Positions 1-64,000 of a DNA stretch of 64,000 nt are shown piece after piece. How positions within the stretch are numbered: the stretch's first letter is position 1; each line of letters starts with the position of its first letter. Origin of the DNA: Nitratiruptor sp. SB155-2 (GTDB lineage Bacteria > Campylobacterota > Campylobacteria > Campylobacterales > Nitratiruptoraceae); the NCBI RefSeq assembly GCF_000010325.1, contig NC_009662.1:1322501-1386500 (forward strand). Direction: 5' to 3'. The position numbers were made by a program, and so were the translations under genes. Under the pieces are notes generated by a model that was not told where the DNA came from, made no database searches, and worked only from the letters and a program-made list of their open reading frames with translations.

Positions 1-219
1 AAAACCGCCCAATTCCTCGCCTCCCATGTTCCAGGAATCAATGTCCCAAGATTTTGGATTGATGAACTCTACAAAGCCCACAAAGATGGAGAGAGAAAAG
101 AGTATGAAGTGGGTATGGCATTGAGCCGAGATCTTTTTGAAACAATCATGAATATACATCCAAAGGTTCATATCATGACGGCCAACAGGTTTGAGGTAGC
201 AAATGAGATACTTTCTTAG
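1..219 (+). CDS. metF: Methylenetetrahydrofolate reductase, C-terminal part (partial at window edge)
   Basis: An open frame enters from the left edge and ends at TAG 217-219, giving the last 72 codons. The residues GINVPRFWIDEL and, near the end, ANRFEVANEIL resemble the C-terminal part of MetF TIM barrels, where a conserved (T)xNR segment lies near the end. MetF reduces 5,10-methylene-THF to 5-methyl-THF for methionine synthesis in the cytoplasm. The end overlaps the start of the next gene by 17 bp. Only the tail is visible, so the family call is moderate. Confidence 0.6.
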   Translation, partial: KTAQFLASHVPGINVPRFWIDELYKAHKDGERKEYEVGMALSRDLFETIMNIHPKVHIMTANRFEVANEILS

Positions 220-1096
220 CCTTTTCTTTACTGTATCTGTTTTATTTGCAGGCGTTTTGGACACGTGGCATCAAAAAATAGAGGATTTTTTTGGAAACAC
301 AATAGAAAGATTGGATAAGTTTTTAAGCGAAAGCAACGAATCTGTATCTCAAAAGTACAGCCTGGAAACTTCGCTGAGAGTTTTTACAGAGTCGAAAAAA
401 GCAGGAAGTGGATATAAATTCAATATCACATCCAAAATCCCACTTCCCAGAACAGAAAAAAAGCTCTATCTTTTCTTACAAGATTTCAAACGAACAACCT
501 CCGTAGATGAGCAATCGGGAAACAATATCCGTGACTCCATAGACAACAACTCCTATTTATTGGGACTTTTTTTCAAGCCCAAATCAAAACTCAAATATCG
601 TGCGGGGATACGTTTTCATACCATTACACCCGATCCTTTCGCTGGAGTTGTATTTCACGATATGGTTCAATTTGATCAAAAGAATCGTTTGGAATATGGT
701 GATAGTCTGTACTACTACCTCGATAGAAAACTGGACAATACCCTCTATGCCAACTACATTTATCATATCAACAGTGCGCAATATTTTGCTTTTGAAAACA
801 GCTACCGATATATACAAGAACCTAACAAAGAGCATCAAATCCTTGACAGTTTCAAACTCTACACCACATTGAATAAAAAAAGATTTGTCATCCCGAGTTT
901 TCAGGTCTACTCAACAGCAAATCAAAAGAGATCCTATCATTTGGACTATATCTACCTTGGATGTACATATCACGATACCATCTTAAGACCATGGTTGTTC
1001 TATGAAGTGGCACCTGCAGTCCTTTTTCGAGAAATAAACAATTTTCAAGCAAGTTACAGAGTGGACTTTACGGTCGGTATCACATTCTCAAAGTGA
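203..1096 (+). CDS. Putative outer-membrane beta-barrel protein, function unknown
   Basis: This is a 297-residue protein with a signal peptide at residues 1-17 (MRYFLSLFFTVSVLFAG). The mature part starts with a short helical stretch and then shows alternating hydrophobic/polar strands rich in Tyr and Phe, such as LYLFLQDFKR and YRVDFTVGITF. It ends in an aromatic-containing strand, as in outer-membrane barrels. GAGG lies just ahead of the ATG, inside the upstream gene. I do not recognise the family. The gene is convergent with the phosphoesterase gene and overlaps it by 17 bp at the 3' end. Confidence 0.7.
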   Translation: MRYFLSLFFTVSVLFAGVLDTWHQKIEDFFGNTIERLDKFLSESNESVSQKYSLETSLRVFTESKKAGSGYKFNITSKIPLPRTEKKLYLFLQDFKRTTSVDEQSGNNIRDSIDNNSYLLGLFFKPKSKLKYRAGIRFHTITPDPFAGVVFHDMVQFDQKNRLEYGDSLYYYLDRKLDNTLYANYIYHINSAQYFAFENSYRYIQEPNKEHQILDSFKLYTTLNKKRFVIPSFQVYSTANQKRSYHLDYIYLGCTYHDTILRPWLFYEVAPAVLFREINNFQASYRVDFTVGITFSK

Positions 1097-1769
1097 CAAA
1101 TTCATCGTTTTTGTAACAGAGAAACTCTTGGGAACAGGCAAATGATGGTAGGTTGATATATCGTTTGCCGTAGCATGTTATCTCTATATTTTGATGGTAA
1201 TGCCCTTCAATGATAGTTTCACAATTTTTATAAAGAAGCGCTCTTTTACAGGCGATGGTATTAAAATTTTCTATTTTTTTGCACAACTTTTTTCTTCTGT
1301 TATTCGTTTGAATCTTGCTGGATAGCCAATGAGCAACATTGATAGCGTTTAAGATTTTGATCACCACCGGATTGCGAACTAATTTTGCATACAATGCATA
1401 CGTTCCACCAATGAAATTATCCCCATGAGACAGGGCGATGCAACCATTTGGGCTTTGTATATAGATAGGTTGATGCTCTAAGGGGATGACTTTTATAGAA
1501 GGAAAAATAGATTGCAAGTGAAAATCGTGATTTCCTTCCAGATAGATGCATTCAATTTCTTGGGAAACAGTATTCAACAAAGAGATGACATCTCGGTTTT
1601 CCTCCAATGTCGCTTCCACTCCACCTACCAAAAGATCGAAGATATCCCCCATCAAAAAGAGTTGAGGGGTATCGATATCTTTTAAAAAAGCGATAAACTC
1701 TTCACGAATCCCACGATGGTAGTGGACATCCGCTATGAACACTGCTCCATCTTTAAGGAACATAGGCAA
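1080..1769 (-). CDS. Calcineurin-like metallophosphoesterase, LpxH-like (UDP-2,3-diacylglucosamine diphosphatase family)
   Basis: A 229-residue protein with the metallophosphoesterase metal ligands in order: ADVHYHRG (D14, H16), MGDIFD (G41-D42), EGNHD near residue 80, LSHGD near 115 and EGHYH near the C-terminus. LpxH-type enzymes cleave UDP-2,3-diacylglucosamine to lipid X in lipid A synthesis. A lipid A role fits lpxB, kdsA and lptD in this window. The motif is GNHD where classical LpxH has GNRD, so the exact substrate is inferred. It overlaps argC by 17 bp and is the last gene of a greA-argC-phosphoesterase run. Confidence 0.75.
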   Translation of the reverse strand: MPMFLKDGAVFIADVHYHRGIREEFIAFLKDIDTPQLFLMGDIFDLLVGGVEATLEENRDVISLLNTVSQEIECIYLEGNHDFHLQSIFPSIKVIPLEHQPIYIQSPNGCIALSHGDNFIGGTYALYAKLVRNPVVIKILNAINVAHWLSSKIQTNNRRKKLCKKIENFNTIACKRALLYKNCETIIEGHYHQNIEITCYGKRYINLPSFACSQEFLCYKNDEFVTLRM

Positions 1770-2760
1770 TTGTCGGCAGTCCTGTAGATTCAGGAAGTCC
1801 CATCATGATATTCGCGTTGGCTACTGCTTGTGAAGAGGCACCCCGCAAAAGATTATCTATTGCGCTGCTCACAAAAAGGGCATTTTCATGACACTGGGCG
1901 TAGATATCACAAAAATGGGTTCCTGCGACACTTTTGACATCCACTGGCATCTCCTTGATTCGAACAAATGATTCATCCGCATAAAAATCTTGTAAAACTT
2001 CGATCGGATCGATCGACTCTTTCAAAGTTACGTAGCTGCTCACAAGCATTCCTCTTGTAATTGGCAATAGATGGGGAACGAAATTGATGTGATAGACCTC
2101 TTTGCCAAAAATTTCCAGTTTCTCTTTTATCTCCACAGAGTGTCGGTGTTTGATAGGGTTGTAGGCAAAAATATTTTCATTGATAGAAACATAATGGGTT
2201 TTGGTAGAGCATTTTTTCCCGGCGCCACTCACACCACTCTTTGCATCGATAAAAATTGGTGCGTTTGCATCGATAAAAGGCAAAAAAGGAATAAGAGATA
2301 AAAGGGTGGCTGTTGGATAACATCCGGGATTTGCTATGAGCTGCGCATGCTCAATTTTGTCTCGAAAAATCTCGGGAAGACCATATACAGCACTTCGCAG
2401 ATGCTCTGTATCGGTATGTTTTGTATAGTATGCCTCATAATTCTCCAACTGCAATCTGTAATCGGCTGAAAGGTCCACTACTTTCACGCCCGCTTCCAAT
2501 AACGGTTTTGCAACCTCCATCGCCGTTTTATGCGGAAGTGCCAAAAAAGCAAGGCTGCAGTTATCGGCTATTTTTTTGATATCCGTCTTTTCAAGCTCTT
2601 TTTCATATACCCCTTGCAGTGCCGGGTAGAGCTCTTCTATTCGCTCTCCCCCTTCACTGCTTGCAAGATACGTCAATTCAAAATGGGGATGATTCAACAA
2701 AATTTTGATGAGCTCCAGTCCCGTATAGCCGGTTGCTCCAACAATCGCACATCGAATCAT
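1753..2760 (-). CDS. argC: N-acetyl-gamma-glutamyl-phosphate reductase
   Basis: ArgC carries out the NADPH-dependent reduction of N-acetylglutamyl phosphate to the semialdehyde, the third step of arginine synthesis. The 335-residue protein starts with the nucleotide-binding motif VGATGYTGLEL. It has the active-site cysteine in NPGCYPTA near residue 150 and the conserved KHRHSVEI segment near 205. Length is normal for the family. It overlaps greA by 4 bp (ATGA) and the downstream phosphoesterase gene by 17 bp, so translation is probably coupled. Confidence 0.95.
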   Translation of the reverse strand: MIRCAIVGATGYTGLELIKILLNHPHFELTYLASSEGGERIEELYPALQGVYEKELEKTDIKKIADNCSLAFLALPHKTAMEVAKPLLEAGVKVVDLSADYRLQLENYEAYYTKHTDTEHLRSAVYGLPEIFRDKIEHAQLIANPGCYPTATLLSLIPFLPFIDANAPIFIDAKSGVSGAGKKCSTKTHYVSINENIFAYNPIKHRHSVEIKEKLEIFGKEVYHINFVPHLLPITRGMLVSSYVTLKESIDPIEVLQDFYADESFVRIKEMPVDVKSVAGTHFCDIYAQCHENALFVSSAIDNLLRGASSQAVANANIMMGLPESTGLPTIAYVP

Positions 2761-3248
2761 TCTTCAAACTTTATCGGTTTGTAATAGACTTCCAACACTT
2801 CAAAATCGATCTCCCCTTTTGGAAGTTTTACCGTGATTTCATCTCCCTCTTCTTTGCCGATAAGCTGTCTTGCCAATGGAGTATTGTAAGAGATGAGCCC
2901 ATGTTCGGGATTACTCTCGGTAGAGCCAACGATCGTATATTCGATCTCTTCCTCTTCCTCGATGTCAAGAAGCTTCACAGTAGATCCAAATCCAACTTTG
3001 TCATGGGGCAGTTTACTTGGATCGATCACCTGAGCTCTTGCCAAAAGATCGGAAAGCTCCGTCAACCGTGCATCGATAAAAGCGAGTCGCTCTTTTGCTG
3101 CATGATATTCGGCATTCTCTCGCAAGTCTCCATGCTCTTTCGCCCTCTCTATCTCTTCGACGACTTTTGGACGCTCCTCTTTCAGTGCTTCAAACTCTTT
3201 TTGAATCTTTTCGTATCCATACTGCGTCATCGGCTCTTTTTGTTCCAT
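2757..3248 (-). CDS. greA: Transcription elongation factor GreA
   Basis: GreA enters the RNA polymerase secondary channel and stimulates cleavage of backtracked RNA. The N-terminal coiled coil (about residues 10-80) carries the acidic tip signature GDLRENAEYHAAKE. A C-terminal FKBP-like domain follows, with LIGKEEGD. Length is 163 residues. The start at 3248 gives a short Met-rich lead-in (MEQKEPMTQYG) like that of other GreA proteins and has AAGGG upstream. It heads the greA-argC run and is divergent from lpxB, with back-to-back -10 boxes between them. Confidence 0.95.
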   Translation of the reverse strand: MEQKEPMTQYGYEKIQKEFEALKEERPKVVEEIERAKEHGDLRENAEYHAAKERLAFIDARLTELSDLLARAQVIDPSKLPHDKVGFGSTVKLLDIEEEEEIEYTIVGSTESNPEHGLISYNTPLARQLIGKEEGDEITVKLPKGEIDFEVLEVYYKPIKFEE

Positions 3249-3267
3249 GAAAAATACCCTTTTTTGC

Positions 3268-3277
3268 TATAATTATA
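3268..3277. promoter_or_regulatory. Overlapping divergent -10 boxes between greA and lpxB
   Basis: The 10-bp TATAATTATA reads as TATAAT on both strands (plus 3268-3273, minus 3277-3272). The plus-strand box is preceded by TGC, an extended -10. It lies 25-30 bp from each start codon, so one site plausibly drives both lpxB and greA and the two polymerases would compete. Confidence 0.55.
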
Positions 3278-3296
3278 CCAATTTTCAAGGAAGCAG

Positions 3297-4340
3297 ATGA
3301 AACTACTTGTCAGCGTTTTGGAACGTTCTGCGAATGTCCATTTGGCTTCGCTTCTAACTCATCTTGAAGGTGTCGAAATCCAAGGAGTTTTCGACAAACA
3401 GCTTGGCTCCCCCATCATGGACCTGCAATCCCTGGCTGTCATGGGGTTTGTGGATGCTGTTAAAAAGATTTCTCTTTTTATGAAGTTGCAAAACGAACTT
3501 GTCAAGATGGCAGAAGAGGCAGACAAAGTTTTACTTATGGATTCATCCGGTTTCAATATTCCCTTAGCCAAAAAGATCAAAAAGGCATACCCAGATAAAC
3601 CCATCATCTACTACATTCTTCCACAAGTTTGGGCATGGAGACCCAAAAGAGCAAAAATTTTAGAAGAAAATATCGACCATCTTTGCGCCATTTGGCCCTT
3701 TGAATCAACATTTTATTCACCCAGTGCGCCTATCCACTATGTAGGGCATCCCCTCCTTGATCAAATAAAAGAGTTTAAAAAAGAGCCTATTCAAAGCGAT
3801 ACCATTGCATTTTTACCTGGTAGCAGACGCAGTGAAATCAAACGATTGATGCCCGTTTTTCAGGAAGTGCGCAAAAAATTAAACGATAAAAAAGCTCTTC
3901 TTGTCGTACCCAGACATTTTTCTCAAGAAAACCTTCGAACTATCTATGGCGATGTCAGCAGTTTCGCCATCGTCCATAACACCCATCAAGCTTTGATGCA
4001 AGCAGAGTTTGCCTTTATATGCAGTGGTACGGCAACACTGGAAAGTACGCTCACAGGAACACCTTTTATACTTTCCTATATCGCCAATACCATAGACTAT
4101 GCAATAGCAAAACGTTTTGTCAATCTTCAATATGCAGGTATTGCCAATATACTCGCTGAATCTATACATATAGATCCGATACACCCAGAATTTTTACAAA
4201 ATGAAGTGACTCCTCAAAACCTTCTCAAAGCCTACAATGAGTATAATACGAAAAATTTTTATGAAAAATCCACACAAATCCGCTCACTTTTAGGTCATGG
4301 CAGCGCCAAAAACGTAGCGGGGATTATCCAAAAGGTTTAA
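3297..4340 (+). CDS. lpxB: Lipid-A-disaccharide synthase
   Basis: LpxB (GT19) joins UDP-2,3-diacylglucosamine and lipid X into the lipid A disaccharide at the inner membrane. The 347-residue protein has DSSGFNIPLAKKIKK, YYILPQVWAWRPKRAK, VGHPLLD, FLPGSRRSEIKRLMP and the donor-site stretch CSGTATLES. AAGGA lies upstream of the ATG. It is followed 3 bp later by an aminotransferase gene for a surface sugar, so this is an envelope operon. Confidence 0.95.
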   Translation: MKLLVSVLERSANVHLASLLTHLEGVEIQGVFDKQLGSPIMDLQSLAVMGFVDAVKKISLFMKLQNELVKMAEEADKVLLMDSSGFNIPLAKKIKKAYPDKPIIYYILPQVWAWRPKRAKILEENIDHLCAIWPFESTFYSPSAPIHYVGHPLLDQIKEFKKEPIQSDTIAFLPGSRRSEIKRLMPVFQEVRKKLNDKKALLVVPRHFSQENLRTIYGDVSSFAIVHNTHQALMQAEFAFICSGTATLESTLTGTPFILSYIANTIDYAIAKRFVNLQYAGIANILAESIHIDPIHPEFLQNEVTPQNLLKAYNEYNTKNFYEKSTQIRSLLGHGSAKNVAGIIQKV

Positions 4341-4343
4341 TAC

Positions 4344-5450
4344 ATGAAAATCGATTTTATCGACCTTAAAACCCAATATAGAAAATATCAAAACGAAATC
4401 GATCAGGCTGTAGCGAATGTCATGGCATCAGCCCAGTTTATTGGTGGGCCGGAAGTGAGTGCACTAGAAAAAGAGTTGGCCCAATATACCGGTTCAGCCC
4501 ATGCCATAGGATGTAGCAGTGGAACGGATGCTTTGCTCCTGGCACTCATGGCGATCGATGTGAAACCGGGCGATGAAGTGATAACGACACCCTTCACCTT
4601 CATTGCAACCGCGGAAGTTATCGCATTTTTGGGTGCAATTCCTGTTTTTGTGGATATCGATGAAAAGACATACAATATCGATCCCACAAAGATCGAAGAA
4701 AAAATCACTCCAAAAACAAAAGCGATCATCCCTGTCAGTCTTTATGGGCAACCAGCAGACATGGATGAGATCAACGAAATTGCCTGCAAATTCAATCTTA
4801 CGGTTATCGAAGATGGTGCACAAAGTTTTGGCGCCGAATATAAAGGAAAAAAGAGCTGCAATCTCTCACATATTGGATGTACCAGCTTCTTCCCTTCCAA
4901 GCCTTTGGGATGCTATGGTGACGGGGGAGCCGTTTTTACCAATGATGAAACAATTGCCAAGAAAATAGCTATCTTAAAGAATCACGGCCAGACAAAACGA
5001 TACGAACATGAGGTTATTGGTCTTAATGCCAGACTCGATGCAATCCAAGCAGCGATCCTTCGCATCAAACTGAAACATTTCCCTCAAGAAGTTGAGGATC
5101 GGATCGCTATTGCAAATAGATATACCGAAACTTTGCAAGAATTTGTTATCACACCTTTTGTCAAAGCAGATAGAATAAGTGTCTATGCCCAGTATTCCAT
5201 CCAGGTACAAAACAGAGATAAGGTTTGTCAAAAACTCAATGAAAAAGAAATCCCTACAGCCATCCACTATCCAAAACCGCTGCATCTACAAAAAACTTTT
5301 TCTAATCTCGGCTACAAACTCGGAGATTTTCCATTGGCAGAAAAGGTGAGCCAACAGATCATGAGCTTACCTATGAGCCCATTTTTGCAAAAAGAGCAGC
5401 AGGACTTTATCATTGATTCGCTAATCGAAATAATAAAGGAAGTTCGATGA
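4344..5450 (+). CDS. DegT/DnrJ/EryC1-family PLP aminotransferase, WbpE/WlbC-like
   Basis: This 368-residue sugar aminotransferase has the family features CSSGTDALLLAL, PVFVDIDEKTYNIDP, VIEDGAQSFGA and the PLP-lysine segment FFPSKPLGCYGDGG, then NARLDAIQAAIL. These stretches closely match Pseudomonas WbpE as I remember it. WbpE transaminates UDP-3-keto-GlcNAcA on the way to diacetylated uronic acids in surface glycans. The acetyltransferase and other pathway enzymes are not in the window. It overlaps the following oxidoreductase by 4 bp (ATGA). Confidence 0.8.
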   Translation: MKIDFIDLKTQYRKYQNEIDQAVANVMASAQFIGGPEVSALEKELAQYTGSAHAIGCSSGTDALLLALMAIDVKPGDEVITTPFTFIATAEVIAFLGAIPVFVDIDEKTYNIDPTKIEEKITPKTKAIIPVSLYGQPADMDEINEIACKFNLTVIEDGAQSFGAEYKGKKSCNLSHIGCTSFFPSKPLGCYGDGGAVFTNDETIAKKIAILKNHGQTKRYEHEVIGLNARLDAIQAAILRIKLKHFPQEVEDRIAIANRYTETLQEFVITPFVKADRISVYAQYSIQVQNRDKVCQKLNEKEIPTAIHYPKPLHLQKTFSNLGYKLGDFPLAEKVSQQIMSLPMSPFLQKEQQDFIIDSLIEIIKEVR

Positions 5451-6340
5451 ATATAGGAATTGTCGGGCTTGGTTCTATGGGCAAAAATCACTATAGAGTG
5501 CTTAAACGAATGGATAATGTCACCATAACCGCTCTTTGTGATATCAAAAAAACAGAAAATTTTGATGAGCCTTTTTACGATGATTTGGAGACAATGCTCA
5601 AAAACGAACCCATTGATGCACTTATCATCGCAGTCCCCACATTTTTACATAAAGAGGTGGCTCTAAAAGCAATAGAGTATGGAAAAGATATCTTCATCGA
5701 AAAACCTGCTGCTTCATCTATTGAAGATGCATATGAAATTTTAGATGCTGTAAAGCAAAAAGGTGTCAAAAGCTGCGTTGGCCATGTAGAGCGATTCAAT
5801 CCAGCAATTACGCACCTCAAAAGCGAACTTCATAATCGGGTTATCTACACCATAGAGATCACTCGAATAGGTCCTTTTCCTCCCCGTATCAGTGACGTTG
5901 GTGTCCTTACCGACCTTGCCGTACACGATATCGACCTCATCCGTTTCATAACAGGTAAAGATATTTTGCAAACTTCCATCTACAAATCGAGAAAGATTCA
6001 CAATCACCACGAAGACAATGCGGTACTGAGTCTGTTACTCGAAAACGAGATCGTTGCGAACATTACAACAAACTGGTTAACACCTTTCAAACGAAGAAAA
6101 GTGGAAGTGGCCTGCAAAGAGGTCTACTATGAAGCAGATCTCATAGGCCAAACACTCCATGCCTACAGCGATTTTCAAACAGACAACTCCTATAGAACAA
6201 GAGACATCCATATCAAAAAGGATGAACCACTCTATAAAGAACTGGAAGCTTTCATCCACTATCTGCGATCAGGCCAAAGAGGCGATCTTGCTTCTATAGA
6301 GGATAGTATTCAAACACTTCATATCACACATGCAAAATGA
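5447..6340 (+). CDS. Gfo/Idh/MocA-family NAD(P)-dependent oxidoreductase
   Basis: A 297-residue protein with an N-terminal Rossmann fold (IGIVGLGSMGKNHYRVL), the family EKP motif (FIEKPAASS) near residue 85, and VHDIDLIRF, where the conserved Asp/His of the catalytic region sit. Its neighbour is a WbpE-like aminotransferase, so it probably oxidises a UDP-sugar at C3 as WbpB/WlbA does. Overall similarity to WbpB looks weak, so the substrate is open. It overlaps both neighbours by 4 bp. Confidence 0.75.
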   Translation: MNIGIVGLGSMGKNHYRVLKRMDNVTITALCDIKKTENFDEPFYDDLETMLKNEPIDALIIAVPTFLHKEVALKAIEYGKDIFIEKPAASSIEDAYEILDAVKQKGVKSCVGHVERFNPAITHLKSELHNRVIYTIEITRIGPFPPRISDVGVLTDLAVHDIDLIRFITGKDILQTSIYKSRKIHNHHEDNAVLSLLLENEIVANITTNWLTPFKRRKVEVACKEVYYEADLIGQTLHAYSDFQTDNSYRTRDIHIKKDEPLYKELEAFIHYLRSGQRGDLASIEDSIQTLHITHAK

Positions 6341-7254
6341 TTGGAACACTGGTTTCTATCGGAGCTATTTATATCTTTATCGTTTTAGGATATTTTGCAA
6401 AATACGTTTTTAAAGAGAAAATCCACGACAAAACGCTTGTGATTTTTTCCGTTTATATCTTTCAACCCTTTCTTGCCCTTTGGGGTATCTTGCAAAAACC
6501 GATCAATTTTGATTTGGCCATGGCACCAGTTATCTTTTTTACCATCTCTTCTGTAATTATCCTAATTAATATCCTTTTAGCAAAAAGACTCTTCTCCTCT
6601 TTGCAAGATCGATCGATCTTTACAGTAGCAAGTGTGATAGGAAATACCGGAAATCTTGGTGTTCCTCTGGGTATTGCCATTTTTGGCGAGGCTTCCGTAC
6701 CCTATACAACACTCATTAATCTTGCCAATGTGATCATTGTCTATACCTTTGGAGTCTACTTCTATTCCAGAGGAAATTTCAATGTCAAAGACTCCATTCT
6801 CAATATCATCAAACTCCCTGTACTTTGGTTTACTGCACTTGCAGTCATACTCAATCTTTTGCAGTATCACCCCTCCCCATCCATCGACAAATCTTTGCAG
6901 ATGGGCGCGTATACGAGTATGGTGGTCCAACTGCTCATTTTTGGCATCTATCTTTATTCAGTGCATCTCAAAACCATCGACTTGAAACTCATAAGCTCTA
7001 TTACATTAATCAAATTCGTTTTCATTCCCTTGATTGCCTTTTTCATCTTGTCTGCTTTACCAATCGAACCTTTTACAAAAGGGGTTCTTTTTATGGAACT
7101 CATGATGCCTTTGGCAGTTGCCAACGTCAATCTGGCAGCTCTTTATGAATGTAAATCAACGCAAGTGACCGCAGCCGTTTTTGTAACATCCCTTCTCTTT
7201 TTGATACTCATCTTTTTCTATCTTCCACTCCTGCACCATTTATGGCAACAGTGA
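6337..7254 (+). CDS. AEC (auxin efflux carrier)-family permease
   Basis: This 305-residue protein is almost entirely membrane helices, about ten segments, beginning GTLVSIGAIYIFIVLGYFAK. It contains the family-like SVIGNTGNLGVPLGIAIFGE segment in the first half and MELMMPLAVANVNLAALY near the end. AEC members export or exchange organic acids and similar solutes at the inner membrane; the substrate cannot be read from sequence. Its ATG overlaps the oxidoreductase stop by 4 bp. The surE promoter starts 7 bp after its stop. Confidence 0.8.
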   Translation: MIGTLVSIGAIYIFIVLGYFAKYVFKEKIHDKTLVIFSVYIFQPFLALWGILQKPINFDLAMAPVIFFTISSVIILINILLAKRLFSSLQDRSIFTVASVIGNTGNLGVPLGIAIFGEASVPYTTLINLANVIIVYTFGVYFYSRGNFNVKDSILNIIKLPVLWFTALAVILNLLQYHPSPSIDKSLQMGAYTSMVVQLLIFGIYLYSVHLKTIDLKLISSITLIKFVFIPLIAFFILSALPIEPFTKGVLFMELMMPLAVANVNLAALYECKSTQVTAAVFVTSLLFLILIFFYLPLLHHLWQQ

Positions 7255-7257
7255 GTG

Positions 7258-7266
7258 TGCTATAAT
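7258..7266 (+). promoter_or_regulatory. Extended -10 promoter element for surE
   Basis: TGC-TATAAT lies directly after the stop of the permease gene and 22 bp before the surE ATG. GAGAGGTA forms the ribosome binding site. It suggests that surE and tcdA can be transcribed separately from the lpxB group. Confidence 0.5.
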
Positions 7267-7287
7267 TGCCCAAAAAGTTGAGAGGTA

Positions 7288-8064
7288 ATGAAGAGGATTT
7301 TAATTACCAACGATGATGGATTTGAATCACTTGGACTTCGTGCACTCATAGAAGCCCTGCGAGATATCGCACAATTAACCATTGTCGTTCCAGCCAATGA
7401 AAAGAGTGCATGCGGTCATAGCCTTACCCTTACAAAACCCCTTCGATTCGTGGAAATCGAAGACAATTTCTACAAACTTGAGGATGGTACGCCGACTGAT
7501 TGCGTATATCTCGCCCTCAGCTCTCTCTATCCTGATGGCGAAAAACCGGATATTATCGTCAGCGGTATCAACAGAGGTGCCAATATGGGAGAGGATATCA
7601 CCTACTCCGGGACTGTGGCTGGCGCGATGGAGGGAGCAATCTATGATATTCCATCTATCGCCATCTCTCAAGTGTGCAACTCCAACTGTGAAGAGACAGA
7701 AATGGAAGTAGGATATGAGCAGGCAAAATATGTCGCTCGCGATTTGGTGGAAAAAATATTTCAGCAAGGCTGGCCAGCAGGTCACAGAAGATGCCTCAAT
7801 GTCAACGTTCCACCCACAAAAGAGTTCAAAGGATATAAAATTACAAGGGCGGGATACCGAGTCTATTTCAATCAGGCGCACCTGCACAGAAATCCCAGAG
7901 GAATCGAGTACTGGTGGCTGGGCCTTCATCCTTTGGATTGGATACCGGGTAAAGAGAGAGATTGCGATTTTGAAGCGGTCAAGGAGGGTTTTGTCTCCAT
8001 TACTCCGATCAAAGCGGATCTCACAGCCTATGAAGAGATACCAAAATTAAAGAGTTGGCTATGA
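7288..8064 (+). CDS. surE: 5'/3'-nucleotidase SurE
   Basis: SurE dephosphorylates nucleoside monophosphates, using a divalent metal, in stationary-phase or stress survival. The 258-residue protein begins with ILITNDDGFESLGL, where the two Asp bind metal. It has ANEKSACGHSLT and SGINRGANMGEDITYSGTV, all SurE signatures. The C-terminal YEEIPKLKSWL is normal. The stop overlaps the ATG of the following E1-like gene (ATGA). Confidence 0.95.
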   Translation: MKRILITNDDGFESLGLRALIEALRDIAQLTIVVPANEKSACGHSLTLTKPLRFVEIEDNFYKLEDGTPTDCVYLALSSLYPDGEKPDIIVSGINRGANMGEDITYSGTVAGAMEGAIYDIPSIAISQVCNSNCEETEMEVGYEQAKYVARDLVEKIFQQGWPAGHRRCLNVNVPPTKEFKGYKITRAGYRVYFNQAHLHRNPRGIEYWWLGLHPLDWIPGKERDCDFEAVKEGFVSITPIKADLTAYEEIPKLKSWL

Positions 8065-8702
8065 GATTTGAACGTTGTCGGATGCTTTTTGGCAAAGATT
8101 TTGAAAAACTGCAAAAAGCAAAAGTGCTCATTTTAGGTGTTGGAGGCGTGGGGAGTTTTGCTTTGGATTGTCTCTATCGAAGTGGCGTGCACAATATAAC
8201 AATCGTCGATTTTGATAGATACGATCCTACCAATCAAAACAGGCAAATAGGTTCTGAACATGTTGGAGAAGTAAAAGTTGAAGTGCTTCAAAAACTCTAT
8301 CCGGGTATCGAAGCGATTGATGCGAAAATTGATCAAAAGTGGATCGAAAATTTCGATTTTGAACCCTATGATCTTGTGATTGATGCGATCGATGACAGAC
8401 ATGCAAAAGTGGCACTGGCTCTAAAGGTATGGCCAAAACTCATCTCATCCATGGGAAGTGCAAAAAGATGTGATCCAACAAAAATAGAAGCGACGACTAT
8501 TTGGAAAACACATGGCGATCCCTTTGCAAGAAAGATTCGATATGAACTGAAAAAGGCCGGCTTTAAAGGAAACTATACCGTGATATTTAGTCCAGAAGAA
8601 CCAAAATGTAAAGAGAAGGGAAGTTTTGTGGGCGTTACCGGAAGCTTCGGCCTTGCAGTGTGTTCAAAAGCGATAGAGAAAATCATCGATGCAAAAAAAT
8701 AA
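8061..8702 (+). CDS. tcdA: ThiF/E1-like enzyme, TcdA-type tRNA threonylcarbamoyladenosine dehydratase
   Basis: TcdA adenylates t6A37 in tRNA and converts it to the cyclic form. The protein has ILGVGGVGSFALDCLYRSG (nucleotide binding), the arginine motif TNQNRQIG and VIDAIDDRHAK, and a late VGVTGSFGLAVCS. These match E. coli TcdA in order. I place the start at the ATG that overlaps the surE stop by 4 bp (213 residues) rather than at a TTG two codons upstream. At 213 residues it is shorter than the E. coli protein. Confidence 0.8.
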   Translation: MRFERCRMLFGKDFEKLQKAKVLILGVGGVGSFALDCLYRSGVHNITIVDFDRYDPTNQNRQIGSEHVGEVKVEVLQKLYPGIEAIDAKIDQKWIENFDFEPYDLVIDAIDDRHAKVALALKVWPKLISSMGSAKRCDPTKIEATTIWKTHGDPFARKIRYELKKAGFKGNYTVIFSPEEPKCKEKGSFVGVTGSFGLAVCSKAIEKIIDAKK

Positions 8703-14603: not shown

Positions 14604-14808
14604 TGTTTTCCTCCATCTCATTTGATTCTATGTTCCATAGTGTTAATGAGGCTCTATCGAGCATATCGGCTAATCTCTCCAATACAAATCGATAGCTAAC
14701 TTTGATATTCTCCTTCTCCATTTTGGCTACTATCATCTTGATAGTCTCGCTTGTTAACTCGATATCGCCTCTTGCCTCAATGAGGCTGTTGAGGTTAGCG
14801 GTTTTCAT
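14584..14808 (-). CDS. Small island protein of unknown function, replication operon
   Basis: A 74-residue protein starting at the ATG with AAGGAAGG upstream; the longer frame to 14847 lies inside the upstream gene. The sequence is mostly helical (SETIKMIVAKMEKENIKVSY, then FVLERLADMLDRASLTLW) with an acidic tail. No family is recognised. It overlaps both neighbours (14 bp upstream, 20 bp downstream), so its dose is probably tied to theirs. It may be an accessory to the primase. Confidence 0.55.
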   Translation of the reverse strand: MKTANLNSLIEARGDIELTSETIKMIVAKMEKENIKVSYRFVLERLADMLDRASLTLWNIESNEMEENNESQRA

Positions 14809-15223
14809 TGTTACCTTCCTTTTTATTGGATTCATTAAGGCTTGCATCGTGTATTGCGAAATTAAGTTTTACAAAGAGATCCTCTGTTTCATCTCGGAGT
14901 TTTCCAAGCTCTTTGATGGCCCTTTTGATAGCTCCAAACTGGTCTAAAAAGTCCTCTACTTTGAAGTGATAATCAAATCTCAATCTTTGAATCTCACTAT
15001 AAGCCTCCATTACCTTTACACTATTTGAGGCTAAATCAAGCTTTGACTTTAGTTCCTCATTCTCTTTTTCCAATCGTTCGAGATAATCCATCTTGTCCAT
15101 TAAGCCGTTGATTACCGCCTGTTTCTCTTTGCACTCCTCTTGCAGTTCTCGCACCTCATCCTTTAAGATGTGATTTTCCTCTTGTAGCTCTAAAAGCTTT
15201 GCTAATGCTTGTGATTTTGTCAT
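14795..15223 (-). CDS. Coiled-coil protein heading the island replication operon
   Basis: A 142-residue protein with AAGGAG ahead of the ATG. Residues 8-75 form a long heptad-like coiled coil (LLELQEENHILKDEVREL; YLERLEKENEELKSKLDLA), and the rest is helical and charged. No family is recognised. It is the first gene after the four-operator switch and has a near-consensus promoter, so it may be an early protein such as a regulator or replication scaffold. Confidence 0.6.
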   Translation of the reverse strand: MTKSQALAKLLELQEENHILKDEVRELQEECKEKQAVINGLMDKMDYLERLEKENEELKSKLDLASNSVKVMEAYSEIQRLRFDYHFKVEDFLDQFGAIKRAIKELGKLRDETEDLFVKLNFAIHDASLNESNKKEGNNENR

Positions 15224-15275
15224 GGTTGCTCCTTTACTTTCGATTTTTAGTAACCGTATGGTTACTTAAACAACA

Positions 15276-15304
15276 ATTTTATAACCTTTGGATTATTTTG
15301 TCAA
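15276..15304 (-). promoter_or_regulatory. Promoter of the island replication operon
   Basis: On the minus strand TTGACA (15304-15299) is followed after 17 bp by TAAAAT (15281-15276). An operator dyad fills the spacer, so a bound repressor would block polymerase. Confidence 0.65.
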
Positions 15305-15329
15305 TCTAAAATATAATCTTTTGGTTATG

Positions 15330-15340
15330 TATGCTATAAT
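15330..15340 (+). promoter_or_regulatory. Extended -10 promoter of the island repressor
   Basis: TATGCTATAAT carries a perfect -10 with the TGn extension; the -35 is not recognisable. It lies between the third and fourth operators and 32 bp ahead of the repressor ATG, suggesting autoregulation. Confidence 0.6.
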
Positions 15341-15371
15341 TTGATAACCTAAAGGTTATAAAAGGGATAGT

Positions 15372-15596
15372 ATGGATAATAAAGAATTCAAGCAATTGCT
15401 TAAAAAAGCTGGTCTTACAAATAAAGAACTGGCGGATCTTCTTAATATTAGTCCCCAAAGTGTTAATAACTGGTCTGTTAAGGGTTATCCTTATTGGCTC
15501 AAAAGTTGGCTGCAAAATTACATAAAAGCCAAAACTCTTGATAACGTTAAAGATGTTATCTGCAATGAAGATGATCCAAACTCCACTGCTTCTTAA
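15372..15596 (+). CDS. Small XRE/Cro-like helix-turn-helix regulator
   Basis: A 74-residue protein and the only confident plus-strand gene of the island. Residues 5-40 contain a helix-turn-helix, KKAGLTNKELADLLNISPQS followed by VNNWSVKGYP, with the LTNKELADLL/ISPQSVNNW pattern of XRE repressors. No dimerisation domain beyond about 30 further residues is visible. It is transcribed away from the replication operon across the four-operator region, so it is the obvious candidate to bind TAACC-N4-GGTTA and hold the operon off. Confidence 0.75.
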   Translation: MDNKEFKQLLKKAGLTNKELADLLNISPQSVNNWSVKGYPYWLKSWLQNYIKAKTLDNVKDVICNEDDPNSTAS

Positions 15597-15711
15597 AATC
15601 CCTTTTTTTATAGTGTCAACTTTGTAAACTATACTCATGTAAATGCTCTTAATATGCTTTTGTTTCACTGTAAAACCCTCGCCGTAATCTCACCCTTGTT
15701 TTGTTCTCAAC

Positions 15712-15803
15712 CCTTGCTAAAACCTTGCTATTCATGGCTGTAACATAGCCGTTTTATTGCCGTTATACCTTGCCCTAACCTTGCCCTAATCAGTAGCCGT
15801 TTT
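15712..15803. repeat. Short direct repeats between the repressor and alpA genes
   Basis: CCTTGCCCTAA is repeated in tandem (15768-15778, 15779-15789), CCTTGCTA occurs at 15712-15719 and 15723-15730, and TAGCCGTTTT at 15746-15755 and 15794-15803. This convergent gap of about 218 bp (15597-15814) holds no gene. The repeats may be binding sites or the remains of duplications. Confidence 0.4.
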
Positions 15804-15814
15804 GCAGCCATTGT

Positions 15815-16009
15815 TTATCCTTTTCGCTCTTCTATCCATTGCATCACTTCATTAAAGCTCCAGCGTGAGGCTCTAATCCCTATCTTTATAGGTTTTGGGA
15901 ATTTGCCATCACGGATATATTTGTAGATAGTGGGTTTTTTCATTCCTATAAGAGATGAAACCTCTTTGATGTCTATGAGCCTGTCTTGTTGTAGGGTTGG
16001 TAGTGTCAT
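15815..16009 (-). CDS. alpA: AlpA-family excisionase/transcription regulator
   Basis: A 64-residue protein with AAGGAGG five bases ahead of the ATG. RLIDIKEVSSLIGMKKPTIY, then KYIRDGKFPKPIKIG and RASRWSFNEVMQWIEER, is the full AlpA/MerR-like winged helix seen in P4-type elements. Such proteins activate the integrase or act as excision factors in prophages, satellites and PICIs. Its position between the integrase module and the replication switch is typical of Gram-negative PICIs. Confidence 0.85.
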   Translation of the reverse strand: MTLPTLQQDRLIDIKEVSSLIGMKKPTIYKYIRDGKFPKPIKIGIRASRWSFNEVMQWIEERKG

Positions 16010-16110
16010 AAAACCTCCTTGCGGTTATTGTGAGTTATGGAGGTATTATGAAATAAAAGAGGAGTATAAAGCAAAGATTGAAATAATAAATTTATGTAGA
16101 AATTTTGTTA

Positions 16111-16401
16111 CTATTTTTTGTCAGATTTTTTTACCAAAATTTTGTCATAATCGAATCTAAAATGTGAATCATAGCAAGACATCAAGATAAATTTTACTTC
16201 TGCAGTATCGATAGTCTTATTGACTATATCAATTCCATTTTGAATAAAATTTTCTACATCCAATCTTTTAGGCTTAGGTTCAATTTTAAGTAGCCAACCT
16301 TTTAGCCTTTCTTTTGTAATAGGTGATTTGTATTTTGGATTAAATTCTGAAGGATGTTGGATCATATGATTTAAAAATTCATGAATATCTTGTGAATTCA
16401 T
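16111..16401 (-). CDS. Island accessory protein of unknown function (second gene of a pair)
   Basis: A 96-residue soluble protein starting MNSQDIHEFLNHMIQHPSEF, with a basic C-terminus (KILVKKSDKK). I recognise no family and no catalytic motif. The start has no clear ribosome binding site. It lies 32 bp after the 113-residue gene on the same strand, between alpA and the toxin-antitoxin pair, where satellites often carry defence or helper-interference genes. Base use is very AT-rich. Confidence 0.5.
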   Translation of the reverse strand: MNSQDIHEFLNHMIQHPSEFNPKYKSPITKERLKGWLLKIEPKPKRLDVENFIQNGIDIVNKTIDTAEVKFILMSCYDSHFRFDYDKILVKKSDKK

Positions 16402-16433
16402 GTTTAAGTCATTAAAAGTTCTGAAATCTTCAG

Positions 16434-16775
16434 TTAACCAATAGACTCCAAAAACTCTTTAAAATCTCTTGCTTTATTGCTTATCCATTCGTTAATTTGA
16501 TTTTGAGATTTATTTAGATAAGAAGCTTTTTTCTTCATTTTGATGAGTTCTAATTTGTTTGCATAGTCATAAAAATAACTAATGCTTTCAAGAATATATC
16601 CCCATAATGCGTTCTGGTTATTTTTATTATGCAAAGGTTTTCCAATAAAAAAAGATTTCAAGTCCTTTAAGTACTCGTCTGCCAGTTCATCATCTTTCGC
16701 TACTGACTGCATTGCATATCTATATTGAATCGCTGCAAATAGCTCTTCTAAAACTTCATCAGTAAACTTTTCCAT
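16434..16775 (-). CDS. Island accessory protein of unknown function (first gene of a pair)
   Basis: A 113-residue, largely helical soluble protein (MEKFTDEVLEELFAAIQYRY; later ILESISYFYDYANKLELIK). GAGGTAATA precedes the ATG and resembles the leader of the integrase gene (GAGGTAACA). No known family or motif is recognised. It stands 33 bp downstream of the toxin gene and may share its transcript. Confidence 0.55.
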   Translation of the reverse strand: MEKFTDEVLEELFAAIQYRYAMQSVAKDDELADEYLKDLKSFFIGKPLHNKNNQNALWGYILESISYFYDYANKLELIKMKKKASYLNKSQNQINEWISNKARDFKEFLESIG

Positions 16776-16808
16776 TATTACCTCGCTTATGCAGTAAATT
16801 TATTTTTA

Positions 16809-17081
16809 TTAATACACCTCATCATGACTACCAATATCGAGCAAGATTATCTCCTTATCGGTGATAACTAAATCTATAACGATTCTGTAGCTCATAGAGA
16901 TTGAAACGGAGTAGTACTCTTTAAGTTTGCCTTGCAGTTTGTGGAGTCTCAAGCTCGGATAATGTGGATCGGCTGCAAGAATAGTCAAAACCTTTTTGTA
17001 TCTCTCTTTTAATTCTGGATGCTTTTTGATAAATCGCTTCTCTTTTTTGAGATAAGAGTCTGTAAAAATGAGCGTGTACAT
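16809..17081 (-). CDS. RelE/ParE-superfamily toxin, YafQ-like
   Basis: A 90-residue protein with the RelE fold pattern: FTDSYLKKEKRFIKKHPELK, a helix pair, DPHYPSLRLHKLQGKLKEYY, then SVSISMSYRIVIDLV and the ending ILLDIGSHDEVY. YafQ-type toxins cut mRNA on the ribosome and have a late His and a C-terminal aromatic, as here (H87, Y90). It starts directly after the antitoxin stop. A decayed relative stands outside the left island end (9790-9954). Confidence 0.85.
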   Translation of the reverse strand: MYTLIFTDSYLKKEKRFIKKHPELKERYKKVLTILAADPHYPSLRLHKLQGKLKEYYSVSISMSYRIVIDLVITDKEIILLDIGSHDEVY

Positions 17082-17333
17082 TTAAAGGCTCTTTAGATGG
17101 TTTTCAAGCTCTTCTTTGGTAGTAATAATCTTGGCTTTGCCTTGTTTGATTTCCTCTTGAGCTTGTAAATACGCTGCATCCAGCTCTGCAGCTCTCATCT
17201 GCTCATATCGTTCAAAATCTACAACGATATATTTGGGCTTTCCTCTAAAAGTAATAACTGCTTCATCTTTGGCTTGCAGTTCACTCTCAATAGCTTTTAT
17301 CCCTTTAACTTTTAATTCGTTAGCAGTAATCAT
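17082..17333 (-). CDS. Phd/YefM-family antitoxin
   Basis: An 83-residue protein starting MITANELKVKGIKAIESEL, with AVITFRGKPKYIVVDFERYE in the middle: the Phd/YefM DNA-binding N-terminus. The acidic C-terminal part (EEIKQGKAKIITTKEELENH) would wrap the toxin. It directly precedes the toxin gene and probably represses the pair. It lies beside the integrase, where it would favour retention of the island. Confidence 0.85.
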   Translation of the reverse strand: MITANELKVKGIKAIESELQAKDEAVITFRGKPKYIVVDFERYEQMRAAELDAAYLQAQEEIKQGKAKIITTKEELENHLKSL

Positions 17334-17380
17334 TATCTGTCCTTTTAATCGTGTTGTTTATAACATTATATCAAAGTTTA

Positions 17381-18619
17381 TCATTGGCTATTAAGGTAAT
17401 TTGCCCACCAGTTCAAAAGCTCTTTTCTATCTTCTAAAAAATCGCTTCTTAGATAGCTTTGCGTTACTTTTGAGCCTATATTGTGATGGAGCTGTGCCTC
17501 TATCGCTTCAAAGCTACAGCCATGCTCTTTTTGGTGCTCAAGAGCGATTGTCTCAAAGCTGCTTCTAAAGCCGTGTAGGTCTTGTTCTGGCTCGTTGAGG
17601 TCTATTTTAAGTACTTTTCTAAGGGTATTGTCTGAAATTGGTTTATGTGCATTTATTGGACTGCCAAAAACAATCTCACTGTAAGGACTGGCTATCGCTT
17701 TAGCCTGCTGTATTACTTTAACTATCGCATCCGTTAAAGGAATACGAAAAGGCTGATTTTTTGTTTTCATGGCTTCAGCTGGATAGATAATGACTCTTTT
17801 ATCAAAGTCTTTATAATCCCATTTAAGATTGGCTACATTGCCAAAACGTACTGCAGTAAGAGCGATATATTGTAGCGGTAATCTAAAGTAAGGATTTTGT
17901 AAAGAGCAGATTTTTTGATAGATCTCTTTTATTCGCTCATTCGTAACGGCTTTATGCCTGGTGGGTTTATGCTTTGGAATGAGGCTATCTATATCTATGC
18001 CCACTGCTGGATTGGTTTGTGTGTAGTCATTGTGGATAGCAAAGTCAAAGAGACTTTTGAGCAGTCTGTAGACTTCTCTTGCTTTATAGGTTTTGCCTGT
18101 GCTTCTATTGTCTTTTTGTAGTTTTGTGGAGTAGGTGTTTTTAACTATTTTGATGATGTCCTGTTTTGTTACCTCATCGATTTTTACTTCACCTATAAAT
18201 GGAGTGATATAGTTTGCAAAGGTATTGATGTAATTCTTTTGTAGCCTCGCTTTGCTTACCTCTTTGGCTTTATGCTGGATAAACCGTTCTATAACGAAAC
18301 TTGTAAATTTTTTATTCGCTTCAAGCTCTTTTATACGCTTTTGCTCTTGTTTATACCTATTTGGATCTATGCCGTTCTTTATAAGCTCTTTTACCTCATA
18401 CTTGATTTTTCTTGCCTGTGCAAGCGATATTTGTGGATAATCTCCTATAGTGTAGGTGTTTCTCTTGCCAGCATAGACGTAATCGAGCCTAAAAATCTTA
18501 CGTCCGTTTGGTTTGATTAAGATATAGAGTCCTTCACCATCTCTGAGCTTGTAATTTTTCTCTTTTGGCTTGGCGTTCCTAAGCTGCAGATCATTAAGAG
18601 GTCTTATACTTTTTGGCAC
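17381..18619 (-). CDS. int: Tyrosine integrase, P4-type with DUF4102 arm-binding domain
   Basis: A 412-residue protein with GTG start after GAGGTAACA. The N-terminal domain (LNDLQLRNAKPKEKNYKLRD; GRKIFRLDYVYAGKRNTYTI) is the DUF4102 arm-binding type. A core-binding domain follows at about 105-200. Catalytic residues are R258 (AVRFGNVANLKW), H349 and R352 (LHGFRSSF) and Y389 (VTQSYLRSD). It sits 184 bp from the tRNA-Leu end and reads away from it. The repeats GTACCGCA at both island ends are its likely arm sites. Confidence 0.9.
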   Translation of the reverse strand: MPKSIRPLNDLQLRNAKPKEKNYKLRDGEGLYILIKPNGRKIFRLDYVYAGKRNTYTIGDYPQISLAQARKIKYEVKELIKNGIDPNRYKQEQKRIKELEANKKFTSFVIERFIQHKAKEVSKARLQKNYINTFANYITPFIGEVKIDEVTKQDIIKIVKNTYSTKLQKDNRSTGKTYKAREVYRLLKSLFDFAIHNDYTQTNPAVGIDIDSLIPKHKPTRHKAVTNERIKEIYQKICSLQNPYFRLPLQYIALTAVRFGNVANLKWDYKDFDKRVIIYPAEAMKTKNQPFRIPLTDAIVKVIQQAKAIASPYSEIVFGSPINAHKPISDNTLRKVLKIDLNEPEQDLHGFRSSFETIALEHQKEHGCSFEAIEAQLHHNIGSKVTQSYLRSDFLEDRKELLNWWANYLNSQ

Positions 18620-18669
18620 CTGTTACCTCGCTTGAATACTTGCAAATACATTGAGCGCACCAGCGAAAA

Positions 18670-18690
18670 CGTACCGCAAAACGTACCGCA
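18670..18690 (+). repeat. Right arm-type integrase binding sites (putative)
   Basis: CGTACCGCA occurs at 18670-18678 and 18682-18690, the same motif, orientation and 12-bp period as at the left end. The block lies between the integrase start and the tRNA, and so upstream of the integrase gene, where binding could also repress it. The remaining 18691-18802 shows no clear feature. Confidence 0.65.
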
Positions 18691-18803
18691 AAAAAATTTT
18701 ACTTTGAGTAAACTTAAATATACCACAATATACCAAAAAGCACGATTTGAAGGGGATTTTAAATTAGAAGATAGCCTTAAGAAAACTTAGATAAACCTTA
18801 ATG

Positions 18804-18891
<88 letters not shown>

Positions 18892-18914
18892 GTTTGAAGT
18901 GGTGAAAGTATATC

Positions 18915-18945
18915 AAAAAAGTTTGCCGAAGGCAAGTCCTTCGGC
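18915..18945 (-). terminator. Intrinsic terminator of atpE
   Basis: On the minus strand GCCGAAGG pairs perfectly with CCTTCGGC around ACTTG (18925-18945), followed by AAAC and a T6 run. It separates atpE from the tRNA. Confidence 0.8.
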
Positions 18946-18952
18946 CATGCAA

Positions 18953-19258
18953 TTATCCCAAGAATGGATTTGCGTAAAGTGCAATAAGAGCGATAACAAG
19001 TGTATAGATAACTTGCGCTTCAATCATCGCCAATGCGATGAACATTGTAGTCATGAGTTTACCACCAAGTCCTGGGTTTCGTGCAGTACCAGCGATTGTA
19101 GCAGCTGCAGTATGTCCCATACCGATACCACCACCTGCTGCAGCAATACCAAGACCAACACCAGCAGCAAGTACGCTGTACGCTTGAATCATGCTCTCAC
19201 CATCTCCAGCGAAAGCAAACCCTGCGAATGCAACCAACAAAAGCATCAACTTTTTCAT
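18953..19258 (-). CDS. atpE: ATP synthase F0 subunit c
   Basis: A 101-residue proteolipid forming the rotor ring of the F-type ATP synthase. It has a signal-like lead (MKKLMLLLVAFAGFAFAG), then two membrane helices joined by the ARNPGLGGKL polar loop; the second carries the ion-binding Glu in ALAMIEAQVIY. TAGGAGGA precedes the ATG. No other atp gene is near, as is usual for this phylum, where atpE stands apart from the main operon. A strong terminator follows. Confidence 0.95.
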   Translation of the reverse strand: MKKLMLLLVAFAGFAFAGDGESMIQAYSVLAAGVGLGIAAAGGGIGMGHTAAATIAGTARNPGLGGKLMTTMFIALAMIEAQVIYTLVIALIALYANPFLG

Positions 19259-19350
19259 AAAATCCTCCTAATTATTTTTGCAAAGTCCGTTCGGCTTGCG
19301 TGTCCCTACTTGTCACTTTGCAGTGCAATTGTACAAAATATAATTTTAAA

Positions 19351-21549
19351 TTACGCTTTTTTGAGAACCTGTCGTAAACCTAGTTCAATTTTATGTCCTT
19401 TTTGACTAAGCACCTCTACTTCCACTTCATCACCTATATTGACAACATCCTCCACTCTCTCTACTCTTCCAGATGAGAGTTTTGAAATATGTAAAAGGCC
19501 GTCCACACCACCAGGTAGCTCAACGAAAGCTCCAAAATTGGTTGTCCGTTTTATTTTTCCTTTTAGAATATCGCCTTCTTGAAATTTCACAGGTTCTGGC
19601 TTTGGTTTGTTCGTAATTTCTTGGATATAGTCACACGCAGCTATCACTTTTGGTCTGTTTTTCCCTGTAACTTTCACTTTTCCTTTGTCTCTGTCAATAT
19701 CGATGCTCACTTCAAATTTTTCTATAATTTCTTTTATTGTTTTTCCTGCCTGGCCGATTATATCGACTATTTTGCTTGGATGAACGGTTATGGTGTGAGA
19801 GGAGGGAAGATTCTCTTCATTTATCTCAATCTTCTCAGCGGCCTCTTCCATAATCTTTAGAATATGCAGTCTCGCTTCTCTTGCTTGCTGCAACGCTTGT
19901 TCCAAAATCTCTTGTTGTACACCACCAAGTTTGATATCCATTTGCATTGCCGTTACCCCATCATGGGTACCGGCCACCTTGAAATCCATATCCCCATCAT
20001 GGTCTTCCAATCCCATAATATCTGTGAGAATTGCATATTTGTCATCCTCTACTATAAGCCCCATGGCAACACCCGCAACCAAGTCCGCAAGATCTATGTT
20101 TGCAGCTTTGAGGGCCAAAGCGCCTCCACATACGGTAGCCATAGAAGAAGAACCGTTGGATTCCAAGATTTCTGACACGAGTCTATAGGTTTTGTCTTCA
20201 GGAACGTCCACAACCGGCTCTAATGCACGTCGTGCCAAGTTTCCGTGACCAAGCTCTCTTCTTCCTGGGGCACTGATAGGTTTGGCTTCTCCTACGCTGA
20301 ATGGAGGAAAATTGTAATGCACCATAAAGTGTTCATACTCTGGCCCCTTGCTTGTAAGCATCTCATACATCTGGGCATCCGTCTTCTCCCCGATTGTACA
20401 AACGACCAATGCCTGGGTTTCACCTCTTGTAAAAAGACACGATCCGTGAGCTGAAGGCAAAATATTCGTTTTGATATCGATAGGCCGAACATCTTTCAAC
20501 CCTCTTCCATCGGCTCTTTTGCCCTCGTTCAAAATCATTTCGCGAACGATTTTTCTTTTGTATTTTTCAACCACTTTATAGATGGTTTCATACTCCCATC
20601 CCTGCTCTTTGGCAACGTCATCTTCACTGATTTTTTTGGCAATCTCTTTCAAAAGTTCGTTTCGCTCGCTTTTTGCCATCGCTTGAACTGCTTCTTTGAT
20701 ATCGGCTGCATAGATCTCTTCTACATAGGTCCAGATATCTTCATCAATCGTTTGCGGGAGCAGTTCCAATTCCAACTGTTCTTTTGCACTCTCAATGAAA
20801 TATTTCTCGTACTCGTTGCACGCTATCTGAATAACATCTTTCCCCTGGGCAATGATAGAAGCAAGTTCCTCCTCTTTCATTGCGTTTGGCTCTTTTATGG
20901 TGATCACCTCTTCAGCGAGTGTCGGATCCATCAATGGATCAACTGTCGTTGGCACCACTTCCGTTTTGTAGCTTCCTATAGCAGCCATTTCGATCATCAA
21001 AAGTTCTTCTTTCGTTCCTGCCAGATAAAGATCCAATGTACTTTCTTTGAGTTTCGACAAAGGAGGATTGAAAAGAACTTCTCCATCAACCTTTGCCACA
21101 CGTAGTCCACTAACAGCTTTTCGCACAGGAATATCGCTGACAAAAAGTGCCGCACTGGCGGCATTCAAAGCCAAAACCTGCAGATCACTCTCTGGATCTG
21201 CACTGAGAACCATAACCGTTATGACCGTTGGATAAAGATAGCCTTTTGGAAAGAGTGGTCGCAATGCTCTGTCAACGATTCTTGCTGTCAATGTTTCAAA
21301 ATCACCAGGTTTTTGCTCTCTTTTGACAAATCCACCGGGGATTTTCCCTGCTGCGTAGCTCTTTTCTATATACTGAACCGTCAATGGAAGAAAATCCTCA
21401 TCTACCATCTCTTTTTCCATCACGACGGTAGCGAGCATGACCGTTTTTCCGCTTTTCAGTAACACCGAGCCATTTGTCTGTTTCGCAACTTCACCAAATT
21501 CATAAATTTCTTTGAGGTTGTTCATCTCAAATTCAAATCGACACTTCAT
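19351..21549 (-). CDS. pnp: Polyribonucleotide nucleotidyltransferase (PNPase)
   Basis: PNPase degrades RNA 3' to 5' by phosphorolysis. The 732-residue protein has two RNase PH domains (first with PGGFVKREQKPGDFETLTAR; second from about 330, with ADGRGLKDVRPI, SAHGSCLFTRGETQAL and VAGTHDGVTAMQMDIKLGG). A KH domain with GQAGKTIKEIIEKFEV and a C-terminal S1 domain (GDILKGKIKRTTNFGAFVEL) follow. The start is at ATG 21549 with AAAGGG upstream; a Met eight residues later is an alternative. It is the last gene of the purD-to-pnp run. Confidence 0.95.
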   Translation of the reverse strand: MKCRFEFEMNNLKEIYEFGEVAKQTNGSVLLKSGKTVMLATVVMEKEMVDEDFLPLTVQYIEKSYAAGKIPGGFVKREQKPGDFETLTARIVDRALRPLFPKGYLYPTVITVMVLSADPESDLQVLALNAASAALFVSDIPVRKAVSGLRVAKVDGEVLFNPPLSKLKESTLDLYLAGTKEELLMIEMAAIGSYKTEVVPTTVDPLMDPTLAEEVITIKEPNAMKEEELASIIAQGKDVIQIACNEYEKYFIESAKEQLELELLPQTIDEDIWTYVEEIYAADIKEAVQAMAKSERNELLKEIAKKISEDDVAKEQGWEYETIYKVVEKYKRKIVREMILNEGKRADGRGLKDVRPIDIKTNILPSAHGSCLFTRGETQALVVCTIGEKTDAQMYEMLTSKGPEYEHFMVHYNFPPFSVGEAKPISAPGRRELGHGNLARRALEPVVDVPEDKTYRLVSEILESNGSSSMATVCGGALALKAANIDLADLVAGVAMGLIVEDDKYAILTDIMGLEDHDGDMDFKVAGTHDGVTAMQMDIKLGGVQQEILEQALQQAREARLHILKIMEEAAEKIEINEENLPSSHTITVHPSKIVDIIGQAGKTIKEIIEKFEVSIDIDRDKGKVKVTGKNRPKVIAACDYIQEITNKPKPEPVKFQEGDILKGKIKRTTNFGAFVELPGGVDGLLHISKLSSGRVERVEDVVNIGDEVEVEVLSQKGHKIELGLRQVLKKA

Positions 21550-21559
21550 TCATACCCTT

Positions 21560-21832
21560 TCAAAATCGAAATTTTTTTATATACTCTTTATGAGGAAACT
21601 GTTTTAAAATCTCCTCTTCCGTAAACGAGAAACGGTAGTTTTCTATATAGTTTTTCAAAATAGTATATGCACGATTGATCTTGGCCATCTCCTCATCATT
21701 GCCACCCCTATCTGGATGAAACCTTTTTGAGAGCATTCTATAACGATCTTTGATCTCTTTATACGAAACCATGGTGGGTAGTCCCAAAGTCTCCAAGGCT
21801 TCATGAATCAACTGTATCGGATCTTCGCTCAT
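21560..21832 (-). CDS. Small J-domain protein
   Basis: A 90-residue protein that is essentially one J domain: SYKEIKDRYRMLSKRFHPDR carries the HPD motif that stimulates DnaK ATPase, followed by the NRAYTILKNYIE helix. It lacks the Gly/Phe and zinc regions of DnaJ, so it would be a class III co-chaperone with a specialised client. Its start overlaps the MCE gene stop by 4 bp. An envelope-linked role is possible from context only. Confidence 0.85.
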   Translation of the reverse strand: MSEDPIQLIHEALETLGLPTMVSYKEIKDRYRMLSKRFHPDRGGNDEEMAKINRAYTILKNYIENYRFSFTEEEILKQFPHKEYIKKFRF

Positions 21833-23295
21833 TTGATATATGTCCCAGCTCCGGAAGCCGTCCCCAAAAGATACTTCATATCTTGATCAATAAACTGTAA
21901 ACCAAGTCCGAAAAAGAAATTCCTCGCTTCATCGTTCAAGATGTTATCTGCTCCTATATAAGCATCCAGATGTTTCAAAAATCGTTGTCTGTAGGTGATA
22001 CTCAGATGTGCTTTGTCTCCACGGACATCATTGACCGCATTGAAATCATACAGATCCACACTCACTTTTCCCTGATCATTCAATAGATAGTAGTCAGCTC
22101 CCAATCCTCCCGTACTTTCGATCAAACCGAGTCGATATCGAAAATTTCCGTATCGTTTTGCATATTCTGCACTTACCAAATATTTCGAATCTTCATGATC
22201 CGACGGCGGGACCAACCTTCCATTTGCATCCGTTTTACTGTAATCATCCATTGATGTAATTTCTAAAATATATGCTTTATTTGGGACTGGCAAATACTGA
22301 ATACCAAACGTACTTTTCATATAATTATCTTCACTCATGTAATACGACCTGAAATTGACACCAATTTGACTTTTTCCAATACTTGAGAGGTACTTATCTA
22401 ACTTTTGAAAAGAACTGCCTCCACTTGTAAAAAATTTGTCTGCTGAACGGATAGCTCGGCTGAGAGGTTTTTTATTGTTTTGTACCACTTCATGCAAATC
22501 ATCTTCCAATGCGGCAAACTTATCCATAAGTGTCGGGAGCTTTTTGTCAAGCTCTTTGCTCGATGATCGGAGATATTTCGTAATATCATCGATTCTATGC
22601 ATAATCTGGGGAAGCTTCGTATTGATGTTGTCAGCAGTATATGCAAACTTATCACTCATTCGTCCCAATTTCTCACCGGCCAATGCCAATTTTTCACCCA
22701 TAATACGAATATTTTCGATACTTTTGTTGATATTTTCTTTGTTGCTTTGGACCAACTCTTTAAGATTTGCAGTGAGTTCTTGGAGATTTTCGATACTCTT
22801 TTTCAAATCCTCACCGCTACTTCCCGCAATGGAGCGGCGTAACTCTTTTATAAAGGCTTTGAATTCACCGGCAGCCTCATTGATCGTCGTGGTTGTTTGG
22901 TCCAAAGAGGCGTATGGAAGCTCTTTTTGGATGGTTTCGCCAGGTTTTAAAAACTCTTTGGAATCTCCTGGCTCGATTTCAAGATATTTGCCTCCCAGCA
23001 TACTCTCTTGTCTTAGTGCGACAGAAGAATCTTTTGGTATTTTGGCATTTTGATAGATATAGAGTTTCAGTTTTACTCTATTTCCTTCCAAAGTTTTGGA
23101 CTGTACATAGCCTACATCCACACCCTTTTCTTTTACTTTTGAATTGTTCTCAAGGCCCGAAGCGTTATCAACAATAGCATAAATGGTATATCCCTTTTTA
23201 CCTATATGGGAGAATTTATTGACTTGCATACTGAGTAAAAAGAGAAAAAGCAGCCCTATTGCAACAAAAATTCCTACTTTCGTTTCCGTTTTCAT
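21829..23295 (-). CDS. MlaD-like MCE-domain lipid transport protein
   Basis: A 488-residue protein with an N-terminal membrane anchor (residues 7-24, VGIFVAIGLLFLFLLSMQ) and a single MCE domain (about 38-115, with VDNASGLENNSKVKEKGVDV and ALRQESMLGGKYLEI). A long coiled coil follows to about 275. The C-terminal 200 residues have barrel-like strands (KYLVSAEYAKRYGNFRYRLG). MCE proteins form hexameric tunnels that move phospholipids between membranes. It overlaps lptD by one base, in an outer-membrane assembly context. Confidence 0.85.
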   Translation of the reverse strand: MKTETKVGIFVAIGLLFLFLLSMQVNKFSHIGKKGYTIYAIVDNASGLENNSKVKEKGVDVGYVQSKTLEGNRVKLKLYIYQNAKIPKDSSVALRQESMLGGKYLEIEPGDSKEFLKPGETIQKELPYASLDQTTTTINEAAGEFKAFIKELRRSIAGSSGEDLKKSIENLQELTANLKELVQSNKENINKSIENIRIMGEKLALAGEKLGRMSDKFAYTADNINTKLPQIMHRIDDITKYLRSSSKELDKKLPTLMDKFAALEDDLHEVVQNNKKPLSRAIRSADKFFTSGGSSFQKLDKYLSSIGKSQIGVNFRSYYMSEDNYMKSTFGIQYLPVPNKAYILEITSMDDYSKTDANGRLVPPSDHEDSKYLVSAEYAKRYGNFRYRLGLIESTGGLGADYYLLNDQGKVSVDLYDFNAVNDVRGDKAHLSITYRQRFLKHLDAYIGADNILNDEARNFFFGLGLQFIDQDMKYLLGTASGAGTYIK

Positions 23296-25367
23296 TAGAT
23301 GTTTCCTTTCAGATCCGACTGCGTAAACCTTTGGGAAAATCCTCCCAACGGATACAACATAAACTGTACATAAAACGAATTAATATGATAATAGTCGACA
23401 CCTTTGTTACTCAAAAGAGGCAATGTTTCCCTTTTATAGGAAAGCTTCATATTCCAACAGTTTTTCTGCATCAGCCAGCCGACACTCCAACTGTTGGTTA
23501 CGCTTTGTTTGATATCATAGTTTATTGTAGCAAAGAGTTGATGTTTTTTTGATAAATGTTTGCTTCCCGAAAATTGGACATAGTTCGATTCCGCTCTATT
23601 TTCTCTCCCTTTTTTGTAAAGGTGTGAGAGGAAAAGACGATATTTCTCATCATGATATGAAACAGTCGATGAGATAGAATCGAGATCAGAATATTGATGG
23701 GAATAAAAAATATCTGTATATAGATACCAATTTTTACGGATATGGAGCCCAATCTCGTTTTCAAGATTTTGCAGTTTTTGTGGTTCATCGTAATTAATAG
23801 GCTGAGAAATGTAGTGATAGAGTATTTCAGAACCATCTACATCATAAAAATACTCTTTCATACTGAGTTCAAGCCGCTTATGTGTCTGGCCTATATTGAT
23901 GAAATCGGCTTTTGTCCCGCCGTTTTTCTCAAAACTCGGCAAATATAAAGATGCATTGAAATGAAGGGTATGAGTTCCAGAACTGTATGGTTTGATGAGA
24001 TCACTAAATAAAGAGATTTTATGTTCATTTCGAAAAGTATAGCTTTTGTCATAATCTTGCATTTCTGATTCATTCGTATAGAATGTATAGTTTCCAAAAA
24101 GCTGTTCACTTACCGAAATTCCAAAATAATCGTTCCAAAATCTCGTATACCAGGTAATTGGAAGATTCAATTGCATCTCCGTGGCATTGAGACCTTCTTG
24201 CCTGTAAAAATTGTTTATCCTGAAATTGGCGTTGTAATAGATATGTGGAATCAAAGAAGTTGTATAATGGTGATAATGCAGTGCCGGCAAAAGTTGCAGC
24301 GTATCTGCATTGGAAACTTTGGTATTGTCTTTGAAATATTTCGCATATATACCGAAATAGTGATTATCCAGATTGTAATAGTAGTTCAATCTGGAAATCA
24401 CTAGGGTTGAAACAGAAACGTACTGATTTTGTTGCTCTTTGAGGTTAAAATAGTCTACATCGTTGTACGCTTTCCAATCGACAAAGAGTCCATCTTTATG
24501 AGAGTCATCTGGCTGAACGAAAAAAGACTCATCTTTATAAAATAGTTCAAGGCCATAATGTTTGTCATTTTTGAGATTGTTTTGGATTTGATAGGATTTC
24601 TTCTCTTGAAAGATACCTGCAGTAATCTCTCCATATGCATCTATATCGTTTGCCACACGATAGGTTGTGTATAGACCATATCCCCTTTTTGTTCGTATTT
24701 GAGGATCGAACTCTATATCCCACCATTTCTGTGGTGCAAAATAGATAGGCTGAATATAGGTAAAACCCTGCTCTTTCGAGATACCAAAGACAGGGCGAAG
24801 AAGTCCCGAACGCCTTTTTTTATTCGTTGAAAAACTGAGATAGGGAGTGTAGAGCATAGGAAAATTTCCGATATAAAGCTTGGCATGATAGAGATCAACC
24901 CAATCTTTTTCCTTATCATATATTCCTTTTTCAAAATAGATTTTCCAATCGCTGCACCTTGAATCACAACTGGAGGTAAAAGCATTTTTTGCAACTATTT
25001 TTTTCCTATCCGCGGAGTATTCACTTCCCTTAATCCAGATATTTGTTCCATTTTCGGAAAAGAAAAAGGGTTTCGCATAGATGTGATCCGTCTTGAGATC
25101 AAGTAGAGCAAAATCGCTTAATGCACTATATTTTTCACCATCCAACATAAAAATATGGCCATATAGTTTCACAAAACCGTTTTTTTTGTCATAAACGATT
25201 TTATCCGCTTCCAAATAGTAGTTCTTATATTCAACTGCAGATCTGGACTGGAGCTTGAAACTGTTTTGAGAGGCAGAAGCTTCGAGTGTATATATTTTGA
25301 CAGGAGTCTGTGAAGCCATCGCCAGCGAAGCTGCGATGGATAGTACAATAATCTTACGCAGATTCAT
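23295..25367 (-). CDS. lptD: LPS-assembly protein LptD
   Basis: LptD is the outer-membrane barrel that inserts lipopolysaccharide. The 690-residue protein has a signal peptide (to about ASLAMASQ), an OstA/jellyroll domain ([20 protein letters not shown]), the segment [20 protein letters not shown] and [20 protein letters not shown], then many barrel strands ([20 protein letters not shown]). It is shorter than the E. coli protein, as usual in this phylum. It overlaps purD by 14 bp and the MCE gene by 1 bp. Confidence 0.9.
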
Positions 25368-26637
25368 CTATTTGCAATGCCTGATATGCAATATCTTTAC
25401 GGAACTTCTTGCCAGCAAAATGGACTTGCCCGGTTAGCATATAGGCATAATCTCTTGCCTCTTTGATCGAATTACCGATACCGACACATACGAGCACACG
25501 ACCCCCCGTCGCGAAGAGTTTTCCTTCTATGAGACTCACACCTGCATAACAGATCAAAGAGTGCTCTTTAAGTTCACTGTGGACAATCTCATCAACGATA
25601 ATTTCACTCGGTTTCGATTTGCCATAAGGGTAGTTTTCACTGGCTAAAACCACGCCAACTGCATATTTATCGTAAAATTCCACCTTCAATTCATCCAGAC
25701 GCTTCGTAGCCGCTTTATAAAACAGTTCCGTCGCCGGGGTTTTCAAAAGAGGCATCAAAACTTCGCACTCTGGATCCCCGAAACGAACGTTGAATTCAAG
25801 AACATAAGGATCCCCGTTGACTATCATCAAACCGGCAAAAAGAACGCCCTCAAATGGTGTACCATCATTAGCCATCCCTGCAATCGTAGGAGCGATGATT
25901 CGCTCCTCTATCTTTTTGGAAAGCTCTTCATCGATAAGAGGAGTTGGCGCGTATGCTCCCATTCCACCTGTATTGGGCCCTTTGTCACCATCCAGGAGTC
26001 TTTTATGATCTTGTGCAGCCGGCAAAATAACATAGTTTTCTCCATCACTGATAGCAAAGACACTGAGTTCATAACCATCAAGATACTCTTCAATCACCAC
26101 TCGCTGACCGGCCGGTCCAAAGGCTTCTCCACTGAGCATATTCGCCGCAGCCTCTTTTGCTTCCTCGCGTGACTGGGCGATGATAACACCCTTTCCGGCA
26201 CATAAACCATCAGCCTTTACCACAATAGGCGGTTCAAGTTCATCGATAAATTCTGCTGCTTCATCCAAAATATCAGTCTCAATGTAACGAGCCGTGGGAA
26301 TATTGTATCGTTTAAGGAAGTTTTTCATATAGATTTTTGAACCCTCAAGCAGAGCCGCTTTTTGAGAAGGTCCAAAAATAGTAAGCCCCTCTTCTTTAAA
26401 AACATCTACGATTCCTTCCACCAGCGGAGCTTCCGGACCGACAATCGTAAGATCGATTCCCTGCTCTTTTGCAAAAGCTGCAAGTTCGCGAAAATCAGAA
26501 ATCTCGACATTTTTCCCTAGTTGCAGTGTAGCACCATTTCCTGGAGCAAAATAGATATTTTCAATATTTGGATCTTTTTTGAGGGCATACCCTATCGCGT
26601 ATTCTCTTCCCCCGCTCCCAACAACCATTACATTCAT
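25354..26637 (-). CDS. purD: Phosphoribosylamine-glycine ligase
   Basis: PurD joins phosphoribosylamine and glycine using ATP, the second step of purine synthesis. The 427-residue ATP-grasp protein has [15 protein letters not shown] at the start, [32 protein letters not shown], the signature [15 protein letters not shown], and [25 protein letters not shown] precedes the ATG. It follows the 6S-type RNA on the same strand, 57 bp after its terminator, so read-through of that RNA could feed purD. Confidence 0.95.
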
Positions 26638-26694
26638 ACCAGTTTCCTTCTCTATTTATCTTTGAAAAAGAGATATCCTTTTCAAAAACAAATA

Positions 26695-26895
26695 AAAAAG
26701 CCCGAGCGGGCGTTCGCGCAATGCCATGGTCCCTAAGACCATAAGAAGAGGGAGCGAGTTTTGGATTAGGCGGCGGCTCCTCGCCAGGCGTCCCTGGCTC
26801 AAACGGAGTCACCGACACACACCAAAATCTACAGACCTCCCTCAACGGATTATTGTCGGACCCCCATACTGCGGGTAGCGCACCGCTCAGGCTTT
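26695..26895 (-). ncRNA. ssrS: 6S-type regulatory RNA upstream of purD
   Basis: A minus-strand TATAAT (26907-26902) predicts a start at 26895. The roughly 201-nt RNA folds as one long rod. The ends pair (AAAGCC with GGCTTT, GAGCGG with CCGCTC). A poorly paired centre follows, then GAGGGAG (26843-26837) with CTCCCTC (26754-26748), TTTTGG with CCAAAA, CGGTG..CTCC with GGAG..CGCCG, and the apical hairpin GCCAGG-GACG-CCTGGC (26798-26783). The 3' end GCCC-GCTC-GGGC plus T6 is a terminator. Closing stem, open centre and long terminal stem are the 6S RNA layout, which sequesters sigma70 polymerase. The call is from structure, not a family search. Confidence 0.75.
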
Positions 26896-26901
26896 AAAAG
26901 A

Positions 26902-26907
26902 ATTATA
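26902..26907 (-). promoter_or_regulatory. -10 box of the 6S-type RNA
   Basis: TATAAT on the minus strand, with a weak TTGTAT (26930-26925) 17 bp upstream. The first base pairing with the 3' end is seven positions downstream, which places the start at 26895. Confidence 0.6.
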
Positions 26908-26940
26908 CATCAAACGGCTATAAAATACAATAAAATGGCT

Positions 26941-27582
26941 CTACTGTGAAAGAAGAGTTTTTGCTGTCTCTACACAAGAAGCCAAACTCTTCTTTTCTGC
27001 CATCACATACGATATCTCTTTTGGCAAAGCCTGAGCCGTCTGCTTGCCAATAACTACTGCTTTATAGCTATCATCCCATGCAAAACAGCGAAAAAAACAG
27101 CGTACAGTCGATGGAGAGGAAAATATTATCACAGAACCGGGTTCAGGTTTTTGTACAGTTTCGCACTTTCGACATACAGTCTCATATGCTATAACCTCAT
27201 CAATCTCAAACCCATTTTGCCGCAAAATGGGCACAAGATTAGATACAACTTTTTTAGGCCTTATGTAAAGATACTTTTTGTCGTTTGGAAAATGTGCGAC
27301 AATCTCCTTTGCCAGCGTATCCCCATATCCTTCACTTCCTTCCCAGACTACACGACCGCCTTTTTCCTTTACAGCTTTTGTGGTAGCCGAACCGATCGAG
27401 ATAACGGGTTTTAAATGCCATTCATGAGAAATCTGTTCGACTGCGCGGACACCATTTTTGGATGTAAAGATGAGATAATCATATAAAGAAAAATCGATGG
27501 AGATGGGAAAAAATTTTTGTCCTATGAGAGGAAGCGTCTTCGCTCCCTCAATCTTTGTATTTGAGAGAATATAGATGGGCAT
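26941..27582 (-). CDS. hemD: Uroporphyrinogen-III synthase
   Basis: HemD closes hydroxymethylbilane into uroporphyrinogen III in heme and siroheme synthesis. The 213-residue protein has the two-domain HemD pattern: YDYLIFTSKNGVRAVEQI, SIGSATTKAVKEKGG, and in the second half VIIFSSPSTVRCFFRCF and AVVIGKQTAQAL. HemD is poorly conserved, so these positions carry the call. I start it at the ATG that shares a base with the guaA stop (TAATG), not at the GTG three codons upstream. Confidence 0.85.
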   Translation of the reverse strand: MPIYILSNTKIEGAKTLPLIGQKFFPISIDFSLYDYLIFTSKNGVRAVEQISHEWHLKPVISIGSATTKAVKEKGGRVVWEGSEGYGDTLAKEIVAHFPNDKKYLYIRPKKVVSNLVPILRQNGFEIDEVIAYETVCRKCETVQKPEPGSVIIFSSPSTVRCFFRCFAWDDSYKAVVIGKQTAQALPKEISYVMAEKKSLASCVETAKTLLSQ

Positions 27583-29132
27583 TATTCCCACTCAATGGTT
27601 CCTGGTGGCTTGGAAGTGATATCATATACAACTCTATTGATCCCGTCCACTTCGTTAATGATTCTATTGGAAATGAGCTCCAATAAATCGTGAGGGATAT
27701 GGGCAAATGTTGCCGTCATGCCATCACTACTTTCTACGATACGGAGTGCAACGGTATTTTCGTAGGTTCTTTTATCTCCCATCACACCAACACTTTTGAC
27801 ATTGAGCAGCACGGCAAAACTCTGCCACAATTTTTCATAAAGGCCATGGGCTTTGATCTCTTCAAGCAAAATCGTATCGGCTTTGCGAACAAGATCCAAA
27901 GCCTCTTCGTTCACTTCTCCAAGTATCCTGATCGCCAAACCTGGTCCTGGGAATGGATGGCGATAGACCATCTCTCTCGGAAGACCGAGTTCCAGGCCGA
28001 GTTTTCGTACCTCATCTTTAAAAAGCTCTCTCAAAGGCTCAATAAGTTCAAATTTCATCCAGTCGGGAAGCCCACCGACATTATGATGTGACTTGATTGT
28101 TTCGCTTGGACCTTTCACAGAAACGGATTCGATCACATCGGGATACAAGGTTCCTTGAGCAAGATATTTTACGTCAGTATGTTTTTTCGCTTCTTCTTCA
28201 AAAACTTCGATAAATGTGTGACCGATGATCTTTCGCTTCTGCTCTGGATCGGTGATGCCTTGTAAAGCATTTAAAAACCGCTCTTTGGCATCAACGACTA
28301 TAAGTGGAACTTTGAGCATATTTTTGAATACATACTCCACTTTCTCTCTCTCACCCTCTCGCAAAAGTCCGTTGTCTACAAAAACGGGAATAAGTTTATC
28401 CCCTATCGCTTCGTATAAAAGTGCTGTAACGACAGAACTATCTACTCCACCGCTCAAAGCACAAAGTACTTTATCTTCACCCACTCTTTGCCGGATCTTT
28501 TCGATCTGCTCTTTTGCAAAATGGCCCATATCCCATTTGCTTGTAATACCACATATTTTTCTTGCAAAATTTTCTAGAATTTTCTGTCCCTCTTGGGAGT
28601 GTGAAACTTCCGGATGAAACTGCAAAGCATAGATCTGTTTCTCTTCATTCGCTATAGCTGCGTAAGGAGAATTATCGGTATGAGCAATTCTTATAAAACC
28701 CGCTGGTAATTCTGTTACTTTGTCTCCATGACTCATCCAAACAATCTGCCCATCCTTTGTACCTTCAAAGAGCGGACAGACTTTACCATGAATTGGATCG
28801 AAATAGAGTTTCGCTTTTCCATACTCATGTTCCAAAGCCCGTACCACTTGACCACCGAAATCGACTGTAATAAGCTGCATTCCATAGCATATACCAAGCA
28901 CGGGAATGCCAAGTTCATAAATTGCCTTATCCACTCTTGGAGCATCCGGTTCATAGACGCTCGCCGGTCCACCGCTGAGAATGATACCTTGAGGCTTTTT
29001 AGCCCTAATATTTTCTATCGGTTCAAAAAAGGGATATATCTCACAATATACCCCAACCTCTCTTAAGCGTCTAGCTATGAGTTGCGTATATTGACTCCCA
29101 AAATCTAAAATAACTATAGGTACTTCTTGCAT
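27582..29132 (-). CDS. guaA: GMP synthase (glutamine-hydrolysing)
   Basis: GuaA aminates XMP to GMP. The 516-residue protein has the class I amidotransferase domain ([27 protein letters not shown], catalytic Cys in [18 protein letters not shown]), the ATP-pyrophosphatase P-loop ([17 protein letters not shown]), and the C-terminal dimer domain ending [13 protein letters not shown]. Full length for the family. It is followed by hemD with a TAATG overlap and preceded by nhaD. Confidence 0.97.
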
Positions 29133-29141
29133 TTTCTATCC

Positions 29142-30443
29142 TTAATATAATCCCATAATTTCGAACTGTACATACCACAGTGCGACAGAAAGAATATATC
29201 CCGCCAACACTGTCCAGGCATATTTCATATGGGCACCAAATGTGTATACACCCCTCATTCTTCCCATAACACCTACACCTGCTGCACTACCAAAACTGAT
29301 CAAACTACCGCCAATACCGGCTGTCAATGTGACTAAAAGCCATTGATCTATACCCATAGGAGGATTCGCTTTCAAAATCGCACTCATGACAGGAACGTTG
29401 TCAATAACCGCAGAAATAAATCCTACACCGATATTTCCTGCTGTTGGTCCTATGTGGTCATAGAGTTTGACAATGTATTCCAAAAATCCCATAAAATGGA
29501 GGGCTCCTACGGCACTCAAAATACCAAAAAAGAAAAGAAGCGTATCATTTTCTACATTTTTCATATTCACATATACATCAAATTGATCGTGCTGATTTTT
29601 TCGTTTATGCAGATAGGAATACATTTTTAACAAAGCCAAACCGAACATCATGCCCCACATCGCCGGAAAATGAAAAAACTGGTGTCCTACAACAGCTATG
29701 AAAATCGTAAATGCCCCCAACCATATAACCACTTTTGCCCCGGGCTTGAGTTCAGCTTTTGGCAAAGAAGCATCAAAATGAGGTTCCCCTTTCGGTACAA
29801 AAAGGGACAAAAGCCAAGCAGTAAGCACCCATCCAGCAAAGGCGGGAACGAAAAGATAAAGAAAATCAACGAACTCTCCCTTACCAGCGGTCCACGCCAT
29901 AAGTGTCGTAATATCACCAAATGGACTCCATGCACCACCGGCATTTGCAGCTACGACGATATTGATGGCCCCGGGAACCAAAAACTGCGTTTTCGTTTTA
30001 TCAATCGTATAGAGAACCGTAGAGAGGATCAAAGCCGTTGTCAGGTTGTCAGCGACTGGTGATATCCAAAAAGCCAAGGTTCCCGTAATCCAAAAAAGTT
30101 TCTTGTAGCTGTACCCTTTGGATGTGAGCTTATACTTCAATACATCGAACACTTTTCGCTCTATTAATGTTTCAATATATGTCATCGCTACAAATAGGAA
30201 AAAGAAAATCTCTGCAATCTCAAGGATGAGTTTTTCCATCTCGTCATGAAGAGGTGTCGGATCGAGATGATTGAATGCAAAATAGACTCCAAGCAGCATG
30301 AACATCAGTGTCCCAATCAACAAAGCGGGCTTGGCCTTGTTCATATGAAATTTCTCTTCGGCTGCTATGAAGTAATACCCTATAACAAAAATCGCCAGAT
30401 TTATCCACCCTATCCAAGAGTGGGTCAAATCGATACCATGCAT
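29142..30443 (-). CDS. nhaD: NhaD-type Na+/H+ antiporter
   Basis: A 433-residue membrane protein with about twelve helices. Signatures include FWISPVADNLTTALILSTVL, AANAGGAWSPFGDITTLMAW and VIDNVPVMSAILKANP, the duplicated half-helix motifs of the NhaD/ion transporter fold with the key Asp and Asn/Thr residues. It would expel sodium in exchange for protons at the inner membrane, consistent with a marine or saline habitat. It lies 10 bp upstream of guaA and directly after nadB. Confidence 0.9.
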   Translation of the reverse strand: MHGIDLTHSWIGWINLAIFVIGYYFIAAEEKFHMNKAKPALLIGTLMFMLLGVYFAFNHLDPTPLHDEMEKLILEIAEIFFFLFVAMTYIETLIERKVFDVLKYKLTSKGYSYKKLFWITGTLAFWISPVADNLTTALILSTVLYTIDKTKTQFLVPGAINIVVAANAGGAWSPFGDITTLMAWTAGKGEFVDFLYLFVPAFAGWVLTAWLLSLFVPKGEPHFDASLPKAELKPGAKVVIWLGAFTIFIAVVGHQFFHFPAMWGMMFGLALLKMYSYLHKRKNQHDQFDVYVNMKNVENDTLLFFFGILSAVGALHFMGFLEYIVKLYDHIGPTAGNIGVGFISAVIDNVPVMSAILKANPPMGIDQWLLVTLTAGIGGSLISFGSAAGVGVMGRMRGVYTFGAHMKYAWTVLAGYILSVALWYVQFEIMGLY

Positions 30444-31889
30444 CTATGCTCCTTCTTCAATATAATGGGCTCCAACACTTTTTCTCCTTGCCAATGCCGC
30501 ATCCACTATCGCTTCGGCACAACTGATTCGCAAACGAAGCAGATGGCCTATATCTTTTTGCTTCATAGTTACAATCTGCTCTTTTGCTTCTTGTAACTCT
30601 TTTCGTTTCCTTATGATTCCGACATTATGCCACATCAAACGCCGCAACTGCTGTTTTGTCTCTTTATCGCCGGGTTTTATCAAAACCTCTGAGAAAACCG
30701 GAAACTCTTTGTGGGTAATTTTTTGTTCATTGAAGAGTGTATCTTCAACGGCTCTTTTAGAAAAGACCAATCCTTCCAACAAAGAGTTGGATGCCAGTCT
30801 GTTTGCACCGTGGACTCCTGTGCAAGCCACTTCCCCTACCGCATATAAATTCGTAAAGCCTTTCACTTTTCCCCAGGTATCTGTTTCGATACCACCCATC
30901 ATAAAATGAAAGGCAGGCGATATCGGAACTCTGTCATATGGCACTTTATAGCCGATGTTACGAAAAACGCGGTAGATGTTCGGGAATCTTTTTTGAAAAA
31001 ACTTTTCCGTAAAATTGGAAAAATCCAAAAATACTGAATGCCCCTCTTTTTGATGGCGATAGATGGCTCTGCTTACAATATCTCTTGGGGCGAGTTCCCC
31101 TCTTTCATCATATTCAAATAAAAAACGTCTACCCGTTTCATCCACAACGGTAGCACCTTCTCCTCGCAACGCTTCAGTCAAAAGCAGTTTTCTTGCCCGT
31201 ACGTTGTATACAAATACGGTCGGATGGAACTGGGTAAACTCCATATCTTTCAAGGGCAGTCCCTTGATTGACGCAAGCCCTTGTATGTCGGCACTGATCT
31301 TTTTTGCATTCGTATGATATTCATAGAGTGATCCTATGCCGCCACTCGCTATTATGATGTTTTTCGCATAGATATTGTGCCGGTTTTCTCCATTTTGTAC
31401 TGTTACGCCATAAACGGTATTATCTTCTATCAGAAGATCGAGAACAAAAATACCTTCCAGTACTTTCGCCCGAACCTGTGAGAGCAAGAATCGATGCAAT
31501 TCCCTTCCCGTCGCATCTCCTCCTGCGTGCAAAATCCTTGGTCTTGAGTGGGCGGCTTCCTTTGTAAAAAGGAGATTCCCTTCTTCGTCTGTGTCAAAGG
31601 CAAAACCTCTGGCTATCAAATCTTCGATTACGAGCATGGAGTTACGACTCATTATCTCAACGGCCTCTTCGTCGCAAAGGCCAGCACCAGATTGTAATGT
31701 GTCTTGTATATGTAAGGGGATGTCCTCTTCATCTACAGCAGTCGCAACGCCGCCTTGTGCATAAAAGGTATTGCACTCCCAAATCGGATCCTTGGAAAGA
31801 ATCAGAGTAGAAGACTCTTTAGGTACATTCAAAGCGGCATACAGCCCGGCAATCCCAGCACCAATAATAAGATAATCGTATCGTTTCAA
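30444..31889 (-). CDS. nadB: L-aspartate oxidase
   Basis: NadB oxidises aspartate to iminoaspartate, the first step of de novo NAD synthesis. The 481-residue flavoprotein has the FAD motif LIIGAGIAGLYAALN, the FAQ-like TFYAQGGVATAVDEED, EAAHSRPRILHAGGDATGRE, and MMGGIETDTWGKV followed by AVGEVACTGVHGANRLASNS. It ends shortly after the helical segment. It overlaps the small lipoprotein gene by 4 bp at its start; nhaD follows directly. Confidence 0.95.
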   Translation of the reverse strand: MKRYDYLIIGAGIAGLYAALNVPKESSTLILSKDPIWECNTFYAQGGVATAVDEEDIPLHIQDTLQSGAGLCDEEAVEIMSRNSMLVIEDLIARGFAFDTDEEGNLLFTKEAAHSRPRILHAGGDATGRELHRFLLSQVRAKVLEGIFVLDLLIEDNTVYGVTVQNGENRHNIYAKNIIIASGGIGSLYEYHTNAKKISADIQGLASIKGLPLKDMEFTQFHPTVFVYNVRARKLLLTEALRGEGATVVDETGRRFLFEYDERGELAPRDIVSRAIYRHQKEGHSVFLDFSNFTEKFFQKRFPNIYRVFRNIGYKVPYDRVPISPAFHFMMGGIETDTWGKVKGFTNLYAVGEVACTGVHGANRLASNSLLEGLVFSKRAVEDTLFNEQKITHKEFPVFSEVLIKPGDKETKQQLRRLMWHNVGIIRKRKELQEAKEQIVTMKQKDIGHLLRLRISCAEAIVDAALARRKSVGAHYIEEGA

Positions 31890-32005
31890 GAGTGGACCTC
31901 TTTCTTTTCGTATTGAGGAGGCGCTTTATATCCGCACCCCTGAAAAAGAGTCGCCAGAAGTGTTATAATTATAAAATGAAACAGCCAAATTCTCTTATTT
32001 CTCAT
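31886..32005 (-). CDS. Small LptM-like lipoprotein
   Basis: A 39-residue precursor: MRNKRIWLFHFIIITLLATL then FQGC, a lipobox with Cys24, giving a mature CGYKAPPQYEKKEVHS. The short mature part with CG(x)K(x)P resembles LptM (YifL), a lipoprotein that helps LptD oxidative maturation, but the match is brief. I start at ATG 32005; the longer frame is not supported by signal-peptide logic. Its 5' end overlaps the start of the divergent DUF721-like gene by 30 bp, and its stop overlaps nadB. Confidence 0.6.
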   Translation of the reverse strand: MRNKRIWLFHFIIITLLATLFQGCGYKAPPQYEKKEVHS

Positions 32006-32416
32006 ATTTTTTCCAATTCCAACAAACTTCAAGAACAGCAGTGCTTTGAAAAACTGAGAAAACTGCTGCCAAAACGGTTTCAAGACACCCTGATATATAT
32101 CTATAAAAAGGGAGAAACCCTTTACTTTGTTTTCAATCATCAGGGTATTGTAATGGAGTTCAATTATATTAAAAAAGATATAAATGCACTATTAAATATG
32201 ATCCAAACGCATCAAGGTTTATGCAAAAATATCCATTATAAGAGTATCAAGTCCTATGCGAAGTTCTTTCCGCAAAAGAAAATCTCTATAAAACCGATAC
32301 AGCAGTATCAAGAGCGTGCCAAAGGGATATTTAATATAAAAACAGATAACCCGGAACTTCAACAGATACTCATGCAGATACAAAAAAAGATACAAGAAAA
32401 TGCAAAGACTCATTGA
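31976..32416 (+). CDS. DUF721/DciA-like protein
   Basis: A 146-residue protein from ATG 31976. Residues 10-80 (LQEQQCFEKLRKLLPKRFQD; LIYIYKKGETLYFVFNHQG; IVMEFNYIKKDINALLN) follow the DUF721 pattern, a KH-like fold shared with the helicase loader DciA. The C-terminal half is basic and specific to it. A TATAAT (31964-31969) ends six bases before the ATG with no Shine-Dalgarno, so the message may be leaderless, or the start may lie upstream in the open frame from 31892. It overlaps uvrC by 17 bp. Confidence 0.65.
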   Translation: MKQPNSLISHIFSNSNKLQEQQCFEKLRKLLPKRFQDTLIYIYKKGETLYFVFNHQGIVMEFNYIKKDINALLNMIQTHQGLCKNIHYKSIKSYAKFFPQKKISIKPIQQYQERAKGIFNIKTDNPELQQILMQIQKKIQENAKTH

Positions 32417-34226
32417 AAAGTTACAAGCATTACCCGATGCTCCTGGCGTGTACCAATATTTTGATCAAAATGGGCGCCTGCTGTATGTCGGCAAAGCAAA
32501 AAGCCTCAAAAAAAGGGTGAAAAGCTATTTTCGATTTTCACCTGCACTCACTCCGGCACCAAATCTCTCTCCAAGAATCTTTAAAATGATTCATGAAACA
32601 AAAAATTTGGAATATATTGTTGTCGAGAGCGAAAACGATGCGCTTATATTGGAAAACTCTCTTATCAAACAGCTTAAACCAAAATACAATATCTTGCTGC
32701 GGGATGATAAAACTTATCCCTATCTCTACGTAGATTTCAATGAAACTTTTCCTCGAATCAAGCTGACACGAAAAGTTATCCGGGGAAGCAATATCAGATA
32801 TTTTGGTCCTTTTCCATCTGCGGCAAAAGAGATTATGGACTCTTTGTACGAACTCTTTCCTCTCGTTCAAAAAGAGAGTTGCATCAAAGGGAAAAAAGCG
32901 TGTCTTTTTTATCAGATGAAGAGATGTTTGGCACCATGTGAAGGCAAAGTCACTCCAAAGGAGTATGCACAAATCTTAGATGAAGCGATTTTTCATCTCA
33001 AAGATAAACAGAAACTTATTGAAAAACTGCAAAACAAGATGCAGGAGTATGCTGAACAACTGCGATTTGAAGAAGCTGCCAGTCTTAGAGACAGAATAAA
33101 AAAAATAGAATCTGTACAGATCCAAAGCGGGATCGATTTTGCAAAAATGGAAAATCTCGATATTTTTGCTGTCGAAGAGGATGAGAAGCAAGCGGTGTTG
33201 GTGCGACTTTTTATGCGGGAAGGGAAAGTCATTTCAAGCAGTTCGACACTCTACCACATCGATAAAGAGAAGGGCTTTGATAGATCCGAAGCGTACAAAA
33301 GAGCCCTTTTAGAGTTTTATCAAAACCAAACGCCTCTGACAGCCTCACGAATCATCGTAGCACACGATTTTAGCGATAGAGACTCTGTCCAAAACTATTT
33401 GAGTAAAAAATTTGGTAAAAAGATCACCGTTCAACATCCTTTACGGGGAGAGAAACGAAAAATCGCCAATTTGGCACTGCTCAACGCTAAAGAGCTTTTG
33501 AAAAAGAGAAAGAATCAAAATCGTATCGAAGATATAATCAAATCCTATTTTCATCTACAACACTCCCCGTACAGAATTGAAGCATTTGACAATTCCCATA
33601 TCAGTGGCTCCAATCCTGTTGGTGCGATGGTCGTATATGAAAATGGCAAGTTTGTCAAATCCGATTATAGACACTATACGCTCCATCATAAAGATGAATA
33701 TGCCCAGATGAAAGAGCTCCTTACAAGAAGATGTGAAAGTTTTGCAAAAAATCCGCCACCTGACTTGTGGATAATTGATGGGGGAGAAACATTAAGACAA
33801 CTAGCGGTAGATATCCTGCAGAGCCATGGTGTGGGTATAGATGTTATCGCCATAGCAAAAGAGAAACACGATGCGAAGGCGCATCGCGCCAAAGGTAAGG
33901 CGAAAGATATTCTCTATAGCGCCATGGGCGTTCATAAACTTTCACCAGTCGATGAAAAGTTACTCTTTTTTCAAAAAATAAGGGACGAAGCACATAGATT
34001 TGCTTTACAGTTTCATAGACAAAAACGACAAAAAGAGTCTAAATTAGTAGAGTTACTACAAATCGATGGTATCGGTGAAGCTACACTGAAAAAATTGCTT
34101 CATTTTTACGGCACCTTTGAAAGGATTAAAAAAAGCGATTTTGAAGAATTGAAACAGCTCGTGGGAGAAAAAACAGCGCAAAAGATTCTCGAACATTTCT
34201 CTAAGCATGATTTAAATTTGTTATGA
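32400..34226 (+). CDS. uvrC: UvrABC system protein C
   Basis: UvrC makes both incisions around DNA lesions. The 608-residue protein has the GIY-YIG nuclease (PGVYQYFDQNGRLLYVGKAK; SLKKRVKSYF), a UVR helix pair at about 205-235 (LRFEEAASLRDRIKKIE), the RNase H-like C-terminal nuclease with EAFDNSHISGSNPVGAMVVY and DLWIIDGG, and tandem helix-hairpin-helix motifs (LLQIDGIGEATLKKLLHFYG). It follows the DUF721-like gene with an overlap. Confidence 0.96.
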   Translation: MQRLIEKLQALPDAPGVYQYFDQNGRLLYVGKAKSLKKRVKSYFRFSPALTPAPNLSPRIFKMIHETKNLEYIVVESENDALILENSLIKQLKPKYNILLRDDKTYPYLYVDFNETFPRIKLTRKVIRGSNIRYFGPFPSAAKEIMDSLYELFPLVQKESCIKGKKACLFYQMKRCLAPCEGKVTPKEYAQILDEAIFHLKDKQKLIEKLQNKMQEYAEQLRFEEAASLRDRIKKIESVQIQSGIDFAKMENLDIFAVEEDEKQAVLVRLFMREGKVISSSSTLYHIDKEKGFDRSEAYKRALLEFYQNQTPLTASRIIVAHDFSDRDSVQNYLSKKFGKKITVQHPLRGEKRKIANLALLNAKELLKKRKNQNRIEDIIKSYFHLQHSPYRIEAFDNSHISGSNPVGAMVVYENGKFVKSDYRHYTLHHKDEYAQMKELLTRRCESFAKNPPPDLWIIDGGETLRQLAVDILQSHGVGIDVIAIAKEKHDAKAHRAKGKAKDILYSAMGVHKLSPVDEKLLFFQKIRDEAHRFALQFHRQKRQKESKLVELLQIDGIGEATLKKLLHFYGTFERIKKSDFEELKQLVGEKTAQKILEHFSKHDLNLL

Positions 34227-34306
34227 TAAAGTTTGTTTAATATTTATTTTTCAGTAATCCGATAGCGACTTATACTCCGTTTGATAATATATATAAAGGA
34301 TTGTAC

Positions 34307-36148
34307 GTGCTTTTGTACGACAATAAAAGACAGCTGGTAGCAATTGATGAAAAAATTTTGGAAGTAACTGGTTTTGAAACAACTCAAGATCTTTTTAACA
34401 AGGTCGATGACATCGCCGAACTATTCGTCAATAGACCCGGATATGTTTATAAATTTCAAAACTTTTCCTGGATAGATTATGTGCTGTACAATCCGACAAA
34501 AACCCATTTCGCAATCATTGAAACCAAAAGAGGCGGGATAGAAGTACAGATCGATATCCATACCCTTTTAAATAGATCCGGTGAAATTGCTTTTTTTTGT
34601 ATCGATCTGATCCCTGAACAATTCAGTGAGGAGTTTGGGAGTTTTCAAAAGTCACAATCTACTGTTGCTGTATCTCCTGCACAAACAACTCTCGAAAATG
34701 CAGCAATTATCGATTCATCCAAAGAGATCGAACCACTTCAGCCGCAAGATTTGGATAAGCAAAAGATGCCTCCAAGTGAAACAACAAACATTTCCGATAC
34801 CAAATCACCATCTGCACCCTTACAAGAAGAGAAAATTGAACTTATAAATGAAGATGAAGACAAAGATGAAAGTTTCCAAATTCTCTCAAATGAAGATCTT
34901 ATTCATGAAACGGCTCCAAAACCGATTGTTGTAGAAAACGAAGAAAACGTTAACGATGAACCGCCAATTCTACATCATTCCATGGATGAACCCTATACCC
35001 TTTTCGATGAAGAGACATCGCAAATACAAACCAAAGAAGAACAAAGTGAAGCTGAAACATTTTCTACCCAGCTGGTAGAGAAGAGTTCTATTCCATATAA
35101 TATCCACGATGTCGCCAATGAATTAGAGATTGATGAGTCTCTTTTGCGTGAATTGATCGATGAATTCATTGAGCAGGCGTATGAGCTGCGTCTAGAAATC
35201 TATAAATCCATTCAAAACTACAATTTTGAAAAACTTTCACAACTACTTCATAAAATCAGAGGTGCTGCAAATAATTTGCGGATAGGTGAAGCTGCTCAGT
35301 ATCTGCAATATTCAAAAGATGACGAAGACATCGAAAAAATAACCGAACAAGTTAATAAATTCTATTCCTTTTTGGATAGATTCGCGCAACAGTTCAACCC
35401 TGCGATATATAAAAAGTTCAATGAAGCCGAAATTCTCCAAGAAAATACAGCTTCACAACTTCCTTCACTTGAAAAAAATAAAAAAGAAGTTCCAAAAGAA
35501 AAAATCGAGGAACCAAGCATCTCTCAAAATCAAAAGATCGAAGATGATGATGTCGGTTTAGAAATAGCTATTGCCGCAGCAGATCTTGGCCTTGAAAAAG
35601 AGGAAGTGCAACAGTTTATCGAAGAATATATTCAAGAGGTCATTAAGCAAGAAACCATGTTATATACCCTTTTAAAAAATAGCAAAATCGATGAGTTCAG
35701 AAAGAATATTCATAAATTAAAAGGCACCGCAGCCAATCTCAGGTTACAAAAAATTGAAAAAATTCTTGGCAAACTTATGCAAGAAGATGATATAGAATCA
35801 ATGGAACAGCTTTTAATAGATTTTTTTGATAGAATTATTACGATCGGTCAAAATCTTGGTATGAATATCTTTAAAAAAATCCTTGAAATAAAAGCAAATA
35901 GTCTAGGACTTGATGTTGCTACCTATAAAGAGTTTTTGACAGAGTTTCGAAATGATTTACAAGCACTCTATAATCTTCCCGACAATGAAGCTTTGAAAAA
36001 ATTAAAAACCTTGCAAAAAATAGCCAAACAGCTCTATCTTCCATCAATAGAATCTCAGATTGAACAGATGATACAAACAAAACATATCGATCCTAAAGAT
36101 ATCGATCGTATACTTGAACAAATCAATAGCTTTTTGAAGGATGCATAG
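34307..36148 (+). CDS. Protein with two histidine phosphotransfer (HPt) domains
   Basis: A 613-residue cytoplasmic protein. I start at GTG 34307, six bases after AAAGGA; a TTG two codons earlier is too close. Residues 1-115 form an unknown folded domain and 120-255 an acidic, disordered linker. Two HPt domains follow with phospho-accepting His315 (LLHKIRGAANNLR) and His469 (IHKLKGTAANLR). The last 100 residues are helical. It would pass phosphate between kinase and regulators, and its neighbours are a hybrid kinase and a CheY-like protein. The stop overlaps the next start. Confidence 0.8.
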   Translation: MLLYDNKRQLVAIDEKILEVTGFETTQDLFNKVDDIAELFVNRPGYVYKFQNFSWIDYVLYNPTKTHFAIIETKRGGIEVQIDIHTLLNRSGEIAFFCIDLIPEQFSEEFGSFQKSQSTVAVSPAQTTLENAAIIDSSKEIEPLQPQDLDKQKMPPSETTNISDTKSPSAPLQEEKIELINEDEDKDESFQILSNEDLIHETAPKPIVVENEENVNDEPPILHHSMDEPYTLFDEETSQIQTKEEQSEAETFSTQLVEKSSIPYNIHDVANELEIDESLLRELIDEFIEQAYELRLEIYKSIQNYNFEKLSQLLHKIRGAANNLRIGEAAQYLQYSKDDEDIEKITEQVNKFYSFLDRFAQQFNPAIYKKFNEAEILQENTASQLPSLEKNKKEVPKEKIEEPSISQNQKIEDDDVGLEIAIAAADLGLEKEEVQQFIEEYIQEVIKQETMLYTLLKNSKIDEFRKNIHKLKGTAANLRLQKIEKILGKLMQEDDIESMEQLLIDFFDRIITIGQNLGMNIFKKILEIKANSLGLDVATYKEFLTEFRNDLQALYNLPDNEALKKLKTLQKIAKQLYLPSIESQIEQMIQTKHIDPKDIDRILEQINSFLKDA

Positions 36149-36555
36149 TGAAAAGATTCGTTTTTTGTGTAATTGTAGCACTCTCATTTACTTGGGCTTC
36201 GAGTTTTTCCGAAGGTATACAAGCATTTAAACAGCAAAACTACAAAGAGGCTCTGGAGTTATTGAAAGAGGCCTATTATGACGATGATGCTATCAACGCA
36301 GGCTATTTCCTTGGCAAAATATATTTAAATGGTCTGGGAGGAATCAAACCAGATATCAACATGGCGGAAACTTTTTTGAAAGCGGCAGCAGATTCAGGAA
36401 ATGTCCGTGCACAGTGCCTCATGGCACAAGTGTATGCAGAAAAATACCATAATTTGGCAAAAGCTGAAAAGATCATCAAAGAAAACAGCGTACCTGATTG
36501 CAAAGAAGTAGCCAAGAAACTTCAAGAACTGAAAAAAAATAAAAACAACAAATAA
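36148..36555 (+). CDS. Periplasmic Sel1/TPR-like repeat protein
   Basis: A 135-residue protein with GTG start overlapping the upstream stop by one base. A signal peptide ([18 protein letters not shown]) is followed by a TPR-like helix pair ([20 protein letters not shown]) and Sel1-type repeats ([39 protein letters not shown]). It sits between the HPt protein and the sensor kinase, so it may be a periplasmic partner of the kinase sensor domain; that is context only. Confidence 0.75.
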
Positions 36556-36566
36556 AGGATAATGGT

Positions 36567-39500
36567 ATGGGATTGAAAAATAGACTCAGACTGATCAGTT
36601 TGATACCGATCTTGCTCCTTTTGATTGTATCCTCTTACGTGGTGTATACTTCATATCAGCAGTACAATCAAACAAATCAATTGAAAACTCGCATCACAAT
36701 CAACAAATCGCTCGAATCATTAATGAAAGAGATTGCAAAAGAGCGGGGCATGACCTCCATTTTTTTAGGAAGCAATGGGAAAAAGCTCAAATCCTCACTC
36801 AAAGCACAACGAAAAGTTGTTGATAAAAAATTTGCAGAGCTACACACTTTAGCCACAACCTATCCTAAGCTTTCAAAAGAATTAAAACCGATATTAGCTG
36901 CTGCGAAAATGTTACCTAATATCAGAAAGCAGATAGATTCTCTTTCAATAGACTATAAAAAAGCCTTTTTCGACTTTTATACCAAGTCCCTCAACCAACC
37001 TATCTACTATTTAATCTCTAAAGTCAGCAACTATTCACTCAACCCTGAAATAACTTCGTACATCGCCAACTACTTACTTTTTGTAAATTCTAAAGAGTAC
37101 TCTGGATTGGAACGGGGTTTCCTTTCTTATGTATTAACGAAGTACATTCCTATGAATGACGAGTATCTCAAAGAGTGGATGAAACTACTGGGAAAAGCGG
37201 ATGGCTTTTTGAGTTTCAACGTTTCAAACCAAAAGGTACAAAAACAGCTTGAAAGGATTTTACAGTCAGAAGATGTACAAGAAGTTTTAGAAGATGTTAT
37301 GCAAAGTCGTGTTGAAATCGATAGAGCAGTCAATGATGGTTTATATCCTGTAGATCCGACATTATGGTTCAACCTTCAATCAGAAAAAATCGACACGATC
37401 CAACAGCTAGAAACTATTCTAAAAAAACATATGCTCATCGCTATAGAAAATGTATCCAAACAAAATCTTTTGACCCTATTGATCGCTGCCGGCGTCTGGG
37501 CACTTTCATTAATCTTGGCTATCATCGGATTTTTGTTTGCTAGAGACATTACCGGCAACATCAAACGACTCGAGTCTATTTTACGAAAAGTTGCCGAAGC
37601 AGAATCCATCAAAGACGAAAAAACAGAGGAAATAGAGTCCAAAATCAATCTCGATACGACGCAAGGTATCAATGCCGCTTACGAACTTTTGGAAACGGCG
37701 CTTAAAAAAGCGCAAGATGCAAAAACGGCCGCCGAAGAGGCAAGCCATGCAAAAAGTATGTTCCTTGCCAATATGTCACATGAGATTAGAACACCACTCA
37801 ATGGTATCATAGGTTTTACCGATCTTTTGAAAAACACCGAATTAACTCCTGAACAAAGAGAATTCGTCAATATCATTGAAAAGAGTTCTGAAAACCTTCT
37901 TGAGATCATCAACGCAATCTTGGATCTATCGAAAATTGAAAGCAAAAAGATCGAAATCGAAAATATTGTCTTCAATCCAATCGAAGAGTTCGAAAACGCG
38001 ATCGAAGTATACGCTCCAAGAGCTGCGGAAAAAGATATCAACTTTGCGCTTTTCGTAGATCCTCATCTCAACAAACCTCTCAAAGGCGATCCTACAAAAA
38101 TCAAAGAGGTTCTTATCAACCTTATAAGCAATGCCATCAAGTTTACTGACAGAGGGGGTAATGTAACCGTAGAGATACGAAAAGTCAAAGAGTACAACGA
38201 AAGAGCCGAAATATATTTCGAGGTACGCGACACAGGAATCGGTATTCCTGAAGATAAACAGAAGCAGATTTTTGAAGCATTTTCGCAAGCCGATTCAAGC
38301 GTTACAAGGAAATTTGGAGGAACAGGACTTGGCCTAACCATCTCCAGTGAATTCATCAAACTCATGGGAGGGCGGCTCAACCTTGAAAGTGAAGTTGGAA
38401 AAGGGACAAAATTTTTCTTTACACTAGTCCTTGAAGAAGTTCCGGCACTGACAGAATCATTGGAAAACAGATTCAATGGTATACGAGTGGCATATTATAT
38501 AAAAAGCAACATGCCAAAAGATCAAGATCTTTTCATTAAAGAGTACTTGCAATATCTTGGAGCAAAATTCGTTGTTTTTGAAAATCTCAAAGAACTGATC
38601 AACCATAAATCCAACTATGATTTTACTATGATAGACTATGACTATATCAATGAAAATAGCTTAAAGAATTTCTTCGTACGGGACATCCCTGTGGCATTGG
38701 TTACGAAAGTAACATATAAGAAAAAAGTGGAAGGCTTTGCCAATCAACTTATGAAACTGCTCTTTGAACCAGTCAACTATACAAAAACTGTGCAGACACT
38801 CAAAGAGTATATAGAAAACTATAAGTCCAAAATAGAGTCTAGCGAACAAGAAACATTGGAGTTTACCGGTGATGAAAAACTTGCGGCTAAAGCGTTAGTA
38901 GCCGAAGACAACACCATTAATCAAAAACTGATTAAAAAAACGTTGGAGGATCTTGGTTTAACGGTAGATTTGGCAAACAATGGGCTAGAGGCTTTTGAAA
39001 AAAGAAAAAATGGAGACTATGACATCATATTCATGGATATCCAGATGCCTATCATGGATGGCGTAGAGGCAACACATGAGATATTGGAATATGAAGAGGA
39101 GAGCAATCAGCCACATATCCCTATCATTGCACTCACCGCTCATGCACTGAAAGGGGATCGTGAACGCTACATCAATGAAGGTATGGACGAGTACATCACA
39201 AAACCTCTTATCAAAAATGAGTTAGTGGCCATTTTGAAAAAATTCCTTAAAGACAAAATAGTAACTTCAAAGCAGTCCAAGCAGGATCTACAGCCTCAAA
39301 CAGAACACAAAGAAGAAAAAACCGATGTAGTCGAAGTCAAAAAGAAACCGATTCTCATATGCAAAAAGACAAATCTTGAAGCAAAACTTCTTAGCAAATT
39401 TGTTGAAGATCTTGACTTCGAACCTGTGGCAACCTCTGACTTTGAAAGCTGCTATGAAAAAATGCAAAGTGGAGATTATGCAGCCGCAATGATAGATTAT

Positions 39501-39701
39501 GATTTTGAAAACTTTGATTATGAAAAACTAAAATCATTGAAAAATCAAACGGGCCTTAAACTTGTTCTTTTTGCCGAAGATCATGAGAATGTACAAGATC
39601 CAGAAGATATTTTTGATATTATTTACGATGACATAGTCAATAAAGCAAAAGTTGCTCTTATTTTAGAAAAACTCGATCTCACTAAAGGTGTTACGGTATG
39701 A
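36567..39701 (+). CDS. NIT-domain hybrid sensor histidine kinase
   Basis: A 1044-residue inner-membrane kinase. TM1 is at about 11-28. A periplasmic NIT (nitrate/nitrite sensing) domain (about 40-290) has [22 protein letters not shown]2 is at about 300-325. HisKA has phospho-His405 ([19 protein letters not shown]), and HATPase has [29 protein letters not shown] and [14 protein letters not shown] degenerate receiver at about 635-755 is followed by a true receiver with Asp824 ([18 protein letters not shown]) and a second degenerate one from about 925 ([14 protein letters not shown]). The ligand may be nitrate, nitrite or another small anion. It overlaps the response regulator gene by 4 bp. Confidence 0.88.
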
Positions 39702-40072
39702 AAAAGATAAAGATTTTGGTAGTTGATGACGATTTTATCAATTTGAAACTACTGAAAACAATGATGATGAAGCAAGATTTCGTCGAAGAGGTTTATGAAG
39801 CAAAAAACGGTATCGAAGCAATCGATATTTTAAGAGACCAAAAAGATATCAATATCGTTTTACTCGATATCATCATGCCAATGATGGATGGTCTAGAGAC
39901 TTTGAAAATCATGCGCTCAGATGAGGAACTGAAGGATATTCCGGTTATTGTATTAACGACTGATGAAACGAAAAAAAGCGAAGCACTAAGTCTTGGTGCA
40001 AATGACTTTGTAAACAAACCCATTCGTGAACAACAGCTTATCGAAAAGATAAAAACATTCACTCAGCTTTAA
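39698..40072 (+). CDS. CheY-like single-domain response regulator
   Basis: A 124-residue receiver domain with no output domain. The acidic pocket is DDD (10-12), the phospho-Asp is D57 ([18 protein letters not shown]), the Thr switch is [10 protein letters not shown], and the Lys is in FVNKPIRE. It probably receives phosphate from the hybrid kinase or the double-HPt protein upstream and acts by protein contact. It ends the phosphorelay operon, with a bidirectional terminator next to it. Confidence 0.9.
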
Positions 40073-40101
40073 AAAGAGGCGTTTAGATTATCGCCTCTTT
40101 T
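40072..40101. terminator. Bidirectional terminator between the response regulator and lon
   Basis: AAAAGAGGCG (40072-40081) pairs perfectly with CGCCTCTTTT (40092-40101) around a 10-base loop, giving A/U tracts on both strands. It overlaps the last codons of lon. Confidence 0.85.
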
Positions 40102-42500
40102 AGAACTTCTTCAATACTTGAAACAGGAACTATATCCATACTATTCAGAACTTCAGCCGGAATCTCATCTAAGTCTCTATCATAATTTTTTCTGGGAATC
40201 AAAACTTTTTTGATTTTCGCTTTATAGGCAGCAATCAACTTTTCCTTGAGTCCTCCTATAGGCAGAACCCTACCGGTCAATGTGAGTTCGCCTGTCATAG
40301 CCACATCGTTTCGTACTCTTCTTCCACTCAGAAGTGAAGCGATTGAAGTAGCCATGGTAATCCCGGCACTCGGTCCATCTTTTGGTGTCGCTCCTTCTGG
40401 AATATGAAGATGGATATCATAGCGTCTGTACACTTCGCTTGGATCGACTTTTATCTTCTCTTCTCTCTCTTTTGCCGTTTTTGGTATCACTTCTTGATCA
40501 ATCTCGATTTTTCCCTGATCGATGAGCACTTTAACAACGCTGTAGGCGATACGAGCCGACTCTTTCATCACATCACCAAGGCTTCCAGTAAGCTGCAGGC
40601 CGCCTTTGCCTTTTATTTTTATAGATTCTATCTTTAAGACATCGCCTCCGACAGCAGTCCATGCAAGACCATTGACAACGCCGATTTGTGGTTCTTTTTC
40701 GATCGCTTCGATTTCAAAAACCGGTTTTTCCAGATATTTATTGAGATTTTTCAATGAGACCGAAACTTTATGGAGATCCGGGTTTTCCAACAACTCTTTT
40801 GCCGCTTTTCGTACGATATCGGCTATCCGCCTTCGCAGATTCCTCACTCCGGCCTCTCTTGTGTACTTTTCTATAATAGCTTCAAGAGCCGGCTTGGAAA
40901 TGGAAAGTTCACTTCGTTTCAAACCATGTTTTTTGATCTCTTGAGGTATGAGATATCTTTTTGCGATTTCTAGTTTCTCGTTTGGCGTATAGGAGCTTAG
41001 AAAAATGAACTCCATTCTATCTCTTAAAGGTGCCGGAATATAGCCGATATCGTTTGCTGTAGCGATGAATATAACATTGCTCAAATCTATACTGAAATTG
41101 AGATAGTAGTCTCTAAAATGCGTATTTTGCTCAGGATCCAAAATCTCTAAGAGTACAGAGGTGGGGTCTCCTCTCATACTACGCCCAACTTTGTCAATTT
41201 CATCGAGAACCATCACCGGGTCCATCTCTTTTGCATCGATCAGTCCTTGGACAATCCGTCCGGGCATTGCGCCGATATATGTTCGTCTGTGTCCTCGAAG
41301 TTCGCTCACATCTTCCAAACCGCCAAGGGCGATTCGAACCAATGGACGTTTTAAAGCCGTTGCTATAGAGTTCGCAAGACTAGTCTTTCCGATCCCCGGA
41401 GGTCCTGCAAAACAAAGAATCGCACCACTGCCCTTCTCTTTTTTTATCCCTCTTAGTTCCATAAGCTCTTTAACGGCAAAATACTCCACAATCCGCTCTT
41501 TAGGCTTTTCAAGTCCATAATGGTCTTTATCAAGCTCTCGCTCTACATCTTTGATATCGAGCTTTTTCTTAGAATACTTTCCAAAAGGAACTTCCAATAC
41601 CCAGTCCAAATAGGTCTGGATCACAACGGCTTCGGCACTGTCTGGATGCATCCTGGCATATCTGTCGATCTGCTTTTTGATCTCTTTGTAGGCTTCTTGA
41701 GTTAAAAAATCCTTTATTTTTTCAAGTTTTTGACGATACTCCTCAACCTCTTCCTCTTTTTGCGTATCTACACCAAGCTCTTTTTGGATCTGTTTGAGCT
41801 GCTCTTTGAGAAAATATTCTCTATTAGCCTGTTCGAGACGTGAGCTGACTTTACTTTTTATCTCACGCTGCAGCTTGCTCTGTTCGATCTCTTCCGTGAT
41901 AGCATCGATGAGAAGCATCAAACGCTTCTCCACATCCTCTTCCACAAACATCTCGTATGCACGCTCTTTTTTCAGTTTCAAAACAGAACTCACAAGATCG
42001 GCAATACGGTTTGGCTCATGATTCTCTTCAATCGTTTTTACAAGGTCTTGCGGGAATGAGCTATTGACATGAGCCAGTGTCTTAATCTTTTCTCGAAGAA
42101 CCTCAAGAAGCGCATCTACCTTGATTTCGTTGTAGGGTTTTGATTCGATGATGTCCACAACAGCTTGCATAGGAGCTTTGGAAACAGGCTCTAAAATCTT
42201 CCCTCTAGCAAGTCCTTGAAAAAGAAGTTTCACTCTGCCATCAGGCAAGCTCACTTTTCTCATAATGGATCCGATAACCCCTACCGGGTAGATCGCATCG
42301 AAATTTCTTTCTCCTTCGTGTCCCTCTTTCGATGGTGCTACAAGAATAAGACTGTTTTCTTGCAGCGCTTTTTCGGCTGCAGCAATGTTTGCTTCATCAT
42401 TGATAAATATCGGTGAAATCATGAATGGATATAAAAAGATATCATCTTCAACTATGACAGGAAGAGTTGTCGGAAAAGAGCTGTAATCACTTAAATTCAT
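40083..42500 (-). CDS. lon: ATP-dependent protease Lon
   Basis: Lon degrades misfolded and regulatory proteins. From the ATG with GGAGGG five bases upstream the protein is 805 residues (a GTG two codons earlier is less likely). It has an N-terminal LON substrate domain, a coiled coil ([20 protein letters not shown]), Walker [11 protein letters not shown], Walker [11 protein letters not shown], and the Ser-Lys dyad domain with [17 protein letters not shown] and [18 protein letters not shown]. Complete. bamD lies upstream on the same strand. Confidence 0.96.
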
Positions 42501-42513
42501 TGCCACCCTCCCC

Positions 42514-43152
42514 TCACCAGTTTATGAGATAATCATACCAGTTTGTCGGCACATCAATCTCATTTTTTTTCAACCATGAGTGTTTAACCCGTTCTCGATA
42601 TATTTTCGCTGCTTTCATTTTCCCTCTTCTTTCGTAAAGTGCTACTATCTCTTCGTTTAATACATATTCGGCCATGTAGAGTTTTGTAAGCATAGTATCC
42701 ACCATAGGCATATACTCGTTTTCGATAAACTCTTTTTTGTAGCTTTCGGCTTCAGCTATGGTGTCTTGGAGGAGTTTTTGGTCACGGTTTATGTTTCTAA
42801 AGGCCAAAAAGGAGGCTTTGATTTTTAAAAACTTGGCAAATGCAACATTTTTATCATTCCCGTAACGTTTGATAAACTCATCAAGATAGTATTTTGCCAT
42901 CAAATACTCTTCGTTATCCATATGAGCCTGCGCCATGATAAGCATCGCTTCTTTGAGAAGTGGCGAGGAAAAGTGCTCGCTTTGCAGTGACGTAAAGTAT
43001 TCATCTGCCTTATCCAAATCGGAAGTACTGACATATCGAACCATCTTTTGATACCAGTAGATATCTGGCTTATTATATTCGCTTATATTTTTTGATGAAC
43101 ACCCAGCTAAAAGAAGTGCCAATGTAGCAATGCAAACAGCCTGTTTCTTCAT
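42514..43152 (-). CDS. bamD: Outer-membrane assembly lipoprotein BamD
   Basis: BamD is the TPR lipoprotein of the BAM complex that folds outer-membrane barrels. From ATG 43152 (GAGGG upstream) the 212-residue precursor starts [18 protein letters not shown] with the lipobox Cys18. TPR-like helices follow ([38 protein letters not shown]). A -10 TATAAT lies at 43178-43173. Seven extra codons upstream in the frame are not needed. It is divergent from proC. Confidence 0.85.
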
Positions 43153-43172
43153 AAACCCTCTTTTTTGCCCCA

Positions 43173-43178
43173 ATTATA
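43173..43178 (-). promoter_or_regulatory. -10 box of bamD
   Basis: TATAAT on the minus strand (43178-43173), 20 bases before the bamD ATG. No clear -35 is seen; T-rich sequence lies upstream, as usual in this phylum. Confidence 0.5.
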
Positions 43179-43222
43179 ACAAAAAAGTAAGAGTATGTTA
43201 CAATATATTTAAAGGAGTCTGT

Positions 43223-43957
43223 ATGGTTTCGATCATCGGTTATGGGGCTATGGCAAAAGCCATTTTGCAAGGCCTCTTGCGTCATGGCATCGAGGTTGAA
43301 TTGGTAGGAAGAGATAAAGAGAAACTACAAAAGATACAAAAAGAGTTTCATATACCAGTACAATCTCTTCAAGACTATGATATCACTGGCAAAACAGTCA
43401 TCCTAGCCATCAAACCGTACGCTTTGGAAGATGTGGCAAACCAAGTAAGTGGAAAAGCAGAACTTCTCATCTCCATACTCGCAGGCACTCCTATTAGTAC
43501 GCTACATAAAATCCCGGCGCAAAAATATGTTCGGGCCATGCCAAACATAGCAGCTATCAAACAAGCCTCCATCACGGCAATGACAGGAGATAAAGACGAA
43601 AGAGCAATCGAACTCATTGAAAAAATAGGAAAGGTGGTCTGGGTTGAAAGTGAAAAAGAGCTTGACATCGCTACGGCAATTGCCGGAAGCGGCCCGGCAT
43701 TTTTAGCCCTCGTGGCAGAAGCCATGGCAGATGGAGGAGTTCTGTGTGGACTAAAACGAGATATCGCTTATGGACTCGTATCTGGACTTTTTCAAAGCTA
43801 TGCCGCTATCAGCGAAGAGCATCCAGCTTTGATCAAAGACAAGGTCATGAGTCCAGCCGGTACGACCGCAGCAGGGTATAAAGCGTTGGAGGAAAATGGG
43901 GTTAGAAATGGCTTTATACAAAGCATACAAAAAGCTTTTGAAAAAACTAAAAAATAA
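43223..43957 (+). CDS. proC: Pyrroline-5-carboxylate reductase
   Basis: ProC reduces pyrroline-5-carboxylate to proline. From the ATG with AAAGGAG upstream the protein is 244 residues, somewhat short for the family. It has the Rossmann start VSIIGYGAMAKAILQGLL, VILAIKPYALEDVA, YVRAMPNIAA, and the signature GSGPAFLALVAEAMADGGV, then VMSPAGTTAAGYKALEENG. The open frame upstream of this ATG overlaps bamD and is not used. Confidence 0.92.
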   Translation: MVSIIGYGAMAKAILQGLLRHGIEVELVGRDKEKLQKIQKEFHIPVQSLQDYDITGKTVILAIKPYALEDVANQVSGKAELLISILAGTPISTLHKIPAQKYVRAMPNIAAIKQASITAMTGDKDERAIELIEKIGKVVWVESEKELDIATAIAGSGPAFLALVAEAMADGGVLCGLKRDIAYGLVSGLFQSYAAISEEHPALIKDKVMSPAGTTAAGYKALEENGVRNGFIQSIQKAFEKTKK

Positions 43958-44066
43958 AACCCTTTTTGAAGATTTTTTTCTTATTACTTAAGCTTAAATA
44001 AATTTATTTAATTTTATACTTGAAAATAGATGATATTTTCAAAATCATTATACAAAAGGATACAAA

Positions 44067-46832
44067 ATGAAAAAAGTTATTCTGTTTCTTATGATACTCT
44101 CTTCAATGATTGCTAATGGAAATGTTTTAGAAGACCTATGCTATGAAACACCAAGCTATAATCCAGAACCAGAGGGACTACCACCTATTGCGTTTTGTAC
44201 CAATTTTGGTTTATTTAAAGGGGGAATGAACTGTAAAGAAACTATACCGATCAGTAACCGAGGCTCAGATAAATTAATAGATGTAAAAGTTGTTTTAAGA
44301 ATAAGCGGTTTTAGTGGTTCAGTTTTCAGTGAATGCGGCATTGACGGTCAAGAAGGTAATTGTACTCAAGAAAATTCTTTTGACTTTGGAGAATTAGGAA
44401 TTTTTAATCATGCTATAGTATACAATCCTATGCCAGATTACGATGCCAATGAAACACACACCATTTACTTTAAATCCCTTGTAAACAATGCTATATTTTT
44501 AGGAAATAATCTTTATGGCAGTTTTACAAAAAATAATCAAAACTATTCTGGAAAGATAGAAGCATGTCCTCAAACAACTACTAACTTAGAAACAAATAGG
44601 ACCTCAAATTCCATAGATGTAGTCGATAATTTTATCGAATCTGCTTATGAGCAAGGGAAAGGTCTGAAAACCAAAATAATCAATCAATCAATAACTGTGG
44701 ATGTCATCTACCTTGGAGATGACAACAAGACCCCATCAACTAACGAGGGTGTTGATATTCCTGTTTTACTTTATCTTGTAGACGACAACTGTTCAAATCC
44801 CAAAAAGTTGTATGACGACAACGGCAATCCATTGGTTGCAGTGATTGGACAAGGCAGCAAGTATGGAACGTCAGAAAGTTTTACTATAAAACAAATAGCA
44901 AAAGCAAAACGATTTGGAATGAAATACATTGACTATAACAAACTCTATAAAAAGCATCATTTTGAATGTTTAAAACATAGTTCGACAACTCAAAATGCAG
45001 TGCCTGGTTTACCGGCTTGTTTAGCTTCTGATAATAACTATAAAGCGGCCTTCGGCGAAGAAGCATATCAAAGATGTAATAAGCATTGCAAACCTTGTGA
45101 ATCAAATCACCATGGCGAAAAAGAACATTTCTGTAATCATGAATCTTGTAAATCTAACCATAAAGATAAAGGCGAACATGATTATAATCATAAATATGGT
45201 TGCTACGAATGCACTCTTGAAAACAGCCCTTTAATCTGTTCTACTGATAATTTTGCTATCCGTCCTTATGGATTTAGAGTATTCGGTAAAAACGAATACA
45301 AAAGAGCTGGTGAAGAGTTTAATTTAACTATTAAAACCGTAGACAAAAGTAATTTTACACGAAACAGTGGAACGATAAATACTGTGAAATCAATTGATAA
45401 CTATAATGAATCAATTGGCAATTTGAATATAACGTCATCATTTTTTACTCCTTCATCTGACGAGATAAAACAGATGCAACGTGATACAGGAAAAACAGAT
45501 GTAACTTCTTGTCCCGCTTCCGGCACATTTTCATTAATTCAATCCCCTAGTTTCATGAATGGAGAAGTTAATGCATCATTAAAATTTTCCGAAACCGGTA
45601 TTTTAAAAGTTAATGTTAGTGAAAAACCGGGACACGAGTGGGCTATAGTTGACGCTGATGACACAAACGACACATTACGATTTATCAAACCAGCCACTGA
45701 AATATATGATATTAACGATATTAACAAAACAAACATCTTATTGTTTATCCCATATCAGTTTGATACAAATGCTGAATACAAAACAACAACAAATCAAAAC
45801 TGGGTTTATATGTCCAATCAAGTTAGAAATGCTAACAGTATTTATTCTTCACCAAAAATGGCAGCCTATATCAATTTTAAAATTACAGCCAAAAATAAAG
45901 ATGGAGAGATTACAAAAAATTTTACAAAGACCTGTTTCCCTGATGTAGATGAAGCTAATGCGCCAAGAATCAATGGATTAAAATTAAATAGTACCTTTGA
46001 CCTTTTCTTGGATTTTACACTAAATAGCAATAAAAATGTCCCTTTATCTTTATACACAGAAGATAATGCATCTCATCCGATTTGGACACTAAACAAAACA
46101 TATGATTTGAACAGATCTAAAAACAGTTTGCAAGAGTGGATCAGTCCTTTTCAATTTGAACACGGTATTGGCGAGGCAAAAGTGTATTTTAACCTAGATA
46201 GAAATAAAAACATACCACTTAATCCGGTTATTTTAAAAGTTGTTGATGCCAATACCTCTACATCCTGGATGAACAATCCAGGTGCGACAAAAGTTTTTAA
46301 CGGTACATATATAAATAAAAGTATATACTTTTATTATGGTCGAGTTATTTCTCCAGATAAAACAGTAAAAGGAAATACTGCATCAACTCAAATCTATTTT
46401 GAAGTCTATGACTCCAATGCAAGCGATCCTGGAAATATTGAAGGCAGTGAAAGTCTCCTTACGCCGCACTGGTTTGTCAATACGAAGCACAATAGTACAG
46501 CATTGGGGCAAATATTCAACTTGTCTTTAAAATCACCGGTCAATTCATCATTCGTCAATTTGCCACCATCTTCTGCTCTTTCTACCATTACAGCAGGAAC
46601 GATTCCTATACAAATAAGTTATAGTGGAACCATCTATCCATACCACGCTCTCATCGAAATCAATGCCTCATCGTGGCTTATCTATAACAAATTTGATCAA
46701 AATGCAACAACCGTACCATTTGAGATTACGTTTATGAGCGGTACAAAGTGGAAAGGATTTGGTGGCAGTTTCGAAAACAATACTTCCGAAAACAGACTAA
46801 ATCAAAAACCTCTTCAAAGGATCGAGTGGTGA
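44067..46832 (+). CDS. Large secreted MshQ-like (DUF6701-type) protein with a Cys/His-rich insert
   Basis: A 921-residue protein with signal peptide MKKVILFLMILSSMIANG. Residues 30-180 look like a beta-rich adhesin-type domain. Residues 336-382 hold seven Cys and eight His (CNKHCKPC, HFCNHESC, GCYEC), a likely metal- or redox-active insert. The segment FAIRPYGFRVFGKNEYKRAG then begins a long beta-rich part like the DUF6701 domain of MshQ. Three pilin-like genes follow with overlaps, so it may be a tip or surface partner of an MSHA-like pilus. Asn is very frequent, unlike the neighbours. Confidence 0.65.
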   Translation: MKKVILFLMILSSMIANGNVLEDLCYETPSYNPEPEGLPPIAFCTNFGLFKGGMNCKETIPISNRGSDKLIDVKVVLRISGFSGSVFSECGIDGQEGNCTQENSFDFGELGIFNHAIVYNPMPDYDANETHTIYFKSLVNNAIFLGNNLYGSFTKNNQNYSGKIEACPQTTTNLETNRTSNSIDVVDNFIESAYEQGKGLKTKIINQSITVDVIYLGDDNKTPSTNEGVDIPVLLYLVDDNCSNPKKLYDDNGNPLVAVIGQGSKYGTSESFTIKQIAKAKRFGMKYIDYNKLYKKHHFECLKHSSTTQNAVPGLPACLASDNNYKAAFGEEAYQRCNKHCKPCESNHHGEKEHFCNHESCKSNHKDKGEHDYNHKYGCYECTLENSPLICSTDNFAIRPYGFRVFGKNEYKRAGEEFNLTIKTVDKSNFTRNSGTINTVKSIDNYNESIGNLNITSSFFTPSSDEIKQMQRDTGKTDVTSCPASGTFSLIQSPSFMNGEVNASLKFSETGILKVNVSEKPGHEWAIVDADDTNDTLRFIKPATEIYDINDINKTNILLFIPYQFDTNAEYKTTTNQNWVYMSNQVRNANSIYSSPKMAAYINFKITAKNKDGEITKNFTKTCFPDVDEANAPRINGLKLNSTFDLFLDFTLNSNKNVPLSLYTEDNASHPIWTLNKTYDLNRSKNSLQEWISPFQFEHGIGEAKVYFNLDRNKNIPLNPVILKVVDANTSTSWMNNPGATKVFNGTYINKSIYFYYGRVISPDKTVKGNTASTQIYFEVYDSNASDPGNIEGSESLLTPHWFVNTKHNSTALGQIFNLSLKSPVNSSFVNLPPSSALSTITAGTIPIQISYSGTIYPYHALIEINASSWLIYNKFDQNATTVPFEITFMSGTKWKGFGGSFENNTSENRLNQKPLQRIEW

Positions 46833-47536
46833 GACAAGGGTTCTCTCTTTTAGAACTCATCTTTGCCCTTGTCGTCATTTCCATCGTGTTGCTCGGTATT
46901 CCTGGCCTATTCCAACAAACGGCAAATCAGGCACAAGAGGCATTGAAACTCGAAGCCGTAACGCAAGCCTATCGAAGTATCGGAACGGCTCTGAGTTATC
47001 CATGGGACGAACACAGCCGAGATGAAAATCTCTCTCGGTCACTCATTTTGGATGTGAGCAATTTGGCAGATCCGGAACTCGCAAGAGAGACCAACACCTC
47101 TCGTTATAGAAGAGGGAACTTCAATGAAAAAGTCACGAGAATTTTTTATCCGATAACAACTGTCCAAGAGCAAAGGAGTGCTAGTTCTACACTTGGTAAA
47201 GAAGGCAACGAAATAAACGATCTGGATGATTTTAACAATGCAACCGAACAGATTACAAAAGTTTCCAATGCCATGGGTTCAGTCTTGACAATGAAAATTC
47301 ACTACAAGGTTTTTTATATCAATGATCACACAGATTATTTTTCAAACACAGTTTCATGGAAAATTTTTGATGATTCCAATACCCCATTCTCTGATACATC
47401 CAATCTAAAATTGATAGAAATCAACGTTTCCCTACCCGAAGTCACTGACGAAAACGGCAATTCTGAATATGTAATTCTTCGTGCCATAAGTCCAAACATA
47501 GGTGAACCGAAGTTGGCTTACAAGGACCTGCCTTGA
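46829..47536 (+). CDS. Prepilin-like protein of an MSHA-type cluster
   Basis: A protein of 235 residues from GTG 46829, whose codon overlaps the stop of the MshQ-like gene (GTGA) with AAAGGA upstream. It begins MRQG then FSLLELIFALVVISIVLLGI, a canonical class III prepilin signal with cleavage after Gly4 and Glu at +5. The rest is a beta-rich pseudopilin-type domain without a recognised family; MshD-like by position. The open frame upstream of this start lies inside the MshQ-like gene and is not used. Confidence 0.8.
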   Translation: MRQGFSLLELIFALVVISIVLLGIPGLFQQTANQAQEALKLEAVTQAYRSIGTALSYPWDEHSRDENLSRSLILDVSNLADPELARETNTSRYRRGNFNEKVTRIFYPITTVQEQRSASSTLGKEGNEINDLDDFNNATEQITKVSNAMGSVLTMKIHYKVFYINDHTDYFSNTVSWKIFDDSNTPFSDTSNLKLIEINVSLPEVTDENGNSEYVILRAISPNIGEPKLAYKDLP

Positions 47537-48444
47537 GAAGAGCTTTCACTCTTGTTGAACTCATACTCGTACTTGTAATCGTTGGTATCGTCGCTTCGAT
47601 AGGCTCGGACATCGTTTTCAAAGCGTATGAAAACTATATTCTTTCAAAAGAGATTTCAGTGGCAACCTATAAAACGGATGTAGCATTGGAACAGATAGCC
47701 AAAAGGCTTGAATATCGCATTCCATTTAGTGGAGTTGCCATAAAAGATCCCAACCACATTAACATCATAACTTCTCTATCTGGAAATGAAGAAGGATATA
47801 AAATCCTTGCCTGGATAGGAAAAGCGTATGAAGCAAGACGTGGGTCATGGAATGGATCTATGAACAAGCCTGGATGGAGCGGCTTTATCGACTTGCAAGA
47901 CAGTGATGCAAATACGCTTTATACAAAAGGTGACGATCTAACACTAGCTGCCAGTATCATCGGATCGCTCTCTAACGGTGATGTCAATCTTACAAATGAT
48001 TCCAAATCTGCTATCGTCTTTGCTGCACTACCATTCAATGTAGATATCGTTCAAGCATATGGCTGGAAAGTTCCACAAGGACAAGCAGCTACACACATAT
48101 TTTCTGTTCGAGCGACAGGATCCAACATCTTTTCTATCGATTCTTCCAACAATCAACCAAAACCCAATAGACTGTATGAACACTACTATCTTGCATGGAG
48201 CGCTTATGCAGTAGTTCCTGAAGCCAATGGCAATGGCACTTATACAGTAAAACTTTACTACAATTTCCGTCCTTGGAAAGGAGAAACCTATAAAAATGGA
48301 GAGAGTTCAGTTTTGATAGACAAAGCGACCATCTTTAATTTTCGGCGAGACGGACAAGCGATAGAGCTTCGTCTGTGCGCACATTCAGATCTCAACACTT
48401 CTGAAATCGAAGCAAATATCTGTGGGAAAAAGGTTGTCTTTTGA
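47533..48444 (+). CDS. Prepilin-like protein, MshO/PulJ-like
   Basis: A 303-residue protein with TTG start overlapping the upstream stop (TTGA). It begins MRRA then FTLVELILVLVIVGIVASIG, a prepilin signal with Ala before the cleavage point. The body includes YNFRPWKGETYKNGESSVLI and RRDGQAIELRLCAHSDLN; the latter resembles the C-terminal end of MshO/PilW-type minor pilins. It is probably a minor pilin that primes assembly or carries the MshQ-like protein. Confidence 0.75.
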   Translation: MRRAFTLVELILVLVIVGIVASIGSDIVFKAYENYILSKEISVATYKTDVALEQIAKRLEYRIPFSGVAIKDPNHINIITSLSGNEEGYKILAWIGKAYEARRGSWNGSMNKPGWSGFIDLQDSDANTLYTKGDDLTLAASIIGSLSNGDVNLTNDSKSAIVFAALPFNVDIVQAYGWKVPQGQAATHIFSVRATGSNIFSIDSSNNQPKPNRLYEHYYLAWSAYAVVPEANGNGTYTVKLYYNFRPWKGETYKNGESSVLIDKATIFNFRRDGQAIELRLCAHSDLNTSEIEANICGKKVVF

Positions 48445-48878
48445 GAAAAGCCATATCTTTGTTGACTGCTATTATATTTATGCTCCTTATCGCTGTACTG
48501 ATGGGTTTGGCCATCTCTTTACTTGGAACGACAACAGCAAAAGTTGCTAATCGATATCTGTATGAACAGGCCCAACTACTGGCAAGAAGCGGCACAGAAT
48601 ACGCGATTTTGGCTATTCAAGGACATGAAATCAACTCATCAACTGGATGTTTGAATCAGATCAATCTCAATTACAACGATACATTCGATATCAATATTAC
48701 ACTCCACTATATAGGCAAAGGATTACCCACTGCCAACTGTAACATCCTTGACAATAGTGTGGCGTTTGATGAAAGCAATGCTTCCGTCCTCGTTGACACC
48801 ATTGTACAATTAAAAGATCCCAAGCTCAACAATGGAGTACCTATTCGATATGTCAAACGGACGTTGCAAAAGCTCTAA
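48441..48878 (+). CDS. PilX/MshP-like minor pilin protein
   Basis: A 145-residue protein with TTG start overlapping the upstream stop (TTGA). It begins MRKAISLLTAIIFMLLIAVL, a hydrophobic N-terminal helix without the Glu at +5, as in PilX/MshP-type proteins. Then comes YLYEQAQLLARSGTEYAILA, the A-x-S-G-x-E pattern of that group. It completes the MshQ-like, prepilin, MshO-like, MshP-like gene row. Confidence 0.7.
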   Translation: MRKAISLLTAIIFMLLIAVLMGLAISLLGTTTAKVANRYLYEQAQLLARSGTEYAILAIQGHEINSSTGCLNQINLNYNDTFDINITLHYIGKGLPTANCNILDNSVAFDESNASVLVDTIVQLKDPKLNNGVPIRYVKRTLQKL

Positions 48879-48894
48879 TTTAAGTTAACTATTA

Positions 48895-48900
48895 TATAAT
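48895..48900 (+). promoter_or_regulatory. -10 box of hpf
   Basis: TATAAT 28 bases before the hpf ATG, with AAAAGGAAGT as ribosome binding site. No standard -35 is visible. Confidence 0.5.
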
Positions 48901-48927
48901 TTCGAAAAATTCCAAAAGGAAGTAACA

Positions 48928-49470
48928 ATGGACTATTTGCACATCTATGGCAAAAATTTTGATCTCACCGATCCTATCAAAACATACATTCAAGACGCAG
49001 CAGATTCATTGATGAAGCTCAATCTCGATATTACAGGCATCAATGCAACCGTTTCGGCTGATGAGCGAAACGGGAAAAAAGGCTTTACCTTTGAATTTGA
49101 CATTCATGTGGCAAAAAAAGGGAATGTAGTCATCACGCAAAAAGACAAAGATGTCTACGCTGCTATCGATCTTGCTCTTGCGCGTGCAAAAAAGGTACTT
49201 CGACGATATGCAGACAAAATCAAAAACCACAAAAATATCTCCTTGGAAGAGATCATGGCAGCGCCTATGATTGAAGAAGAGATTCAAGAAGCGCTCAACT
49301 ACACTGATGAAATCGTTCCGACTCCGTTTGATATCGATAAACCTGTTACCATCGAAGAAGCAGCTGAGATTTTGAAAAACTCCAACAAACATTTCATCGT
49401 TTTTGAGGACAAATCCGGAAAGACAAGAGTCCTTTATAAACGAACAGACGGAAAACTAGGTCTATACTAA
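48928..49470 (+). CDS. hpf: Ribosome hibernation promoting factor, long form
   Basis: HPF binds the 30S subunit and inactivates ribosomes in stationary phase. The 180-residue protein has the N-terminal S30AE/YfiA domain (LHIYGKNFDLTDPIKTYIQD; KDVYAAIDLALARAKKVLRR) and, after a linker, the C-terminal domain (KPVTIEEAAEILKNSNKHFI; VFEDKSGKTRVLYKRTDGKL) that dimerises long HPF and forms 100S ribosomes alone. A hairpin terminator lies at its end, shared with recG. Confidence 0.93.
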   Translation: MDYLHIYGKNFDLTDPIKTYIQDAADSLMKLNLDITGINATVSADERNGKKGFTFEFDIHVAKKGNVVITQKDKDVYAAIDLALARAKKVLRRYADKIKNHKNISLEEIMAAPMIEEEIQEALNYTDEIVPTPFDIDKPVTIEEAAEILKNSNKHFIVFEDKSGKTRVLYKRTDGKLGLY

Positions 49471-51260
49471 GAGGTGGAGGATAACTCCTCCAGCCTCTTT
49501 TTCGCCTCTTCTACTATCGCTTTATCCAAAGCCATATGGAGCCATTTGAAGGTTTTTCCACTCTGCTCGCGTCCATGAATGATATCTCCGCTTTTTCGAT
49601 ACATCAGATCAAGTTCTGCAATCTCAAAACCATTCGTGATCGAAGCAAATTTTTGAAGCCTCTCATTCTTAGCATCGTTTGTGTATAAAAAGCAGTAGCC
49701 TTTGAGTCCAGTTCGTGATACACGGCCACGAAGCTGATGAAGCGTCGCAAGTCCAAGATTTTCAGCTCCAACGATCACTATGGTACTCAGTCTTGGCAGG
49801 GATATCCCCACCTCTATCACTGTTGTCGCTAAAAGAATGTTCCCGTTTTCTCTAAATTCTTTCAGCACCTCCTCTTTCTCTTTATCTTTTCCATGGGTTA
49901 CATAAACTCCATCGAAATAGCGCATCCAAAAATCTTTTGCCTCTTGTAATGATTTATACCCATACTTTTCACTCTCTTCCACCAGTGGATAGACAACAAG
50001 TACTTGATGCCTTTTTTCCACTTCAGATTTTATATGTTTCAAAAGCTCTTTAAAAGAGTCTCTGGAAATCACTTTTGTTATGATTTTCTTTTGAAAAGGC
50101 ATCTCTTTGATCAAAGAATAATCCACCAAAGCACTTTGCATCATCGCTTTTGTTCGAGGAATAGGCGTGGCAGAAAACTGGAAAAAGTGTGGTGATCCCT
50201 TATTGCATTCCACCATCTTTTTTAAAAGATTTCTCTGATTTGTGCCAAATCGATGCTGTTCATCCACCATGACGACACTCGCTTTTGGCAAATCGGTATA
50301 GAGAAGAGCGTGAGTGCCGATGAAAAAATGGGCATTGTGATCAAAATCTTTATTCGTTGAAGTGACTAATGCTATGTTCATCTCGTTTGGTAAAAACTTT
50401 TTGGCTTCATGGTAGAGCTGATCGGCCAAAATGGTTGTAGGGGCCATAAGAATGGTTTTGTTTGGATAGTTCATAAAAGCCGTTGCAAACATTACAAGAC
50501 TCTTTCCACTACCTACATCGCCCACTATGACTCTTCGAGCGGCCACCCCTTTTTTCAAATCTTCATAGATATCATAAATGGCTCTTTTTTGATCACTTGT
50601 AGGATCAAATGGCAAAGTAGATAAAAAAGGTTCAGGATCTTGGGCATATTGCGCTATGCTTTTTTGATAAACCCGTTTTTGCCTGAGATTCTTCATATAC
50701 GAAAAACTTTCGGCATATTTCAAAGCATCGAGATATTTTCCAGTAATCGCCCCTTCTTGCTTCCATGCTTCATAAAATAGAGGGTCTGGATAATGAATCT
50801 TTAAAAGATGTTTCACGATCTCTTCAGGAAGTCCTTCAGCCAAAAGATTTTCTTTCGTAAGATACTTCTCTTTCAGTTTTTCAAAGATATCACCACGTAT
50901 TGCAATCCGATACTGAGGAAAAATCCTGCCTATTTTGTAATTTGCCACTTTTTTGGGTTGGATGATTTGAAGTTTTCCGTAATTCTTTTGCGCTTTACCT
51001 TCGATATAGAGTCTGTTTCCACTCTGAAACATCTGCTTATGATAGGAAGTTGTGTGAAAAAAGATGAGTTCAATGTCTTGATTACGATTATGTGCATACG
51101 CTATCATTTTTACAAACTTTGGATGTTTATGCCAAGAGTGTATCGTCACATCAAAAAGATTTTCTAATCTATAGTCACGATAGGAAAAAGGGGCATACAA
51201 AGCGAAAGAGATGGCATCATAGATGCCAACTTTACGGAGTCGCTCTTCATGTATGGTCAT
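49467..51260 (-). CDS. recG: ATP-dependent DNA helicase RecG
   Basis: RecG remodels stalled forks and Holliday junctions. The 597-residue protein is shorter than the E. coli enzyme, as in Campylobacter, with a compact wedge domain. It has Walker A GDVGSGKSLVMFATAF, ILMAPTTILADQLYHEA, the DEQH-type box VVMVDEQHRFG, FSATPIPRTKAM, and ATTVIEVGISLPRLSTIVIV with HQLRGRVSRTG. It is last in the 12-gene minus-strand operon and overlaps the M16 gene by 4 bp. Confidence 0.95.
   Translation of the reverse strand: MTIHEERLRKVGIYDAISFALYAPFSYRDYRLENLFDVTIHSWHKHPKFVKMIAYAHNRNQDIELIFFHTTSYHKQMFQSGNRLYIEGKAQKNYGKLQIIQPKKVANYKIGRIFPQYRIAIRGDIFEKLKEKYLTKENLLAEGLPEEIVKHLLKIHYPDPLFYEAWKQEGAITGKYLDALKYAESFSYMKNLRQKRVYQKSIAQYAQDPEPFLSTLPFDPTSDQKRAIYDIYEDLKKGVAARRVIVGDVGSGKSLVMFATAFMNYPNKTILMAPTTILADQLYHEAKKFLPNEMNIALVTSTNKDFDHNAHFFIGTHALLYTDLPKASVVMVDEQHRFGTNQRNLLKKMVECNKGSPHFFQFSATPIPRTKAMMQSALVDYSLIKEMPFQKKIITKVISRDSFKELLKHIKSEVEKRHQVLVVYPLVEESEKYGYKSLQEAKDFWMRYFDGVYVTHGKDKEKEEVLKEFRENGNILLATTVIEVGISLPRLSTIVIVGAENLGLATLHQLRGRVSRTGLKGYCFLYTNDAKNERLQKFASITNGFEIAELDLMYRKSGDIIHGREQSGKTFKWLHMALDKAIVEEAKKRLEELSSTS
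49469..49502. terminator. Bidirectional terminator between hpf and recG
   Basis: AAGAGG-TGGAGG pairs with CCTCCA-(G)-CCTCTT around ATAACT, a 12-bp stem with one bulged base, followed by T's. It overlaps the two convergent stop codons. Confidence 0.85.
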
Positions 51261-52543
51261 TTGGTTACGATGGAAAAGCTGAGTTTTTCTATCTCTGGAT
51301 GGTTGTGGATAAAGGTATTAAGGGTTTTAAGATCAAGATTTTTGATTTTTTCAAGATCTTCTTGAGAACTTCCAAGAGGTTTACCTGCATAAAATTCGCC
51401 AAAAGCTCTTGAAAGTCTTTGTGAGAGTGTCTCATTGCGCAATGGCTCACTTCCTAATATGAACTTTTTTGCACTCTCGAGCTCTTTTTGGGTCGCACCA
51501 TTTTTGACAAAATTTTTCACAACCTCTTTGACAAGTTCTTTTGCCTCATCGGCACTTTCAAGTTTGGTTTGCAGATATCCTGTAAAGTAGCTGTTGCTTT
51601 TGTTGATCCTGGCCAAAGAGTATGCCGAATATGCAAGACCTCTTTTCACACGGATCTCTTCCATCATACGACTGCCAAATCCGCCGCTTCCCAAAATAAA
51701 CATCGCCACTTTGCTTATGTAGAGATCTTTGCTGTCTATTTTTTCATGATATGGAGCTCCAAAATAGATATATGCTTGTTGGATCTCTTTTTCATGCTGG
51801 ATTTTCTCTTTTTGTCTATCGCTTGCATCATAAAATGGCAAAGGCTCAATATCTCCCGTTGGAAGCACTTTCAAAAGTGGTTGCAGATCTTTTTGCAGTT
51901 TTTCAAACTCGATATCCCCACCGGCAACGATAACCACTCGCTTCAATACAAGATGTTTTTGTATGAATTGCTCAATATCGGCTAATTGTATCTTTTGTAC
52001 ACTCTCTTCGGTACCGTCACTGGGATTTTGCAAAGGGGTGCCCTCAAAAAGAAGTTTTTTGAGATTGACACTGGCAATGTAGTCGTAATCACTCTTTTTT
52101 CGTGCAAGATAGCCAAGTGTATTTGTCTTGACTTTCGCAAGTGTCTCTTCTGTAAGATTTGGCTCACTCAAAAGCTTTTGAACCAAGCTCAAGCCATACC
52201 CCAGCTGCTCTTTGAGGCCACTCAGTTCCATCACAAGCGTTTCTGTGCCGGCATGGACACCAAATCGAAGGGCTCTATTTTCCAACTTTTGTGCGAAGCC
52301 AACATTGCCAAGTGTTTTTGTCCCTTGTGAGAGCATCCTCGCACTCATTTTAGCTAAGCCTGGCAAATCGCCATCTTCGATGCTTCCACTTTTCAAAAAA
52401 ACAATCTGCATCGATGCTATCGGCAGACTTGTATCTTTTTCGAATATCACAGGAAGTTGTACATCATTTACTTCCATATAACGAAGTTCTGCACTCATCA
52501 ATACCCCTTGTAGTAATAAAATCATAAAAAAAACAGCTCTCAT
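51257..52543 (-). CDS. Secreted M16-family peptidase homologue lacking the HxxEH zinc motif
   Basis: A 428-residue protein with signal peptide MRAVFFMILLLQGVLMSA. The M16 fold is clear, but where active members have GLAHxxEHM this one has LPGLAKMSARMLSQGTK, so the zinc ligands are missing. The late R/Y segment GFGSRMMEEIRVKRGLAYSA is kept. In heterodimeric M16B enzymes one subunit has only this R/Y pair, so it may partner a catalytic subunit encoded elsewhere, or act as a non-enzymatic protein. It overlaps both neighbours by 4 bp. Confidence 0.85.
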   Translation of the reverse strand: MRAVFFMILLLQGVLMSAELRYMEVNDVQLPVIFEKDTSLPIASMQIVFLKSGSIEDGDLPGLAKMSARMLSQGTKTLGNVGFAQKLENRALRFGVHAGTETLVMELSGLKEQLGYGLSLVQKLLSEPNLTEETLAKVKTNTLGYLARKKSDYDYIASVNLKKLLFEGTPLQNPSDGTEESVQKIQLADIEQFIQKHLVLKRVVIVAGGDIEFEKLQKDLQPLLKVLPTGDIEPLPFYDASDRQKEKIQHEKEIQQAYIYFGAPYHEKIDSKDLYISKVAMFILGSGGFGSRMMEEIRVKRGLAYSAYSLARINKSNSYFTGYLQTKLESADEAKELVKEVVKNFVKNGATQKELESAKKFILGSEPLRNETLSQRLSRAFGEFYAGKPLGSSQEDLEKIKNLDLKTLNTFIHNHPEIEKLSFSIVTK

Positions 52544-53586
52544 TCATAGACCTCCAAAATCTCGTAGGCCGTATTTCTTTTTGCTGGAATCTCCCCTACA
52601 TCTTTGATTAGCCGTATCATCTCTTCCTGGTTCATCCGATTTTGCGCACCTGCAGCTTTAACCACATTCTCTTCCATCATGGTCGAACCCAGGTCATTGG
52701 CTCCATAGAGCAGTGCCAGCTGACCGATGTAACTTCCTTGCGTTACCCAGGATGATTGAATATTTTTAAAATTATCCAAAAAGAGTCTACTGACTGCCAA
52801 AAGACGAAGATAACGGTTTGAACTTGTTTTATGCGTTACAATGCCATTTTTTTGCAGCGCTGTATTGTATGGCTGGAAACTCCACATGATAAAGGCACGA
52901 AAACCGCCAGTCTCATCTTGTAGGTTTCGAATCTTCTCCCAGTGTTCAACTATCTCTTCATCACTCTCAACTGTTCCATACATCATCGTAGCAGTTGTCT
53001 TCATCCCCACTTCATGAGCCGCTTGGTGGATATCGAGCCACTCTTGGCTGGAGAGTTTTTTGGGACTGATAATCTCTCTGACACGATCGCTCAATATTTC
53101 AGCCCCTGCTCCAGGAATGGAACTGAGTCCCTTTGCCTTGAGACGCTGCAAAACCTCTTTGAAACTGAGCCTGCTTACTTTGGCAATGTAGCTAATCTCC
53201 ACTGCACTAAATCCATGAATGGTAATTTGTGGGTATTTTTTGTGAATATGCTCAACCAGATCTTCATAATAATCGATTTTGAGTTTTGGATGGACGCCTC
53301 CTTGAAAGAGAATCTGCGTTCCGCCAATCTCCAAAAGCTCTTCTATCTTTTGGTCAATCTCATCATAGCTTAAAATATATGCATCCTCATCTTTTGGCTT
53401 TCTGTAAAAGGCGCAAAAATCGCAATCCACCCAACAGATATTGGTATAATTGATATTTCGATCCACGATAAATGTTGTGATTTTTTTTGGATGAAGTTCT
53501 CTCTTTTTGGCCAAAGCCATCTGCCCTAGCTCAATCAAATCAGCATTTTTGATGAGATCCAACGCCTCACGTTTGCCCAGTCTCAT
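52540..53586 (-). CDS. mqnC: Cyclic dehypoxanthinyl futalosine synthase (radical SAM)
   Basis: MqnC cyclises dehypoxanthinyl futalosine in the futalosine route to menaquinone. The 348-residue protein has the iron-sulfur motif NICWVDCDFCAFYR (CxxxCxxC), the SAM-binding QILFQGGVHPKLKIDYYEDL, GFSAVEISYIAKVS, GAGAEILSDRVR and TTATMMYGTVESDEE, as in the MqnC/MqnE family; length and the early IELGQMALAKK favour MqnC. It overlaps the Uma2 gene by 4 bp. Other menaquinone genes are elsewhere. Confidence 0.9.
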   Translation of the reverse strand: MRLGKREALDLIKNADLIELGQMALAKKRELHPKKITTFIVDRNINYTNICWVDCDFCAFYRKPKDEDAYILSYDEIDQKIEELLEIGGTQILFQGGVHPKLKIDYYEDLVEHIHKKYPQITIHGFSAVEISYIAKVSRLSFKEVLQRLKAKGLSSIPGAGAEILSDRVREIISPKKLSSQEWLDIHQAAHEVGMKTTATMMYGTVESDEEIVEHWEKIRNLQDETGGFRAFIMWSFQPYNTALQKNGIVTHKTSSNRYLRLLAVSRLFLDNFKNIQSSWVTQGSYIGQLALLYGANDLGSTMMEENVVKAAGAQNRMNQEEMIRLIKDVGEIPAKRNTAYEILEVYE

Positions 53587-54125
53587 TCCACTCCTTCAAA
53601 AAAAGCGCTCACTTCTATCTCTTTGCCAATACACGCAACCGGCATTTGCATATCTTCTGTATAGTTTCCGTCAAATTGATACTTTTTCCCTTCCAAAACA
53701 AACCGCTCCACCACTTTATACTCGGGCTCAACAATAAAATACTCTTTTATCCCGGCACATTCATACAAAGCAAGTTTGTCAGTTTTATCTTTGGATGCGG
53801 TTGATGGACTCAATACCTCAAAAATCGCGCATGGAAGCTTCTCATCTTCACAAAAGAGCATCACATCGGGCTGCACTACATTCACTGATTCTACATTCGG
53901 ATCAAAGCTGCATTGGAGCTTCAAATCGTATGGTGCAACTCTTGGCTTACATTGGCTCTCATTTTTAAGAGTTATAGCTATATTCAATACAACATCCTGG
54001 TGCTTTGCACTGGCTCCTGCCATCATATAGATGCGGCCAAAGATAAGCTCAACTCGCTCTTTTGTAGTTTTGTCAATCTCCAAATAGTCTTGATAGGTAT
54101 AGTTTTCAAGCTTTCTGGCTTCCAT
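53583..54125 (-). CDS. Uma2-family (DUF820) putative restriction-like endonuclease
   Basis: A 180-residue protein with the PD-(D/E)xK-like layout of Uma2: VELIFGRIYMMAGASAKHQD, VVQPDVMLFCEDEKLPCAIF and EVLSPSTASKDKTDKLALY, then AGIKEYFIVEPEYKVVERF. The Asp of QPDV and the Glu of FEVLS are the predicted catalytic pair. Function in this family is largely unknown. It overlaps mqnC by 4 bp and nusB by 20 bp. A second family member lies at 56560. Confidence 0.85.
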   Translation of the reverse strand: MEARKLENYTYQDYLEIDKTTKERVELIFGRIYMMAGASAKHQDVVLNIAITLKNESQCKPRVAPYDLKLQCSFDPNVESVNVVQPDVMLFCEDEKLPCAIFEVLSPSTASKDKTDKLALYECAGIKEYFIVEPEYKVVERFVLEGKKYQFDGNYTEDMQMPVACIGKEIEVSAFFEGVE

Positions 54126-54525
54126 TTTTCACCTCTTTTGCGATTGCATCCAAAACTCCGTTGATAAATTTTGGACTCTGGTCTGTCCCCAGCTTTTTGG
54201 CAAGTTCCACTGCTTCGTTGATAACGATCGCAGGATCAAGGTCGGTATAGAAAAGTTCATACACTCCTAAGCGTAAAATTGCTCGCTCTATATGCCCCAC
54301 TCTTTCCATATCCCAGGACTCAAGATGCTTTTTTATCATCTCGTCAATCGTATCAAGATGCTCTACAGTCCCTTTAAACAGAGCCAAAGCAAACTCTCTT
54401 TGTTTGTTTCTAATTTTCTTTTCTTCTAAAATATCTTCGGCAAATTTTTTGATCTCGGGATTGCCAAGATCATAGGCATATAATAGTCCTATAACCGCTT
54501 CTCGTGCCTGATGTCTTGTTGCCAT
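54106..54525 (-). CDS. nusB: Transcription antitermination factor NusB
   Basis: NusB binds boxA RNA with NusE and promotes antitermination at rRNA operons. The 139-residue all-helical protein begins [20 protein letters not shown] and ends with ILRLGVYELFYTDLDPAIVI, NEAVELAKKLGTDQSPKFIN and GVLDAI, all family positions. It shares one base with ribH, its usual partner gene. Confidence 0.95.
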   Translation of the reverse strand: MATRHQAREAVIGLLYAYDLGNPEIKKFAEDILEEKKIRNKQREFALALFKGTVEHLDTIDEMIKKHLESWDMERVGHIERAILRLGVYELFYTDLDPAIVINEAVELAKKLGTDQSPKFINGVLDAIAKEVKNGSQKA

Positions 54526-54989
54526 TACAGCCCTTTATATAGATCAATAAGCTCGATAAGACCTGTCATTGCTTCAAACCCTTTGTTTCCGGCCTTACTT
54601 CCGGCTCGCTCAATGGCCTGCTCGATCGTATCGGTGGTCAAGACACCAAACGTCACCGGTTTTTGGTATTTAAGCGTCGTGTTTGCGATTCCTTTCGTTG
54701 CTTCCGCCGCTACGTAGTCAAAGTGTGGCGTTGAACCTCTGATAATCGCTCCCAAACAGCAAACTCCGTTATATTTTTGTGCTGAAAGTGCCTTATCCAA
54801 TGCAAATGGAAGCTCGAAAGCGCCTGGAACCAAAACAAGATCCAAGTTCTCTTCATTGCCACCATGGCGCAAAAAGGCATCTTTTGCCCCTTCAACAAGT
54901 CTGTCGGTAATAATATGATTGAATCTACTGGCGATAATCGCAACTTTTTCACTGCCATCAAGTCTTAGTTTTCCTTCTATGATTCGCAT
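54525..54989 (-). CDS. ribH: 6,7-dimethyl-8-ribityllumazine synthase
   Basis: RibH forms lumazine in the penultimate step of riboflavin synthesis, as a large hollow assembly. The 154-residue protein has [58 protein letters not shown] and [20 protein letters not shown], all strongly conserved. It is followed directly by nusB, a common arrangement, and preceded without a gap by hepT. Confidence 0.97.
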
Positions 54990-55409
54990 CTACACTCCTA
55001 TTTTGTGTTCTATTTGCTCAAGAAATATTTTCACATCATCAAGATTTTCTTTCATCGCTTCACAAACTCTTTTTTTATCGACCTCTTCATATTGATGAGC
55101 AAGAAAATTTCTAAATTTTGCAATAGCGGCAAATTTATAGGCGAACTCCTTTTCAAGAACGCCAATATCACCAAGACGATATATAAAACCGCTGTAACTA
55201 TCTGGATATCCAGCATTTTTATATCTGCATACTACTTCAGCCAATCGCAATACTCTATCACTTAGTAAATAGAGATTATACAACAAAGCATCACCTATAA
55301 TTTTACTTTGCATTGCTTCATGACATCTCTCTTTATACTCTTCTAAAAATTTCAGATTTTCTCTGATTTTATAGATTCGTTCACTAATATTTTGCAGATC
55401 AATACCCAT
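54990..55409 (-). CDS. hepT: HepT-type HEPN ribonuclease toxin
   Basis: A 139-residue helical protein with the catalytic HEPN motif RNFLAHQY (Rx4HxY) near residue 105, expected to cut RNA when free. It is encoded after a MntA-type nucleotidyltransferase with an 11-bp overlap; in known pairs the partner silences HepT by adding AMP to the Tyr. It ends one base before ribH, so the pair is embedded in a housekeeping operon. Confidence 0.88.
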   Translation of the reverse strand: MGIDLQNISERIYKIRENLKFLEEYKERCHEAMQSKIIGDALLYNLYLLSDRVLRLAEVVCRYKNAGYPDSYSGFIYRLGDIGVLEKEFAYKFAAIAKFRNFLAHQYEEVDKKRVCEAMKENLDDVKIFLEQIEHKIGV

Positions 55410-55770
55410 AAATCACTTTCGTATGATTGATAAAATCGAGAGCCTGGTGATATTTTTGCAGTTCCCACTCTTCTCTTGTTGGACTATCTTTCACTACTAT
55501 CCCTTTTTGAATAATCTCTTTGATCAATCTAAGATTATGTGTTTGTGACAAATCCACAACTTCGACCTCATCGAACTTCAAAAGATAACTCAATTGCGCC
55601 ATGAGTTCCATGACATTACACTTTTTTGAACACATCACGGCAATATCTATATCACTCAATGAAAATGCTTTATCGCTAGCAACAGATCCAAAAAGGTATG
55701 CAAATTTGATTTCTTGCTTTGTCGAAAAATAGCTTTTCAATTTTTCTACAATTGTACTCTTATCAAACAT
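55399..55770 (-). CDS. mntA: MntA-type minimal nucleotidyltransferase antitoxin
   Basis: A 123-residue protein with the intact GSx10DxD motif ([19 protein letters not shown]) and a later [11 protein letters not shown], whose Asp completes the catalytic triad. Such proteins adenylylate the HepT toxin on its Rx4HxY tyrosine. Gene order, antitoxin first with overlap, matches the known MntA-HepT pairs. It overlaps kdsA by 8 bp. Confidence 0.88.
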
Positions 55771-56563
55771 GCAATGCTCTTTCTATTTTGAAAATATCAT
55801 CTACTATTGCTTCAAGCTCACTTGGCGTTACCATATTCGGTCCATCACTTAAAGCACAGCTTGGATCGTAATGGGTCTCAAAGAAAAATCCATCTACGCC
55901 CACTGCAGCTACTGCTCGGGAAAGTGGAGCGACAAACTCTTTGTTACCGCTACTTTTGCCACCTGCCCCTCCTGGCATCTGCACAGCGTGGGTCGCATCG
56001 AAAATCACTGGAGCGAACTCTCTCATGATGACCAAACTTCGCATATCTACCACCAAATTTCTATATCCAAAACTCGTTCCTCTCTCAGTCAACCATACGC
56101 CTGCTTTTTGGCTCGTTTCATAATCAGCAGTTTCTACCCCTCTTGTTTTAAGGACTTTCAAGACGCTGTATTTCATATCTTCAGGGTGCATGAACTGCCC
56201 CTTTTTGATATTGACGATTCTTTCTGTTGTCGCTGCAGCCACCAATAGATCCGTTTGACGGCACAAGAAAGCTGGAATCTGGATAACGTCAGCCACCTCA
56301 GCAACTGCTTCAACCTGATAGCTCTCATGGACATCTGTGAGGATCTTGTATCCAAAATCCTCTTTGATTTTGGCCAGCATTTCAAGGCCTTTTTCAAGAC
56401 CAGGACCTCTGTAACTATCAAGACTTGTTCTGTTAGCCTTGTCAAAACTGGCTTTAAAATAAAAATCGATTTCGTCAGACTTATGGTATCGCTTCAGATC
56501 GGATGCGATAATTTCGAGTTGCTCTTGACTCTCTATAACGCACGGTCCCGCTATTAAAATCAT
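55763..56563 (-). CDS. kdsA: 3-deoxy-8-phosphooctulonate synthase (KDO-8-P synthase)
   Basis: KdsA condenses PEP with arabinose 5-phosphate for the LPS inner core. The 266-residue protein begins [19 protein letters not shown] and has [60 protein letters not shown] and [15 protein letters not shown] start at the ATG overlapping the Uma2 stop (ATGA); the longer frame to 56608 lies inside Uma2. The family has metal and non-metal types, which I cannot separate safely here. Confidence 0.95.
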
Positions 56564-57096
56564 GAAAACACCTTTGCAAAATCTATTGAGGCTCTGCATC
56601 CATTCCACTGCATATCCACTCTTCCATCCTTTTCAAAATATCCCAAAAGGTCAAATTTTTTGCCTTTGTTGTAAAACGCTTCTGCAACTTCTCGTTTTGG
56701 ATTGATTACCACATAATAGTGCACACCAGTTTTTTCATACAGTTCAAATTTTGTCGTCAAATCTTTATATGCTGTCGCTTCACTGAGTATTTCTACTACA
56801 ACCGGTGGCGTTTTCGTGAAATACTGTTCTTGAGTCTCTTCGCAAAACACGGCAACATCGGGCTGCACGACAGTATCTTTGCTTACTCTCCAATCGATAG
56901 GAGCAATAAAAACTTCACATTCCTTACACGTCATCGTATCCATCAACTCTTTTGCTGTTTTAAGAAGTAACCGTTGATGTTTGGGATATGGCGCCGGACT
57001 CATCGCGTAAGGGATACCATCAATCAGTTCCCATCGTCCTTCCCATTTTTTATAATCATCATAGGTGTATCTATCTAAAAGCTCCAATGCCGCCAT
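56560..57096 (-). CDS. Uma2-family (DUF820) putative restriction-like endonuclease
   Basis: A 178-residue protein from ATG 57096 (AAGGAAATAGG upstream). It has the Uma2 pattern [50 protein letters not shown] and [20 protein letters not shown]. It is clearly different in sequence from the family member at 53583, so this is not a recent duplication. It overlaps kdsA by 4 bp and follows the EamA gene by one base. Confidence 0.85.
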
Positions 57097-57097
57097 C

Positions 57098-57976
57098 CTA
57101 TTTCCTTGCAACAAGTATTCCACTGATAACTATAAAGATTATACCCAAAATCTTGATCGGACTCGGTATAGGATCCCCTAAAAACAACAGGCCAAACAGG
57201 ATTGAAAAAGCGATGTTGCTGTAACTCACCGCTCCAACGATACCGGCTTTTGTTACCCCATACGCTTTGGTCATGAAAATTTGTGCAAAAGTTGCCAAAA
57301 GGCCCATTGCAACGATCTGGATCCAAAGCACTCCTTTTGGCATCACGAATGAAGCAAACATAAAATCGAGTTCTTGACTCTCAATATACGGAGCCAGCAG
57401 CATCAATACTACAGGACCGATCGTTCCGACCCCCATAAAAGAAAGAACAATAGCCCGTGTGTCATAGTAGCGTTTGAGTTCGCGTACGCTCGTATACGCC
57501 AAAGCCGCGCCAATACCACTCAAGATTCCCAAAAGATCATATTTGTCAAAAGGTGTATGGAAAGGGTCGGTAATGAAAACAATGCCAAAAAAGCCTAAAA
57601 AAACTGCCATCCATTGACGGCCACTGAGCACTTCATGCAAAAAAATAAATGCAAAAATAGCCGTCCAGATTGGAGAGGTTTTGGAATATGTCATAGCCTC
57701 TCCCAAAGGGATATGGGCAATATCGTAAAAAAACATCAAAAGCGCCAAAAAACCGATAAATCCACGAAAAAAAAGCAGCCATGGTCTCCCGCCTTCATGC
57801 TTCATCGGCTTATGAAGCAGCGAGGCACCGATCAATAACACACCAAATACGTTCCTGAAAAAAACCACTTCAAGACTTGGAAGAGTGTGGCTTAGAAGCT
57901 TTGCAAAGACCCCCATCCCCGCAAACAAAAAAGAGGCGATGAGCATATACAAAACACCTTTGTCTATTCTACTCAC
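57098..57976 (-). CDS. EamA-family (DMT) transporter
   Basis: A 292-residue protein with ten predicted helices in two EamA repeats (YMLIASFLFAGMGVFAKLL; FFRGFIGFLALLMFFYDIAH; second repeat from about residue 150, LGILSGIGAALAYTSVREL). The family exports metabolites or takes up amines and nucleotide sugars; the substrate is unknown. It overlaps the DUF3108 gene by 8 bp. Confidence 0.85.
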   Translation of the reverse strand: MSRIDKGVLYMLIASFLFAGMGVFAKLLSHTLPSLEVVFFRNVFGVLLIGASLLHKPMKHEGGRPWLLFFRGFIGFLALLMFFYDIAHIPLGEAMTYSKTSPIWTAIFAFIFLHEVLSGRQWMAVFLGFFGIVFITDPFHTPFDKYDLLGILSGIGAALAYTSVRELKRYYDTRAIVLSFMGVGTIGPVVLMLLAPYIESQELDFMFASFVMPKGVLWIQIVAMGLLATFAQIFMTKAYGVTKAGIVGAVSYSNIAFSILFGLLFLGDPIPSPIKILGIIFIVISGILVARK

Positions 57977-58709
57977 GCACCTCCTTTTTAGTCAAAATTC
58001 CCTTAACATCTCCAAAAAAGATTACATCTTTTAAAAGCCCTCTTTTTGCGATGCCATCTTTGTCTAGAACTATATATAAAAGCCCCTCTTTACTCGCAAA
58101 TATTTTTTGATAAAGCTTCACCGCAAGATAGAGACCATCAACCTTTAAAAGATTTTTTATTTTGCTTTTTGCTTTGCCCTGCAAGATATCGACGTCTATT
58201 TTCCCATTCTGCTCCGAACCCCCTACCGCCTGAAATCGATAGTGAAGTCTGTTTGGCTTGAGATTCTTTTGCAAATTGAAATAGAGTGTCAGTACATCAT
58301 TGTCCGTAAAATAAGGCAGTAACTCTTTATGTTTAACGTGAAATTTGCCGTACTTATTTTTATCGGTATAGAGTATGATTTTTCTATTTTGGTAATCAAA
58401 TATATACCGTTTATAATCCCTTCTTTTGGTTGTCTGTTTGATGCGATAGAAGAGTTTTGGCTGAAGAAGTCCATTTTGCCCAATAGTTCCTTCACTTCCA
58501 TACTCTTCTACTCTTTTGTGAGAAAAGAGTTTGGCCATACCAACAGCTTTGGCCTTGATCAAAATCTTGTAATCGGTAGCATTGCTTTCATAATGTGCAT
58601 GCACTTTTCCCACAGTTCCAAACAGACCAAAAGTCACTTTATATTCGGCATCGATTGTTTTTGCAAAGAGTGTGACAGTGCAAAAAAGAAAGGTATAAAA
58701 GTAACGCAT
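57969..58709 (-). CDS. DUF3108 secreted protein
   Basis: A 246-residue protein with signal peptide MRYFYTFLFCTVTLFAK and a beta-rich body. AEYKVTFGLFGTVGKVHAHY, YFTDNDVLTLYFNLQKNLKP and KIDVDILQGKAKSK, then DGLYLAVKLYQKIF, follow the DUF3108 layout (a periplasmic lipocalin-like fold, function unknown). First gene of the 12-gene minus-strand operon that runs to recG; its promoter should lie in 58710-58760. Confidence 0.75.
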   Translation of the reverse strand: MRYFYTFLFCTVTLFAKTIDAEYKVTFGLFGTVGKVHAHYESNATDYKILIKAKAVGMAKLFSHKRVEEYGSEGTIGQNGLLQPKLFYRIKQTTKRRDYKRYIFDYQNRKIILYTDKNKYGKFHVKHKELLPYFTDNDVLTLYFNLQKNLKPNRLHYRFQAVGGSEQNGKIDVDILQGKAKSKIKNLLKVDGLYLAVKLYQKIFASKEGLLYIVLDKDGIAKRGLLKDVIFFGDVKGILTKKEVRE

Positions 58710-58760
58710 ATTCCCAGCTTTTTTTGATAAAATTGTAACAAAACTTTTGAAAGAGCAGCG

Positions 58761-60713
58761 ATGCCAAAAATTATCTTCTTATGTCTTCTTTTTTTTGTTC
58801 ATCTTTTCGCTTTGGACATCAATGCCTCTTTGGAACAGCAAAACAATCCAAAAGTTTTTGAGACTCTTTTGAAAGATCTCAATCAATCATCACCAGATTA
58901 CAAACTGCAACAAACCCTTATCAAAAAAATCATCGATACACTCCAATCCAAACCGACTCTGGTCCATGAAAAAGATTTTTCCATCAAAAATGATCAACAG
59001 TTTATCGATACATATCAAAAGATCAACAATCTTTTAGCGAAAGCGTACGAAAAAAAGGCTGCGATCAATCATCTTAAAGATCAACTTGAGGATATCGAAG
59101 AGAATATTCAAAAAGACCCTGCCAATATCACTTTAAAGTTAGAGAAGATCTACTACAAAAAGCAGCTACAAGCAAATCAGATTTTCATCGAAACTGTTTT
59201 AAAACAATATCCAAAATGGCTCGATAGACTCCTTGTAAAACTCAAATTTATCGATTTTAAACTACCAGAAACGAACAAGGTACAAAAGATTGAGAAAAGA
59301 ATCATATATATCGAAAAAAAGATCAGTAAACTCTCCATTGAAAAAGAGCGTTGGGAGATTTTGGAAAATAGCAATAAAATTGCATACCTAGAAAAACTAA
59401 TTTCTTCTCAGCTAAAAAAGAAAGAACGCATTGTCCATGACTGGCTTAAGCTCAAATTGGAAGCTTTTTTTTATTATCTGAAAAAACGCTCCTTGAAAGC
59501 TATAAATATCTCCCAAGAAATTAAAGACTATATCCAAAAACACTCTTCCAATATATATTTACCCGCTGCTCTTGACACCTCTATGCTCTATATACTCAAC
59601 AAACAGATCGGCAACTGGAAAATCCAGTTTGCACAGATAAAAAAAGAGATACAGATTTTCACCACTACAAATACATTTCTCGGCATGCCTTTATATAAAT
59701 TTGCTGAAGGGTTTGGTATCTTTCTCCTTTTTTTGCTACTTAGAAAAATCTTTACATTTTTCGTTCTTAAAATCATCCACAAAATTGCCAAACTCACAAC
59801 CAGCAGTTTTGACGACAAGCTTTTAGAGATTATTGAAGGGCCTCTCAAGTTTGCATTCGTCATTTTGGGATTCTATTTTGCCTTTTTGGTCATGGATATT
59901 GAAAATGAAACCTTTGACAAAATACTCAAATCTCTTGTTATTTTTGAGATTTTTTGGATTTTTTACAATATGGTCCATGTTTTGGATGAAACCATTTACA
60001 AATTTGCCAAGCGTTTTGGAAGGGAACTCTACCGAGAAATCGGTGCGTTTTTTATAAAAACTCTGAAAATTTTCATCCTTGCCATCGGTCTAGTCTCCAT
60101 TTTACAGGTTTGGAATATCAACGTCAGTGCATTCTTGGCTTCACTTGGACTTGGTGGTTTGGCATTTGCACTAGCAGCCAAAGATACGGCAGCCAATCTC
60201 TTTGGAGGCCTTAGCATCTTAGCCGATCGGGCGCTCAAAATCGATGATTGGATCAAAGTGGGCGATGTGGAAGGCACGGTAGAAGATATTGGCCTACGTA
60301 CTACAAAAGTGAGAACTTTTGAAAAATCCCTTGTGACAGTGCCAAACCAGATGATCGCCAACAACCCGATAGAAAACTTTTCCAGACGCAACATCAGACG
60401 AATCAAGATGCGTATAGGCCTTGTCTATTCCACGACACATGAACAGATGAATGCCATCTTAAATGATATTCGAAATATGTTACAATCCCATCCGGGAATT
60501 GCCAAAAATGCTACTTTACTTGTCAATTTTGACGAATTTGAAGATAGCAGTCTTAGTATATTCATCTACTGTTTTACCAATACAGCCAATTGGGCAAAAT
60601 ATCTGGAAATCAAAGAAGATGTCAACCTAAAAATCATGGAAATTGTCCAACAACATGGTAGCGACTTTGCATTCCCAAGCGAATCAATTTATATAGAAAA
60701 AGTGCAACAATGA
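58761..60713 (+). CDS. MscS-family mechanosensitive channel with long periplasmic helical domain
   Basis: A 650-residue protein: signal peptide (MPKIIFLCLLFFVHLFA), then about 290 residues of periplasmic coiled coil (LKDQLEDIEENIQKDPANIT). Membrane helices lie at about 305-325, 365-385, 390-415 and 430-450. The MscS pore helix is LASLGLGGLAFALAAKDTAA, followed by NLFGGLSILADRALKIDDWI and the cytoplasmic beta domain with VPNQMIANNPIENFSRRNIR. It relieves turgor on osmotic downshock. The stop overlaps der by 4 bp. Confidence 0.92.
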   Translation: MPKIIFLCLLFFVHLFALDINASLEQQNNPKVFETLLKDLNQSSPDYKLQQTLIKKIIDTLQSKPTLVHEKDFSIKNDQQFIDTYQKINNLLAKAYEKKAAINHLKDQLEDIEENIQKDPANITLKLEKIYYKKQLQANQIFIETVLKQYPKWLDRLLVKLKFIDFKLPETNKVQKIEKRIIYIEKKISKLSIEKERWEILENSNKIAYLEKLISSQLKKKERIVHDWLKLKLEAFFYYLKKRSLKAINISQEIKDYIQKHSSNIYLPAALDTSMLYILNKQIGNWKIQFAQIKKEIQIFTTTNTFLGMPLYKFAEGFGIFLLFLLLRKIFTFFVLKIIHKIAKLTTSSFDDKLLEIIEGPLKFAFVILGFYFAFLVMDIENETFDKILKSLVIFEIFWIFYNMVHVLDETIYKFAKRFGRELYREIGAFFIKTLKIFILAIGLVSILQVWNINVSAFLASLGLGGLAFALAAKDTAANLFGGLSILADRALKIDDWIKVGDVEGTVEDIGLRTTKVRTFEKSLVTVPNQMIANNPIENFSRRNIRRIKMRIGLVYSTTHEQMNAILNDIRNMLQSHPGIAKNATLLVNFDEFEDSSLSIFIYCFTNTANWAKYLEIKEDVNLKIMEIVQQHGSDFAFPSESIYIEKVQQ

Positions 60714-62098
60714 AAAAGATAGCGATTATAGGAAAACCAAATGTAGGCAAAAGCAGCCTTTTTAACAGAATCCTAAAGCAACGAGACGCCATCGTAAGCG
60801 AAACGGAAGGTACTACACGTGATGTCAAAAGGCGTATTGTCCAAATCGGTGAAAAAGAGGCTGAAATTTTGGATACAGGGGGAATCGAAGACAGGAACGA
60901 GCTTTTTGAAAAAGTGAAACAAAAGAGTCTCGAAGCTGCCAAAGATGCCGATATCATTCTCTACATGGTAGATGGTAAGAAACTTCCTGATGAAGAGGAT
61001 AAACAGATCTTTCGTTCACTGCAAAAACTTGGGAAAAAAATCGCTCTTGTCATCAACAAAATAGACAACGACAAAGAAGAAGAGAATGTCTGGAACTTTT
61101 ACGAGTTTGGTACCCAAGATATCTTCCCAATTTCTGTCAGTCACAATAGAAAAGTAAAAAGACTCCTTGATTGGGTGGAAAAGCAGCTTCCCAAAAAAGA
61201 GACTATTAAGATTGAAATCGACGAAGAGCTAGACTTTGATGAACTACTGGCCATCAATGAGGGAGAAAAAAAGCAAGAAGAATCGAATGAAATCAATGTA
61301 GCAATCTTAGGGCGAGTCAATGTTGGGAAAAGCTCTCTTTTAAATGCTCTTTTAAAAGAAGAGCGTTCCATTGTCAGTGATGTAGCTGGTACTACAATCG
61401 ATACGATTGATGAGAGCACCATTTACAACGACAAAGTGATCACTTTTATCGACACTGCAGGCATCAGGCGAAGAGGAAAGATCGTTGGCATCGAAAAATA
61501 TGCACTGAACCGCACCCAAAAGATGCTTGAGCGAGCAGACGTGGCACTCCTTGTTTTGGATGCAAGTGAAGGAATCACGGAGCAGGATGAGAGAATCGCA
61601 GGCTATATCGACAAATACAAGCTTGCATGCATCATCGTGCTCAATAAATGGGATATTGCAAAAAAGAGCTATGAAGAAGCTGTCAAAGAAGTTCGAGATA
61701 GATTCAAATTTTTAAGCTTTGCACCCATCATTACACTTAGTGCCAAAACAAGAAAGCGGGTGGACAGGCTGTATGACTTGATTTTGAAAGTTTACAAAAA
61801 CTATTCCACATGGCTTCCAACGGGACAACTCAATCGCGTCATCAAAGAAGCACAAATCAGACATCAAATTCCATCATACAAAGGAAAACCGGTTAAGATT
61901 TTATATGCTACGCAGTATGACACCAAACCGCCCAAGATCGCACTTGTGATGAATAGACCGGAGGGTCTACATTTTAGCTATAAACGATACTTGGCAAATG
62001 TCTTGAGAGAAAATTTCGATCTTGAAGGCACTCCAATTATTCTTCGCCCAAGAAAAAGGGGTGAAAGAGATGAAGAGATGGAAGAAGAAAGCTACTAA
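60710..62098 (+). CDS. der: GTPase Der (EngA)
   Basis: Der is an essential double GTPase for 50S ribosome assembly. The 462-residue protein has G domain 1 with GKPNVGKSSLFNRILK, DTGG and NKID; G domain 2 with GRVNVGKSSLLNALLKEERS, DTAGIRRRGKI and LNKWD; and the C-terminal KH-like domain (LPTGQLNRVIKEAQIRHQIP). Length is normal. trpS starts 11 bp later. Confidence 0.97.
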   Translation: MKKIAIIGKPNVGKSSLFNRILKQRDAIVSETEGTTRDVKRRIVQIGEKEAEILDTGGIEDRNELFEKVKQKSLEAAKDADIILYMVDGKKLPDEEDKQIFRSLQKLGKKIALVINKIDNDKEEENVWNFYEFGTQDIFPISVSHNRKVKRLLDWVEKQLPKKETIKIEIDEELDFDELLAINEGEKKQEESNEINVAILGRVNVGKSSLLNALLKEERSIVSDVAGTTIDTIDESTIYNDKVITFIDTAGIRRRGKIVGIEKYALNRTQKMLERADVALLVLDASEGITEQDERIAGYIDKYKLACIIVLNKWDIAKKSYEEAVKEVRDRFKFLSFAPIITLSAKTRKRVDRLYDLILKVYKNYSTWLPTGQLNRVIKEAQIRHQIPSYKGKPVKILYATQYDTKPPKIALVMNRPEGLHFSYKRYLANVLRENFDLEGTPIILRPRKRGERDEEMEEESY

Positions 62099-62109
62099 AG
62101 GAGAATATT

Positions 62110-63102
62110 TTGCGAATTGTCAGTGGAATGAGACCGACTGGAAAACTGCATCTTGGACACTATCTGGGAGTTTTAAAAAACTGGGTAAATCTACAAGAAG
62201 AGCATGAATGTTTCTTTTTCGTTGCGGACTGGCATGCCCTTTCGACTAGTTATGAAGACAAACTCAACTTGAAAAACCTCAGTATCGAACTGGTGCGTGA
62301 CTGGATAGCAGCTGGAATCGACCCGCAAAAAAGCACTATCTTTATCCAAAGTGCTATCAAAGAACATGCTGAACTGTATGTACTGCTCAATATGATCACA
62401 CCCCTTGGATGGCTAGAGCGAAATCCAACCTACAAAGACCAACTTGCCCAAATCAAAAACAAGGATATCCATACGGCTGGATTTCTCACTTATCCGGTAC
62501 TGCAAACTGCAGATATTGTTCTGTATGATGCCCAAGCGGTTCCAATCGGAGAGGATCAGCGACCTCATCTTGAAATTGCCAGAGAAATCGTACGACGCTT
62601 TCACCACCTTTTTGGATGCGAAGTCTTTACCGAACCAAAAGAGCTTCTGAGCCCCACACCAAGACTTTTGGGTCTTGATGGTAGAAAAATGAGCAAAAGT
62701 TACAACAACGCCATATATTTGAGCGACACACCCGAGGAAGTATGGAAGAAACTAAGAGGTGCCAAAACCGATCCTCAAAGAGTTAAAAAAACGGATCCTG
62801 GAAATCCAGAAGTGTGCCTCATTTACGACTACCACAAAGCCTTCAGCGATGAAGAGACGATTCAAAAAGTAGAAGAAGGTTGCCGTACTGCAGCTATTGG
62901 CTGCGTTGAATGTAAAAAGTGGTGCGCTGCAGCAATCGAAAAGGTGTTAGAGCCTATGCGAGAGCGAAGAGAAAGTATCAGTGATGAAGATATCGCTATA
63001 ATACTTCAAAAGGGAGAGGCAAAAGCCAAACAGGAAGCGTCACAAAAGATGCAAGCAGTTAATAAAGCTATTTTTGAGGTAAGCTGTGCAACAAATAATT
63101 GA
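62110..63102 (+). CDS. trpS: Tryptophanyl-tRNA synthetase
   Basis: TrpS charges tRNA-Trp. The 330-residue class I synthetase has the HIGH-like motif in RPTGKLHLGHYLGVLKNW, KDIHTAGFLTYPVLQTADIV, GEDQRPHLEIAREI and the KMSKS loop GRKMSKSYNN. It starts at TTG 62110, seven bases after AAGGAG; no ATG fits. Its end overlaps the following nucleotidyltransferase gene by 17 bp. Confidence 0.96.
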   Translation: MRIVSGMRPTGKLHLGHYLGVLKNWVNLQEEHECFFFVADWHALSTSYEDKLNLKNLSIELVRDWIAAGIDPQKSTIFIQSAIKEHAELYVLLNMITPLGWLERNPTYKDQLAQIKNKDIHTAGFLTYPVLQTADIVLYDAQAVPIGEDQRPHLEIAREIVRRFHHLFGCEVFTEPKELLSPTPRLLGLDGRKMSKSYNNAIYLSDTPEEVWKKLRGAKTDPQRVKKTDPGNPEVCLIYDYHKAFSDEETIQKVEEGCRTAAIGCVECKKWCAAAIEKVLEPMRERRESISDEDIAIILQKGEAKAKQEASQKMQAVNKAIFEVSCATNN

Positions 63103-63430
63103 CACTATTGTGGAGAGGTTTAAAAACGATTCCTATTTGATTATTCTTTTTGGCTCTTATGCAGCCCATAAACAACACAGAGATAGCAATCTTGATATCT
63201 ACATTGTAACAAAGGATAATATATTTCCAAACAATTGGACCCAAAAGAGTCAGATTTATCTCAAATATGCCAGAAAAATAAGCGATTTGCAAAAAATAAT
63301 ACCAATAGATTTAATCGTCCATACACAACCAATGTATAAAAAATTTGTTGAACTTCAAAGTTCTTTTAGTAAAAAAATTTTCCAACAAGGCATAGTTTTA
63401 TGGGACGCGAAATTGCACAAGAGCGGCTAA
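63086..63430 (+). CDS. Minimal nucleotidyltransferase-like protein with altered active site
   Basis: A 114-residue protein with GTG start after GAGGTAA, inside the end of trpS. The MNT motif reads FGSYAAHKQHRDSNLDIYIV: GSx10 is present, but the first Asp of DxD is Asn (N-L-D), so metal binding and nucleotide transfer may be weakened. A later IIPIDLIVHTQ supplies the third acidic residue. It overlaps a HEPN-domain gene by 31 bp, so the pair is a putative MNT/HEPN module of a type different from the MntA/HepT pair at 55 kb. Confidence 0.8.
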   Translation: MQQIIDTIVERFKNDSYLIILFGSYAAHKQHRDSNLDIYIVTKDNIFPNNWTQKSQIYLKYARKISDLQKIIPIDLIVHTQPMYKKFVELQSSFSKKIFQQGIVLWDAKLHKSG

Positions 63431-63783
63431 ATGCCGCAAAAGATAATCTTTTGGTTATGGAAGAAATTATTTCCAACCCCCACTTAACACACATGGTTGC
63501 TTTTCATGCTCAACAAACTATAGAAAAGTGTCTTAAAGCGTATCTTGAAGCAAACGAGAGTGAAGTGCCAAAAATTCACAAACTTGAGACACTCTTTCAA
63601 AGAACAGAAATTCCCTATAATCAAGATTTGATCGAGTTGTTAGATGCTTTGTATATTGAAGCAAGATATCCTGGAGATTTAGGACTTTTGCCATCTGGTA
63701 AACCTTCAATAAAAGAGGCCCAAAAATTTTATGAATACGCAAAAGAGATATTTACCATACTTGAACAAAGGATCAACCAATGA
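63400..63783 (+). CDS. HEPN-domain protein
   Basis: A 127-residue helical protein with the HEPN pattern ERLNAAKDNLLVMEEIISNP, VAFHAQQTIEKCLKAYLEAN, IHKLETLF and ALYIEARYPGD. The RNase motif Rx4-6H of toxin-type HEPN proteins is absent; the late part has only ARYPGD. In such MNT/HEPN pairs the HEPN protein may bind nucleotide or RNA without cutting. The stop overlaps the DUF190 gene (ATGA). Confidence 0.8.
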   Translation: MGREIAQERLNAAKDNLLVMEEIISNPHLTHMVAFHAQQTIEKCLKAYLEANESEVPKIHKLETLFQRTEIPYNQDLIELLDALYIEARYPGDLGLLPSGKPSIKEAQKFYEYAKEIFTILEQRINQ

Positions 63784-64000
63784 AACGCTATTTGGGAAAC
63801 AGAAAAAAACTCAAAATCTATATTGACAATGACGATAAAAGCGATGGCAAACCTCTATGGCAAGCTATATTACAACAAGCAAAAGAGTATGGCATTGCTG
63901 GTGCTACTGTCTATAAAGCAGTAGCCGGCATGGGAGCACACAGTGAATTGCACTCTTTCAATGTCTGGAGTATGAGCCAAACACTTCCTTTAATCATTGA
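63780..64000 (+). CDS. DUF190-family protein (partial at window edge)
   Basis: The first 73 codons are visible, from the ATG overlapping the HEPN stop. NRKKLKIYIDNDDKSDGKPL is followed by WQAILQQAKEYGIAGATVYK and AVAGMGAHSELHS. These match the PII-like DUF190 family, where the W-x-A/G...GAT(V/I)xRGxxGyG pattern is usual; members often sit beside fluoride channel (crcB) genes. The right end is cut by the window. Confidence 0.8.
   Translation, partial: MKRYLGNRKKLKIYIDNDDKSDGKPLWQAILQQAKEYGIAGATVYKAVAGMGAHSELHSFNVWSMSQTLPLII

Follow-up and report, generated by a model that had tools for sequence, protein, structure and literature searches.

Phages lambda, 434 and P22 carry immunity regions (CI/Cro, OR and OL) in which the operators lie about two helical turns apart, two regulators compete and CI is cleavable. 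SetR of SXT/R391 responds to the SOS system and acts together with a second regulator, CroS. ImmR of ICEBs1 is controlled together with the protease ImmA. Phage-inducible chromosomal islands are controlled by Stl and AlpA, and Stl is much larger than the 74-aa protein described here.

The locus studied here lies in a 64,000-nucleotide stretch of the Nitratiruptor sp. SB155-2 genome (the window) and resembles each of these systems in part. With lambda, 434 and P22 it shares a small helix-turn-helix (HTH) protein, several dyads, divergent promoters and, as proposed below, autoregulation. According to the passages available from the SetR report, that system likewise has four partially dyad operators with AT-rich spacers between the repressor gene and a divergent early gene, and autoregulation (PMC4542580). 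ImmR is also the repressor of an integrative element and matches the 74-aa protein weakly in sequence and fold. The chromosomal islands share the integrase, AlpA, primase/helicase genes and a repressor divergent from the replication operon. Aca1 is of similar size and nearest fold, and its core promoter contains an inverted repeat, with another close by (PMC9410906). In this work we computed the operator array, its uniqueness in the genome, the spacing across the repressor family, the placement of the promoters, the association of operator with recognition helix, and a local swap between sister elements.

Results

Putative operator array and divergent promoters

The region between the replication operon and the repressor gene contains the following features.

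15251..15264: operator 1, TAACCGTATGGTTA; 16-bp perfect dyad with arms GTAACC...GGTTAC, directly downstream of the likely replication-operon transcript start
15276..15304, minus strand: leftward promoter of the replication operon, TTGACA-N17-TAAAAT; TTGACA is at the same place in relatives
15282..15295: operator 2, TAACCTTTGGATTA; within the -35/-10 spacer of the leftward promoter
15314..15327: operator 3, TAATCTTTTGGTTA; covers the -35/spacer position of the repressor promoter
15332..15340, plus strand: extended -10 of the repressor promoter, TGCTATAAT; between operators 3 and 4, with a -10-like element at this place in many relatives
15345..15358: operator 4, TAACCTAAAGGTTA; where transcription of the repressor is expected to start, with the -10 on one side and the ATG on the other
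15372..15596, plus strand: repressor, 74 aa, HTH_3/Xre type; four predicted helices, the C-terminal one long

The initial annotation had described four TAACC-N4-GGTTA operators at 31, 32 and 31 bp between divergent promoters. Four dyads are present at these positions, and their start-to-start spacing is 31, 32 and 31 bp (starts at 15251, 15282, 15314 and 15345), the same values as reported. The motif itself is exact in operators 1 and 4 and has one mismatch each in operators 2 and 3, so that the count of four was slightly generous. The dyad symmetry reaches 16 bp (RTAACC...GGTTAY).

A genome search for the dyad had been proposed as a check. In the whole genome of 1,877,931 bp the exact motif has only 2 matches, operators 1 and 4. 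When one mismatch was allowed, 13 sites were found, 4 in the array and 9 scattered. The reversed pattern, used as a control, gave 49 matches; the 9 scattered sites therefore look like background. Since this background is about 5 per Mb, four sites within ~110 bp are not due to chance. With the exact dyad only at sites 1 and 4 and the other near-matches scattered, the array is specific to this place. The dyad is not frequent genome-wide, which would have told against the initial annotation.

The placement of two operators relative to the promoters also agreed with the annotation. On the minus strand, TTGACA (15304-15299) and TAAAAT (15281-15276) match the consensus at 11 of 12 positions, and the 17-bp spacer between them (15282-15298) holds operator 2. 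Operator 4 lies between the repressor -10 (15332-15340) and its ATG at 15372. In the aligned arrays of relatives, TTGACA adjoins operator 2 in many members, a -10-like sequence abuts the other edge of operator 2, and a TATAAT-like sequence lies between operators 3 and 4 in many members. The minus-strand -35, searched as WTGTCAA, occurs 24 times in these upstream regions, 18 of them between 80 and 66 bp upstream of the ATG, whereas control patterns gave a single match in the whole region.

The probable repressor

The open reading frame at 15372-15596 encodes 74 aa, which bears out the reported size of the repressor. Its HTH_3 domain scores 28.1 bits against PF01381, above the curated cut-off of 23. 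The AlphaFold model (mean pLDDT 81) has helices at residues 3-12, 17-23, 28-37 and 43-63 and a disordered tail. In this model the 74 aa make up the HTH and one C-terminal helix, and a RecA-cleavable C-terminal domain is absent.

Among solved structures, the most similar folds are those of Aca1, Aca2, ImmR and other small Xre proteins, but no E-value is significant. Aca1 is the closest PDB fold, with a TM of about 0.6 and a probability of 1.0, although E is 0.09. ImmR, also found by fold, is the best sequence match among solved structures, at a non-significant E=0.064. The C-terminal stretch NYIKAKTLDNVKDV is common to relatives with different HTH sequences.

The element carrying the proposed switch

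The other features of the element are listed below.

9984..9998: candidate second att core, 14/15 identical to the copy at 18803-18817
11864..13462, minus strand: DUF3987 replication protein, helicase-like (phrog_2373 DNA helicase)
13469..14329, minus strand: toprim-like protein, assigned by position and sequence reading, with no significant family match
14316..14621, minus strand: primase zinc-finger-like protein, weak CHC2/DnaG match
14584..14847, minus strand: operon gene, 87 aa, function unknown
14795..15223, minus strand: 142-aa coiled-coil protein, function unknown; first gene of the operon presumed to be repressed
15815..16009, minus strand: AlpA-family excisionase/regulator
17381..18619, minus strand: tyrosine integrase, next to tRNA-Leu
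18803..18817: candidate att core, 3' end of tRNA-Leu(GAG)

To the right of the repressor are AlpA, two genes of unknown function, a toxin-antitoxin pair and the integrase beside tRNA-Leu. An exact 11-mer search gave no second att site; a short-word search gave the 15-bp candidate at 9984-9998. Most likely this is a satellite-like element of ~8.8 kb, integrated at tRNA-Leu in a deep-sea bacterium. The element has the satellite trait of being short, with an integrase, AlpA and replication genes and without structural genes. No packaging-interference gene was recognised in it. No helper prophage was located in the genome with three phage structural Pfam models (PF10145, PF04860 and PF03237). A prophage, NrS-1, has been reported in strain SB155-2 in a published paper.

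The initial annotation had called the locus a lysis/lysogeny-type switch. The wording is too strong for an element with an integrase, AlpA, primase/helicase and toxin-antitoxin genes in which no structural or lysis gene was recognised over ~8.8 kb. Divergent promoters, shared multiple operators and an HTH of the Cro/CI type are also what would be expected of a lambda-type bistable switch, in which a second, Cro-like regulator competes for the same operators. However, the divergent gene encodes a coiled-coil protein without an HTH match, and the other small HTH protein (10581-10808) is ~4.4 kb away with weak matches. The lack of recognised lysis and structural genes, together with a repressor that has no cleavage domain, also speaks against a lambda-type switch, which we consider improbable.

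Several further observations were made in the window. GTACCGCA repeat pairs lie just inside both ends of the element (10062-10086 and 18671-18695) and are likely integrase arm sites. The toxin-antitoxin pair at 16809-17333 consists of a YafQ/ParE-like toxin and a Phd-like antitoxin, and is found in several sister elements (L006, L008, L073 and L075). The segments 9879-9957 and 16806-16884 are inverted copies of 79 nt, 78% complementary, of the end of a YafQ/RelE-like toxin gene. The broken gene end at 9879-9957 is just outside the left att candidate, which suggests an older insertion at the same tRNA. Inverted repeats of 32 nt, 91% complementary, at 10477-10508 and 11424-11455 are separated by ~0.9 kb that includes the small HTH gene at 10581-10808; they are possibly the ends of a small insertion. 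A sister genome contains a close DUF3987 homologue (79%) with one in-frame TGA (L153, G015:C1:250085-251671). This gene is far from the repressor homologue of its genome and is likely part of a decayed second element. Elsewhere in the window, a purD RNA motif is present upstream of purD (26700-26832; Rfam RF01069, 89.7 bits).

Operator spacing in the repressor family

Of 397 genomes sampled from the class, 113 contain a homologue of the repressor; homologues also occur in Helicobacter prophage records and Campylobacterota plasmids. We compiled 80 homologue regions, located their start codons and kept 74 non-redundant upstream regions. Weak matches in viral contigs (L016-L035), which are HTH-only alignments with larger repressors among them, were not used. 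Self-similarity and dyad symmetry were combined into one score at each lag between 16 and 60 bp and expressed as z against dinucleotide shuffles. A lag of 32 bp is the sole peak over the 74 regions, with a mean z of 2.32 compared to 0.65 or less at every other lag, and z exceeds 3 at this lag in 25 of them. Among 29 proteins less than 60% identical to each other, 17 have their best lag at 31-33 bp; control windows taken from these loci in 30 sets gave 0-5 of 29.

Arrays were then scanned with a matrix built from the best pair of each locus. Ten four-site arrays were found, including that of the window. All 20 outer spacings are 31 or 32 bp and the middle spacings are 31-34 bp. One spacing in each array is conditioned, because the scan started from a pair selected at lag 31-33; the other two are free. 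L142 and L114, which have four matches at irregular spacings, were left out of this count. In L005 the spacings are 31, 32 and 43 bp, the fourth site being at 43 bp. The scan with even dyad widths missed two Nitratiruptoraceae sister elements whose different dyads are odd-centred, and odd widths recovered both (L073: 31, 35, 32 bp; L007: 31, 33, 31 bp). The distance between pairs is thus looser, 31-35 bp. Five members of the Helicobacter type have a clear pair only, 32 bp apart at the central positions (operators 2 and 3). A clear array or a 31-33-bp repeat is missing in about half of the 74 homologues; these may reflect divergence, a different form of site or real absence, and AT-rich spacers blur weak sites.

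The reading of the dyads as operators of the small divergent repressor, with the three-turn, same-face spacing proposed from the single locus, is well supported, and the layout is conserved across the family of the repressor. The regularity that had been called unusual is so in comparison to well-known operators and is normal within this family. As a family trait, the geometry makes the observation stronger than first stated. What is new is an operator layout that is family-wide, with three-turn spacing beside related Campylobacterota repressors despite changed sites. A literature search on operator spacing gave no paper on this repressor family.

Within a pair, the ~32-bp distance corresponds to three turns and would therefore set the two dimers on the same side of the helix. 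The initial annotation had suggested cooperative binding or looping, and we lean towards the view that the distance reflects stereospecific, cooperative pairing of the dimers. Direct contact is not obvious, because 16-bp sites leave ~16 bp between one dimer of this 74-aa protein and the next. The principal alternative is that the sites are bound independently, without cooperativity, the ~32 bp being set by covering a -35/-10 spacer and a start in two back-to-back promoters. In many members each pair does straddle a -10 at a similar offset, and the variation of the middle spacing over 31-35 bp fits the same explanation. An analogous case is that of the Aca1 and Aca2 promoters, where repression does not require the second inverted repeat (PMC9410906). 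Part of the spacing could be set by promoter geometry alone. However, an operator at the start site would be free over about 20 bp, yet none of the 20 outer spacings departs from 31 or 32 bp, and the Helicobacter members keep 32 bp with the central pair alone. We therefore regard independent binding as unlikely.

Operator sequence and recognition helix

Half-sites vary widely between loci (ATAACC, ATACTC, ATATGC, ATATAC, AAGTAC, ATCATT and others). The recognition-helix positions of the repressor align with residues 27-33 of 434 CI, and positions 27-30, 32 and 33 were used to calculate the helix distance. Over 35 loci, operator distance is correlated with helix distance once the remainder of the protein is taken into account (partial Mantel r=0.31, p=0.001). 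Shared ancestry contributes to the pattern, because the rest of the protein keeps a correlation with operator distance (partial r=0.24).

Compared with the window, the sister element L073 has 90-93% DNA identity in the flanking genes, 47% in the operator region, 57% in the HTH codons and 80% in the C-terminal codons. Such a pattern would be expected after a swap of specificity (heteroimmunity). It points to a specificity that evolves as a cassette of operators and HTH while the geometry stays fixed.

These results also bear on which protein binds the dyads. The sites precede genes of both directions, and AlpA (15815-16009) is a DNA-binding protein encoded nearby; AlpA or a host regulator might occupy them while the 74-aa protein regulates elsewhere. 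A relative of this AlpA was detected in only six of the larger loci, however, and many loci have arrays without AlpA. The site sequence follows the recognition helix of the adjacent protein, the L073 swap is concentrated in the operators and HTH codons, and sites for a host factor would not differ between sister elements. Binding by such another factor appears very improbable.

Discussion

We conclude, with a probability of roughly 80%, that the four dyads are operators of the 74-aa immunity repressor, operators 1 and 2 serving the replication promoter and operators 3 and 4 the repressor's own promoter. To judge from the DNA, the element is probably silenced by this tiny repressor on four evenly spaced putative sites. 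Each dyad would be bound by one repressor dimer. The leftward -10 lies between operators 1 and 2, the latter inside the spacer, and occupancy of these two would shut off replication. Operators 3 and 4 flank the repressor's own -10, and their occupancy would limit the supply of repressor. Induction may come from an antirepressor or a helper rather than from RecA cleavage. In related elements, operator sequence and recognition helix would change together, giving different immunity specificities with the geometry kept.

A wider reading is a Campylobacterota-wide immunity module of phages, plasmids and satellites, in which repressor dimers sit in a fixed 32-bp, three-turn register on two or four operators and operators plus HTH form the specificity cassette. 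We hold this reading with about even confidence. The loci would form a natural series in which specificity changes from one repressor-operator pair to the next while the geometry is constant; such a series could help to show how small HTH proteins choose their DNA and how immunity groups arise. The series would allow mutual exclusion among integrated Campylobacterota elements to be predicted. It also raises the question of how the dimer of a 74-residue protein could sense a neighbour three helical turns away.

Comparison with known systems

In contrast to the lambda, 434 and P22 regions, the spacing here is about three turns, there is one 74-aa repressor, and the gene opposite does not encode a Cro. 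The four SetR operators differ in affinity, and the available passages of that report do not describe a uniform spacing (PMC4542580). No ImmA-type protease partner was recognised for the 74-aa repressor. The fold raised the question of Aca membership, which we rejected because of the gene order: aca genes follow acr in one operon, whereas the gene studied here is transcribed divergently from the replication operon beside it, and no acr gene was recognised. Unlike in the phage-inducible chromosomal islands, no packaging-interference gene was recognised and no helper phage was identified with the three phage Pfam models. Taken together, the comparison points to a variant of an already known kind of repressor-operator system, with an unusually constant layout of control and an exchangeable specificity.
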